A stretch of 64,000 nt of DNA from Eunapius fragilis (Eukaryota; Porifera; Demospongiae; Spongillida; Spongillidae): contig OY811984.1 of the NCBI GenBank assembly GCA_963681505.1, positions 3,826,858 through 3,890,857 of the forward strand, written 5' to 3'. Position numbers and translations under genes: made by a program. The notes under the pieces were generated by a model, which did no database searches, was not told where the DNA came from, and worked only from the letters and a program-made list of their open reading frames with translations. Of the stretch, positions 1 to 64,000 are shown piece by piece (position 1 is the stretch's first letter; each line of letters opens with the position of its first letter).

Positions 1-640
1 CCCGGTGCTAGGTGCACTGCAGTGAGGCAGGCGGCGGACACAAAAACCACCACCAGCACCGCACATACAGGCAGTCTCGAGGTGACAATAACGCGCATGC
101 GGGATGCAATGCATTGCTTGCTCTGTGGCCCATTAACCTCAGTTAACAAACATTAACCTTTATTTAATGGGTTCCTCCGAGGCACATGAAATTAAGAGTG
201 GACCCAAACCCCCCCCCCCCCCCCCCCCCATTCCCACCTCGCCCTTACTCGCCGCACCTAGCAAGGGTTTGGCAAGTGTAGGGCGCGTTCCCGTCCCCGC
301 CATTGTGCCTGGAATCCGGACTCAGAGTGGGCGGGGAGCCACACCCCTATCCGAATGGCACGTGACAGGCATGGTAATGGCTTGGGGGAGCCAGGGGAGA
401 CCCTGGAATGCCCAGAGGGGCGGCCCTCCTAGGCTGACCCCGACCCCAAGCCAGTTGGGATTTAGGATGATGCGGGAATTGACGTGCCCATAGTTCACTT
501 GCCCAACTGGGAAAATGACTTCAAATATAAATAATTGTATGTATATATATATATTATAATCACGGCTGAGCGCTAATTATGCGTATTAAATAACATCACC
601 CGAGCTCGAGATTAAATGTTCTCAAAACCAAACAAAATAG
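1..640. other. Non-coding edge of window
   Basis: No gene is supported here. A homopolymer of 21 C lies at 209-229 and a short TA-repeat at about 541-556. An open frame at 167-493 runs through the C tract as polyproline and has no family resemblance, so I do not call it. Confidence 0.6.
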
Positions 641-647
641 TAGGAAA

Positions 648-971
648 CTACAGCAGCTGCTTGGCCACACCCCAGAGGACCTCCGGTGGGGTCTGGATGT
701 AAAGTTGGTACGCTGAGCTCTGCCACCTACCCAGCAGGGAGTCCTGGACCCCACACAGAGCCGCCGTGGTCGCCGCCCCTATCCGGAAACTGTGGCCTGA
801 GTACGGCTTTGCATTGATACCTGCCCGTGACAGCACAGAACGAATCGCAGCCGCAAACCTGGCTCTTGTCAAGTAACACCCGTCGCTGAACAGGAAGAGA
901 GGGCCTGGGGCCGGGCCCCGCCGCACCATATAGCTGAGCACCGCAGCAACTGGGCATATCTCGGTATTGGG
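648..971 (-). pseudogene. Tyrosine recombinase C-terminal remnant (YR element)
   Basis: An open stretch of about 108 codons gives the C-terminal half of a tyrosine recombinase catalytic domain. It shows the H-x-x-R box (HSFRIGAATTAA), then GRWQSSAYQLYI, which supplies the W/H position and the nucleophilic Tyr. The N-terminal core-binding domain and the first catalytic Arg are absent. An in-frame stop lies just upstream, at about 972-974 on this strand. Recombinases of this type belong to DIRS-, Ngaro- or Crypton-like elements. No gag or RT sequence is visible beside it, so it is a 5'-truncated relic and cannot be assigned to one of these classes. Confidence 0.8.
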
Positions 972-1377
972 TCATTCCTCCTCTTGTGAGCAAGAGTTGG
1001 GACTTACGTCTTCCGATTTTCTCTAACTTCTCATATATGTTGGTCTTGATATGAAAATGACTTGCACCATTTATTGTGTTAATAACGTTAATGGTTTACG
1101 AAATATACGCCACTGAATTATTAATTTTTTCGTAAAAGTTGCAACTTGGCATACTCATATCTTGGCTGCTATACAATTGACAGCAGGGTTTTTGGCATCG
1201 AATTGAAGGCCATGATGAGTAGAACTGATCTATGGCGATTATTTTTGGGTGTGGGTAAAGGGTTAAATTTCTAGCTTCATCAAAGTACCTTTTTAAAATA
1301 AAGAGGTGTCTACCACGTGAAAATTTTTTTTTACACAACTGAAGGGACTATCAATGTCTATACGCTTCAGAAAAAAA

Positions 1378-1494
1378 GATTACCTCTGAGAACCACACAA
1401 TATTTTAGAGGGCGCCATTTTTGTCTCATCAAAATTCACTTTTGTTTACATACGTTGCAAGTGGTGTTATCTAAACGTCTTACCACAGCTACCC
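1378..1494 (+). repeat. Dispersed repeat, inverted partner at 11448-11568
   Basis: About 117 bp match the reverse complement of 11448-11568 with few substitutions (shared core GGCGCCATTTT, then TTTACATACGTTGCAAGTGG). It lies about 100 bp upstream of the start of the broken transposase-like gene, so it may be part of that family's leader. Confidence 0.8.
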
Positions 1495-1590
1495 ACGTGT
1501 GGTTTTATCAAATAGCATGAATCAGCAGTTTATGTTTCCTTATTTGGGCAAAAGCACGTGCCGTTTATTCTGTACGAAGTGTTTTGTGTC

Positions 1591-3990
1591 ATGTCGCTCG
1601 ATCGCCACAAGTACTGCAGTGACCCATTCAAGAAGCATCGGCGCCGCATATATTCAAATCTTCGAGTTGCATCAGAGAAACGTATGGCAGAATATCCATC
1701 TCTGTCTTTGCGAAGTGGAGATTTGCTGTGTGTAAACTGCGTAATAGCTGTTAAAAAGCATTATTCAGAAGTAGCATCTGAAGATGCAGGGCCTAGCGGT
1801 CTTTCCTCCCAGGAATGTGCTCTGCCAACTTATTCCTCAATGCAAGATAGCGACAGTTCAAGTGACAGCGATTCACCTGCCGGTAGTCCTGCATTACACA
1901 AGATAAACAAAATGCTTTCCTCGCAAGAGGTCTCTCCAATCAGAAAGGGATATATCCATAGTCAAAGGTATGTAGCAGAAATGTGTAGAAGATTAATGGA
2001 AGTAGTTGAAGAGAACATATAACTTGCTACTGGGGCTAGACCTGACGCTCTGCATGCAGATCACGGTGCAGAAATTACACAACAGCTGAAGGAGAAATTT
2101 GCTTTGACAAAATCTAGGAGTGAAATGATAAGAATTTTAACAGTACTGCCAAAACGTTGGTCTGTAGCACGAATTTGTGAAGAGTTTGGTGTCACCATTT
2201 ACATTACAAGGTTAGCCTAAAAGATTGTAAAAGATAAAGGGGTCATGTCTAGTCCTAACTCTAAGGCTGGAAAGCCACTATGTGAAGAAACTGTTTAACT
2301 AGTGAAAGCCTTTTACCACCACGATGACATCAGCCGGGTGATGCCTGGGAAAAAGATTTTCTATCAGTAAGAAATGATGAAGGAGAGAAAGAGCACAAGC
2401 AGAAAAGGCTTGTGCTGTGCAATCTCAATGAAGCTTACCATCAATTCAAACAACAGCATCCAGGTATCAAGGTTGCATTCTAAATTTGCTGAGCTGCGAC
2501 CCAAAGAATGTGTCTTGGCAGGAGCCACAGGTACTCACTCAGTATGTGTGTGTACAATTCATCAGAATGTTAAGCTGATGATGGAAGGTGGTAGACTAGC
2601 GGCACTAACCAATGGCTGGTTTACTGACTACAAAGCTGGCAGCCATACAGTGTGAATCACCAGATTATGATGGTGCAGTTGGAAAATGCGCAGAATGCCC
2701 TAGAGCAGAGTTGCTGTGAGAGGAGCTTGAAGCAGTCATGGAAGAAAATGGTGTAGAAACTGTTCATTACAACCAGTGGAAAACACTGATCGTGCCAACC
2801 TTGAGACCTGTATTGTACCAGTTGAAGAGTTTCTGGATGTGTTCATGGCTGCATTGAAAAAATTGCAATTGCACAATTTTATAGCAAAGAATCAAGCCAA
2901 GTTTCTAGCATATAAAAAGGAAAACCTCACATCTGGGGAGTTTATTGTCATTGCAGATTCTTCAGAGAACTACAGTTTTGTAGTTCAAGGTGAGGTTCAA
3001 TCTTTTCATTGGAACAATTTACAGGCAACTGTTCATCCTTTCCTGTGCTACTATAAGTCTTAGAACACAGATGGGAAACTAGATAGTGTTTGCTTCTGCA
3101 TCATTTCAGAGAACAAGGAGCATGACACGATAGCGGTACACCTGTTCCAGTGCAAGTTAGTTTCATTTCTAACAGAGCATTTTGGAACAAAACCAAAAAA
3201 AATCATGTACATGTCAGATGGTTGTGCAGGTCAATACAAGAACTGCTATAACTTTACAAATCTGTGCCATCATGAGAAAGATTTTGGAGTCCCAGCGGAG
3301 TGGCATTTCTTTGCTACTTCTCATGGCAAGTCACCAGCAGATGACATAGCAGGACTATGAAAAGGACTGCAGCAAAAGCAAGTCTTCAACGTCCATATGA
3401 AGACCAGATCTTAACACCAATAAAATTATATGATTTTGTTTCACAAAATATCAAAGGCATACATTTTGCATATTCAACTTTGAAAGACCACGAAGAGGAG
3501 GCAAAGATTCTGGTTGAGAGGTTCAAGTATAGTAGAGCTGTCCCTGGAACCACGTTCATATCACAGTTTTGTACCAATTTCAATATCCTCCGTAGATGTC
3601 ATGCCATATTCTCTTGTTATGATGAAAATAACTGAAAGAGTCACTTCAGCAAACGTCACTGAGGAGGCTCTTCCACTTTCAACCCTGAAAGGATATGTTA
3701 CTGTAGCATATGAAGACAGTTGTCGGCTCGGTTATGTGATGAAAGTAGATGTCAACGCTCGACTTGTTGAAGTAAACTTTCTGCATCCTAAGCTATTTGC
3801 ACAGTCATATGTTTACCCTAGCCAACAGGACATCCTGGAGGTGGATCCAACAGACATTCTTACCCTAGTAAATCCATCTACAGCTACTGGACGTACATAC
3901 TCTTTAACAGCAAATGAAATTGCCAAAGAAATTAAGGCACTTGAAGCCAGACAATTCCTGAGTACTACCATACAAGCTTGTAAGTTATAG
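1591..3990 (+). pseudogene. Broken transposase-like gene of an uncharacterised animal repeat family
   Basis: Pieces in several frames follow the order of one protein. The N-terminal block starts at the ATG at 1591 and is Cys/basic-rich, with the motif LLCVNC. Around 2475-2600 comes RPKECVLAG, then HQNVKLM. Around 2760-3340 come ADSSENYSFVV, FHWNNLQATVHPF, MSDGCAGQYKN and EWHFFATSHGKSP. The end, around 3690-3900, contains GYVTVAYEDS and ATGRTYSLT. I recognise this as a multi-copy family of unnamed proteins in cnidarians, sponges and fish. The spaced acidic residues (ADSSEN, MSDG, PADD) suggest a DDE-type nuclease, which is inference. Stops at 2020-2022, about 2218 and 3061-3063, and shifts near 3350 and 3550, show that it is dead. 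Confidence 0.7.
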
Positions 3991-4143
3991 CTGTATGCAT
4001 GAACCATGACTACATAACGTGTAGCTTGCAACAGCTTCTATTGAGCTCCACAAACTAACATAGACAGGCATGCTTTATGTAGATATGACAATGTGTAGAG
4101 CACCATTTTGGTACAAGACATGTTTACTGTTCACGATCAGTCG

Positions 4144-4315
4144 GTAGTTGCTCAGATAGTCACACCCTCCTGAGTGTGACTATGCTTGGTGCACCCGTGA
4201 AGAAGGTCAATTTTTGCTAACGTGTATCCACACGAACAAAGCCGGTTGTTGCTCAGATAGCCACACTCTCATGAGTGTGGCTATGCTTGGTGTACCCATG
4301 AAGAAAGTCGGCTGT
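4144..4315 (+). repeat. Tandem duplicate of a hairpin-forming unit
   Basis: Two copies spaced 101 bp apart, each with a perfect stem. The hairpin at 4156-4183 has stem ATAGTCACAC with an 8-nt loop. The hairpin at 4257-4284 has stem ATAGCCACACTC with loop TCAT. Between the copies one stem pair changes T-A to C-G on both sides, so pairing is kept. Flanking text (GTTGCTCAGATAG before, TATGCTTGGTG after) is also duplicated. Confidence 0.85.
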
Positions 4316-4615
4316 CACTCACCATATGTACTGTATTTCTACATTGTGTTTACTAAATTGACATATTGCATGTAGACTCATGTACAAAAAGTTCTTATTA
4401 GAACTCGTTTGCCAGAATGCCCTCATCATCAATGGAGGCAACTTTCTGGCAAACGTTACTTTTACAAAAGAAGCACCAGTGCTAAATATATAGTAAAGTG
4501 GGACACGAAATCGCAGAACAAAACATTTTTCAATGAAAAAGCAATTTTCTTTAGTGCATCAAATGCTTGCAGTACAGACCATACTACACAAGCAAGACAC
4601 AAATGATGCCCAAGT

Positions 4616-6099
4616 TCAATTGTGCAATCTGTACCAGATTGATTGATGTAAGGTCATGGGCCAATGTAATGCTGGACGAGTGGGCAATTGATGTGTTGAA
4701 CCAGTCAAATGCGGGGGCCAATCCAAAACTGGACCATGTGAACAATATGCTGCTGGACCAGAGGCGAAATACGGAGCAGGACCTGGGTGCCAATATGCAA
4801 CTGCTCCACGTGGACAATAGGGTTCAAGTAGAGTAGGCCCATGAGGTGTGACTTGTGATGTCACAATGCTACAACATGTAGGTGGCTGTGACCTGGTCAC
4901 GTATGGTGACCTGGACCTGTGTGGCGATCTGGACTGGTGTGGTGACCTGGACCGGTGTGGTGACCTGGACCGGTGTGGTGACCTGGGCCGGTGTGGTGAC
5001 CTGGACCAGTGTGGTGACCTGGACCGGTGTGGTGACCTGGACTGATGTGGTGACCTGGGCTGGTGTGGTGACCTGGACCGGTGTGATGACCTGGACCAGT
5101 GTGGTGACCTGGGCCGGTGTGGTGACCTGGACCAGTGTGGTGACCTGGACCGGTGTGGTGACCTGGACCGGTGTGGTGACCTGGGCTGGTGTGGTGACCT
5201 GGACCGGTGTGGTGACCTGGACTGGTGTGGTGACCTGGACCGGTGTAGTGACCGTGGTGACCTGGACCAGTGTGGTGACCGTGACTTGGACTTGTGTGAC
5301 CTGGACCTATGTGGAGGGGGTGAATGTGTTTGTGAGTGGTCTGATGAATGAGAGCTGCTGCATGATGGTGACTCAGAGCGGAAATGTGAAAAAAAGTTTG
5401 AAGAAAAGTTGCGAGACGGATCTGAAGCGTAGCGTGGGGAGCGTGGATTAGATCGAGGGCCTGAATATAGTGCTGTGAAGGAGCGCTGGGTCCATACTTG
5501 TGTTCTTATTCTTCTCCGAGTCTGGGACGAAGGCGGCGAGTCGGGAAGCTGCACTATTCCACGACTTGTCGTATGTGGAAGCATCGGGAGTACATCAGGA
5601 GCGACGTGCACTGGCAGTATATCGGTAGAGGGTAGCGGCAGATCGGTAGAGGGTAGCGGTAGATCGGTAGAGGGTCGCGGTACATCGGTAGAGGGTGCAC
5701 GTGGCGGTACATCGGTAGAAGGTCGCGGTAAATCGGTAGATGGTGGCGGTACATCGGTAGATGGTCGCGGTACATCGGTGGCGGGTAGCGGTACATCGGC
5801 AGAGGGTCGCGGTAAATCGGTAGAGGGTGCACGTGGCGGAACATTAGAGGATGGCAGTACATTGGCAGAGGGTGGCGGTACATTGGCAGAGGGTGGCAGT
5901 ATATCAGATGCTACCTGCACTGGAGGAACAGCGGATGCCACGTGTACAGGCGGTACATCAGACACTATAGCTACATGCGCTGGCGGTACATTGGGCGATC
6001 CATCAGCTAGTTGCTGGTGTTTGCTACAACACAAAATGACACAACCTTCATTTCAAGTCAGTATAAAAGAGCTTGCATTTACCTGAGCCACGTTCCCAT
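4616..6099 (-). CDS. RS-repeat / Pro-repeat protein, two exons
   Basis: I model exon 1 as 6099-6083 (ATG at 6099-6097) and exon 2 as 6023-4616, joined across a 59-nt intron. The donor is CAG|GTAAAT, the branch-like site is TACTGAC and the acceptor is TTGTAG|C. The frame closes exactly and gives 474 residues. Exon 2 alone has no usable ATG, which is why I chose this start. Residues about 35-140 are seven-residue repeats of the type PSTDVPR. Residues about 240-385 are six-residue repeats of the type SRSPHR, an Arg/Ser domain as in splicing regulators. The C-terminus is unique, Pro/His/Tyr-rich sequence. No RRM, kinase or other globular domain is visible. A role in RNA processing is inference from the RS repeats. 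I know no homologue. Confidence 0.6.
4895..5300 (+). repeat. 18-bp minisatellite coding the RS repeats
   Basis: About 22 copies of an 18-bp unit (GGTGACCTGGACCGGTGT and variants). The unit is a multiple of three, so on the minus strand it reads as an uninterrupted SRSPHR-type array inside the RS-repeat gene. Confidence 0.9.
5615..5900 (+). repeat. 21-bp minisatellite coding the Pro-repeats
   Basis: A 21-bp unit (core ATCGGTAGAGGGTCGCGGTAC) repeats about 13 times with variants. Read on the minus strand it gives the heptad PSTDVPR. It is unrelated in sequence to the 18-bp array but also keeps the frame. Confidence 0.85.
6024..6082 (-). other. Short intron of the RS-repeat gene
   Basis: Reading the minus strand, the intron runs from GTAAATGC at 6082 to GTTGTAG at 6024, 59 nt. 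A TACTGAC branch-like motif lies about 35 nt before the acceptor and a T-rich stretch precedes the AG. The size agrees with the other short introns inferred in this window. Confidence 0.6.
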
Positions 6100-9000
6100 C
6101 GAAAGATCAGTTGTACTAATTAATCACGCGCGCGATTCACTGCTGTTTGCGGCTCACGGCTGTTTGAGGCTGGACATTTAGTTTGATAATTAGAGCGTTC
6201 CGGTATATGGTGTAGAAATCATGGCGGTTAGCCTCATTATCGACACCATAAGTTCAACGATGTGCCTTGCAAGATGCTTACATCTGGTGTTATTATAAAC
6301 ACATGCAGTAGTACCAGCAATCATCTGGCTTAAAGACACACACCTGAAACGATAAATTACGCTTTCCAATAATTATTAAAAACACGCGCCACGTTTTCAT
6401 AGGCATATGAGGTACGGCACGATCGAATAGGTATGAAAGATGCGCGAATTGCACATAGCTGCCAATTTTTCCACATATAAGTTTGATATACAGGAGATGT
6501 GAAAGCTTCAAGTAGTTGGTTTCTGTCGTCCACTAAGCGCGGCCGGCTGTTTTCGGCCTGAAAGGGCTGCCTGTTTTCTATGAATAATCATGACACGTAC
6601 AATGGAGTACCATTGCTAACACGTTCAGCTGCATTGTAGAGTGTGGAAAAACGCATGTTATATAAGAGAGCAAGTAAAAAGGACACCATATGCAAGTACT
6701 CAGGCCTTGCATGGTGTGGCATTTCACTCTGAGAAGGATGCAGCCATGTATCCCAAAGCCCAGCTAATAGTGTAGCTCCTGCAAGCAATGACTACAAATG
6801 ATGGCATTAATGGTTAAAACATAAGAGTAAGATGTTAATGCATATTAATTGTCATTGACCAGTAAATATGATGCTATGCTTATACACGGGTTTTGTAACA
6901 TTTCATGCCCTCAACTGGTGGAAAGGAGTGGTTCACCAGGCCAGCTAATTATTTAAGAGTGTGCTATTAAGCCTTAAAAGTACAATAGCACACCCCAACG
7001 TTTAATGCTCTTGTTAATCTGCACGATTGCAGGTGACAAACTTTCATGTCAATTCTGCAGTATTTGTTGTGCCCTGTTTATAGAGAGGTAGGCACCTTCT
7101 GGAGCTGCATCAAGCAAATGTATTTGCAGTTGTATACAGCTGGTTGTATAATACATCCCTATTGTTATGACAGCACTATTACCCCCTAGATACCTAGCTT
7201 GGTATTAAACATTGTAGCAGAGTGAATGTTCCAGGGACATCAGGGCTTGAAGTCAAAAATCAGCTATAGCCGGATGTTCTGATATGTATATGGCATCTTA
7301 GACCCTAGTAATATCGACAATGGCACAAAACTAGTCAAAGAATAGCTTGACTCTTCCTTACATGCATGTCTGTTAGGGAATATCCACAAGCCTTAGCAAC
7401 CACATCAGTCGGCATGACAACACTGTAATGAAGGTCTCCAGGGTGTACACTGTACCTTGTGCATAACTTAGGGACTAACTACCTGAGAATTAAAGTCTAT
7501 TAAGCGATCAGTGATCAAAATATGAAGCATTCATTGGTGGAATCAGGGATTACAGTGAGTGCAGAACAAGAATCACAGCTGGCCTAGCAATCATTTGGCA
7601 TTAGCTGCGCAACACCCATAAAAATCAATTGCTAAAACAACTTTGCATGCACTTATACATATACATGCATGTAAATAGCACGTAAGGCTTCTACTAAAAA
7701 CTATATCTCCAGGGAGAGGTCAGATGCAAGAAACCTCAAAGGGGGTTGAGATAGCTCTCCATTTTTACTGCCATTTTTCTGGAAGAAAGAAGATACAAGA
7801 ATACACCTATACGTGTTCCACATTGATGGAAAAGCTACTGGGTGCACTGATAGCTTAAATAAAATGATATTTATAAATCAACTCGCTATACATAGTTAGG
7901 CTCACCCTGCATGACAACTAAATCCCCAGTGATGAAGTACATGGTATGGATCAAGCAAGCTTGGACCTCTGCAAGGGTGGAGATGTGTACTATACATTGC
8001 AGGTGTAAAAGTTTCTACTTGATCTTTATCAGGCACTGAATCAGGCACTATGTACTCCAAAGCATTGGAATATCAAAACACCATGCATTTCCATCACTAA
8101 AGTTGTCAACGACCTACCAGGTTTCACAAGTGACACCTTGCACTCACTGTAAACGCTAGTTATCGAATAATACATCTGATTCAACAGCATTGAATCTGAA
8201 TGCCAGTATAAATGCTGCATGACTTTATAACCTTTAGCTCTTAATGCCATTGCCCTAGTTAACATCATCTTCATTTCATGCACTAGGCTTGTAGAAAAGT
8301 GGCAGGATTCAGTCAGTCTCCTTCCGGGTCAGAATAAAGAGACAAATCCACGTATGCATACCATGCATGCATAATTGCATGCACAGAATAACATATGCCT
8401 ATGCATAAGAGATGCAGCTGCAGGTCTACAATGCAGTGTGTGATGAAGCACCTTATCAACATTGTGTCACAAGATGTGGCAGCAATACCACAATCAACGA
8501 AGATTGAACTTTCAGGACTATACCTATCGTTGTGCTTGACACGGCATTAAAACTCTTGTAAAATCAGCGATATTTGACGATCTGCAGCGCCATCATTTCA
8601 GCCGGCCGCACTTAGTTTATACGCTGTCTAAGTAGTCTTAACCTTCCCCTACCTAATCACGCTTAGCTTTTTCCTAGGAAAATTGGCAGTGGTCCACTGT
8701 TCACTTCTTTGTGGAGGATATCCAACTGAGGTACTCGGCTTGCGAGCGCTATAGCTAGCGGGCGCTACAGAGTTTGGCACAAAATTTATATGATGGATAG
8801 ATAAATGGTATGTCTATACTAGAATGGCTGTTACATGTCGGTGCAACAAGTACAGTCCTTATATAGCTCGAAAATACGAAGTGCTTGGTTAGGTCATGAT
8901 CCATGATGTCATCGTTTCAATATTTCGGGGCGTAGGTCTTATTGTCCAACATTTAATGGGCCGTGGGCTGGACACAATTCAGATAATTGGCTAATACGGT

Positions 9001-9560
9001 ATACCTTTTGAATAGTGTAAAATAATTTACTTTTATATATAGCTCATTATAAATCGCATTTTTTGTGACCCACATTTCGTGCTTTTTTCAAGTCATAGCT
9101 TTGAGATGATTTGATCTTTCGTACTCCCTATCATCGCACTAAGGAAAATCTCCAACGCGCACAGCCTACAATATTACTCGAATCGTTGCGCATCGTTTTT
9201 ATACGCCCATGTGATGGAGGCGGTAACTGAGAGGGGGTACTTTGATCGTGTGTAGTAATAACAGCGACAATAGAATTTAGGTCAGCGAGTTATGACATTA
9301 ACACGACAGATCAAGAAGCATATTTATAACAATTAGAACAAGCCACAGTTTTGCCTACGCGGCGTGTGTATTTTTGGAATAATCGGTGCGGTTTGAATGG
9401 AGCATCACTACATTAACTAAGGTCAGGAGCGATGCAGGGTGTGTGGTCGCTTGCTTGTGGCACCTGATAATAAACCAAAGCGTTCAAATCATCAGATTTA
9501 CACTTGGTATTCTATTAACAACATCCACCCATGCACTCAAATTCTGTTATCAATGCAAAC
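6100..9560. other. Gene-poor interval
   Basis: No open frame here exceeds about 80 codons, and none resembles a family I know. The GC-richer 6100-6250 stretch lies just upstream of the RS-repeat gene on its strand and may hold its promoter, but I see no clear core element. I found no TE termini, long tandem arrays or RNA genes in this stretch. Confidence 0.5.
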
Positions 9561-9564
9561 AAGT

Positions 9565-10840
9565 TATGAGGGTGGTATTAATAGCTGAGATGAGGGTACT
9601 GGTGGCTGAGATGAGACTGGTACTGAGGCTGAGATGAGACTGGTACTGGTGGCTGAGATGAGGCTGGTGGCTGAGATGACAAGTGAGGCTGGTATTAGTG
9701 ACTGAGATGACAGGTGGCTGAAATGAGGCTGGTACTGGCTGAGATTAGATGGGTACAGGTGGCTGAGACAAGGTTAGTACTGGCTGAGATAAGACTGGTA
9801 CAGGTGACTGAGTTGAGACTGGTACAGGTGGTTGAGATGAGGGAGGTTGGTACAGGTGGCTGAGATGAGACTGGTACCATGGGTGCCCCCAGCTTTTCTG
9901 GAATGGGGTGGGGGGCAGAATAGGGCAAGGGGGACCCATTTGACAGCCACGAATATGTTGTCCGCTTTCAGTCGATTCAACCAGCGTGAGGGGGGGGGGG
10001 GGGGGTGCTGTCTGCTTTCGGCTGATTCAACCAGCGGGGGGGGGGGGGAGGAGGGGGAGGGGGGGTACTGTCCGCTTTTGGCTGATTCAACCAGCGGGGG
10101 GGGGGCTGTGTCTGCTTTCAGCTGATTCAACCAGCAAGGGGGGGGGGGGGGGGGGGGAGGGGGTGCTGTCCGCTTTTGGCTGATTCAACCAGCGGGGGGG
10201 GCTGTGTCTGCTTTCAGCTGATTCAACCAGCGAGGAGGGGGGGGGGGGGGGTGTTGCTGTCCGCTTTTGGCCGATTCAACCAGAAGGGGGGGTGCTGTCT
10301 GTCTGCTTTCGGCTGATTCAACCAGCGAGGGGGGGAGGAGGGGGTGTTGCTGTCCGCTTTCGGCTGATTTAACCAGCGGGGTGGGGGGTGCTGTCTGCTT
10401 TCAGCCAATTCAACCTGCGGGGGGGGAGGGGGGGGGGGTGCTGTCCGCTTTTGGCTGATTCAACCAATGGGGGGGAGGGGGGTGCTGTCTGTCTGCTTTC
10501 GGCTGATTCAACCAGCGAGAGGGGGGGGGGGGGGGGGGTTGCTGTCCACTTTTGGCCAATTCAACCAGCGGGGTGGGTGTGCTGTCTGTCTGCTTTCAGC
10601 TGATTCAACCAGCGAGGGAGGGGAGGAGGGGGTGTTGCTGTCCGCTTTCAGCCAATTCAGCCAGTGGTGGGTGCGCATGTATGTAAACTTTTATTACAAG
10701 GGTGGGGGGGGGGGGGGGGGGGGGGCCATGGGTACAGGGTGCCTGAGATGAGGCTGGTACTGGTGGCCAAGATGAGACTGGTACAGGTGGCTGAGATGAG
10801 GCTGGTACTGGTGGCCAAGATGAGATGGTAGTAAGACATA
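9565..10840 (+). repeat. Minisatellite of GCTGAGATGAGACTGGTAC type, interrupted
   Basis: Variants of a 21-24 bp unit (GGCTGAGATGAGACTGGTAC plus a variable tail) run from 9565 to about 9890 and resume at about 10740-10835. The stretch between them is the different G-rich minisatellite at 9961-10670. The same family on both sides shows that one array is lodged in another. Confidence 0.85.
9961..10670 (+). repeat. G-tract minisatellite, about 15 units
   Basis: Each unit is a core CTTTCGGCTGATTCAACCAG followed by a run of G and then TGCTGTC. I count 15 cores. The G-runs vary from about 5 to 20, including 20 G at 10138-10157 and 18 G at 10521-10538. A further run of 22 G lies just outside at 10704-10725. 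All G-runs are on the plus strand. Open frames through here are products of the repeat and are not called. Confidence 0.9.
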
Positions 10841-10859
10841 AGAAGTAAGATCCAACAGT

Positions 10860-11447
10860 TGCTCTGAACTATGAAAGAACAACAGCTGTTCATTGCCCTA
10901 CATAACGCGCCGCCAATCCCACATTAGGACCTACTAGTAACCAAACATATTAACGATACTCCCGGTATTTCTTGCTAACTTTTAGTGCATTTGTTCGCTG
11001 TCAGAAAAAAACTGTGGCTACAAACCATTGCAAAGATCTATTAGTACCTTTAGTTCCCTTTATGAACCAACCTTTATTTCAGATTTCCTATTGTCGCAGG
11101 CGTGGAGAATCGCTTCTGTATCGAAGAGGTACGCAAAGACTAACCCGCTTTCAGGGTCCGTAGCTTGCTGTAGCAAGTTAAATACGCCTCGTGGTTTGCG
11201 ACACAAATAGAAAAAAGGTGTTCCTTTCCTTGTACCATGTTAAAATGGCAATGAGTCCATCGGTGTTTTTGAGTGATCTCACGTTCCAAAGGTCTTCGGT
11301 TGTCAAGGTCGTTGTTCAGGGCATGACATAATCACTTCAATTTTTCGGAAAACGATCTAGTGTCCACAAAACATTGGGCCGCAAACACCAGTGGATTGCA
11401 ATCAAAAACACTAACTGTGCTATTAATTAATGGTTGGGATGACAGAA
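10860..11447. other. No recognisable feature
   Basis: Unique sequence between the minisatellite and the dispersed repeat. The two short open frames at 10972-11210 overlap in different frames and resemble nothing I know. Confidence 0.4.
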
Positions 11448-11568
11448 TGGGGTAGCTGTGGTAAGACGTTTACATAACACCACTTGCAACGTATGTAAAC
11501 AAAAGTGAATTTTGATGAGACAAAATGGCGCCCTCTGGTAAAATCTCGTGTGGTTCTCAGAGGTAATC
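11448..11568 (-). repeat. Dispersed repeat, inverted partner of 1378-1494
   Basis: On the minus strand this reads the same text as 1378-1494, from ATTACCTCTGAGAACCACAC to TTACCACAGCTACCC, with a few substitutions and short indels. The coding part of the family found after the first copy is not found beside this one. Confidence 0.8.
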
Positions 11569-11626
11569 AATATACAAACTTGACTTGGATGTAATTAACG
11601 GTGGTAAATTGTTCTGAATTATTTAG

Positions 11627-13071
11627 CCCATCGAAGAAAGGCTGGGTCGAATTGAACATGAATTAAAAGAAATCAAAACTATTTTATTGCAAAAGGTAAC
11701 TTTTATTAAGTATGCATGTATACCATGACACAGATCATTTCCTATTTTATAGGGTGGTCAAAATGAAGAAAAAGTTGACTTCACTGCTATAAATGCAGAC
11801 ACACCTTACTCAATCCCTAGTATATAGGGAATACCGCGCCCACTTTTCTTCTACCGGGGAGTGTCACGGGGTACGTATCACATGGCGACTGACTTGGTCG
11901 GGCCGTGTGAGTGGCTGTCAGGTCAGGTGTGTTGTGTTTATTGGCTAACGGTGAATGACACTGGCATCTCACGGATGTTCTTTCGATACTCTCACGGGTT
12001 CTTACGGTTGGGGTTCCCCGGGATACAGTGTGTATCAGGTACCTCTCATAGCATGTAACGTCAGTTTTATCAACAAACCGGCAGCGTCACATTCGCTTTC
12101 CCCCGTAGATGAAGTATCGTCCGAGTTGACAACGAACATTGACCCAAGAGCAACACAATCCGATAGCTCAAGTGACGTCAACTCTGTCATACGTGTGTGT
12201 CACTCTTGATACATGAGTGTCGTACACAAAACGGACGTTACATGCTATCTACGGTGTGTATCCACAGTGTACAATGCACAGAGCCCCGATCGTAAGAACC
12301 GGTGAGAAGGGCAAGAGATCCCAGTGAGAGATCACGTATCACTCGCTGTTCACACGATAGTCTCACGGTAAGCATATGCATTCACGGATAGACATAGTAT
12401 GTAATTAAAAAATAAAGTCCACAGTCACGGACCACAATAGGGACCCGCTATCCACCGGTGGGCCCCTACCGGCCGTCTATGTGTACAACAGCCAGACAGC
12501 ATGCCAGTACCACATCCCGTCGCACCCCGTACGGTATTCCGTGACAGTGCCAGTACAAGAAAAGTGGGCGTGGTATTCCCTATATACTTGATTGACGTAT
12601 TTCTCACTAAAGAGGAGCTGAGTAAGTCACTTGTGATGACGTCAAAGAAGAGCTCGAGGCCAGCTTTGCCACAAGATCGTATGAGAAAACTAATTGGTAG
12701 GTTTTATCAAAATACAGCTACATCACATACATGATGTGCAAAAAGATATCATGCACTGATACATTTGCACGTTTTCAAATTATTTGGAATTCTAAGGGAT
12801 GCAGTATTTTTTAAAAGTAATTGGCTCCGCATGGATTTGCTAATGGTATATATTAGTTTCAATTGCAGATTTTGTGAAGAAAAGGTTCGGTGCCAATAGC
12901 TTTGACATGAAGATTCTCAAGAGAAAATGCAATCAAAAATGTAGAGATACAAATAGAAATTATTTTAAAATGCAGTCTGGGAGTCGCAAGGTAGGCACCC
13001 CTGCAGAACTACTGCCCCATGGAGATGAAGAAGAAAAAGATGAAAAAAAACGAAGAGCAAGAAGTAAATGA
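11627..13071 (+). CDS. BEN-domain gene (partial, exons inferred)
   Basis: Exons I infer: 11627-11695 (acceptor ATTTAG, donor AAG|GTAACT; codes the coiled-coil-like EERLGRIEHELKEIK), 11753 to about 11819, a block ending at 12696 (donor G|GTAGGT), and 12869-13071 (acceptor TTGCAG). Joining the last two gives DVFLTKEELSKS, then PALPQDRMRKLIDFVKKRF, then ILKRKCNQKCRDTNR. This matches the spacing of a BEN domain, a DNA- and chromatin-binding fold of transcriptional repressors. A 758-bp TIR element sits between exons 2 and 3. The 5' exons are not identified. Past residue K of SGSRK the frame may be wrong, because another frame gives an acidic tail. The BEN call rests on pattern only. Confidence 0.55.
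11825..12582. mobile_element. 758-bp TIR element (MITE-like) inside the BEN gene
   Basis: Imperfect terminal inverted repeats of about 55 bp begin TAGGGAATACC and end GGTATTCCCTA. TATA is duplicated at 11821-11824 and 12583-12586. The motif TCACGG recurs inside, near both ends, and could be a transposase-binding site. No coding capacity, so it is non-autonomous. The TA-rich duplication fits Tc1/mariner-like or related mobilisers, but the class is open. Confidence 0.8.
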
Positions 13072-13239
13072 TGATGATGAATATGATGTGCGTTCAATGG
13101 CAGATGTGGGGGATATAGACGGATAAGAACAGTATAAAAATTATAGGTGGACCAGTGTGATGTGTGATGGAATTACAATAGTTGCAATGATTTTATGATA
13201 ATGAAATTGAATCAAACTGGCAAGATTATTAAAGTTTCG

Positions 13240-13560
13240 TGCCTAGTAATTCATGCACGTACATGCATATTCATGCACGAATTTTAGTAAGATTCATGTA
13301 AGATCCTGCAAGATCACTCGCGACCATTTGTAAGAGCGATGCATGGTTCGCACAAGATCATGCATGATTACGCACGCGTTTGAAAGAACCATGCATGATT
13401 CATGCAAGATTCTTTGATTTCTTTCTTAAGATTCTTGCATGAAAATGTCCGAAAATCATGCACGCACACGCGCATGATTAAACGCAGGTTTTTTGCATGA
13501 ATCTTGCAAAGATCCATAGCATGATCATGCAAGATGTTTTTGCTTGGGATATGACAATAG
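13240..13560. repeat. Degenerate CATGCA / GCAAGAT repeat tract
   Basis: Short motifs CATGCATGAT, TCATGCAAGAT and their complements recur irregularly on both strands, giving many small potential hairpins. It is not a regular tandem array and holds no gene. Confidence 0.6.
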
Positions 13561-13581
13561 CTGGAGACCACATGGGCCTAT

Positions 13582-13855
13582 ATAATGCACCTATCATTTT
13601 TACGTGAGACCCCCCTCCCTTGGGGCGAAGTCGGGATTAGGTGGGGATTTGACGCGTGAATATTATTACTGGCCACACATTTGACCATAGTCGGGCACGC
13701 GTTTGACCTTTTATCAGACCACGTAGTATAGACATTTGACCGGTTATTAACCCCCAACCAGGGGTAGTTTGCTTTAATAAAGGTCAAATCCCTCACAATG
13801 CCCCAGGGGGGGGGGGGGGGGGGGGGGGTCTCACGTAACAATTATAGGCGCATAA
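13582..13855. mobile_element. MITE with G23 tract
   Basis: Inverted ends of about 45 bp: the left end reads AATGCACCTATCATTTTTAC then GTGAGACCCCCC. The right end is its imperfect complement, with GGTCTCACGT. The right copy of the TIR contains 23 consecutive G at 13806-13828. About 275 bp, non-coding. Confidence 0.75.
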
Positions 13856-13949
13856 TCATTGCAATGCACTTGTGAATTGCTAATCTCATGCAAGAAAAAC
13901 TAGAAAGTCAATATTGAGCATTGATGCTTATAATAAGCAATCACGTATA

Positions 13950-14190
13950 AGTAACAGGGACGTACGGTGGGACAATGGCCTGTGATGGCCGGGGACGGTG
14001 ACTTGTGACGAAGACATTATAAGTGACGGGGACGGTGACATAACGTGACGGGGATGATGGCTTGTGACGGGGATGGTGAGTTGTGACGGGGACGGTGGCT
14101 TGTGATGGGAACGGTGGCTTGTGACGGGGATGTAAGTTGTGACAGGGACGCTGTTTTGTGACGGAGACGGTGACATAAGTATGATACATG
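13950..14190 (+). repeat. Minisatellite GTGACGGGGACGGTG type
   Basis: Roughly ten units of about 24 bp built on CTTGTGACGGGGACGGTGG, with drift among the copies. The open frames on the minus strand are by-products of the repeat. Confidence 0.8.
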
Positions 14191-14516
14191 TTACCGCCCC
14201 CGTCACTTATAGTAGATTAGCTTTATCTGAACACACTGTACTGTTGGCCTTATCCCTGTGTACTCCCTATGTAAAGACCTAATGCTAAGCTTGTTGTCTT
14301 AAAAACGGTTAATTAATGTTAATAATTAATTTGCTGATTTATCTATTTGATCTTAGCTAAATGTTTCAACTGCTCTAGTGAAATTAGAATTGTTTAATGA
14401 CATTCCCAACCAGTTATTGATAAATATTCGAACTTTCTGGGACTCATTATCAATAAAACAAAATTTCATTACATTGTTTACTGAGTCCAATAGCAATCAA
14501 TAAGATTCAATTTATC
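14191..14516. other. AT-rich spacer, no feature
   Basis: Unique AT-rich sequence between the minisatellite and the decayed minus-strand gene. I see nothing in it. Confidence 0.4.
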
Positions 14517-16859
14517 TTCTTTTGTGGCTTTGCATAAATTGTACCTTCTACATCTGGTAGAACATAAAAGAGAGGAGTGATCAGGTTCATCCACTCTTCA
14601 ATCGTGGTCACACTGTGAAGCGATACACTGATGCCTTTCTTGCCAAGCTGCTCAATGAGCTCTTCAAGGTTTCCATTTTTTTAATACTTCAGGTCATACT
14701 TGACTTCTTGTCCACCTGTCAAGCATACTGTAAAGCACACATGAGACACCTTACACTTCCCCAGTGGTTTTGATCTATGTAGAAGTCCTTCAAAAACTAG
14801 GTATGCCATGTGTGCAGGCAGGTATTTTCTGTTCAAGCGATGAGGCACGACGCAAATATTTGGTTTCAATCAAGTACCAATATGAATGACACCCTGGATT
14901 CATCAAACAAGTAGGATGTATTATGCCGTGTCTTTGTACAGCATCAATTGCTTTGCTCTTTATAAAATCTATCTGCATGCTAGTAGGATTTGTATCCTTC
15001 ATCAAAGTTAATTTAGAATCTATATAGCCTTAATTCTTTTCATCCCATTCATTCTTTTCTCCCGCCTTTTTCGAAGTAGTCGCGTTGTGACGGGGAAAAG
15101 TCTCCACTCCAGTGGCAATAGTGGAGCAAAATGTAACCATGTCATGTCCATGTGAAGAGGAGAACTGGTGCATTGTCTTACCACACAGTGCATCAATCAC
15201 CTTATTGAATGGTAAGGCACCTCAGGTGTGTATCTGCCTTAGCTGCAGTGCACAAACTAGCATTTTCTCTAGTGAATCTCCTTCAGCATCTGCATTCCAG
15301 GGTTCCCTTTCAAAGGCTTTTCCTAAATCATTGAATAACTCACTCTCTTTATGATAATAGTTAGAAATTAGAGGATGTATTATGATAAATGGATTAAGAA
15401 ATCCACTGAGTGTGAAATCTGAATAACAGAAGTGTGGATAATGGCACCACAATCCTCATAATTACTCGGGCAAGGCAGTTGAAACAAATCAGTTGTCTTC
15501 AAATTGAAACACTCCCTCCAGTACTGAGAAAAAAAGTCCGGTTCTTTCTCAACTAAACAAGACACAGTATGTATAATTGGTGCGATCAAGTGTTCAATTA
15601 TTAATGGAATATCACCCTTAATAAAATTTTTGAGCCATAAGCCCAGCATACCTGGTGAGAACTTGGTCCATTTGTAGATGATAAAAGGAAACTGTAAACA
15701 ATTTGTTTTATACATATCTTTGAGCTCATTAATCATGAGAGTATGTGTACGATCTGACTCTAATGCAGGATTCAGCCATAAATACTTTGAAGGGTGGCTA
15801 CTGTGAGAAGCTAGGAATCTCTGATCCATGACCACAAAGCCAGAAACAATCAGAGTTGACGATGTAAAGGAATATAATGGATTTGTAATACTGCAGAGGA
15901 TTTCATGGCACTGGCTTTCTGAGATCAAACAACCTCTTATGAACTTAGATGGGCATATTTGAATAAAATTCATTACTCTATCAATGGTAAGAAAGGAAGA
16001 AATAAACAGTAATTTTTCAAAATCAGGCCATTGTAAGTGAATTCCACAAGTGCGCATTACTGAGTGAATCACACAAGCCCAGAATCTTGGTGCCATAGTG
16101 TGTGGAGATGAACCTGCTTCTGAATGTGGGGTGTCACTATTGTAGAAGATGCAAATGGCAAAAATCTCAATGTCTCTAAGATGACTACACACAACATCAA
16201 GTAACAGAGACTTTCCTTGCCGAGATGCTGCAACCACACAATATAAATCGGGCGGATTTCTTTTGTTTGAGAAGTTGTAGGCTCAAGATGTACCGTCATA
16301 TCTGAAAGAACAGTTTTTACATGTTGGTTGCGTTCATTACCAAGCATGGCAGATGTTGATCCTTTAAACTTGTGATGATAAGTCATATGGTTGAACATGA
16401 AATTTGGTTCTCTCTTGCACTGTTTTACAATTTCCGCACAATTGTTCCACGCTTTCCACTCCTTCTCGGACATAATTTCTTTCTGCTTTTCCACGGAAAT
16501 GTTGTTCCACTGAGACAGTGTCTTCACATCGACTGCTGCTGCTGCCTTTGCACTGTTTGACAAATACTGAAATGCCTTTTCTGCATCTTCTCCTAGTTCA
16601 TCAAAGCACATTCGTTTCAGATTATTTAACACGTTACCAGCGGAAGGTCATTTGAAATGTGCCATGCCACTATCTTGGTATTCTTGAGAACATCATTCAA
16701 TGTCAATGTATCATAATTGGTCACACCATTCACATGAAGTAGCTCGACATTGGTTATGTCACTCTGCTCGCGTGCTTGTGTCATCATCCACTTCATTCGA
16801 GAATACGTTAATGTGTGTGTTGTGGTGTTTTTTGTGTGTGTGAGTGATAATAAACGCAT
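14517..16859 (-). pseudogene. Decayed P-loop NTPase-like gene
   Basis: Minus-strand fragments read in order as one protein of roughly 750 residues. First comes TLTLNDVLKNTKIVAWHIS (about 16700), then CFDELGEDAEKAFQYL, then a likely Walker A, AASRQGKSLLLD, near 16215-16240. A long middle block follows (15380-16237), then KESELFNDLGKAFEREPWNA, and last NGNLEELIEQLGKKGIS near 14670. Frame changes near 16635, 16235 and 15420, and in-frame stops near 15220, 15028 and 14680, show decay. The P-loop and the N-terminal header recall Crinkler-type proteins, which sponge genomes carry in multiple copies; that link is weak. The family is otherwise unknown to me. Confidence 0.5.
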
Positions 16860-17685
16860 TATTTATAAACAGAATGCACTCTGAACAGACAGAAAGAGAT
16901 AAGCACATACCTACATATTAAACCACACGGACATTCACACTTATACACCAAGCATATATTTTATTACTCAGAGCATTCAATGAGACAAAAATCCTTACAT
17001 GATGCTGTACTTGGAAAAAATTGGCCACCTTTCCAGAATGCACACATTGGCATCATCTTACAAGTTTTTCTTTTACACACCACCGGTATTGCGCGACCTG
17101 GCCTGAAGTTTAGTAATTGAAGCCCTTTAACTTAGGTTAAAGGGCTTCAATTTGTAATCTTCACCCACTTATGGTCACAAGCCAAAAACCACTTTACCAG
17201 AGACCCTCTAGGTTTAATTTTATGTTTCAACTAGATCCCATTCTGCCCCACACTGAAACTTCCCATATTACTTGGTCAAAGACGAATCTTATTTATAATA
17301 GACAACAAAACAATGCTTTGTCTGATAAACTGGAATCTGTGCTAAATAGAACACTAAAACAGGAATTACAAATTCAGTAGGAAGACTTAAAACTAAAAAT
17401 AAACGACCTCCATGTAGTGTACTAATAAAGTTTTAAACCTCATTGCTCACTGTGGCTCACAGGCTAAGATATCATGCATTTAGTTTTGTTAGTTTACTTT
17501 TGTGATCAAACGTTCAACAAGCATTAGCATCAAAAGTACAGGTCTTGGGAGTTTTAAATTTTACATTCATGTATAAGTCCATGAGGACAAATGGATTCCC
17601 GAAGATCACGAGAATTTGAAACATGGGTGGCAAAACATGTGGTGATTTGACATGGAATGACCCACATGCTAAATTATATATATAT
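16860..17685. other. Spacer with a perfect 17-bp hairpin
   Basis: No gene is recognised. At 17115-17152 lies AATTGAAGCCCTTTAAC, loop TTAG, then its exact complement, 38 nt in all. The open frame at 17171-17380 has no family resemblance. Confidence 0.6.
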
Positions 17686-19338
17686 GGGTCAGTTCACGAG
17701 AAAATGAGCCTTCGCTATATTTTATAAAAGTTATAAAAATGACTCACGTTTGAATCGTTATAACTTCGGAACAGTAAACGCTATTGACTTCCTATTTTCA
17801 ACACTTCATACTACACCATTTTTATAAGGTAAAATAGATTTTGGGGTCTTGCATTAGCTTCGTGCCAGCATTGCAACGTCCGATACCCCTTTGGGTTCAA
17901 ACTGGCCATATCTTTCGGCAGGACATGTCAATTAACTTCAACTTCGGTTTATACGCAGAGGGGTCCTGTGCCTATCGATTTGCCCTGTTCGTTAATTTTT
18001 ACTTGATCCGTTACGGAGATACAGCTGTGCAAAGTAATTGCACATTTCTCGTTCATTTCGCGCCATTAACCTGGTTCCCGCTACTCCGAGCACATGAATA
18101 TACAATAACCTCCCGTGCCCATGCCACTATGTACAACTGAAGTACCAGCTTCTTACAAACGTCAGTGGTTCTCTTCTATAGCGAACAAGATTCGTTAAGC
18201 TATAGAAATGCGTGGGATTCAGCTACCATCACCATACAAAACACGGTACGTACCACCAGTACCGATACGCGTGCACAACATTTTGTAGAAATCGTGCCCC
18301 TGTCGTATAGGCCTACTCTTTGGGTGCCACTCATTGCGTGGCCATTTATAGACGCACAGCCTATAACAGTGCATCAGAGCCATGATATATAGTGCATGGT
18401 GTATCACTCAGCTAGGCTATGGGAGAGGCGTGGTCGAGTTAAAGACACATGCAGCGCAGCTAGGCTGGAACACATGTAGCCCATCCTTATTGTCGAGATT
18501 TGAGTTCTGCTGGCACATATATTTTAAACGCCCACCGTTTTTCAATTCATCTGCATGGCTGGCACACTCACACACACCCATGAACCAACACATCACACGT
18601 CTCATGTCCGGCCTATACACACTCTTTCCACCATAAGACACTATTCTTTTCCCCTTGCTGTACACCCTGTAAATTGTTATGTTGTGTGCTACATGGATTC
18701 ACTCATACGATTTGTCCATTTGAACTTTTTCTCTATGTCTTTCGATTACACTGGCCTACTATACAACCCTCTTTCCCAACTATTTATATTCAGACCGATG
18801 TGTAACTGGATTGTGTGTTGTATACATAGTGGTATAAGAGCATGGGGGCAAATCCCCCAACACTTTTTTCAGAGGGAGAGCATCCCCCCCCCTCCCCCCA
18901 TTGGTTGCATGTACTGGATTAATGTGTTGTATGTACTGGACTATATGTTCCTGTCTCACAGTACCTGCCACATCATGACGTACCATGCCTCATGTCCCAT
19001 ATTCCTTTACATACATCCATTTACACACTCACACACTCATACACACAACACTCACAACTATCCCATGCCAATCACTATATACGTTGAAGCTCTGAGTGTG
19101 TACCATTGAGAGGTTTAAAAAGACTTAGGACTTACTATTTATTACCTTCCCTTGTTATATAAAATTCCCAGGGCCCTGTTCTTTATCTTTTGGGATACAG
19201 CAGGAATAATATTCCTGCCGGGCTTATATACGAGGTAAAAGTAGGTCTACTAAAGTCCCTCTTACAGAGTGGTGGATCTACAAGTAATATCACAAAGGAT
19301 AAATAGCACAGATTCCTAGAAGGTGCCCATGTATATTG

Positions 19339-19392
<54 letters not shown>

Positions 19393-19830
19393 AAGGGGCG
19401 CATGTATAGCTATACATACACACACACACTCACACACACAAACCAGTGTAACTTAGAATTAGTGGTTCTGGTGGGTATGACTGTCAGCTTGCTATGACCA
19501 GATGCAAAGCCATCCATGGAAGTCACCCATGGAATGTTGATTTACATGAGATGGTGGCAAATAGATAGGCTAATACCTTTGTGTTTAAGACTCTGCAATC
19601 AATGAGACATATGGTCACATACCCACCTGAGGATCAGAGCACTTGGTGTCATTTTTATGTATGTTTTTGGATCTGGGGCAGTGCCGCTTCCAAACACGTT
19701 ACAGGTGACTTCCATAGGCTTTAGCATTTGGTCATATGTGTAGCAAACCTGACAGCCATCCTCACCAGCTGCAGAACCACTAATCCTAAGTAGCATTGGA
19801 ATTTCCGTGTGTGTTTGTGTGTGTGTGTGG
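17686..19830 (+). repeat. Outer left arm, unit 1
   Basis: Inverted partner of 23868-25956. Contains an AC microsatellite at 19342-19388 and ends in the GT microsatellite at about 19805-19855. Open frames here have no family resemblance. They are shared between the arms because the DNA is duplicated, so their conservation is no evidence of coding. Confidence 0.8.
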
Positions 19831-21410
19831 TGTGTGTGTGTGTGTGTGTGTGTGCTTGTAGCATTGATACCTTTCTTGGAGGATTTTATGTGTAGGCAAG
19901 CTACTTGTAGACAGATGGAAGCCTTGCATATAGTGGCAGTGAATATTATTGCTAGCCTATCTGAAAGATTTGGAAAGACTGGGCCTCTGTAGAGTTTATA
20001 CAGAGAGCATTCACTGACATGGCTTCTATTTACCCATGGTATTTACTTACACAACAGATATGAAGCTTCAGGACTAGTATGTAGGTATATAAACAAGAGC
20101 ACCACCATCATGTAACTTAGTAAGCACTGCCAATAAGAAAGTGTACCATTGACGGGGACATGAGATTTGAGCCCCCCCCCCCCCCCCCCATCTTTCATGA
20201 CCACTATCAGATGAAATAGAGGAGTCCATACAACCCTCCCAATGAAACACACTCTCAATTTCAGTACAGTGAATAGTATATGGGACATGTATAGTGGAGC
20301 CTCACAGGGGCCTCTGACAAATGTTTTGTGGCATTTGCTCCCATGACCCCCGTGCTTCCTACCACCAGTCTAATGCATGCGACACACAGTCCAGTTACAT
20401 GTGTGAAAAACACATCCACATCAGTGACAGGGAAGCCTTTGGACATGACCATGTAGAGAAGGCCATGGGATATGAGCATACAGTGGAGGGCACGAGTCTG
20501 ACAAGACATACTACCATTTTTGTGCTGATACAATTATGACCACTAAAGAAATAGAAGGTAATGGAATGTTTGCACATGTAGGACCAAACAAAAAGAGAAT
20601 GAATCTGAAAATAAACATAACAAAAAAAGAGGTTGTATATTAGGTCAGTGAAAGTACTATAACCGAAAGACATTGAAAAAAAAGTTCATATGGACAAAGC
20701 ATATGAGTGAATCTATGTAGCACACAACATAACAATTTACAGGCAAGGGGAAAAGAATAGTGTCTTATGGTAGAAAGAGTGTGTATAGGCGTGACATGAG
20801 ACGTGTGTATAGGCGTGACATGAGACGTGTGTATTCGTTGGTTCATGGGTGTGTGAGACGTGTGTATTCGTTGGTTCATGGGTGTGTGTGTGTGTGTGCC
20901 AGCCATGCTGATGGAATGAAAAACAGTGGGCGTTAAAATATATGTGCCAGCAGAACGCAAATTCCAGCAATAAGGAAGGGTTACATGTGTTCCAGTCTGC
21001 AAGTGTCTTTAACTCGACCACGCCTCTCCCATAGCCTAGCTGATACACCGTGCACTATAAATCATGGCTCTGACTAACTGTTATAGGTTATGAGCCTATA
21101 AATGGTCAGGCACCCATCGACAGGGACACGATTTTTTCATAATGTTGTGCAAGCATATCGGTACTGGTAGTACGTACCATCCAATCCTATATGCCAGCAA
21201 CTTTCTCATAGAGAATGTCTTTTTTACTTGTATGCAAGGCTTCCATCTCTAGGTGAGCAGATCTAGAAGTAGCTTGTCAACACATCACAAAAATAAATTG
21301 CACATCCTCCAGAAAGAAAGGTTCCAATGCTACACACACAATGCTACACACACACACACACAGACACACATATATGTGTAGCAAACTTGACAGTCATCCT
21401 CACCAGACCA
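19830..21410 (-). repeat. Inner left arm, unit 2 (inverted)
   Basis: Inverted partner of 21420-22918. Read on the minus strand it repeats the landmark order of the outer unit but with clear divergence. A run of 18 C lies at 20172-20189, opposite the G-rich stretch near 22585-22600 of the partner arm. Confidence 0.75.
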
Positions 21411-21419
21411 AGTAGCATT

Positions 21420-21430
21420 GGAATTTCCGT

Positions 21431-21471
<41 letters not shown>

Positions 21472-22917
21472 TGTGTATGAGTGTTTGTGTGTGTAGCATT
21501 GGAACCTTTCTTTCTTGGAGGATTAGCAATTTATTTTTGTGATGTGTTGACAAGCTACTTCTAGATCTGGGATACCTAGAGATGGAAGCCTTGCATACAA
21601 GTAATAAAGACATTCTCTATGAGAAATTTGATGGCATATAGGATTGGACGGTACGTACCACCAGTACTGATGTGCGTTCACAATATTATGTAGAAATCGT
21701 GTCCCTGTCGATTCGGTCATACACTATGGGTGCCTGGCCATTTATAGGCTCACAACTTATAACAGTACGTCAGAGCCATGATATATAGTGCACGGTGTAT
21801 CAGCTAAGCTATGGGAGAGGCGTGGTCGAGTTAAAGACACATGCAGCGCAGCTACATGTAGGTTGGAACATGTAACCCTTCCTTATTGTTGGGATTTGCG
21901 TTCTGCTGGCACATATATTTTAAATGCCCACCATTTTTCATTTCATCTGCATGGCTGCACACGCACCCATGAACCAAACCCATGAACCAACACATACACA
22001 CGTCTCATGACACGCCTATACACACTCTTTCTACCATAAGACACTATTCTTTTTCCCTTGCTATTCATTGTTACGTTGTGTGCTACATAGATTCACTCAT
22101 ATGCACCATTTGAACTTTTTTTTCTATGTCTTTCGGTTACAGTGCTTTCATTGACCTAATATACAACCTCTTTCTCAACCATTTTTGTTATGTTTATATT
22201 CAGATTCATTCTCTTTATGTTTGGTCCTACATGTGCAAATATTCCATTACCTTCTATTTCTTTAGTGGTCATAATTGTATCAGCACAAAAATGGTAGTAT
22301 GTCTTGTCAGACTTGTACCCTCCACTGTATGCTCATATCCCATGGCCTTCTCTACATGGTCATGTCCAAAGGCTTCCCTGTCACTGATGTAGATGTGTTT
22401 TTCACACATGTAACTGGACTGTGTGTCGCATGGATTGGACTGGCCCCTGTGAGGCTCCACTATACAAGTCCCATATACTATTCACTGTACTCAAATTCAG
22501 ACTGTGCTTCATTGGGAGGGTTTAAGGACTCCTCTATTTCAGCTGATAGTGGTCATGAAAGAGTTGGAATGGTGTGTGTGTGTGGGAGGGGGGGGGGGGC
22601 GGGCTCAAATCTCATGTCCCCGTCAATGGTACTCTTTCTTATTGGCAGTGCTTACTAAGTTACATGCTGGTGGTGCTCTTGTTTATATACCTACATACTA
22701 GTCCTGAAGCTTCATCTCTGCTGTGTAAGTAAATACCATGGGTAAATAGAAGCCATGTCAGTGAATGCTCTCTGTATAAACTCTACAGAGGCCCAGTCTT
22801 TCCAAATCTTTCAGATAGGCTAGCAATAATATTCACTGCCACTATATGCAAGGCTTCAATCTGTCTACAAGTAGCTTGCCTACACATAAAATCCTCCAAG
22901 AAAGTTACAATGCTACA

Positions 22918-22918
<1 letters not shown>
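21420..22918 (+). repeat. Inner right arm, unit 3
   Basis: Inverted partner of 19830-21410. It starts at the centre of symmetry with TAGCATTGGAATTTCCGTG and a GT microsatellite, and ends at the long AC microsatellite that begins at 22919. Confidence 0.75.
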
Positions 22919-23011
<93 letters not shown>

Positions 23012-23867
23012 GCACACAATGGTGGTCTTGACAAAGCTTAGCAAGCTATGTCCGGACCTCCACCAGTGGACATCTTGCTTGCTCCATCACATCCCCTTCA
23101 TGTTGGGACACCCACACCACTACAAGGCCACCAATGGATGCATGCTACTTGCTCCACCACATCAGGGCTTCCATCTCCACCAGTAGGGATTCCCCACCCT
23201 CTACACAGCAGGTGCCCCTTGTCCTCCACATCGATGCACCCCCTCTTCCATAGATGTCACACTTCTACGTAGGGATCTCATTCCCCCCTTTTTACCATTC
23301 CATCCAGGAGACACCCCCCCCCTCCTCCACACAGTATACCCTCCTAAACTGTGTAACACCAATAATGGTCTTATTTCAAAATACTCTAAATTAAATATAG
23401 TTACCGGTATATTCTATCACATGACGAAAAAATAACTAATGGAACAAGTAATAAAAAACATTCGTTGTGAGAAAGTTTGTATATAGGATTGAAAGGCAAT
23501 AGTGGTGTAATAAGGAAATAATATGGGAGTAGTCCTATATTTAGCACATTTGTAGGACATTATGTTGTTCGACTGTGTGCGTATTACATTACCCCTTATT
23601 AGTAGATCCTTGTTTCCTTCCTTTTTGCCATCCAATCCTATATGCCATCAACTTTCTCATATAGAATGTCTTTTTTACTTGTAAGCAAGGCTTCCATCTC
23701 TAGGTGAGCAGATCTAGACGTAGCTTGTCAACACATCACAAAATAAATTGCAAATCCTCCAAGAAAGAAAGGTTCCAATGCTACACACAAACACACACAC
23801 ATACACACACAAACACACACACACACAAACACACACACATACACACACAAACACACACGGAAATTCC
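22919..23867. repeat. Right-arm insertion between units 3 and 4
   Basis: This 0.95-kb block has no counterpart at the matching place in the left half. It holds an AC microsatellite of about 46 repeats (22919-23010), a unique stretch (23011-23635), a third direct copy of the 21184-21338 sequence at 23636-23790, and another AC-rich tract (23785-23858). Microsatellites on both sides suggest unequal exchange through CA repeats. Confidence 0.7.
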
Positions 23868-24270
23868 AATGCTACTTAGGATTAGTGGTTCTGCAGCTGG
23901 TGAGGATGGCTGTCAGGTTTGCTACACATATGACCAAATGCAAAAGCCTATGGAAGTCACCTGTAACGTGTTTAGAAACGGCACTGCCCCAGATCCAAAA
24001 ACATGACACCAAGTGCTCTGATCCTCAGGTGGGTATGTGACCATATGTCTCATTGATTGCAGAGTCATACACACAAAGGCATTATCCTATTTGCCACCAT
24101 CTCATGTAAATCAACATTCCATGGGTGACTTTCATGGGTGGCTTTGCATCTGGTCATAGCAAGCTGACAGTCATACCCACCAGAACCACTAATTCTAAGT
24201 AGCACTGGTTTGTGTGTGTGAGTGTGTGTGTGTGCATGTGTGTGTATGAATAGCTATACATGGGCCCCTT

Positions 24271-24317
<47 letters not shown>

Positions 24318-25956
24318 GCAATATACATGGGCACCTTCTAGGAATCTGTGCTATTTATCCTTTGTGATATTACTTGTAGATCCACCACTCTGTAAGAGGG
24401 ACTTTAGTAGACCTACTTTTACCTGGTATATAAGCCCGGCAGGAATATTATTCCTGCTGTATTCCAAAAGATAACGATCAGGGCCCTGGGAATTTTATAT
24501 AACAAAGGAAGGTAATAAATAGTAAGTCCTAAGTCATTTTAAACCTCTCAATGGTACACACTCAACGCTTCAGCGTATATAGTGATTGGCATGGGATAGT
24601 TGTGAGTGTTGTGTGTATGAGTGTGTGAGTGTGTAAATGGATGTATGTACAGGAATATGGGACATGAGGCATGGTACGTCATGATGTGGCAGGTACTGTG
24701 AGACAGGAACAAATAGTCCAGTACATACAACACATTAATCCAGTATATGCAACCAATGGGGGGAGGGGGGGGGATGCCCTTCCTCTGAAAAAAGTGTTGG
24801 GGGATTTGCCCCCATGCTCTTATACCACTATGTATACAACACACAATCCAGTTACACATCGGTCTGAATATAAATAGTTGGGAAAGAGGGTTGTAGAGTA
24901 GGCCAGTGTAACCAAAAGACATAGAAAAAAAAGTTCAAATGGACAAATCTTATGAGTGAATCCATGTAGCACACAACATAACAATTTACAGGGTGTACAG
25001 CAAGGGGAAAAGAATAGTGTCTTATGGTGGAAAGAGTGTGTATAGGCCGGACATGAGACGTGTGATGTGTTGGTTCATGGGTGTGTGTGAGTGTGCCAGC
25101 CATGCAGATGAATTGAAAAACGGTGGGCGTATAAAATATATGTGCCAGCCGAACGCAAATCTCGACAATATGGAAGGGCTACATGTGTTCCAGCCTAGCT
25201 GCGCTGCATGTATCTTTAACTCGATCACGCCTCTACCATAGCCTAGCTGAGTGATACACCGTGCACTATATATCATGGCTCTGACGCACTGTTATAGGCT
25301 GTGCGTCTATAAATGGCCAGCAATGAGTGGCACCCAAAGAGTATACGACAGGGGCACGATTTCTACAAAATGTTGTGTGCGCGCGTATCGGTACTGGTGG
25401 TACGTACCGTGTTTTGTATGGTGATGGTAGCTGAATCCCACGCATTTCTATCGCTTAACGAATCTTGTTCGCTATAGAAGAGAACCACTGACGTTTGTAA
25501 GAAGCTGGTACTTCAGTTGTACATAGTGGCATGGGCACGGGAGGTTATTGTATATTCATGTGCTCGGAGTAGCGGGAACCAGGTTAATAGCGCGAAATGA
25601 ACGAGAAATGTGCAATTACTTTGCACAGCTGTATCTCCGTAACGGATCAAGTAAAAATTAACGAACAGGGCAAATCGATAGGCACAGGACCCCTCTGCGT
25701 ATAAACCGAAGTTGAAGTTAATTGACATGTCCTGCCGAAAGATATGGCCAGTTTGAACCCAAAGGGGTATCGGACGTTGCAACGCTGGCACGAAGCTAAT
25801 GCAAGACCCCAAAATCTATTTTACCTTATAGAAATGGTGTAGTATGAAGTGTTGAAAATAGGAAGTCAATAGCGTTAGTTATAACGATTCAAACGTGAGT
25901 CATTTTTATAACTGTTATAAAATATAGCGAAGGCTCATTTTCTCGTGAACTGACCC
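23868..25956 (-). repeat. Outer right arm, unit 4 (inverted)
   Basis: Inverted, near-identical partner of 17686-19830. A few substitutions and small length differences separate the two arms, so duplication was recent but not instantaneous. Confidence 0.8.
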
Positions 25957-25974
25957 ATATATATATGTATATAT

Positions 25975-26400
25975 ATGTTTGTTTACAAGCAATATTCAAG
26001 TGAAAAATATTACTAACTAAATTAGAAAAACCTTAGTTCCCATGGAAACCTGTTCAGCTCTATTTTCAGAAATACATTTAGCATTTAAAATGTTGGGTTT
26101 GGTTCCAGGAGTCATAATAGTGGTTTCCATACACATGTATTTTGTGACCTAATTATATTATTCCAGCATTCATAATACTTCTTTGTGATGAGATAAACAC
26201 TAGTTCCCTGGGTTCCTGGTTCACAATCCGTTGGAATGTTTTATCATGGTATGAGAGCATTTTTACTATTAAATGTTCTTGGTTCCAGTTGATTGGAAAG
26301 CTATCAAGGTCACTGGTGTTGATAATCCAATGATTTCCATTTAAAAAGTGGTCATCATTGCCATATATGGCAATTGTATAAAACCCTTCAGTACAGTTAT
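25975..26400 (+). repeat. Dispersed repeat, direct copy at 33045-33440
   Basis: Shares with 33045-33440 the landmarks GTTTGTTTACAA, CATGTTCAGCTCTATT-like text, TTCCAGGAGTC, TAGTTCCCTGGGTTCCTG and GGTATGAGAG, over about 400 bp with moderate divergence. No coding capacity. Both copies begin at GTTTGTTTACAA. Confidence 0.75.
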
Positions 26401-27179
26401 TAGCAATTAATAATCATTAGAAACTCCAAGTTAACATTATTGTTGGTACCAAGTATTAATGAACTTGTGTACTTTAATTAAAGTGTACTTTACATTACAT
26501 TAATTGTAGTCATAGTCCATGCTTTTGCGATTTTTGTAGCAGTGTGCATATTTGTAAGTTGTGTTGCTAAGTTGTTGTAGAATAGCTTAGATTTTTTGTA
26601 ATTTTACACCTACATATTCAAGATCGAAACATAATCATAATCAGAGCTAATTTTAATAAGCATTGTTACAATTAAAGAGGCTCATGCAAAAGTTCATACC
26701 TTATACGTGTGTGATTATTGACCATCTTCAATAAAAAATTCTCATACAACCCTTATGAAAAAATCCTAAATATTACATGTTGGTTAAAGTACATCATCAG
26801 TGGACTATAAAAACTAAATAAAAATTAATAATTGATACCAAAAATTATAGCATACGTAAGTTAAGTACATGCTAGTATTAACTAGTTAAGTTACACATGT
26901 ATACAATAAACACGTAACAAATAAAAGACTATATAGGCAGCGAGATAGGTACAAAGTAGTAAATGTGAGTTACTTAAATGTCTCTACTGAGTGCTCGCTG
27001 TTCATTGGAACATGTACTTCGATCTAGGCCTCATTCATGACGGTGCTAATTCGTAAACCACTCGTGAGATTTTAAAAATTAATGCGTTAAAGTAACATCC
27101 ATATTAGGTCAAGCAAATATGATAAATTGCCCACAAATCTGAGGGGTAGATGCCGATTCATTTGTGTCAGGACATGGAA
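26401..27179. other. AT-rich spacer, no feature
   Basis: No open frame of note and no TE terminus seen. Confidence 0.4.
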
Positions 27180-27310
27180 TGACCCCACACACATACAAAG
27201 TGTGTGTGTACAAGTATGTACAAGTGTGTGTACAAGTATGTAAAAGTGTGTGTACAAGTATGTACAAGTGTGTGTGTACATGTACAAGTGTGTGTGTACA
27301 AGTGCATGTA
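27180..27310 (+). repeat. Short tandem repeat GTGTGTACAAGTAT
   Basis: About eight irregular copies of GTGTGTACAAGTATGTACAA-like text. Confidence 0.75.
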
Positions 27311-27375
27311 TTTGTGAATGCTCATCATGGCTTTATATTGTTAGTTAATGTCAGCTTGGCCACCAAATTGAAGTG

Positions 27376-27460
27376 GACTGTCCAGGGTAGGTACATAGTG
27401 GTCCAGGGTAGAAATGTAGGTCCTGGATAGACATATTTAGATATATGTAGGTCCAGGGTA
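27376..27460 (+). repeat. GTAGGTCCAGGGT minisatellite, first fragment
   Basis: Copies of GTAGGTCCAGGGT and variants precede the pogo element. Further copies of the same unit appear at 29815-29826, 32966-32984 and 37460-37495, always at TE boundaries. All are fragments of one former tract. Confidence 0.75.
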
Positions 27461-29811
27461 CAGTAGTGGATCGTATATAAGGCGCTCGGCAACATGGCGC
27501 GGATCGTATATAAGGCGTGTGGTTTGATCGCCTATAAGGCGTAATCTACTACTATAAGACATATCATTTTTTAGGGTCACAAACCACACCAATATGAATA
27601 CACATCACATTCATGCATCAGCCCTAGCATGTGTACAGTGCAGGTTCTCTTTAAGTTTGTGTCATTAGCCGTAGTGCGCGTACTGCTTTCTGTTTGTGTT
27701 GAATGGCTGAACTACAACCAAATGTGACAGTGCCAGAACTGCCGCTGCTAGAACTGCCGCTGCCAGCTGCACACGATACTGACCAACTCCTGCAATCATC
27801 TTCAGCAGATACACCAACAAAGCAGGGAACAAGAACGCCATCTGCAAAACTGCCTGTAAGATATCACAGCAGTAAAAAAAGGACAAGACTTTCTTTGAGC
27901 CAGAAGGCTGAAATACTGTCCCTGATCGAGAAAGGTGCAAGTCAGACAGAAGTTGCGATGAAGTCTGGCGAGCGAACCATCTCGCGAGTCAAAAAGAACC
28001 GAGAAGATTTGATGAAGGCATTGCGTCAATCTCGGCAAGGAAAGTTAAAGGCTTTTCGCCAGTCAACAGGTGGTGATAAAATGGATAGGTTGGTTCTAGA
28101 AATGGTTAACCGCACTCGCCAAGCGCACCTTCCCATTAATAGGATGCAATTAAAAACATTCGGGCTTAAAGTCAAACAGCGACTGTTAGAAATGCCAGGC
28201 ACTTCTGTAGCTCTGCGGAAGTGTCTTGAACGATTTTCTGGATCAGACACTTGGGCCAAAAATTTTGTTCAGCGACATAACTTACATTGTGTTATATTGC
28301 ATGGTCAGGCTGGTGATGTGAATGCAGCAGCTATAGCAGATGGACTGGCCCATCTAAAAAACACCATGAAGGATTATGAGATGGAGTGCATATACAATGT
28401 CGATGAGACCGGCCTTTTTTATCGTCTTTTGCCTCGGAAGACATATATCACTGCTATGGAAGAACGCAGATCAGTTAGAGGCACAAAGGGGATGGCTAGT
28501 AAAAATCGTATAACTGCTTATCTATATACCAATGCATCTGGAACACAGAAAGTACCTCTTAGTATAATAGGCAAATCAACAAATCAAAGAACCCTCGCTG
28601 TTTCAAGCTGAAGCCATGTCCTGTAAAATACTTTTCACAGGTGAATGCATGGTCTGATCAAGCCACCTTTTCTTCCTGGTTTCATGAAGTGTTTCTACCA
28701 CATATCCGGTCATGCACTAGCAAACCAGTGCTACTGGTTATGGAAAACTGCAGTGGCCATGGAAATTTAACTGATCCACATGGACAGGTTTCAATAGCGG
28801 AACTCCCACCTAATTGCACATCTAAGCACCAACCCATGGATATGGGTGTTATTGCTGCATGGAAGCAACGGTACCAGTCTAGGCTTCTGACTAAGAGAAC
28901 AGAACTGTTGTTCATCCAAGAAACACTACATCAAGCTGCAACTGCCAAAAAGATGAAAAAAGGAGAAATGAGTTTGGCTGATGGAAAGAATGTCCATGTA
29001 CTGGATGCTGCAGAGCTAGGCAAAACTGCTTGGGAGGAAATATCACAAGAAACCATTGCACACTGCTGGATAAAGGCTGATATTCTTCCCCCCATTCTGC
29101 ATATGAATGCTGTCAATAATAGGGGTAAACCCTCTCCTCACATTAACAAGGATCCTGATGTACTGAAACTGGTGGAGATTGTGAATGCAATGAAAATTTC
29201 CGGTACTGGTGCAGGTGATGACAACCAAGTGGTGGAAGCAGTGCAACTAGTCTCTCAGCTCAGTAGTGACGCACTTCGTCATTGGATGAATATTGAGGAG
29301 GAGGAGGATGTACATGAGGCTATCATTGGAGACCTGTGTGAAGAAATACAAAAAATTGTTTTGGCCGTGGAATGTGCTGATGGTGAAGAAAATGATGAAG
29401 AGACTGTTGAACTGCCGGTGCCTGAAGTGCAAAAACCACCCTTCAGCAAGTATTGCTCTCATTTTGAAGCACTTGAGAACATTGCATACTCTACTGGCCA
29501 ACTGGTTGCTCATCAGCATTTGGTGGAGGCCAGAATGGGACTTATAAATGCCTACATGAGGCAACAATCAACCTAGCTGCAAAGTCTTTTCCACCATGCA
29601 TTGTTATAATCTCTTCTGCTGTTTGGTATTTAAAAAGCTTCAAGTGCACTTACAAACATAACCAAAAACATTGTGGATGATTATGATTAGTGGCTAAGAT
29701 TGCATTAAACCCACAGGTACGACCTTGCAGCGTGAGTATATAAAACATTCGCCAAAAAGGCGATTGTTATAAGGCGCCGATTATGTAACCAGCCTTATAG
29801 ACGATCCACAG
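27461..29811 (+). mobile_element. Pogo/Tigger DNA transposon
   Basis: About 2.35 kb. The left end reads CAGTAGTGGATCG then TATATAAGGC; the right end complements it imperfectly (GTGGATCGTCTATAAGGC). TA flanks both ends (27459-27460 and 29812-29813), as expected for Tc1/mariner-pogo insertion. Inside the left end, GGATCGTATATAAGGCG occurs twice, which suggests a doubled transposase-binding site. It is inserted into the GTAGGTCCAGGGT minisatellite. Confidence 0.85.
27703..29576 (+). pseudogene. Pogo/Tigger transposase, one frameshift, altered catalytic acid
   Basis: The first open part (27703-28611, 302 codons) holds an N-terminal helix-turn-helix near residues 60-110 (LSLSQKAEILSLIEKG) and a CENP-B-type DNA-binding region near 130-210. 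It also holds the first catalytic Asp, at residue 234 (YNVDETGLFY). The second part (28641-29576) continues with NAWSDQATFSSWF, then VMENCSGHG, then LPPNCTSKHQPMDMGVI. A shift of one base near 28590 separates the parts. At the second catalytic position, codon 28743-28745, Glu stands where the family has Asp. The third Asp is at 28839-28841. The C-terminus is acidic. Tigger proteins usually run to about 500-600 residues, so length is normal apart from the break. Confidence 0.9.
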
Positions 29812-29823
29812 TATAGATCCAGG

Positions 29824-32800
29824 GTACTACACGGCTAACTCCTACCGGAAACGGTACGCCAAATGAAGTCACACCCTGGCGTTACGCCTATGACGATCGT
29901 ACCGTATACGCAACTGAATTTCTATCACTGGCGTTACGCACCTTATTTTGGAAACAATACACCATTGAATCGATCGAGTGATATACGCCCGGGTAAAATA
30001 ATTGGTGTATCGCAATTGCTATAAACATCTTCGGCGTTACGGCTGCGATATCAAAAGCGTATCGGCAAGTGAATTAATTGTGTATGGTGCTGAATTTGGT
30101 TGTTACGATAGAACACACTCATTCTCCCATCGACACAGAACCCCTAGCTCCCTAATATACTGAATATGAGTGATACAAAAATGCGGGTAAATATTATGTA
30201 TTTTCAAGGTTAAATGAGGCCAGTGTTGAGTAATGAAGTCATTATGTTTCAGCACTTGGTGTTTCGTTAATGCTGAGTAGTAATTTCGATGAGCCCATGT
30301 CCTAATACTTCATAGTTATTAGCTGTGTCAGATTCCATGATTGTTTGTTTTCCACTCTTTCTCTTGTATAGGATTATTGTGCTCTAGTACTCAGGAGTTG
30401 AAATTGTTGTGTGTTGCTTGGGCTGTTGTGTTTACAATGCTTAGTTGTGCAGAGACGACTGGGTCACGTGCTATTATTTTAATAAAATGGCGGTTGCTGC
30501 TTTTGAGTTCTAGTCAAAGTACGAAAGGCACCTAAAACCCCAACTCCATCTGGATAATGAAACAAGACTCGAATGTTGTAAACTCGTGGAAAGGGAGCGT
30601 TGTTCGCGCATGGATCGCTTGTTGAAACAGGTTCATCTGAAGCCACATCGCTTCCGAAGGATGATGGCGACACTCCTAGTACAGATGAGGGTAAGCCTGT
30701 CGTCCTGATGTGAAAAAAAAAAAAGTTGGTAGACGAAGTCGGCGGCGAGCTTTATTTAAGCATCATCCTATGCGACCCTCACCTCGACGGGCGGTACGAA
30801 CCATTTATGTTAAAAACTGCAGCGATGGCGTATCTCATTACTCACTACCCTCGACCAATGGTTTGTGCATTTTCCGCTTTTGTGTGATGTTAAGCATGTT
30901 GCTTCACAGGTACACTAAAACCTGATGTTAATCTTCTATACACTTCGGTGTCTGTGCCCATCCCTTCCAAGTGTAACCATGCACAATGGTGAGGCAACGT
31001 CTCCACCAAGGATTTACAGAACCTACTAGGGTAAGCTATGCATGAACTCTTTATGGCATAATTCATACCATCGGACAGGCATTTACATATACAGATATTC
31101 GAGAGCCATCCAAATGAGCAGCATTCGTTCATCATAGCAGATGTGTAACAGATACAAGTTTCAAGTATCACAGTCATCCTCCCACAAGCCAACACATGGA
31201 TAGGGCACATCTACTAGCGCACTGAGGATGGAAAGTTGTTGCAGGAGGTAAATTTATGCAAATGTTGTACGGAAAGATGTTATTTATGTTACTGGACAGG
31301 ACTACATAGCATTTACGACATCACACCAACTGAAGACCAAGTCTATGTGTTGTGGTGGCGTTCCGGTTGTCATGGTACCATTGATCTTGGCTCCAGTAAT
31401 CTGTTTTTTATGCGACAACCCAGATATGCAGCCATCTAGGATATTCTACTTACAAGTTCTGTCTGGTGTGTATGGTAAGTGGTATTAACGGTATAGATGA
31501 AAATGACATCCTTTTTTTCAGGCTGACTCAAGGGATGACCATAAATTAATGGTTTTTTAGGTGCATTCCTGTGGAACTTTCGCACACCTTGCTGTTAGGA
31601 CCATATAAGCACCTCCTATGAGCCAAAATTGGCAAAGCTAACACAGAAAGAGCGTGCAGAACTTTCAGCTCGCATTTCTGCCTTCCCAACATCAGGTAGA
31701 ATTAAGAAAATGTTTACCGATATTGCTAAGCACTACAAGTCCATCGTTGGTAGAGATTTTAAAGCATTTGCACAGTTAGCTCTCTTCGTGCTGTCTTTGT
31801 CTCCATCAGAAAAAGAAGTTTGGCTGGCCCTGTCTAAGGTATGCGCATTTACACATTTCATGCTTATATTTACTACTCCCTTATACATATTCAGGATGGC
31901 ATATTGCGAGAATTTCGATCCAGAAAAGATGGTGCCCAAAACTATCTGTACGGTGTGGAGTCCGAAGAAGATAAATATTAATATGAACACTGCATATACA
32001 TATGGCAAGTTAATTTATTTTTCTCTGTACTTAATACATTGTCAAATCATTGTTTGATAGCAATCCAGTTCAGCAAAATGCAGTCTTGACTCTACAATGT
32101 TGAGCATTGTGGAGATTGGACAGATTTCCCTTAACATGCTTCCAGAGAACTTTACAGTCCTACTGCCTCATGGATTGGACAGACTGCAACAAGTACTTAG
32201 TATAGTGGTGCAATTGTTGGCTTTGACAGGCAGTTGATCTATGTGTGTGACACAATTCACAAGCCAATACCATTGTAAGTTATTATTCTAGTTAAGGATG
32301 CAGAATTATCTTTAACTGCAACTTACACAGGAGATAGGAGCTCTGATCGGCTGTTTTCAAGTCCACACCACAACGTACTGTGTTGTGCATCACATGGAAC
32401 CTGTTGTCACACCTGATGGGGTGCCACTCCTAACTGAACATGTCTGCCCTTGATGACACGAACAAGTATTGTGAGGTTCATCCCTTCAGTACAAGTTGTC
32501 AGGTCTGTTTCTGTTGTACTTCAATGTGATCATGGATATAGACTCCAGCACTACAACAACTGTTGAACGACAGCAGGTCTCTGTCACAAAAACTATTTTT
32601 CAACATGATTGGAACAATGACCTGTACTGTTTGAATGTGTATTGTATGCACACAGACACGTGATGCTTGTTTATGTGCATGTTCTGTGTTTATTAATTGG
32701 GACATTCATGTGAGTCAGGATAGTATATATAGGACGAGAGGAATACGTAAAACGCTGCCGTATCGGATTTTTCTCATGACTTGCTTTACGGCAAGGTTCA

Positions 32801-32960
32801 CGCTCCTGAATTGGACCCGTTCACGCTACCGATACGCCAAATAATCGTACGTAAAAAAAAAAGCGGTGCCGATCGGCGATGATACGTCACTATGGTCACG
32901 TTCACGTCACGCCAGTGTATTCGCTTCCGATACGGACTCAAATTGTTGGCCGTGTAGTAC
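29824..32960 (+). mobile_element. TIR DNA transposon with Tnp2-like remnant
   Basis: The ends are GTACTACACGGC at 29824 and its exact complement ending at 32960, with imperfect complementarity continuing for about 40 bp (CCGGAAACGGTACGCC against CCGTATCGGAAGCG). Both subterminal zones are rich in GCGTTACG/CGTATCGG motifs. It is inserted in the same minisatellite as the pogo element, 12 bp from its end. TA or GTAC could be the duplicated target. Confidence 0.7.
31250..32060 (+). pseudogene. Tnp2-like (CACTA-related?) transposase fragments
   Basis: Two stretches recall a repeat family with tnp2-type transposases. Around 31240-31440 one frame gives VVRKDVIYVTGQDYIAF and then FLCDNPRYAAI. Around 31629-31842 comes HYKSIVGRDFKAFAQLALF, then EKEVWLALSK. 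After LSK the sequence either continues (RMAYCENFDPEKM) or is spliced out by a possible 56-nt intron ending ATTCAG. I cannot decide between these. No complete catalytic triad is visible. The family call is from memory of related proteins and is moderate at best. Confidence 0.45.
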
Positions 32961-33044
32961 AAGGTACATGTAGGTCCAGGGTCACTAGTGTTTGGAGTTC
33001 ATGCAATTCAGAAAGTTACTAGATGCTAAATTTGTTTAATTTGT

Positions 33045-33440
33045 TTGTTTACAAACAATATTCAAGTGTAATTGCATTGATAAATACTTAACTTGAATAC
33101 TTCTAAGTAACTAAATAAGATAAATCTTAGTTCACATAATACATGTTCAGCTCTATTAGCTGAAATAGATTTAGCATTAAAAACGTGGGGTTTGTTGAAT
33201 GTTTAGGTTCCAGGAGTCAAAATAGTGGTTTCTATTGACATGTTATAATATTCCAGCATTTATAATTCTTGTTTGCAATGAGATAAAGCATAGTTCCCTG
33301 GGTTCCTGATTTATGATCCATTGGAGTGTTTTATTATGGTATGAGAGTATTTTTACTATTAAGTATTCTGGTTCCTATTGATTAGAAAGCCATCAAGGCA
33401 ACTGGTGTTCATAACTCAATGATTATCATCAAAGATGGCA
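33045..33440 (+). repeat. Dispersed repeat, direct copy of 25975-26400
   Basis: Same landmarks in the same order as 25975-26400. It lies directly before the 5' LTR of the decayed gypsy element. Confidence 0.75.
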
Positions 33441-33507
33441 GCCATGCCATACATGGAGCTGGTGTTATGACTTCAGCCTCTGTCCTTGTCTTGCGTTATT
33501 TATTTAC

Positions 33508-33715
33508 TGTGATGATGTATGAACAATGGACAGCTCTTTTGTCTCCAGCCGCTGGCTGGGCGCGAGCCTTCCGGAGGCGGCCACTGAACTTTCTGGAATG
33601 TATTTGTTTACATGCAATATATATTGGCATGCGTGCATGAGTTGATGAATCATTTTTTTGTCTTCATCGACTGACTTCACGCGCTTGCTCGCGAGGCTCC
33701 TAGCTCTATATTACA
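33508..33715 (+). repeat. 5' LTR of decayed gypsy
   Basis: Starts TGTGATGATGTATGAAC, ends CTCTATATTACA. Aligns end to end with 37178-37371 at moderate divergence, including a small deletion in the 3' copy. Confidence 0.85.
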
Positions 33716-33765
33716 CTTGGCGATGAGGTAAAACCGCTTACATTTTCCCTTTTTCTATAAGATCC

Positions 33766-36700
33766 ATGACGTCTCTACATGGAACTTTCGGACAGTTCAA
33801 TAGAGACACTGACAACTGGGACTGCTACTGTGAACATTTTGAGCTCTACACTGCGGCAAATGAGATTGCATCGGCGGAAAAGAAGCGTGCATTTTTCCTC
33901 ATCATCTGTGGACCGGCAACTTATGAACACATTCGGAGCCTTATCGCTCCTGGCAGAAAGAAGCGGCTTTAGAAAACATGCTCAGGGACAGGTTGGTCTG
34001 TGGACTATGATACAGCAAAACACAACGCTCTCAAGATTGCCCAAGCACAAGAGCTAGCAGACAAGAGTGTGAAAGACCTGAAGCCTGAGTCCACGGTGGA
34101 GTCTGTCCATATCCAACCTGTAAAAGGCAAAGAACTATGCCCGCCAGAACATCCTGTTATCCTTGCAGGAAAAACCATGCATGAAAGTGCTGTTTTGCAA
34201 CTGCTATTTGTCGGGCATGCGGAAAGATGGGCGACATAGCCAGAGCTTGTCAAACTCGCAGGAGGGAAGCTCACACACAACGCCGATCAGAGTCATCCGC
34301 ATATATGACCAAGAACAAGGAAGCCCTTCTAGCAAAATGGAAGGAAGTCAGGAGTCCAATGTGTACACCCTCTTCCATATGAAGCTAAAGCATGATGAAA
34401 CGCTGACAGTAAATGTCAACGCAAGTGGAGCAAAGCTGATTATGGAGGTTGACGCGGGGGCAGCAGTGTTCGTCATAAGTGAACAGACCAACAAGCATTC
34501 GTGGCCCTCGGGCTCCAGACCACTGCTACAGAATACCTCACTTCAGCTGTGGTAGTACTTAGGAGATAAACTGCCAGTCATGGGGCAAATCTCAGTTAAA
34601 GTACGCTACAACAAGCAGGAAGAACGTCTAGATCTAGTGGTGATTGCTGGAAAGGGACCAACCCTAATGGGAAGAAATTGACTTGAATGGTTGGACATCT
34701 TGGGGCAAACGGATCCAGTGAGTCACCACATACACACCATCTGCAACCCAGTAGGCCTGAAGCGAGTGTTGGATAAGCACCAGGATCTGTTCAAGGAGGA
34801 GCTGGGGCTGATAAAGGGAGTAAAGGCAAAGATATATGTAGACAAGGGAGCCACCCCAAAGTTTTTCAAGCCCAGGCCAGTCTCTTTTGCCCTACGCAAC
34901 AAAGTAGTTGCCGAGCATCGAGTACCTCGGACACAAAATTTCAGCAGAAGGGATCCAATCGACAGATGAGAAAAAGAGAGCAATCCTTGATGCTCCGATC
35001 CCACAGAAAATGCAACAGCTCCGGTCTTTCCTTGGTCTCTTAAATTACTACAGGAAATTTCTACCACACCTGTCCAACACTCTGGCCCCCCTCTACTGCC
35101 TTCAAAATAAGCATACACGGTGGCATTGGAATTGCTACCAAGATGAAGCGTTCCGCAACACAAAGCGGCTTCTGACATCAGCGGAAGTTCTCACCCCTTA
35201 CGACCCAAAGGAGAGACTGGTTCTTTCGTGTGACGCCTCCCCATACAGAATAGGAGCAGTCCTTTCCCACCAGTTCAAGGATGGCTCAGAACGCCCCATT
35301 GCTTATGCCTCATGTACGCTGGCACCAGCCGAAAGAAAATACTGCCAACTCGAAAAGGAGGGTTTGGCTATCATGTACAGAGTTAAAAAATTCCACCAGT
35401 ACCTGCTAGGCCGAGTGTTCGTGGTGTTTTCTGACCACAAGCCGCTGCAGTACCTATTCAGCAAAAGCCGACAAGTCCCTCCGATGGCATCCTCTAGAAT
35501 CCAGAGATGGGCCCTCACCCTCGGTGCGTACAACTACAAGATGGTTTTCAGGGCGGGAAAGCTGCAGGCAAATGCCGATGCCCTCAGCAGGCTACCATTG
35601 AGAGGTCCAGAACTCGATGTTCCCACCCCCGGTGACACGGTTCTGATGCTACAAACCCTGGACCAGGACAACAGTGCAGCGTCAGTCGCTTCCTTACAAA
35701 ACTGGATAGATAAGGATCCGCTCATTTCAAGAGTGAGAGAAGCCGTAAGCCAAGGAGATTGGAAAGAAGTACCAAATGGTACGGAGACCTCCCAATACAA
35801 GATGAAAAGCCATGAGCTAAGCGTGCAAGATGATTGCCTCCTCATGGGTAACCGTGTAGTAGTAAACCATGTAGTAGTATCAAGAGCGGGCAGAGAGGCG
35901 ATTATGTGGATCCTATACGAAGGGCATCCAGGAATGTCCCGCATGAAGTCTTTGGCAAGGTGTGGTGTGGTGGCCTGGCGTGGACGCAGATTTGGAGAAC
36001 CTTGTAAGAAGATGCCAACCATGCCAAGCAAACAGAAAGAACCCCCTAGCGGCTCCCCTGCATCTGTGGGAATGGCCAGCAACACCATGGTCTCGACTCC
36101 ACATTGATTTTGCAAGCCCTTTTCTATGAAAGACGTTTATTGTACTAGTGGACGTCCACTCGAAGTGGCCTGAAATTGCCACAGTACCCTCAACCTCTCC
36201 AAACATGCCATCGAGTTCTTACGTCGTGCATTTGCCATGCATGGGCTACCTGAAATGTTGGTGCCTGACAATGGCAGCGCCTTTACAAGCAAGGAGTTTC
36301 AGATTTTTACCTCCCGCAATGGGATCAGACACGTGAAGAATGCAGCCTATCACCCATCAACTAACGGTCTGGCTAAGCGCGCTGTGCAGACTTTTAAGGA
36401 GGCACTAAAAAAGACAAGTGGAGACCTGGAAACTCATCTGGCCCATTTCCTGTTTCAGTACAGGACCACTCCACATTCTACCACGGGATGCTCACCAGCC
36501 GAATTACTGCTAGGTTGTAAGCCTCGCACTCCCCTTGACCAGATCCACACTGCCAGCAGCAACCCACAAACCCTTTCGGCACAGAGGGAATCAGCACAAG
36601 CCAGGGTAACCAAAGTTCCGAGCCGCCAAAAGGAGGCTCATGATAAAAAGGCGAAATCGCGCTCCTTTCAGACCAGGCAAGGGAAACCGAAATGGCTTCC

Positions 36701-36960
36701 AGGTATCATCACAGGCAACTTCGCCCCCCTGACATATGTGGTGGAAATTGGGAAAGGAAGGCTTTAATGCCGTCACGTGGATCACATTAGAGCACAATAC
36801 GACGGGCAGCAGCTTAGGAAGTCGACCAACTCGAAAGATGGTCACATTGAGAGTGCCACCAAGGACGCTGGTGTGAACGACACTGCAGGCGAGGAGACGA
36901 GAATCCCACAGGCCCCCGAGCATGGGACGGAAATCTCTGTAGGTGGAACTCATACGGAAG
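33766..36960 (+). pseudogene. Gag-pol of decayed gypsy, RT core deleted
   Basis: In order: gag start (FGQFNRDTDNWDCYCEHFELY, about 33770), a CCHC knuckle whose His position reads Asp (CRACGKMGDIARAC, about 34210), the aspartic protease site MEVDAGAAVFVISE (about 34440), then the start of RT. At about 34905 the RT palm, including its catalytic YxDD, is missing. Sequence resumes at IEYLGHKIS with the thumb, a well-kept RNase H (CDASPYRIGAVLS, about 35230) and DALSRLP. The integrase HHCC region (about 35920-36020) and core (VPDNGSAF, YHPSTNGLAKRAVQTF, about 36260-36400) follow, with frameshifts between them. Not able to self-mobilise. Confidence 0.85.
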
Positions 36961-37177
36961 GAGGAGAGGAGCATGTCGACCCTCACAATATTCAGTCGGA
37001 CACACCCTGTCGAGAATGCAGAGCATGCCAGGGAACTGTCGCGAACGCAGAGCCCACCCTCAGCACCCAACAACCCAACTTAAGGAAGCAACACACACTA
37101 GCACATCCAGGTGCTCGTGGCGTAAACGCAAGGCACCGGAGCATTTTGGCTGGCAACTCCATTCAAGAAAGGAGGAG

Positions 37178-37371
37178 TGTGATGAGGTATGAACAATGGA
37201 CAGCTCTTTTGTATTCAGCCGCCGGCTGGGCGTGAGCCTTCCGGAGGCAGCCGCCAAACTCTGGAATGTATTTGTTCACTTGCAATACATATTGGCATGC
37301 ATGCATGAGTTGATAAGTCATTTTGTTGTCCTCATCAACTGTGACCACGCACTTGCTAGCTCTATATTGCA
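37178..37371 (+). repeat. 3' LTR of decayed gypsy
   Basis: Starts TGTGATGAGGTATGAAC, ends CTCTATATTGCA. Confidence 0.85.
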
Positions 37372-38440
37372 TTAACTTGGGTTAGTTAACTTGTGTTTAA
37401 TAACTCCTGTAATTGATCACATGAGAGGTGAGCTTTGTACGTGTACATAGTGTAAGGTAGATGTAGGTCCAGGCATAGGTTTATGTAGGTCCAGGGTGGT
37501 ACTGGTGGTGACGAACAATTAGGCAAAGATGAAGATAACTATTCTGATGAAATTGGAGTTGACTAAACCAACTAAAACTTGACTCTTGCGCAGCAAGTTA
37601 CATGTAACATCTTTGGCCTGAAGATAAATACAATATTCATTATGTGCTAAGACCGTACAAAGGTATGGTCATTGTGGGCTATGTATAAACTGTGTAATCT
37701 GATGTTAGGCTGCATGGGTACATGTAGCTTTAGCAGAGAAAAAATGGTGTGTATGTTTTAAAGCACAAACTATTCTTCTAGCATGTATACAAACCACACA
37801 CATTGTGTGCAGAGACAGATTTTGGTGTGATGGCATGGGCCTCAAGCATTAGTCTTGATGCAATAAACATCGCAATCAAGTACATGATGGGTGGAAATGG
37901 AGTGTGCTTTGGGCCTGATGCAAAGCCTTTGGCCTACTGGTAGAGTCTGATGCATTAAATCATGGTACTTTGTTACAGTTCAATATCAAGAGCTATCAAG
38001 AGCTATTTTAAAAGTCTGTTTGCAACTGTTTCTATGGAGATGAGACGACATGTTACTCCTGTATGTATATATTTTTTGTACCGGGGAAGAGCACCAGGGT
38101 CCAGGAAACCAATGCTGAGACTTGCATCCAAAGTGTCTAACGCCTCCAGGGAGGGGCCCATCTACCTTAGGCCCACATGACTGCCATAGACTATAGAAAT
38201 GCTGGGTCACTAGCTGCAGAGATTGGACATGACAGCTGAAAAAACATGACCGTTTAATGCTCAGGGCAACCCTTATTTCCTGAGGGACAGCAAATTTACT
38301 CAAGAGTCGGAGTTTTTACCCTAGATTCCATCCTACTGGGCAAGACGTCAGCTGGTCCGGAGAGGGCAAACTCTTCTTTATCACGTGGTCCCAAACCGAC
38401 CAGATGGGCAGGTGTGTTGAGCGTACCAAAGGCAGGCACA
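37372..38440. other. Repeat-derived spacer
   Basis: Contains the last GTAGGTCCAGGGT minisatellite fragment (37460-37495). At 37790-37945 lies a segment that recurs, diverged, at 38795-38915 (shared ACAAACCACACA, GTGTGCAGAGACA, GAGTGTGCTTTGGGCCTGAT). No gene is recognised. Confidence 0.5.
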
Positions 38441-38449
38441 CGAGTCCAG

Positions 38450-38731
38450 TTCCAGCAATGGAGGTCTACAGAGAATGCTGTCACTGTTCCACTCACTCCT
38501 CACTCCTCTTCCAATTCAAAGATGGGAGGCCACTGGCTTCCGCTCCACATTTCTATCCCTAGTATGGTGGAACAATGTGGCTACAATCCAGCCAAATATA
38601 ACGCCCACATTGGTGCAGCTACAGTATGTACAGTAGCCGCCAGAGCAGGCCTTCCCACTGACATCATTCAGAAGCTTGCAAGATGGCGAAATAAAGCATA
38701 CCATGTTTTGGTGCAGCCAAAGCACATGTAA
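38450..38731 (+). pseudogene. Second tyrosine recombinase remnant
   Basis: The reading EQCGYNPAKYNAHIGAATV, then GLPTDIIQKLARWRNKAYHVLV, corresponds to the C-terminal catalytic block of the recombinase seen at 648-971. The Ser-Phe-Arg after His has been lost, so the H-x-x-R box is broken. Upstream, another frame gives FQFKDGRPLASA, matching the preceding part of that domain. It is thus also frameshifted. A relic of a DIRS/Ngaro/Crypton-type element. Confidence 0.65.
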
Positions 38732-38794
38732 ACTCATTACTAACTGGCAACAGCAGAAGAGGACGAATTGTGTTCATAGATGTACTTATATTCA

Positions 38795-39030
38795 CACAAA
38801 CCACACACTGTGTGCAGAGACAAGCTTGATGCCAGCAAGCATTAGTCCTGATGCCATAACCTGGGAGGGGGTTGGAGTGTGCTTTGGGCCTGATGCAGAG
38901 GCTTTGGCCTAGTGGTAGACTGCTCAGCACTCCGATGTGTAGACATAACGCTTTCCATTATGAACCTTAGTGCATTGGCGAAGCCCCAGAATGTGCTGTG
39001 CAGATAAATTATATAAAGCGCTTTACGTAC
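38795..39030 (+). repeat. Duplicated segment with tRNA-like A box (SINE candidate)
   Basis: A diverged copy of 37790-37945. TGGCCTAGTGG at 38905-38915 fits an RNA polymerase III A box exactly. I see no matching B box downstream. The segment ends in TTATATAAAGCGCTTTACG at 39009-39027. A SINE is possible but unproven. Confidence 0.3.
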
Positions 39031-39570
39031 TTAACTTGTCCCTTTCCCCAATTTCCATAGGTCTTGACTGCCAGAGGGGCCCCTCTCTAGCTCACTGCTA
39101 ATGGTGAAGGCTATTTATTAGTATTTATTATACACATCGACACTTTTAACATAGGTTGTTTTCACTTTAAGTTTTTTGTACATAGTGTTTGTTTAGCCTG
39201 CATGCTGCTCGATCGATGAATGAAACGCATGGGCTAGGTATGTGCACTGATACGCTTACACACAGGAAAAAAGTTGATTTGTTAGCATTTTCCAGTACAG
39301 CCTTCGATATCAGCCTTACCTAGATCGATTAACAACAAGTCTGCATGTGCCGTATTTTCATTCCAGAGCGTCAAGGTTTCCACCTAGCTACCCGGCATGC
39401 CATTGGCTCATCAAAACCAGAGCCTTGTTAAGCAGAATTATTAATCACTGTGTGCATTCATTCACCATTATTATTATCAATATTTATTGAAGATGACACA
39501 AGGTATTATGCAACGTTAAAGAATATATTATGCGCGATAGAAATTAATTTTTTGTCTTGATTTTAGTTAA

Positions 39571-39835
39571 TGTCTAATGTACCGGGCATCCTCCCGGGAG
39601 GTACAATTGTCTACTGCGGTGTACAGATAATAAATTAATTCACTTTCTGCCAGTTTAACATCCCTTTTATATTTGACAGTACATGCACGTTATTCACGTC
39701 CATTGGAGTTTGGCCCGAAATCTCCAAGCTATAATACTTTTTCTTCGTTCCAAGTCAGCGCATCGAAGTGAAACTATTCGATTGCGATACGTAACCACGC
39801 GTATCGCAATCGAATAGCTTCACTTTGATGAATAG
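39571..39835 (+). mobile_element. TTAA palindromic MITE, one and a bit arms
   Basis: Starts TTAA|TGTCTAATGTACC and follows the left arm of the complete copy at 47571-48028 (TTTCTGCCAG, GTTTAACATCC, TTGGAGTTTGGCCCGAAAT). At 39772-39825 it passes through the centre as a 26-bp stem with one mismatch. It loses similarity after AATAGCTTCACTTTGATG. The right terminus is absent. Confidence 0.7.
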
Positions 39836-40864
39836 ATACTCGCATGGCTTTGCTGTGAACTGGAACGTGATAATGTCCGCGTAGCTTTTTTTGTATTGTG
39901 ATGTGTGTAAACGCTACAAAGACAGCATTGTTTTGTTGCGAAACTTTCAGATGACCTGGATTACTGGTACTACCAATCAAGATCTCAGTTGTAATGGAGC
40001 ACGCACATAGCGAGATTCATAAGATAGCGATGGGGCGATTGAAGAGCGCTAGTACAATATGTACATGTGTTCTATGTGATTCACAGTTGATCATGTTGTC
40101 TACGCACTTAAAAGAATGTTAGGCCATTTCAAAAACATGTCTGGGCAAACACATGCAACCCCCTACATCTTGTCCAGCAATCCCAATAAAGTTATAACTG
40201 TCCCTGCAAAAGTAAAATCACTGTACAGCAAGATGAGGTAGTCCGTGTGGCTACAAAGTGATCAAGGCAACATCGACCCTACACTTCTGAGGAATTGAAT
40301 ATGCTGCACAGTATAACTCTGTCGTGGAGGTGATCGGCCATTTCAGGGAGGCATCCTGGCTGTCATGTGGAAGTTGCTGGCCTGACTGGTGGCAAATAGT
40401 GTTGCCCTGTTTGAATTAAACATTTAGGAGGCTGTGTGTTGGCTGGTGCTTTTTAGGGGATGATTGTAGTGTTGGTGCTACTAAATGGCCACTATTGGCT
40501 TGAATGGTGAATGAGTTGCACAATTTCAATAAGAAATCTGAATGTGTGTGTTGGCACCATGGCTCTGTGAATGGGCCTACCATATTGTAACTCTAGTGTG
40601 TTCAGTTGATGACAGTGGTGTGCACAGCGACATGCAGTGCACCCAAGTATGGTGAAGTGACATTCAGAAGAAAGCGTGCTTGATAAAGGAGCCACTATTG
40701 GCTTTGTTGGGAGCGGTCCAAGACTTCTTGTTAAGTTGCAATTAACTACCTTTATCGGCTGGCTGTCATCTATGGGTTCCATACATGTGCAGAGGCACTC
40801 CATGAGGAAATGATACCCAAATGTGTGTAAACTAAATGCCTTCTTGGTTGATTGGGACATCTTT
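39836..40864. other. No recognisable gene
   Basis: An open frame at 40492-40878 (minus, 128 codons) has no family resemblance. It overlaps the end of the NFU1-like frame and could be flanking sequence. Confidence 0.4.
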
Positions 40865-41164
40865 TTAGCCCAACACAAATGTAAAACACACTTCCTTTAT
40901 TCCCTCAATATTGAAAAGTTGTGAAGCTAATGGCGACGGCCTTGCTTCTAGTGGGTTGGAAATTTTTTTGGCTGTATCGGTCTCCAGGACGTTACTACTG
41001 AGTACAAACTTCATGATCAGTGGTGTCAACTGGACCTGAGTAACCATGCTGCGGGCTTGCGTGTGTACATGTACATTACAAGAGTGACTGTACGCATACA
41101 GGCATGGCGATGAGTCTATAATCTCCCGCTTCAATACACCCGCCAATCCCCCCAATCCCCGCAA
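40865..41164 (-). pseudogene. NFU1-like N-terminal domain fragment
   Basis: The last 55 residues of this 99-codon frame read TQVQLTPLIMKFV, VLETDTAKKISNPLEA, then SPLASQLFNIEGIKEVCF. This matches the N-terminal domain of NFU1, the mitochondrial iron-sulfur cluster carrier (family features: TPNP-LKF, SPLA-QLF-IEG(V/I)K-V). The family's TPNP is degraded to TPL, the following GPDF motif is missing, and no CxxC scaffold domain is found downstream. It could be a processed pseudogene piece or one exon of a gene whose next exon I cannot see. Upstream, CCCGCAG could be an acceptor. Confidence 0.45.
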
Positions 41165-41911
41165 ATTACCGCTTACAAATCATCATATGGGCCGCTCCGA
41201 CTCCAGTTGGCCAATGCCTCCACGTTGCATTTCTAGCAATAGGTTGCAAGATCACAAGAGATGTACAGGGTCTTCTACACATGGGCCTCGATGAAAGCCT
41301 CAAGGCCGTATAGTGGACAATGTTCCTTATCATTACAAAATAATTCGCCATTGCATTCGTAGTTTATACACAGCACCACATGCCAGAGATGACAAATTGT
41401 GTATTTTTACTTATAGCAATGGCATGGTATGTTGTGTAAGAAATAGGAACCCAATGGAGTTGGAAGATGTATTGATTTGATTTGGATGTTAGATTTATAA
41501 ATCCACAAGGCCCATTATCTTGTACAACGTAGTATCCACAGAGACTGGGAATGAGGTCATTCCAATGATACACAAGACTCACTGTTGGGATTAATTCAAT
41601 GGCATTGGCTGGAAATTATATATGTTTCAGGCATTTGGTACCTGTAAGAAACATAATAATTTTTCGAGAGCAAGCTATTGGGTGGAGAAGGTAATCACTC
41701 TTTTGAAAATAAAGACTTTTTTTTTTTTTTGTCTCAGTAAGGAAAAGGTCTTACTGACATCAGGTATTATGCCGTAAGTTACTATAAAGTTATCATTTCA
41801 TCTCTGATGTTAAGAATGATGGACATCTTGATGAATATGAAGAGGGGCATAAAGGAAGAGAGGTGGGAGCTGCAAGTTAGGAGAGAGTACATTTTTATGG
41901 ATACGCTGAAC
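41165..41911. other. Repeat-derived spacer
   Basis: 41425-41560 shares text with 60135-60290 (GGTATGTTGT, TATAAATCCACAAGGCCCAT, GGTCATTCC), a dispersed repeat related to the arm ends of the large inverted repeat. A run of T (about 15) lies near 41717-41731. No gene. Confidence 0.5.
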
Positions 41912-41916
41912 TCTAT

Positions 41917-42136
41917 TGTTCTGACCATGTAACCTGAAGCCATTATGTCTTCTTGCACATGCGCAATTTGCAGTATTTTAACACTTACACCACGTGTTCT
42001 GAGACACTTCTTTTTCTCTTGTTTTAGCGTACACTAGCTATAGTTGTTAGCTGATTTATAGTTGTGCCTGTACTGTGCCCATTGATTCCCTGTAATCATA
42101 TTCATTTGAAATCCTGATTTCCAAGAAAAAAAAACA
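41917..42136 (+). repeat. 5' LTR of young gypsy
   Basis: 220 bp. Differs from the 3' LTR by a few substitutions and by a longer A run near its end. Confidence 0.9.
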
Positions 42137-42160
42137 GGATTTTGTGGCGTAGTCGGCAGG

Positions 42161-43537
42161 ATGGCAGAGACAGCACAACTGATCGAGCTACTGAAAAGGC
42201 AGATAGATGCGCAGCAGAAGCAAATGGAGGAAGGAAGAAAACAGACGGAGGCGCTAATCGCTGTGTTTATTGGACACAGGGACAATCGGGAGCAACCTCC
42301 AAAGGCGCCGTTAGTTGTCATTCCCAGTTTTGTCCCGTTCGATCCAACGGCAGAATTGTGGGACGATTACTGGGCGAGGTTCCAAACCTTTGTGGGAGCT
42401 AACTCAATTCCTACGGATAAACAAGCGCAGGTTTTCCTCATGAATCAGTCGAGAGTGAACTACAAGCTTCTGAGTAACCTCGCCTCCCAGCAGTCACCAG
42501 CTAAGGACATCAACGCACTTACGCTGGAAGAGATTGTTGAATATATGAAGGGCCAATTTGACCCAACACGATACGTCATCCGCGAGCGGTTGATTTATTG
42601 GTCCTCCATGTGCCACAAGCCGAGAAAGTCAATTCAAGAGTTGGCCGCTCGAATCCGTCAGGACGCTGTTACATGCGATTTCGCGGCCATTAAAGACACT
42701 CTGGACGAGGCAATGTGCACCCGGTTCATGTGCTCCGTCAGCAATGAAGCCGTCCTGAAGGCACTCTTCAAGTTTAAGGAGGAGGAGCTTACCTTTGCCA
42801 AAGCAATTGCAGTTGCAATGGAGACAAAGGAGGCAGCCAAGGTGGCAAAGGAGACTGTGTATGGGACGAAAGCAAGTGCTGTCTGCAAGGTCGACTCTAG
42901 TAGACCATCCCCTTCACCTGACTCTGGAGAACACCCTATACACCAAGTCCACGGCAAGGAGAGAGACTTCCCAAAAGGGACCTGTCCACGATGTGGGAAG
43001 ACAGACCACAAGTCGGTTGATTGCCCCTTCAAAGAAGCCGTATGTCGGTACTGTCAGAAGCTAGGACACCTAGAAGCGGTCTGTCTGAAGAAGCAGAGAA
43101 AGACCCAACCTGTAAAAACAATCTCTAAGCACCATCGGATACAGACAGTCAAGGTCATCAAGGCAGTTCCCCAACTTCAGCAATCTGTCCAAATCCAGGG
43201 AAAACAGTTCGTTTTTGAGGTTGACACAGGTGCTGGGGACAACTTCTGCTCTAACAACGTATGGTGTGATCTGGGAAAGCCTGCACTGTCACCTGTCACA
43301 GGACGATACGAGGTAGCAAATGGACAACCACTACCCACCTTGGGCACATTCACAACAGTTGTCTCACTTCAGGGTGGGGACAGTTCCCAGGACAAATCAG
43401 TTGATTTCATTGTTACCAAAGTTCCCCGACTCAACCTTCTGGATCGCAGTGCTATAGTCAGGCTTAACGTGAACATACCTGGGTCTACCAGCAGAGAAGC
43501 AAGAAGGTCCCATATCAGTGCGACCCATCTTCGATGA
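42161..43537 (+). CDS. Gag and protease of young gypsy
   Basis: 458 codons from the first ATG after the primer site. Residues about 1-30 are a coiled-coil-like Gln/Glu-rich helix. A gag capsid-like region follows (PTAELWDDYWARFQTF, about residue 65). Two zinc knuckles of form C-x2-C-x4-H-x4-C stand at CPRCGKTDHKSVDC and CRYCQKLGHLEAVC (about residues 282-310). An aspartic protease site FEVDTGAGDNF lies near residue 352. The frame ends about 20 nt into the pol frame, which is open from about 43473. The change of frame here may be mutation or a frameshift signal. Confidence 0.9.
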   Translation: MAETAQLIELLKRQIDAQQKQMEEGRKQTEALIAVFIGHRDNREQPPKAPLVVIPSFVPFDPTAELWDDYWARFQTFVGANSIPTDKQAQVFLMNQSRVNYKLLSNLASQQSPAKDINALTLEEIVEYMKGQFDPTRYVIRERLIYWSSMCHKPRKSIQELAARIRQDAVTCDFAAIKDTLDEAMCTRFMCSVSNEAVLKALFKFKEEELTFAKAIAVAMETKEAAKVAKETVYGTKASAVCKVDSSRPSPSPDSGEHPIHQVHGKERDFPKGTCPRCGKTDHKSVDCPFKEAVCRYCQKLGHLEAVCLKKQRKTQPVKTISKHHRIQTVKVIKAVPQLQQSVQIQGKQFVFEVDTGAGDNFCSNNVWCDLGKPALSPVTGRYEVANGQPLPTLGTFTTVVSLQGGDSSQDKSVDFIVTKVPRLNLLDRSAIVRLNVNIPGSTSREARRSHISATHLR

Positions 43538-44699
43538 TTTGAGACCAGACCCAACCCTACAGGACGCATGCAGGCAACTCTGTCAGGAATTTCCAGAACA
43601 GTTCAAGTCTGAACTCGGGTGTCTCAAGGATTCCCAACTGGAAGTCAAGTTCAAGCCTGAAACAAAACCCATCTTCTGCAAACCACGTGTAGTTCCCTTC
43701 GCCATCCAGGAGGACCTCTGCCAAGCCTACGATGCAGGAATTGCAAGAGGGGTGTGGCTTCCAACCCAGTTCAACGACTATGGAACACCTGTGGTTTCTA
43801 TTCGCGAACCAAGCCTTCCCGGACAACCGGCTAAACTTCGAGTCTGTGGGGATTACTCTGTCACTGTGAACCAGCAACTGGAACCACATCGTCATCCCAT
43901 GCCACTTCCAGAGGATCTGATGCGGAAGTTAGGGGGCGGCTATGGCTTCTCGAAGATTGATTTGGCAGATGCCTACAACCAAATCATGCTGGCACCTGAA
44001 AGTCAGAAGCGATTGGCACTCAGTACCCACCGAGGAGTCCTACTTCAGATGCGACTCCCTTTTGGCATTACTTCGGCACCTGGTTATTTCCAAGAAATTA
44101 TGGGCCAGCTGACCAGTGACCTCCAAGGTGTAGCTGTCTATATAGATGACATTTTGGTCAGTGGGGCCACGGCTTCTGAACACCTGAAAAACCTTCGTTC
44201 TCTGTTCAAACGCCTAGAGATGAAAGGTCTTCATTGCCATCTGGAAAAATGCATCTTTGCCCAGCCTTCGGTCGAGTACTTTGGACATATCCTTTCTCAA
44301 CAGGGGATCGCCAAAGGACCAAAAGTCGATGCTGTCAAGAGGATGCCACCTCCAGAATCTGTTTCAGGTTTCCGCTCTTTTCTTGGTTCGGTGCAATTCT
44401 ATGGCAAGTTTCTGCCCAACCTGGCTACAGTCACTGAGCCACTTCATCGTCTGACTAAGAAAGAGGTTCCATGGAAGTGGGACAGAGAGGAACAAGCAGC
44501 TTTTCAAAAGCTCAAAGACCTGTTATCTGCTGACACCATTCTGGTCCACTTTGACCCTTCCCTTCCCATAGGGATCTCATGCGATGCTTCAGATGTGGGT
44601 TTGGGAGCAGTTCTCTTCCACAGGTACAGTGATGGCAGTGAACGTCCAATTGCCAATACCTCAAAGACCCTCACAAGCACACAGCGTGGATACAGTTAG
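43518..44699 (+). CDS. RT and start of RNase H of young gypsy
   Basis: 393 codons, a different frame from gag. Visible motifs are KIDLADAYNQ, LPFGITSAPGYFQ and the catalytic box VYIDDIL (YIDD codons 44139-44150). Then come the thumb (FRSFLGSVQFYGKFLPNL) and the first RNase H acid, ISCDASDVGLGAVLF. The frame ends at an in-frame TAG at 44697-44699. RNase H sequence continues without interruption after it, so this is a nonsense codon within the domain. The listed start is only where this frame overlaps gag; translation would come from gag. Confidence 0.9.
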   Translation: MRPIFDDLRPDPTLQDACRQLCQEFPEQFKSELGCLKDSQLEVKFKPETKPIFCKPRVVPFAIQEDLCQAYDAGIARGVWLPTQFNDYGTPVVSIREPSLPGQPAKLRVCGDYSVTVNQQLEPHRHPMPLPEDLMRKLGGGYGFSKIDLADAYNQIMLAPESQKRLALSTHRGVLLQMRLPFGITSAPGYFQEIMGQLTSDLQGVAVYIDDILVSGATASEHLKNLRSLFKRLEMKGLHCHLEKCIFAQPSVEYFGHILSQQGIAKGPKVDAVKRMPPPESVSGFRSFLGSVQFYGKFLPNLATVTEPLHRLTKKEVPWKWDREEQAAFQKLKDLLSADTILVHFDPSLPIGISCDASDVGLGAVLFHRYSDGSERPIANTSKTLTSTQRGYS

Positions 44700-45433
44700 A
44701 TAGAGAAGGAAGCACTGGCCATAATCTTCGCCTTGAACAAGTTCCACCAGTTTCTTTATGGTCGTACATTCATTTTGGTCATGGACCACAAGCCACTGAT
44801 TGCTCTTTTTGGACCAACAAAAGCAACTACGGCTCTTGCTGCTAGCAGGCTTGCTTGCTGGGCTCTGATGCTCAGTCAGTACAATTATTCGATTGAGTAT
44901 CGGAAAACGTCAGACCATGGCAACACGGACGCTCTTAGCCGCCTTCCAGTGGGGCCAGATATCAACTTTGATGGGGAGGAAGGTGATGCAACATGGACAC
45001 TGTCTGCAACATCAAGACTGTCAGCCTTCAGCTAAATCCTACTGACCCAGGAACACTGGCTAAGGAGTCAACAAAGGACCCGCTCATCGCCAATGTTATG
45101 CGCTATACGCGAGAAGGATGGCCACCTAAGGACGTATCAAACGGAAGTTTGCAAAACGATACATTGGAGATTTTTTGCAAGTTGTCCGTTTCTCTCTCCA
45201 CAACCCATGGTTGCCTTCTATACAGATCAAAAGTGGTGATTCCCCCAAGTCTCAGGCCCCAAGTACTGCAACTTCTTCATTTGGGACATTTTGGGATGCA
45301 GCGAATGAAGTCATTAGCGCGCACTGCAGTCTATTGGCCAGGGATGGATGCCAAGATAATGGACCTCTGCCATCGGTGTACTACCTGTGCCAAACACCAG
45401 AAAAAGCCACCCAAAGCAGCAAACCACCCCTAG
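44700..45433 (+). pseudogene. RNase H rest and integrase N-terminus of young gypsy
   Basis: After the TAG the frame continues with LAIIFALNKFHQFLYG, VMDHKPLIALF and DALSRLPVG. Near 44990 it shifts by one base, back to the gag frame. The linker then leads to the integrase HHCC zinc module (LLHLGHFGMQRMKSLARTAV, then CHRCTTCAKHQKK). A TAG at 45431-45433 closes this part. Confidence 0.85.
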
Positions 45434-46384
45434 ATGCTTCCAGAGAAACCATGGAGTCGCGTGCATGTCGACCATGCCATCAACTTTCTGGGAAGCAATT
45501 GGCTTATCCTCATTGATGCCTACTCCAAGTATCCTTCCATCCATCCTACCACTTCCACATCCACTAAATCCACCACGGAGTTGTTAGAGCAAGACTTCGC
45601 ACACTTTGGCTATCCACATACCATTGTGTCGGACAATGCAACTTCATTCTTCTCGGAGGAGTTCCAGGCCTGGTGTCGAGAGAGAGGCATCATTCACCTC
45701 ACAGGGGCTCCATACCATCCTGCCACCGATGGTGCTGCTGAACGTCTCGTCCAGACCTTCAAACAGGCTCTCACCAAATCATCATTGCCACCACGAGCTG
45801 CGCTACAGGAGTTCTTAATGCAATATCGTCAGACACCTCGGGCAGAGGGCTATTCTCCAAGTGAATTGCTGAATGGTCGTCTAATCAGGACCAGAATTGA
45901 TATTCTCCTTCCTTCTCCAGCACACACTGCTCAAGGCAAGCAGGCCAGGGAAGCCACTAAGTCTCAAGCTCAAGAGGTCCCTCCAGAGAGAGTCACTCCC
46001 ATATACTCGGTGGGCACACCATGCTATGCTCTCTATTGTTGTCCCAGACGAGAGAAAGAGGCTAGATGGGTTCCTGCTGTAGTAACTAAGGTGTTTGGCA
46101 CCCGCAGTGTCAATGTGAGGGTATTTCCACGTGGTGGCACTTGGCGACGACATATAGAGCAGCTTCGTCCACGTTACAGGACCCAAGAGGATGCAGACCC
46201 TGGAGGCGATGTATCAGCTGCCCCAAGGGAACCATTTCTAGGTTCACCAACCATAGAGGTGGCAACCTCGATGCCTGACACCAAGTACCTCTCCTTCCTA
46301 CACAAGAAGCAAAGATTACGGCTCAACCATGCAAAGGTACCGGAATCCTCGCCTTCCCACTGGTGGAGAGTACACTCGAGATAA
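45434..46384 (+). CDS. Integrase core and C-terminus of young gypsy
   Basis: 316 codons in the gag frame. The rve core has Asp in LIDAYSKYPSIHP, Asp in HTIVSDNATSFFSEEF and Glu in ATDGAAERLVQTFKQAL. The C-terminus has a GPY/F-like module (RWVPAVVTKVFG, then WRRHIEQLRPRY) and no chromodomain. Confidence 0.9.
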   Translation: MLPEKPWSRVHVDHAINFLGSNWLILIDAYSKYPSIHPTTSTSTKSTTELLEQDFAHFGYPHTIVSDNATSFFSEEFQAWCRERGIIHLTGAPYHPATDGAAERLVQTFKQALTKSSLPPRAALQEFLMQYRQTPRAEGYSPSELLNGRLIRTRIDILLPSPAHTAQGKQAREATKSQAQEVPPERVTPIYSVGTPCYALYCCPRREKEARWVPAVVTKVFGTRSVNVRVFPRGGTWRRHIEQLRPRYRTQEDADPGGDVSAAPREPFLGSPTIEVATSMPDTKYLSFLHKKQRLRLNHAKVPESSPSHWWRVHSR

Positions 46385-46495
46385 CCCAAGAAGGTCAACT
46401 AGACAACACCACCAACAAACCCCTTCAGTTAGAGGGGATATCACCTCTCAGTGATCAATGGAGGACTTCAAGGCTGGCAGGGAGGTGTTCTGACC

Positions 46496-46706
46496 ATGTA
46501 ACCTGAAGCCATTATGTCTTCTTATAACATGCGCAATTTGGAGTATTTTAACACTTACACCACGTGTTCTGAGACACTTCTTTTTCTCTTGTTTTAGCAT
46601 ACACTAGCTGTAGTTGTTAGCTGATTTATAGTTGTGCCTGTACTGTGCCCATTGATTCCCTGTAATCATATTCATTTGAAATCCTGATTTCCAAGAAAAC
46701 ACGACA
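46496..46706 (+). repeat. 3' LTR of young gypsy
   Basis: 211 bp, from TGTTCTGACC to CACGACA, followed at once by the TCTAT duplication. Confidence 0.9.
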
Positions 46707-46880
46707 TCTATCAAACGTGATCCCACATTTTCTCCTACAAGGCGCATAAGTGTAAGTTTATTCAATGCTGCATTGGGTTGGCCCCATAGTTCCAGAACTC
46801 TTTACCTTGTTTTGGTCCAAGAATTAGCAAAATTAAGGTTTAAAGCTGATCATTTCCATAGGCCGATTCAAACTATTTAA

Positions 46881-47039
46881 CTAATTATGTCACGCTGAAG
46901 GGCAAGAGGGGGGGGGGGGGGGGGGATGGGGGGTATCAGCCAGTGGGATGATGTATACATTAAGCATACATCAGTATGGGATAACATGTGATGGGGGGGG
47001 GGGGGTCCATAATGGTCAAAAATAGCGTGACGTAATTTA
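46881..47039. mobile_element. G-tract MITE
   Basis: About 160 bp with ends CTAATTATGTCACGCT and AGCGTGACGTAATTTA (imperfect complements). Inside are runs of 18 G (46908-46925) and 13 G (46993-47005). No coding. Confidence 0.6.
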
Positions 47040-47570
47040 TGAACCGGCCCCTTAACTTTTATCCCCACTGGAACTTGTTTTTGGCAAAAATCGATACACC
47101 GGCCTTTCATATATCTAGAAGGCTGTGCAAACACACCTGATACATGTAGAGTGAGTTAACATACACATGGTGCATGGCAATGCGCACGAATGACTCTAAT
47201 GTGACTTAGTCTGGTGTACAGCTAGACCCTTGCAACTGGCTTGCGTGTGCAATACTAGCACTCACACTCCATATAACCGTGAGCGATAGTAAATACACAG
47301 TAACGTAATTATGACATCATGCAAGCACATCTGGGCTTTCTGCACACCGTTTCTCTTTTGCCCATGCTTAACATTTCTATTCCACTTGTTTCATTTTAAA
47401 AAATGGTTATAGTACTGAGTGATCGTGAACCTACTGTATACAAGGTTCGTACAGGTTTGGGAATCCGGGAATAGTTTGTACTAATCATTTAAATGTTTTC
47501 AAAGGCCCGGAAAAGTTTAGAAATATGCCTAGCTGTGAACATATTTTTGAAAAGGCCACTGTCGTTCGAC
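47040..47570. other. No recognisable feature
   Basis: Unique sequence without open frames of note. Confidence 0.4.
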
Positions 47571-48028
47571 TTAATGTCTAACGTACCAAGCATCCTCCCA
47601 GGGGTATATTTGTTTTCCGCAGTGTGCATAAACGTTCATGTTCTGCCAGCTTAACATTCCTTTTACAGTGCATGCTCGATGTACAGGTCTTTTGGAGCTT
47701 GGCCCAAAATTGTCAGGGTCTAATTCTTTTTCTCTGGTCCCAACATTGAGTGTCAATTTGATCACAATACTACTACTAGTAGTTAGGATAGAAATTTATA
47801 TAGCAACCGTGCATATCGCAATTGAATAGCTTCGCTTTGATGCTCTGGCTTAGGATCAGAGGAAAAGAATTAGACTTAGCAAATTCGGGCCAAGCTCCAA
47901 AGGACCTGTACAACTAGCATGCACTGTCAAATGTAAAAGGAAAGTTAAACTGGCAGAACGTGAATAAATTTATTTTCTGTACACAACACGGAAGACACGT
48001 TTAAGATGCCAGGTACATTAGACATTAA
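47571..48028. mobile_element. TTAA palindromic MITE, complete copy
   Basis: Ends TTAA|TGTCTAACGTACC and GGTACATTAGACA|TTAA, with arms of about 200 bp that complement each other imperfectly (CTGCCAGCTTAACATTCC left against CTGCCAGTTTAACTTTCC from the right). TTAA at both ends points to mobilisation by a piggyBac-like or related transposase. The inverted terminus differs from that of the piggyBac-like element at 52799. Confidence 0.8.
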
Positions 48029-48296
48029 TGAAACGCACATGCGCGTTTGTCAGAACTTGGCATTTTTGAACGCGTAAAAAGAAAGAGTGCACTGCATGGT
48101 CTGCATGTACAGTGTACCATACTGACTAAGAAAAGAAATTTTAAAAACATGAGTTGGGATTGGTTCTTCTATCGATCGTGCGTACGTTATAGTCAAATAC
48201 CAGCATCTAAGTTACTTGTAACAAGTTCTGTACCATCATTTTCCCCATACAGTGTCATGTGCTTGCAAGCGTGCTACAATGCCTGAGTTGTGTTTG

Positions 48297-48690
48297 TTTA
48301 ATGATGCATGGCTAACAGAAAAACGGTCTTAAGGATTGGGTTTGCCTCAATGTTAAAGACCAGCACATTGCATTGTGCAAAGTTTGCAATAAATCTTTCT
48401 CAATCAAAACGATGAGCAAAGCAGCTCTTCTTAGTCATGCTGAGAGTAAAATGCACCAGCTCCTTGTTTTAGCCTTAATGAGGGCACAACCAAGTATAGT
48501 TGACTTCCTTATTAGTAGTAGTAGTGCTGAGAGATCCGCTATATCAGCCTGCTCTGTCACTTCACCCAAGTTGATTTCAAGTTTTGTGTGTGTCTTTCAA
48601 CATGGACCAAATTTTCAATTCTGCTATTTTGGTAAGGGAGTGGGGAGGGTATGGCCTTGGAAAACAGTTGGCAATATTTGTGAATAGATA
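48297..48690 (+). pseudogene. BED/C2H2-like zinc finger fragment
   Basis: One frame gives LFNDAWLTEKR, then one base over LKDWVCLN, then IALCKVCNKSFSIKTMSKAALLSHAESKMHQ, a C-x2-C...H-x5-H finger. This layout is seen at the N-terminus of hAT-type transposases and derived genes. The frame change near 48328 and the lack of any downstream transposase core make it a fragment. Confidence 0.45.
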
Positions 48691-49449
48691 TGGGAAAGTT
48701 TTGAAATTAATGAATAAAGGAGCTGTATAAACCCTGGATCGTATATAAAATGGTTATTCCTAATAAGAACAGTCAGTGGTTAGCTGAATAGCTGCATACT
48801 TGCATAAGCATAAGGCTGTAATATTCCACCACTTGCACAAGACCACAGAGCTAAACATTTAATGAAACCTGCAGAAAGCCGTCTTATAGCTTATGTGGAG
48901 AATACAGCATCACAAAGCGTGGATTTCACATTGACCCATTTGAATTGTCCTTTGAGAAATATAAGCTAATTCAAGTGATGATATTGTACAAATTATATTT
49001 GTACAGTATAAAACTGGTTCCTAAATAAAAATTTCTAGAGCTTTTTGAGACAATCACAAATGGGGTATTTACTAAGCAGCTGGAATATAACATTCACAGT
49101 TTTATGTTTGTTCAATACACTTTGTACTGATGTAAGCTTCAAGCGGTGAAAGAAAACTGAGGATGGAGAGTACAAAACATTATGTCTAAAAAGGATTAAA
49201 ATAAATGCTGCCTGACCTTTGCGGAATGTCTGAAAAGGTAATCAAGTTCTTATGCATTTGCACATGTCTGTTTGGTGTTTGGGTCACTCTGCAATGCAGC
49301 GCTAATTCAAAATACATTATGTTAACAATAATTTTTTCTTACATCATAGAATTATTATGTTAGTAATGTTTAATAAAGTTATAAGTCGGTTTAGAGTGAT
49401 ACATGGGTGATGCAGTTGTACAAGGTATAAGAAAGAAATAAAAATAAAT
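48691..49449. repeat. Spacer with dispersed repeat shared with 63124-63285
   Basis: 49074-49225 matches 63124-63285 in direct orientation (GGAATATAACATTCACAGTT, TTGTTCAATACACTTTGTA, TGCTGCCTGACCTT). At 48735, CTGGATCGTATATAA recalls the terminus of the pogo element. No gene. Confidence 0.6.
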
Positions 49450-50145
49450 ATATAGGAGGGGGCGGGGGGGAAATGAAATCTGTATGGACCCCATCATCCA
49501 ATACTGTAGAGCTTGAAGAGAGAATTAGGAATCTGCTTTTAAAGTAAAAATCTGGCTTAAGAGAAAAAAGTTACTGGGGATTTTAAAAAGTGGACATAGG
49601 GAGTACAACCCTACGCCCCTTACATTTCATCGCATTTTTGTATATTTTTAGTTCGCTTTAGATTCAGATGGGAGTCACACCGCTCGATTCCTCACAGGGA
49701 AAGTAGCTAGTTAGGACCCAAGTACAACTTGTATAACCTCGTTAAAACCTTGAGCACGTTTTAACCCGGTAATTAAACCTACCAAACGTATCTTTGGAAC
49801 GGCCGGGTTAAAACATTAATTACATCGACGCTCTAGGTTTTAGCGAGGGCCTACAAATTGTACTTGGGTGCTAATGAGTTACTGTCACTGCGAGGAATTG
49901 GTTGGTGTGACTCCCACATGAATCTGAAGTGAAACAAAAAAGATACAAACGTTCAATAAAATACAAGGGGTGTAGGGTGGTATCCCCTACGCCCTCTATT
50001 AAAAATCCCCCGTACCTTTTATCTCTTAAAACAGATTTTTGTATTTTAAAACTAGATTCATAATCCTCTCTTCAAGCTCTACTGCAGTGGACGATGGAGT
50101 CCATACAGATTTCTTTGCACCCCCCTTGAATATAAAAATAAAATT
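49450..50145. mobile_element. 700-bp palindromic MITE
   Basis: Inverted arms of about 330 bp meet near 49790 (GTTTTAACCCGG against CCGGGTTAAAAC). Landmarks pair across the centre: ATCTGTATGGACCCCATC with GGAGTCCATACAGAT, TAGAGCTTGAAGAGAG with CTCTTCAAGCTCTA, and AGATTCAGATGGGAGTCAC with GTGACTCCCACATGAATCT. G-rich and C-rich runs sit at the two tips. It lies immediately 5' of the first recognised HECT exon. Confidence 0.85.
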
Positions 50146-50182
50146 AAAAACATATAGATTCTGAAAAAGAACAAATGTTGGA

Positions 50183-52637
50183 ATGTTATTTATTTCTCAA
50201 AATGTGAAATTTGTGGGTGAGGACGGTTTTGATGTGGGGGGATTGGGCAGACAATTCTTTACACTGATATTGGAAGAGATGCGAAAGACGTATTGGATGA
50301 ATGGGACCCTTAAACGCAATGCAAAGGCTTTGAAGGTAAATTTTGGTTTATAAAGCATCATATTACCAAAATCTTTATAACAGGATCACGTGTTTTTGAT
50401 AATGGGGCAGCTACTAGCCATGGCAATTGTCTACAGTGGGAAATACCTTCAACTCATGCCTAGGCCTGTGTATGAATTCATAGGTGGACGGGCCTTGTCA
50501 TCTATCAAAGTGAATACAGGCGATGTTCCAGATCCCACCATTGTTCTGAAGTGTAATGAGGCAAGATATTTTTTCTTAATCAATTTTATACATTGTAACC
50601 TTTCAGTTGCAAGGTATTAATTCTGAGCAAAGCATGGACCTGTTCAGCCAAGATAATTACGACTGCGTGGTTGATGCAGGAATTTGGTCCTGCAAGCTTG
50701 ACCACAAGGACAGTTTTATTGATGAGTTATGTCTTCACCACACCATTGTTAGAAACGTATGTGAACTAGAGAAGCTCAGAGTGAGGCTAAAGACTGTAAG
50801 TGTGATGGATGCAATCGAGATCTATCCAGGCCTTATGGAGACGTACTTTTTGAAGTCAATGAAAGGCACAACTCCAGGTATCAACTATTTGATATGGAAA
50901 TAATTACTTTACGTGTTCTACATGTACAATTCGAAAACAAAGGTTAAGGTATAGGATTGCAACTTAACCGATTACCCCCGAGATACGCATACCTGCGTCA
51001 AAAATGTGTTAACTGTTACCAATGAATTCTTCCAGACCCTTTGAAGAATTATACCAAATTGAAGCTACTCATGTTCACGGCTTCAGATTATGTTGTTGAA
51101 ACCCCTTCCAGCTACCTAAGATTTCTCTGCTGCCTCATTTAGCTATTTTTGGACAACTCTACTTTAACTAAACAAAAATATTCCGACATTAATCGGTTAA
51201 TAGTGTGTAAAAAGAATAAAGCAGACTGTCACATAAGCATGCTAATCATCTTCCTGTTTCAAATTATGCTTGCATCCTATTAGTACCATTATTGGTTTGC
51301 CAAACCATATGTTACTTGTTTGATGGGCACTGATTTTCAAAGGAAAATATAGTTGCTGTAGTTATTAAATAGTGCAGCACTCTTAGTATGCATGTAGGCA
51401 TAGATGGCATCGCAGAACATGACAAATACTTCAATTCTCAAACTTGATGATTTTAATTCTGACATTACCAGTACTAACACCACTTCTTCTTTGAAGCTTA
51501 TATTAACACTACATCAAATACAAGAAAATAAATACTTGTACAGTATGGTGTGGAGACATGATGTTAATGTTATTTGAGCCTAATAAACTAAATAAGGTAC
51601 TCTGTTGTATTTTTTTTCTCAATGTGTTAAATGCAGGGGTTTCCGTAGACGGGGACATAGTGGAATTCATCGTTTTGTGACGTTTTGTAAATGAATTTTA
51701 ATATTGTCAGATGTCATTAATTGAATGTGGTGTGTAAACACGTACTACACATGTGCTGCGGACTAGTTGTAAATTCATATTTTTACACTTAATTGCGTGT
51801 GGTTTTTTTGTGTCAACATGTGATGTTTCACATAGACCACATTTTTGGAATGACGCAATTAATTGCCCGCCTAAAATATGAATGTCATTTATGTTCCCGT
51901 CTACAGAAACCCCTGAAATGTCTATTGGGCACCCTAATGAAGACGTAAGTGACCAATTTAGATTAAGCGTTTTGCAAATGTGCTACATTTTGGAAGTGGA
52001 TAACTACAACATAACAACATAAACATGCATATATTTGAGCTCATTATAGACTAAGTTGCATTTGTCACAATGAAGGACCCTGAACCTTTCAATTTGGTTT
52101 GCCTTTCCTCTGGTCTGAGAGGGAACAGATGGTTGAATACTTTTTATTGTTTTATAGGTGGATTGCGTAAGGCAATGATGATTATGTTTTCTGACAAGGG
52201 CACCAATTTGAGGAAACAGGAAACAGCTCTTCTGTACTTTTATGACTATTTGGAACATTGTGCAGGTATGTTTTAAATGTGCAAAGTACAATGTAAATAA
52301 ACAACAACGGAGCAGTGGATGGTGGTAAGAGTGCAAGCCAAGTGAGTGGAGATGGACAGGCTGCAGAGCAGACTGAGTTTAGAAGAACTTGATTGTTTAA
52401 TTTTGATCGTTTACTTTTAAAGAGATCAAGCTCGAGAATATAATCAGGTTCTTTTGTGGGTCAGACCATATACCTTGAATCTGGGAAACACATGTAATGT
52501 TCGATGGATCAAAATATCCGAGCTCGTCAACATGTACGATGGAACTTCGCTTAACGATTGTGCACAATTCTTATGAAGAATTTGAGGTGCACATGGATGA
52601 AGCCATGCTTTTCCATGGTGGCTTCACTTCGACGTAA
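50183..52637 (+). CDS. HECT-type ubiquitin ligase-like gene (disrupted C-lobe)
   Basis: Exons: 50183-50335, 50384-50560, 50607-50877, 52158-52265 and 52423-52637. All junctions keep frame. Exon 1 carries VKFVGEDGFDVGGLGRQFF, the HECT N-lobe opening. Exon 2 has GQLLAMAIVYSGKY. Exon 4 has MFSDKGTNLRKQETAL, the linker seen in G2E3-like HECT proteins. Exon 5 has IIRFFCGSDHIP and then SSSTCTMELRL, whose Cys codon (52533-52535) is at the thioester position. A TGA at 52476-52478 interrupts the C-lobe, with local frame confusion around it. Introns 1 and 2 are 48 and 46 nt; intron 2 starts GCAAGA (GC-AG class). Only the HECT part is found and 5' exons are unknown. A perfect GTAAGT at 52634 could lead to a short sixth exon. 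Confidence 0.65.
50561..50606 (+). other. GC-AG intron of the HECT gene
   Basis: 46 nt from GAG|GCAAGA to TTTCAG|TTG. Both flanking exons stay in the HECT reading frame in phase 0. GC donors usually have strong pairing elsewhere, as here (AG|GCAAG). Confidence 0.6.
50878..52157 (+). other. Long intron 3 of the HECT gene
   Basis: 1.28 kb, far longer than the other introns of the gene. An in-frame alternative exon from 51036 (after TTCTTCCAG) would add about 35 residues and stop at 51140-51142. Skipping it joins exon 3 to exon 4 in frame and preserves the HECT order, so I prefer that. A T-rich palindromic stretch (about 51640-51910, with GGGGTTTCCGTAGACGGG and CCCGTCTACAGAAACCCC) looks like a MITE within the intron. 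Confidence 0.5.
51636..51915. mobile_element. Palindrome-ended MITE in HECT intron
   Basis: Ends CAGGGGTTTCCGTAGACGGG and CCCGTCTACAGAAACCCCTG are near-perfect inverted complements about 240 bp apart. No coding content. Confidence 0.7.
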
Positions 52638-53031
52638 GTAAAGTTTATGGAATTTTAATTAATGCAATTATTTCTACAGGCGACTGATTGATTGATTGTT
52701 CTGAAATTGGGGGTTGGGCGCGAGGGTGTTTCATTTTTTTTATCTGCCTTCATTTATTCGGTATGCAAGGAACTGTATTCATAAACTTATCTGTTTAATG
52801 TACGAACGCACAAGGGTTAGTTCCCGCATGGTTCCCGCATGTAGTGTCTCTTACATAAATCCACTATTTCTGCCGATTTATATGCGAATACACAACTTGC
52901 ACCATTACAAATCTAGCAATATATTTTTCGAACCAACTACTTTATTTTCTGCGGGAACCTAGCGGGAACCACGTTCCCGCTCAGGAACCATTTATATTGT
53001 AGCAATGTCTTAATATTAATTGACTGCAAGA

Positions 53032-55045
53032 AATGGCGCCAGGCCAAAAAGTGGGCGATCGTGTGAAAGCCAAACCAACTGCCATATTTGGGTGCCGACA
53101 AGCAGGAGACATATATTTGGACCTTGGGCAGCTGAACAAGAAGTCCATGGAACTGTGAAAGACGTTTTGGGTAAAGGCCGGAGTCGGAAACTTCAAGTGA
53201 TTTGGGAGGAATGTAGTAACATTTCAATGGTCTCCCCACGTGTGCTACAGCGAGATGATTATTGCGCTATGTTGCAAGAGCTGGATAACGAAAGTGTAAG
53301 TTCTCAATCTGGAGACGAAGAAGTAGTAACACAAGAAGAAGAGGAACAAGAAGTAGAGCGCTTGGATGAAGTGGCCATCAATGATGAAATTGCACTGCTG
53401 AGGCCTCATGATACTAACTGGGCAGTGACTGAAGGAATTAGTGTGGACTGCTTCCAAGGTACAAATAGCACATTCAGCATGATTTGGAATTTTACAAGCC
53501 CCGTAGCACAAAGAACTGTCCTTGATTATTTCTGTGCTATGTTCCCCATGTCTAACACTACAGAGTGGATTCGGAAAACCAACGTTCTTCTAAACAATAT
53601 GAAACAAAGATCTCTCAGTGAATTTGAGTATTTTCGATTTTGGGGAATGATTTAAGCAATAAGCATAGGAAGAGAAAATAATCGTTGAAGTTACTGGATG
53701 GAGGAGATAGATTGTGACACTAGGAGAGTCTTTCAGCCATCTGCTTTCGGATCATGCTTTGACATGGGAATTAGAAGATTTGAATTCATACTGCGATGCC
53801 TATCATTTGGTGATGTGGACCCCATGGATCGTTGGTCTCCAATAAGACCATTTTTAGCTGCTATTAATGAAAGGCGTCAACAGGTTATTGATCCATTATA
53901 CATATTGGTTGAAGATGAGCTACTGTCACATGGCTTAGTCGGAAACAGGACAGAACCATCGATGGCATTCTACATCTTACAAAAATCATCCGAAAGCCCA
54001 AAAGGGTTGGAACTGAAATAAAGTGTTTAGCTGATGGTGTGGTAGGAATCATGTTGAAGCTAGAGATCTGTGAGGGGAAAGAAGCTGAATGCAGAAAAAA
54101 AGTGGTCACACCATCCATGAGTCAGTGAGCCCTGGCATGTAACTGGGAGAATCTAGTGGCCGATTCAGCCTTTTCGTCTGTGACAACATCAGTAGAGTGC
54201 AAGAAATGTGGCCTTTTTTACTAGAGTTCTAAAATCAGCTTCTAGGGAGTTCCCGAAGAAATATCTAAATGACCAATGTAGATATTGTCAAAGAGGAGAC
54301 ATATTTGTTTGACAACATCAGTAGACAATTGTGATCTTATTGCTTTGGGCTGGAAGGATAAAACCATTAAAACCTTTACTTCCACCTGCAGCACAACACA
54401 CAAGGTCAGCCCAATAAGAAACACAGGTATACAAGTGATGGTACTCTTATCACTACTAAAGTTCAGCGCCCTCAGCTTGTTTCGCAATTTACTACAGTGC
54501 ATAATCTAAAATTGATGTGCACAACCATCTGAGACAAGTGCTACTCAACATAGAAGCAGTTTGGGTAACACACTTGGTGGCATAGGCTAGTTGCAACATT
54601 GTTCGGTGTCATTGTTATTGATGCTATGTTGGCATATAATTTTGAACATAGCACTAATCCTAAAACTGTTAATGAGTTTGCTAATGATCTCTCTTTGTCT
54701 CTTATCTTCAATGACTTCGATGGGTATGTTCCTGAGAATGAACAGAGAAGGATATCAAGTGATTCTAATGCAGAGTTAAGAGAAAGTTTGAGTATGTCAG
54801 TGCCTTGTGCTGTTCCTTTCAATGCCCACCCACTCAAAAGCCTGTTGTCTCTTCCTCTTTATCAAGATCATGTAGGGTCTAAAGTAGGAGCTCGGCGTAA
54901 GTGTTCAGTTTGTTCAGCTAAAGGAAAAAGAAATAATGCACACTATTACTGTGTGAGATGTTCTGACATTTCCAAAAATTCCATTGTTGCGATTTGCGGG
55001 CATCAGTCTGAACGTGGTACTGGCTCCACTGCCAGAATGCATTGA
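53032..55045 (+). pseudogene. PiggyBac-like transposase, broken
   Basis: The N-terminal part uses two frames (ATG at 53032, then HGTVKDVLGKGRSRKLQVIW) and has an acidic stretch (QSGDEEVVTQEEEEQEVERL). The DDE_Tnp_1_7-type core follows: LSEFEYFRFWGMI, RRFEFILRCLSFGDVDPMDR, and YILVEDELLSHG, where the first catalytic Asp is expected. Next come LKCLADGVVGIMLKLEICEG, LVADSAFSSVTTS and ALGWKDKTIKTFTSTCSTTH. The end (54599-55045) has a Cys-rich finger (RRKCSVCSAKG, then HYYCVRCS). Stops near 53655, 54020, 54128 and 54230, and several frame changes, show it is inactive. Confidence 0.8.
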
Positions 55046-55257
55046 GAGGAACTGAACATTAGTACTTTTCTTATAACCAAAGAATTACAAGTGCAGTTTC
55101 ATAAATTCCCTTTGGCACATGCAGCGACACTTGCATATGTACACACTTTGAAACGTGTCTCTGATTGTTTTTCAAATTCCTTGTGAAGTCCTCTCTGGAT
55201 AACCGCATGTTTATATCAAGAACAATTAGCTTGCATAACTGAACAAAAAAGCCCTCC

Positions 55258-55341
55258 CTCCTCGTACATGTACACCACCCTTACGCCATGCATATTGACA
55301 ACTCTTGGTGCAGCGTCGCCTGTGCACGACTTCCAACTAGA
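55258..55341 (-). repeat. Split direct repeat B2
   Basis: 84 bp, partner 55970-56053. Begins CTCCTCGTACATG on the plus strand and ends CCAACTAGA. Two mismatches. Confidence 0.9.
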
Positions 55342-55796
55342 ATTAATAAATCCAACATACAACGCATACCGACAACACCAACCACATAGATTCATGACAT
55401 ACTCATCACACAAACCACACTCAGATCTGGCAGGGACCAACAATCAACAGCTACTTTGGATTTTAACCTAATTTATTTAGAGGTGGTGGGCCCACATCAC
55501 CTCAAGGGAAAAACCTCACTATGTGAGGAAAAAACCTTCTTACACACTGCTCTGGACACCACAACATACACAACACATATGACGAGTTCCTCAGGCGAGG
55601 GTCTTCAGCTTTCATCTGAGTGAAAATGATCATTAAGGAACAACCTGCTTCGCATCAAACATTCAGTGCCACACTGCATACAGAGACATTCCATCCCACC
55701 CATACCCAGCCACCCGGCTGGAACACACAGCAGTCTGCAATCTGCCCATTCGTAAACCAGCCATCCGGCTGAACACAACAACATTCAGACAACGTA

Positions 55797-55958
55797 AAGT
55801 TTACAGACCCGTGCACTGGCAATGTAGACTGATTTCCTTCCTGCTCACATAAACTTAAATACCTCCACCTCCACGTGTACACATCACGTGCTGTACAACC
55901 AATCACATACGGAGGGAGCATAGTTTCTGTCTAATTCACTACGTTCAACCGACAGAAA
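55797..55958 (-). repeat. Split direct repeat A2
   Basis: 162 bp, partner 57437-57598. One clear mismatch seen (CAATGTAGAC against CAACGTAGAC). Confidence 0.9.
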
Positions 55959-55969
55959 AGTGTATCTCT

Positions 55970-56053
55970 CTCCTCGTACATGTACACCACCCTTACGCCA
56001 TGCATATTGACAACTCTTGGTGCAGCGTTGCCTGTGCACGACTGCCAACTAGA
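55970..56053 (-). repeat. Split direct repeat B1
   Basis: 84 bp, follows the stop codon of the YR frame by 17 bp and adjoins A2 with 11 nt between. Confidence 0.9.
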
Positions 56054-56070
56054 TGATCAAAGAAAGCCGG

Positions 56071-57252
56071 CTAGATACCCAAGTTCTTAGATACTTCTAA
56101 GCGGCTCTCTACAGAGTCCTTTACATACCCATCTTTTGCTGACTCCGATTTCCATCTCCCATGCCGCTTGAATAGTCTATCAGGCACCCCAGCATTAGCA
56201 GCTGCCGTGGCACCACCAGCCCGCAGGCTGTGCATCCCAAACAACTTAGGGTCCATTCCAAGGCTACTGATTTTTTCCAATAACAATTCCCTCAGCCTAG
56301 AATAGCTAAGGCTACCACCCTTGCGCAAACATTCTCCAGACTTGGTGTGCATTATTCCCCTGAACAGATAGTCTTGTGAATCATGCACTAGTTGGCCCAT
56401 GGAGAAATACCTCTGCATCATGCTGACGGGGCATGTGGCTGTACCTGTACGAGCAATCACTAAAGATGCACCCTCTCTGTACTGGTCTGTCTTACTGGAT
56501 GTAATTTGTATTACCATGCCCTCAGGGTTAAAGGCCACATCAGCACATCTTAGCTTTAACGATTCCTCGCATCTTAGAAAACCAGCAAATGCTACAAGGC
56601 AGATAGCTAGTAAGCGGACCTCAGTAAGGGAAGGGGATGGCCCAGCTGCGTCTACCATTGCTAGCAACATCTCTGCTGTAACAGGTTCCTTACGCTTTTT
56701 GGGCTTAGCTAACTCCCGCCTAAGACCGCCCAAAGTAGCTTGCACTATAGGGGACCCAGCAATGGATGGTAAACCTGCCATCTGGTGCAACCATGAAACA
56801 GCATGCACTACCTCTTCTACAGCTGATTTTGACTGAACAGACTCACTAAGGTGCTGCAAGTACAGCACCAAATGGATCTCTTGCACAGGAAAGCTTGGGA
56901 CCCCCCGTCTGGCCTCTGCCCATGTCTTCCACCTCTGAAAGGCTCCAAGATATTTCTTTGTGGTAGAGTCAGCCTTACATTTCAGGACAGTAGCTGGCAA
57001 AGCTTTGGCCAGCCGCCTAAGCTCTGGGTCCTCCAGATTTGACAGCAGAGGCCAGACTCCAGAGGAGAATACATCTTCGCACAGCGCTTCCTTTGCTCTG
57101 TCGAAGGCTGCCTTGCCGCCATCTCGTTCCGCTCGCGCCACACTGCTGCTAGCGCTGCTCAGGCGGTCTGCGATCTCTTCGCAGAAGCGGAATTGATTCT
57201 CGTTGCCGCGACGTTTGAAGACGTAGGGTCGCGGCGGATGCCTTTCTCCCAT
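56071..57252 (-). CDS. Tyrosine recombinase with gag-like N-terminal segment
   Basis: 393 codons, uninterrupted. Residues about 9-35 (YVFKRRGNENQFRFCEEIADRL) recall the gag N-terminus of YR retrotransposons. Residues about 85-205 are the core-binding domain (STTKKYLGAFQRWKTWAEAR). The catalytic domain has all expected residues: Arg in AFAGFLRCEESLKLR, Lys in SSKTDQYREG, H-x-x-R in HSLRAGGATAAANAG, then HGRWKSESAKDGY with the nucleophilic Tyr. It looks functional. No RT or RNase H motifs. The start at 57252 overlaps the preceding frame by 94 nt in the -1 register, so expression may use a frameshift or re-initiation. Confidence 0.85.
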   Translation of the reverse strand: MGERHPPRPYVFKRRGNENQFRFCEEIADRLSSASSSVARAERDGGKAAFDRAKEALCEDVFSSGVWPLLSNLEDPELRRLAKALPATVLKCKADSTTKKYLGAFQRWKTWAEARRGVPSFPVQEIHLVLYLQHLSESVQSKSAVEEVVHAVSWLHQMAGLPSIAGSPIVQATLGGLRRELAKPKKRKEPVTAEMLLAMVDAAGPSPSLTEVRLLAICLVAFAGFLRCEESLKLRCADVAFNPEGMVIQITSSKTDQYREGASLVIARTGTATCPVSMMQRYFSMGQLVHDSQDYLFRGIMHTKSGECLRKGGSLSYSRLRELLLEKISSLGMDPKLFGMHSLRAGGATAAANAGVPDRLFKRHGRWKSESAKDGYVKDSVESRLEVSKNLGI

Positions 57253-57431
57253 TTCAGCGCTGAGTCCTCCTGTCCCTCTCGGAGCCGCCGGACTTCTTCC
57301 ATCAGTAGGGTAAACTGGTCGCCCGTGAATGTCGCTGATCCCTCTTTGGATGATCCCTCTTTAGATGTTCCTTCTTTAGACGATCCCGCTCTAGCTGCGA
57401 CATCTCGGTCTGGTGAGTTCTCTCGCGACAT
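57159..57431 (-). CDS. Short leader ORF of the YR element, gag-like coiled coil
   Basis: 90 codons from ATG at 57431. Residues about 15-32 contain three repeats of SSKEG type. Then comes FTLLMEEVRRLREGQEDSAL, a likely coiled coil as in the N-terminus of gag from YR retrotransposons. The sense of the protein continues in the other frame from 57252, since its next expected block (FKRRGNENQF) is at the start of the recombinase frame. The tail beyond about residue 60 is probably out-of-frame text. Confidence 0.55.
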   Translation of the reverse strand: MSRENSPDRDVAARAGSSKEGTSKEGSSKEGSATFTGDQFTLLMEEVRRLREGQEDSALKWEKGIRRDPTSSNVAATRINSASAKRSQTA

Positions 57432-57436
57432 CTTCG

Positions 57437-57598
57437 AAGTTTACAGACCCGTGCACTGGCAACGTAGACTGATTTCCTTCCTGCTCACATAAACTTAAAT
57501 ACCTCCACCTCCACGTGTACACATCACGTGCTGTACAACCAATCACATACGGAGGGAGCATAGTTTCTGTCTAATTCACTACGTTCAACCGACAGAAA
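57437..57598 (-). repeat. Split direct repeat A1
   Basis: 162 bp at the 5' end of the element, 5 bp before the leader ATG. Confidence 0.9.
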
Positions 57599-58030
57599 CG
57601 TGTATAAACGCGGGAACAAACTGATCTTGCTTTATTTGTTTATTTCAACTTTTATGGATAGATTTACAACTTTTACTTTAATTCAGGACAACGGACCTGC
57701 ATTTTCTTAGTTAAATTGTTAATCAGATAAGATACAACATTAATTATTGGTACACAAAAATCAATTAACTGGGACAACTGTGCGAGAACCTTCAATACTG
57801 ATTAGCAACTACGCGCTCAAGTAGTACTCATATGCTATTGAAAATCTCAGCTGTTTTATAACATTAATGTGTTCATTTTCATGCGCGACAAGCAGCACTT
57901 GTACCTTTATAAACATGCATAATTTGTTTGTTCATAACTTTTCTATAAAAGTTACAATACAGCTCAAAATGTGGTTCCCGGGCGGGAACTTATGTTCTCG
58001 CATGGTTCTTGCTGCATGTTCGTACATTAA

Positions 58031-58764
58031 TATGTCTGTCAGCTTAGCTGATTAATGCACTAACTTCATGTCTGTCTGCTCTTGATTATTTTTTGCAATC
58101 CTCTTGTTGACTGTTGTAGGATTAAGCAGGTAAGTTTAATAATTCTTACTGGATGTATTCTTTAATTCACTTGGAATTTGGCCTTTTATAGGCTGCAGTG
58201 ATCAATCTATGTTGAGTGTGCAAGGTACCTAGCAATTATGTGACATAACCATTCATGGTAAAAAAACCTGAACATGTGTTGACTCAGAGCTCCAAATCAT
58301 TTCATCCAAAGGTATTTTGTAACATTCACAAGAGTCCAACACATTGAAGGTTAGAAATACTTATTTTAATACATATGTCCTTATTGGTTTTCATTTTTAG
58401 ATATGGCATGGAATACAAACACTGCCTAGTATGTCTCTCTGTAAGAATACTTGCAGATGCTGCCAGCAAAGTAGCATCAGTGAGAAGAACAGACAAATGA
58501 AGGAGTTACGGGATTTACTGGACCCTGACCAGCATGGTGTTTACGAGGCAGAGCATGAAAGAAGTGGCTTCAAGGGAAGAGCAGTATTCCAATTTCATGG
58601 GGTACCCTGGTGAATGTTCTTAGACAACCAGATAAAAGCTGTGACCACGAGACCTAGAACGATGTTTGTGTATCTTGCGGTTTATGAACACAGTCACTGC
58701 ATTTCAGTTATTGGATTCAAGCGTATGGCATACATGTGTATTACTCACGTGGTACTCTAGGGGG
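58031..58764 (+). other. Flank with possible exon at 58401-58614
   Basis: After the TTAA, GTTGTAG|GATTAAGCAG|GTAAGT near 58117-58137 looks like a tiny exon. An open stretch at 58401-58614 follows TTTTTAG and contains CRCCQQSSISEKNRQMKELRD. I recognise no family. Whether these belong to a host gene is open. Confidence 0.25.
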
Positions 58765-58956
58765 CGTCTCCAAACAATTTTGGAAAAGATAACGTCATCT
58801 TGACGTTGGGGAGGGGGGAGGGGGGGTCAGGCTCATGACGTTTTCAGATGTACTGAACGAAAAATGGCGTTGGACTCTCACAACCTTCGATATCAATGGG
58901 GGGTAATAATGAAACATCACAATGACGTTATCTTTTCCAAAATAGTTTGGAGACGC
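58765..58956. mobile_element. 192-bp MITE
   Basis: Inverted ends of about 34 bp: GCGTCTCCAAACAATTTTGG left, with GCGTCTCCAAACTATTTTGG as complement of the right end, both continuing AAAAGATAACGTCAT. Contains a G-rich stretch near 58806-58827. CTAGGG before and CCCTAG shortly after might be an outer remnant of the terminus. Confidence 0.85.
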
Positions 58957-59674
58957 AAAAGTGCGGCTGCCCTAGGTATGATTGATCGCATGAGACATTC
59001 TAAGCTAGCTACAAACACATTTGGCGGGTGGCACACGTGATCGATTGATATTGCACAAATCTTGCAAATATGTAGCTATGGCAATGCCTGAGTGCAAAGA
59101 CGGTGACAAAATATAAGACAGTTACACCAGAGATAATATGTATAATATCTCTGGTAACATAACATCGATCACCTCAAAATCGACGCCACCAGTTGCCTCT
59201 CGAAAAGAACTAGTTGCAGTTTACACCTCAATTAGCACTGCCGTAAAATATATTGATGCGCATCAAATAGAGTAATGCATAGACATACAAATATTAGTAA
59301 CTCTTTGACTGGTATATATTGTAGCGGGAGTAGCCTACTAGTATAGCGACACCTCGTTCATAGAATGCTATAGAGCTGTGTACATTATTTTACACTTTCC
59401 CCCCCCCCTGCACCTAGCTGTATGACCATGTCAGCCTAATAAGGTGTTTCTCAGCATATCGATTAATTACACATATTTTCTGGGTACGAGATCGCTGCGC
59501 TGCGTCATCGGTCGTTGCGCTACATGTTAATGCGCTGCGTTGTCAGTCGTTGCGCTGCGCTGCGCGTGACCGACTTTTGGCACTAATTACATCTCATACG
59601 AAACCGTCAATCAGATCCGTAGAACAATCCGTAACAGACGAATATCTGATCAGTTACGGATTTTTTTTGTTGGG
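58957..59674. other. Spacer with hairpin and GC-rich short repeat
   Basis: 59121-59158 is a hairpin (GTTAC-CCAGAGATA against TATCTCTGG-GTAAC). 59490-59570 repeats TCGTTGCGCTGCG about five times. No gene. Confidence 0.5.
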
Positions 59675-60225
59675 GTACTAATTTTACAAGGTCTGGTACC
59701 CCATAAGGTTCCAAATGGCCACACCATCAGTTGGAGCATTCAAATCACTTCGGATTTGGTGCATGTGTCTGTCGTTATTGCATTCTTATGCTTGTTAATT
59801 TTTACTTCATCAGTTACAGATACATAGCTGTGCAAAGTGCGTGGTTTCTCACTCAATATGCACCAATGCATTGAATTGCCTAAATCATTTGCATAAATTA
59901 AGCAGAAAACCGTGCATGCGCTTTTAACATCTATATCTGTGACAGGATGAAGTATAAATTAACAGAAGACTTCAATAGCAACATGATCCTTCTATGTATA
60001 TACTGAATATGAAGTGACTTGAACAATCCAACCTGAAGATGTGGCCCTATTGGGTATCAGAACTTGTAATATCGGTACCCCACATGAGTAAAGCACCAAA
60101 ATGTATTTTCGCATATAGTAATTGTGTGGTATGTTGTATTTCCAATGATAGATCGATTGAGTTGCATGTTATATGTATATAAATCCACAAGGCCCATTTT
60201 CTCATTGAACATTCCGTACATATAT
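59675..60225. repeat. Palindromic repeat related to the large inverted repeat
   Basis: The segment starting GTTGGGGTACTAATTTTACA near 59671 is complemented near 60040-60092 (TTGTAATATCGGTACCCC). Read on the minus strand from 60215, the order GTTCAATGAGAAAATG, then ATTTTGGTG, then ATACCCAATAGGG, then TTAATTTATACTTCATCC parallels 17690-18020 of the outer arm (GTTCACGAGAAAATG, ATTTTGGGG, ATACCCCTTTGGG, TTAATTTTTACTTGATCC). It is an older member of the same family. Confidence 0.65.
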
Positions 60226-60651
60226 TATAATATATACATGGGACGTGCAGTGGTTTAAAACCATAGTTGATGACATTTGGGTCATTCCATATTCAATTGA
60301 GCCACCCTAATAACATCACTGTCTCGTATTGAAGCACCATTTCTTATTTACATTGTCCCCATGGAAAAATAAATACACAATTGTTTCACAATAGATTAAT
60401 AATATAACCTACTGTAATTAAACTGGTTCCATTAATAATAAAAACAAAAATCAAACCACAACAATCAAGATTACCAAAACAGACCACATCACAGTTATTT
60501 ATACAATGATCAACTGATTTATGTATAGCCCTAATTTGGATCTATATAAATATCCATAATGTGACTAATTAACTATTAATATTACGTAATACAAATCAAG
60601 GCAAATCTAGTAAGATATGGATCAATTAAGCCTACTCTACTTTCTCCTCAT
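60226..60651. other. AT-rich spacer
   Basis: The first part continues the dispersed repeat shared with 41425-41560. Nothing else seen. Confidence 0.4.
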
Positions 60652-60811
60652 TCAGTTAGCCCAATGCTTTTTCAGCTTGTTAAATTCCTCCTTTTCGGTA
60701 AGAAGGCCTTCGTCAGTAAGAAACAAGCCAGCAGCTTCCCAAATCACTTTTAAACTTCTTAATGTATTTATCATACGCTTCTAAATTGCAGATTCTTCTC
60801 TTTTCAGCCAT
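60652..60811 (-). pseudogene. Small minus-strand ORF pair, one base out of frame
   Basis: ATG at 60811 gives MAEKRRICNLEAYDKYIKKF. One base further, the other frame gives VIWEAAGLFLTDEGLLTEKE and EFNKLKKHWAN before a stop near 60652. Together they look like one short charged protein of about 53 residues with a frameshift. I do not recognise it. Confidence 0.3.
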
Positions 60812-61740
60812 GGAATGTTTGAAGTAGTAACGTTAACCGTGTTAAAAAATTTGCGCGCTTTCACGTAATGACTCACTTATACAAACAACAGCAATCAAAC
60901 AGCTTCGCATCAAACAAGAGACAACTACAATCACAAACACAAGTTCTTATACTCAGGTATCCGCATACGCACGCACTACACAGAGCGCTGAACAACAGAA
61001 CAAAGACGGTGCTGCCTCAGCCTGCCTGCAATGGTGGATACAGCAGCGGTTCCAACATCACAGAACGCATAATAGAACCCAATCGCCATGTAAACGTATG
61101 CAATTTATTAAAATAATTATTAATAGATTAGTCACCACATGTCTCATGTTTGAACGTTAGTAGCAGCGCTGAACAAAAAGCCGGTTAGAGTCGGCTAAGT
61201 CTGTAGATTGGAAAAAGATAGTCAAATCGATTGATAGTTAACATATCTTTCGTTTGGTCCTAGAATCGTGTAGAAAAGTCCTTGAAGTTGGTACATGGAA
61301 ATTTTTACGCTTTTTTACCGTATAAAACGATTTACATTATTGCAAGTGTCACAATGGTAGGATCACTAGAAAGAGGAAACAAAAAGCTACGAATTCACAT
61401 ACTCACCAATTCATTTTTTAATGCCAGAAAGCCAACATAATTTAGAAAACATTAATGATAAAAGAACTTATAATACTCACTTTAAGTTAGTACACGTTAT
61501 TCAAACTTCTGTCAATTTCTTTTCTGACTTGAAATTCGAGTGGTATGAGTTACAAAACAGTTAATGAAATAAAACTAATTCATTCCCATGTCATCATCCT
61601 AAACCACTGTGGGACGGTGTCTAGCAAAATCACCCTTCTGGGTAATTTTTCAATTTTTTTGCCTTTAAACTTTGTGGGTTGATGCAAGAGCATATCTCTA
61701 TTTTACCCAGGCTGGTATGTGGCATTTTCTCCACCCCCAA
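60812..61740. other. No recognisable feature
   Basis: The open frame at 60868-61116 has biased composition and no family resemblance. The rest is AT-rich unique sequence. Confidence 0.4.
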
Positions 61741-61744
61741 CCCC

Positions 61745-62375
61745 CTCAGTTGCCAAGCCTACTGATCCCTTACACTCCAAGCCTGCTGATCACCTACACC
61801 CTAAGCCTGCTGATCCCTTACACATCTAGCCTGCTGATCACTTACACCCCAAGCCTGCTGACCTAGCCTGCTGATCACTTACACCCCAAGCCTGCTGACC
61901 TAGCCTTCTGATCACTTACACCCCAAGCCTGCTGATCCCTTACACACCTAGCCTGCTGATCACTTACACCCCAAGCCAGCTGATCCCTTACACTCCAAGC
62001 CTGCTGATCACTTACACCCCAAGCCTGCTGATCCCTTACACCCCAAGCCTGCTGATCACTTACACCCCAAGCCTGCTGATCCCTTATACACCTAGCCTGC
62101 TGATCACTTACACCCTAAGCCACCTAGCCTGCTGATCCCTTACACACCTAGCCTGCTGATGATCACTTACACCCCAAACCTACTGATCCCTTACACCCCA
62201 AGCCTGCTGATCCCTTACACCCCAAGCCTGCTGATCCCTTACACCCCAAGTCTGCTGATCCCTTACACCAGAAGTCTGCTGATCACTTACACCCCAAGCC
62301 TCCTATTCACTTACACACCTAGCCTGCTGATCACTTACACTTCAAGCCTGCTGATCCCTTACACTCCACTGATTA
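61745..62375 (+). repeat. 24-bp minisatellite, about 26 units
   Basis: Unit CCTGCTGATCCCTTACACCC plus CAAG, alternating with a CTGATCACTTACACC variant. The unit is three-fold, so frames such as LLIPYTPS-LLITYTPS stay open. Stops, indels and lack of unique flanking coding sequence argue against a protein. Confidence 0.9.
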
Positions 62376-63411
62376 TGACGCCCACTTCTGGTAAGCTTAC
62401 TAGTCTCACTACCACAACAAATGGGTAGATCACCATCTGTTGTGCCACAGTTTTTGGTTTCTAATCTGGTATGGTCATTCCCCCCCCCCCCCCCCCCCAC
62501 CCCATTTTTTTCCGTTCTAAAATAGTTGGCCATACAGTAGCTCAACGCACTCAAGGGCAGGCTCCAATAATTATTCAATATAGCGTCGTAAAAACAAACC
62601 TACTTTTGCATTACCCTTTGTGGAACACAAAGTACGTCAGTAGTCATTAAAAACCATATCCTAATAACTCCTTAATACGTTCTACTGGATAGAGTGTTTT
62701 TAATGGTCTTTGTTTATGTATCCTACTCCTCGAAGCGGGTGGAATTAACACGACACATAGAAAGACAAGAAGGCGGAGTAAAAGCAAGCGTTATTTCACT
62801 ACAATGACTGGCATAAAGATTACAGGGTAGGTTACAGTAACTTGCCCTGGGTACTGCTTGGCTAACCGACACTGCTTAGAAGAGTTTTAGCATTTCAATG
62901 GCGCCATTTTGTGATGTAACCACCTGCTCGTGACACATTCCGTTAGTTGTTTGCTCAACGATAGTAGTTTAAAACAAGCAGGACCCATAACCAATTACTT
63001 ACCTCTGCGCTCTACGTACTAGTGTCGTTAATAGGCACAAACGTGCACGGGAAGGTCTCCGCCGTTTGTATTTTTTATAATATAAGAGGGTCGCCACACC
63101 CAACAACAACTCGTTAACTAACCAAGCACTGGAATATAACATTCACAGTTATATTGTTTGTTCAATACACTTTGTAGATGTAAGCTTCAAGTGTATAGCG
63201 TTATAGCTATGAAAGAAAACTAAGGTTGGAAAGTACAAAAATTATGCCGTAAAAATGATTAAAAATATGCTGCCTGACCTTAAGTGCGTTGAGTAGGCGC
63301 ACAGTAATTAATTGTTATTAAACAAAGCACTGTGTAAATATTAGCGAGTGATGAACTACACAAATGTTTGAAACGTGTGTAAGGGATGGAGTTGAGTTCA
63401 AGCAATATATA
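62376..63411. other. Spacer with C19 tract and dispersed repeat
   Basis: 19 C at 62480-62498. 63124-63285 is the direct partner of 49074-49225. TTTTTTATAATATAAGAGGG near 63073 resembles a TATA region but no gene follows. Confidence 0.5.
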
Positions 63412-64000
63412 TATACAGGGTGTTTGCGAAAGAACGCAACGCTTTAAAATCCCTATAACTCAGGATTGAAATTAATTAACTGCTTGATTTCTTTAACATA
63501 TGTTGCAGTAGTTAGGCAAATGCAAAAAAATCCAATTAGATTTCAAATTATTATAAGCTGTTAAGTAACTGTATCAAATCCCTCATAAATCAAAATATTC
63601 AAAGCCCTCTATTAACAGTAATTCAAGATTGGGGTTTAAGATAATTGATTTTAATAATTAATAATAAGTAACACATAATCTGGATATGCGGTAGAACAGT
63701 ACTGATTTCAAGTTCCTAGGTTCAATAGTGAGTTATTAACATTTAAAACCATCATTTGCTTTGAAGTTATTAAGGTTGAAGCTGTTATGTCGTAAATATA
63801 TTTAATAACCATCATAAATTATTCCAGTATAAAATGAAGTACAAAACACTACTTGATTTGGTAATGGATTAATTAATGGTGTATTATTATAACTCAAAGT
63901 TAATAAAAACGTAGTGATCATTTAGCTTTTTCAAGTTTGATTTGTTGTTACTAGTAAAACGCCAATCAAAGTTCATAATTTTTCTAAGTCTCATCAATTC
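63412..64000. mobile_element. Possible TE terminus running off the window
   Basis: A TATA tract is followed by ACAGGGTGTTTGCGAAAGAA at about 63414, a form typical of Tc1/mariner-like and related TIRs in invertebrates. The sequence after it is AT-rich and non-coding to the window end, so the other end would lie outside. Confidence 0.35.

Follow-up and report, generated by a model that had tools for sequence, protein, structure and literature searches.

The window, a 64,000-nucleotide stretch of contig 14 (C14) in a genome of 219 Mb in 24 contigs, carries a compact tyrosine recombinase (YR) element that is best read as the reverse-transcribed copy of a spliced RNA, because the segment that it lacks, including the reverse transcriptase (RT), is bounded exactly by a splice donor and a splice acceptor. 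We consider it very probable that RNA of a full PAT-like retrotransposon is spliced and then retrotransposed, and that this accounts for the compact copies. Most likely, a spliced subgenomic RNA supplies the YR of the full elements and is retrotransposed now and then, in the manner of the SpIREs of human LINE-1.

The compact element of the window

Repeat comparison demonstrated that the window element has the split direct repeats by which Ngaro and PAT elements are recognized (Table 1). The repeat order and near-identity given in an earlier sequence-only reading were both borne out, whereas the repeat lengths of 162 and 84 bp and the span of 55258-57598 given there proved slightly short. The same order recurs in near-full copies of the window subfamily, which rules out that A and B are two unrelated tandem duplications. 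A search of Rfam over positions 54500-58500 returned nothing at gathering scores.

Table 1. Features of the compact element, in window coordinates (a slash in the text marks a joint)
Feature	Position	Strand	Basis and remarks
Whole compact element	55254-57605 (2352 bp)	minus	order A1-ORF-B1-A2-B2, RT absent
A1 repeat, element 5' end	57437-57605 (169 bp)	minus	repeat comparison; 99% identical to A2
A2 repeat, abuts B1 (B-A circle-type junction)	55797-55965 (169 bp)	minus	repeat comparison
B1 repeat	55966-56053 (88 bp)	minus	repeat comparison; 97% identical to B2
B2 repeat, element 3' end (...GAGGGAG)	55254-55341 (88 bp)	minus	repeat comparison
A2-B2 spacer	55342-55796	minus	repeat comparison
Parental exon 1 (A1, leader and gag N-terminus), end ...GAAG	57075-57605	minus	comparison with full copies
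gag N-terminal ORF, 90 aa	57159-57431	minus	ORF list and frame matches; out of frame with YR ORF here
Splice junction	57075 (last base of exon 1), 57074 (first base of YR exon)	minus	full copies have GTAYGG... after and ...TGTAG before
YR exon	56071-57074	minus	PF00589 (matched by a relative too) and catalytic positions
393-codon ORF, part of gag-N fused to YR	56071-57252	minus	ORF list
Flanking bases	55253 / 57606	strandless	joined, they give the empty site of two paralogous places; no target-site duplication

The 393-codon ORF matches PF00589 (Phage_integrase) at 29.1 bits, with a Pfam cut-off of 27.1, and contains R, K, HxxR, H/W and Y at positions that are also kept in most of 26 aligned YR exons and that we take to be the catalytic motif of tyrosine recombinases. 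The proposal of an intact recombinase joined to a gag-like start is therefore sound with regard to the ORF, its domain, its catalytic positions and the junction itself, but the two parts do not share a reading frame in this copy. The 393-codon ORF begins within the gag part and is read in a frame other than that of the gag start at 57431, so the fused gag-YR frame is broken; the matches to gag-N residues 1-69 and to residues 69-119 fall in two different frames. Among six compact copies checked, the gag-YR frame is uninterrupted in L010 (453 aa) and L031 (439 aa) and interrupted in the other four, the window copy among them.

Full relatives carry an intron-like segment at the junction

The sequence-only reading had advised a search for full relatives in which RT separates the same gag and YR parts, and such relatives were found in the same genome. 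They contain 2.6-3.5 kb (measured in 17 copies) between exactly the two bases that are joined in the compact copy, and this extra segment comprises the rest of gag, RT, RNase H and a Dam-like methyltransferase (MT). In the window subfamily, the ends of the segment resemble those of a spliceosomal intron, AAG/GTAYGG...TTCTGTAG/ATG: the gag side runs on as AAG/GTACGG or AAG/GTATGG in L016, L017, L018, L022, L023 and L024, while in L015-L018 and L020 a pyrimidine-rich run with TGTAG at its end leads up to the YR side. Across families whose gag-N identity falls to ~30%, donors are GT in all 22 full-type copies read, and acceptors are AG in all 24 full-type copies read as well as in one more (L053). 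The pyrimidine share at -19 to -3 of the acceptor ranges from 0.59 to 0.88 against an upstream background with a mean of 0.53 and an SD of 0.09, the 0.59 of L042 and L045 lying within one SD of that background. The missing segment is thus bounded by the donor and acceptor of the full relatives to the base, just as in the SpIREs. The earlier suggestion that RT had been lost is correct insofar as the element is an RT-less derivative of a split-repeat YR retrotransposon, but these exact boundaries speak against loss by deletion.

All seven family representatives have the donor codon in frame, and the YR frame opens at the acceptor, which places the spliced gag-YR joint in frame. In L022, a single frame passes the donor into the zinc knuckle and RT, after which come RNase H and a sub-threshold Dam match, and the unspliced frame is therefore gag-RT-RNase H-MT. 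L022 suggested a programmed stop separating RT from RNase H, but this was rejected after tabulating 20 copies: 18 have a sense codon at this position, the stop occurs in L022 alone and L016 is out of register. It should also be noted that YR was not found downstream in L022, a full-type copy on C4, where positions 4373-6525 hold two long ORFs with no significant Pfam match, possibly another element that was inserted or joined.

The same junction recurs in several families

The element query yielded at least 50 matches (40 of 576 candidates scored). The genome-wide search found, at the least, compact full-length copies on C14 (the window), C8 and C4 (two) at 95-100% and on C10 at 77%, and the element query also gave paired matches that end at query position 1819 or start at 1818 and are separated by extra DNA. 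A 121-bp joint probe gave at least 27 matches, seven of which cross the joint, while 14 stop there on the YR side and six on the gag side; these genome-search counts are lower bounds because only candidates were scored. In total, 22 places or more, in at least four families, have the gag part connected directly to the YR exon. They comprise the seven places from the joint probe, L025 and L026, and a further five, one and seven from additional family searches. Thus, the many loci with the same gag-YR junction that the sequence-only reading had called for do exist, and the window copy is far from being the sole one. Eighteen of the 22 places were read as sequence (L009-L014, L025, L026, L031, L050-L052 and L055-L060); L063, L065 and L066 were read in addition, and C14:3513258 is known as a search match only. 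L025 has no intact joint, due to a small deletion there. Two pairs of places share their flanks as segmental duplications (C19:4047413/4082005 and C2:15051673/15122085), so the 22 places represent at most 20 insertions.

Compact junctions at the same point are present in the L031 family (L031, L058) and distant relatives of it (L055, L056), in L051, which is a diverged relative of the window element, and in the L050 and L052/L040 families. Four families (window, L031, L052 and L050) include both compact copies and full copies that match both sides of the joint. The full members are L029 and L032 in the L031 family, L040 and L044 in the L052 family, and the search matches C2:13144842 and C2:13147567 in the L050 family. 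The last of these families has seven compact places versus matches of two full and two YR-side-only copies, an excess that stems partly from segmental duplication (two pairs). Separately, two solo copies of ~0.7 kb consist of A-spacer-B only (L027:1001-1705 and L028:1001-1707), as expected from split-repeat recombination.

A second donor within RT and conservation of both donors

A donor inside RT is joined to the same YR acceptor in two places belonging to two families, L049 and L054, whose sequences cover only the surroundings of the joint. In L049 (C8:6291900-6292700), the RT region ...TTTAAACCAG is joined to the YR exon, and at the joint site the full relatives L040 and L044 read ...TTTAAACCAG/GTGAGTGG and ...CCTTGTAG/ATGTGATG, with identities to L049 of 95-96% on the RT side and 95-97% on the YR side. 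For L054 (C6, L034 family), the full relatives read GGTCCCG/GTGAGTGG and ...CTGCAG/GTGTCTTC. The RT donor in the full relatives is /GTGAGT, and its site, which we take to lie just before RT motif A, reads GTGAGTGGATGT in register in the 19 copies listed; it was confirmed in frame in seven of nine representatives, with L042 and L045 reading GTGAGCTG.

Both donors look conserved at synonymous bases across seven families. Among the seven family representatives, 224 codons encode an invariant amino acid (Met and Trp excluded) and just 11 of them have an invariant third base. Three of these 11 are donor codons: Gly at the gag donor, and Gly and Glu at the RT donor. No Gly codon other than these two at the donors has an invariant third base (2 of 25, counted in an alignment 20 codons shorter), and third-base agreement between pairs of representatives is 40-65% of shared residues. 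The chance of finding those three codons among 11 of 224 is ~9 in 100,000 if codons are independent, which in related sequences is not fully the case.

A simple explanation for RT-less copies would be DNA-level internal deletion of full elements, as for many non-autonomous transposable elements, and such events do occur in this family: L015 is missing the part between gag-N residue 102 and RNase H residue 65, with its acceptor intact. Deletion would hardly produce, in at least four families, a GT/AG junction exact to the base, nor would it link a second donor to that acceptor in two families, and we regard it as a scarcely credible source of the compact copies.

A spliced message as a proposed source of recombinase

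According to the spliced-RNA reading, the full element (A1 - gag/RT/RNase H/MT in one long frame - YR - B1 - A2 - B2) would yield a genomic RNA, and part of this RNA would lose a GT-AG intron of ~2.6-3.5 kb containing the rest of gag, RT, RNase H and MT. With the intron gone, the YR exon would follow in frame on the start codon and N-terminal part of gag, and the resulting subgenomic RNA would encode a gagN-YR protein. The replication repeats are retained in the spliced RNA, so it could be copied in trans by the RT of full elements, with YR inserting the product, and the window element would be one such inserted copy. The second conserved donor in RT would generate a longer gag-partial RT-YR spliced form, which would likewise have been caught as insertions. 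We infer present-day splicing, YR translation from the spliced RNA and the action of RT in trans from the genome sequence.

An alternative is that the splicing is accidental and that YR normally has a start codon of its own or arises by some other route, the compact copies still being copies of spliced RNA. The SpIREs of human LINE-1 offer a model for this, as they come from rare splicing that is described as harmful (PMC5860796). The start codons themselves are mixed evidence. An early Met occurs in the YR exon of five of the 24 full-type copies, at residue 3 in L040, L044 and L048 and at residue 7 in L029 and L032, while the other 19 have none before residue 73. In addition, 11 of the 24, among them L015-L018 from the window subfamily, contain an ATG in frame within the open stretch a short way before the acceptor that could serve an unspliced or YR-only transcript (L037 is out of register in this comparison). 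Consequently, 16 of the 24 would have a candidate start of one sort or the other and only eight have neither, so splicing is far better supported as the origin of the compact copies than as the sole source of YR. The possible YR starts nonetheless occur at no common place, the joint is in frame in every one of the seven family representatives, and both donors keep invariant synonymous bases where third bases of the families otherwise agree so poorly; we therefore think it rather improbable that the splicing is accidental.

Compact copies have more than one origin

In the YR-exon tree of 32 copies, the compact label requires five changes, at least three of which fall on well-supported branches, and the compact copies formed one group in 0 of 200 bootstrap trees. 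Placing the four window-family compact copies in a single clade was rejected both for the YR-to-B2 part (106 log units, AU p 1.2e-30) and for A1-gag (46 log units, AU p 1.7e-6), and with L013 and L014 added the same constraint gave p 5e-8. On this evidence, compact copies have more than one origin, and the streamlined mobile form or parasite envisaged by the sequence-only reading does not hold for the window family as one lineage. L009 and L010, the closest pair of compact copies, are placed with the full copy L015 and are sisters in the YR tree (95/85), yet in the 5' tree they are not, L010 instead joining L015 (88/87). L011 lies beside the full copy L016 in the YR tree at only 91/88, with L011, L012 and L016 unresolved in the 3' tree, while L013 and L014 are an all-compact pair with no full relative in their clade. 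Template switching or gene conversion can mislead trees built from transposable element copies, and recombination could exaggerate the interleaving.

These relationships bear upon two further explanations. In the first, the compact copies would be an established recombinase-only parasite lineage whose own RNA is copied by the RT of full elements and whose spread explains the copy number. Such a lineage would suit the retention of all cis repeats in near-complete compact copies, the uninterrupted gag-YR frames of L010 and L031, the L013/L014 pair and the predominance of compact places in the L050 family. It is unlikely in light of the interleaving of window-family compact copies with full ones, the rejected single clade, the discordance of L009 and L010 between the two trees and the origin of two L050-family pairs through segmental duplication. 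In the second explanation, the compact form would be ancestral, Crypton-like with split repeats, and full elements would have gained an RT-bearing intron. Both forms do coexist in several families, but of the next 20 loci in YR-score order after those already analyzed, a non-random sample, 19 are full-type and one is compact (L031), and L031 as well as the compact copies of the window family branch among full copies in the YR tree. Moreover, the removed segment continues the gag frame via the zinc knuckle to RT as one ORF and is thus unlike an insertion into a gag-YR gene, making an ancestral compact form extremely improbable.

If compact copies derive from spliced RNA, a tentative extension, which we consider possible but doubtful, is that conserved two-donor splicing (gagN-YR and gag-partial RT-YR) may be the regular route to YR in the PAT-like elements of this genome. 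In several families, frequent reverse transcription of the splice products would have left YR-only elements alongside full elements, and part of them would by now be mobilized in trans as a division-of-labor or parasite class.

Insertion at new loci

In line with the sequence-only reading, the compact form was inserted as one piece, judging from its recurrent copies, its ends and an empty site. The 5' end reads ATACAC in 13 of 14 copies with a 5' end listed and the 3' end is ...GAGGGAG in most copies. The 960-bp flanks of L009-L012 yielded no BLAST match to one another. When joined at 55253/57606, the window flanks match C3:1833268 across the joint (91%, query 1-286) as well as C3:5140751 (91%, query 62-288), and both paralogous empty sites run through the joint on the alignment with neither side duplicated. 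Location at new loci accordingly applies to these copies specifically, by differing flanks for L009-L012 and by the empty site for the window copy. An insertion this precise, with no target duplication, would be expected of YR, and DIRS-type elements are described as lacking target duplications (PMC3266345). The flank adjacent to the window insertion has relatives on C3, and beside the insertion lies a 148-aa ORF (54599-55045) with cysteine pairs and only sub-threshold Pfam matches (C1_2, Cript). Among the full copies, L017 (C19) and L018 (C9) look like one duplicated insertion and are counted as one because they share their 5' flank (989/990 bases); their 3' flanks agree at 408/1000 bases ungapped, which a length difference could explain.

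Classification and precedents

The repeats, MT and zinc knuckle identify the parent as PAT-like and not Ngaro. The Dam MT domain (PF05869) scores above the Pfam cut-off in four of six divergent relatives (L030, L034, L038 and L045, 28.2-32.3 bits) and below it in L040 and L044 (25.2 and 25.4 bits) and in L022 of the window subfamily (19.5), whereas the gag zinc knuckle (PF00098) was detected in both gag proteins tested (L022, 26.6 bits; L030, 27.4 bits). A1-B1-A2-B2 split repeats of a full parent were seen in the window subfamily. The Ngaro label of the sequence-only reading must consequently be dropped, since the MT of the full relatives places them on the DIRS/PAT side by published domain criteria (PMC4157794, PMC3783388). 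Ngaro elements have the same repeat order but are defined as MT-less (PMC3783388, PMC8547959). Crypton, a YR-only DNA transposon without long direct repeats (PMC3212892), is ruled out by the long split repeats and RT-bearing relatives. PAT/Pat1 elements of the DIRS order are similar in their A1-B1-A2-B2 repeats, zinc-knuckle gag, RT-RNase H and Dam-like MT (PMC4157794, PMC3266345), and also in having YR in the same direction with internal repeats downstream of it, by implication the echinoderm Pat1 form. They differ in that no spliced YR message or RT-less spliced copy is mentioned in the portions of PMC4157794 and PMC3266345 consulted.

The nearest precedent is the L1 SpIRE, which is also retrotransposed spliced transposable element RNA with exact donor/acceptor joints and alternative splice sites (PMC5860796). 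Splicing there is described as rare and harmful and the copies as dead ends. Here, in contrast, the element is a YR retrotransposon and not a LINE, the intron removes the gag C-terminus, RT, RNase H and MT to leave an in-frame gag-recombinase message, the donors look conserved across families, and the compact copies keep both termini. The SIRE of trypanosomes is likewise a short, non-autonomous companion of a YR retrotransposon, VIPER, but it consists of two terminal VIPER fragments and a short internal region, with no recombinase gene mentioned in the sections of the source used (PMC6681497).

The arrangement hints at how PAT-like elements may make their recombinase, and it predicts two splice junctions in RNA. 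Splicing in LTR elements and retroviruses (copia, env) yields gag or env, whereas the integrating enzyme would be the product in PAT-like elements. The two are alike in that proteins are split between unspliced and spliced RNAs, as in BARE (PMC3735527). The portions of the literature searched gave no explanation for YR expression behind a long gag-pol frame, while this genome keeps inserted copies of what appear to be spliced messages. The open full-text literature searched gave no match for spliced or intron-bearing YR elements or spliced RT-less copies; subscription papers and Repbase notes were outside this scope, and priority is therefore uncertain. RT-bearing elements would thus have a recurrent route by which they spawn recombinase-only ones, and a split-repeat YR element without RT is not necessarily a degenerate deletion or a Crypton-like ancestor.

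Other mobile sequences are apparent by eye in the window. Two adjacent ORFs at 27703-29576 are presumably an interrupted pogo/Tigger-type transposase, and positions 34908-36107 and 42161-46384 carry what we take to be gag, RT and integrase of Ty3/gypsy-type elements. A 472-aa ORF on the minus strand (4616-6034) has proline- and RS-rich repeats.
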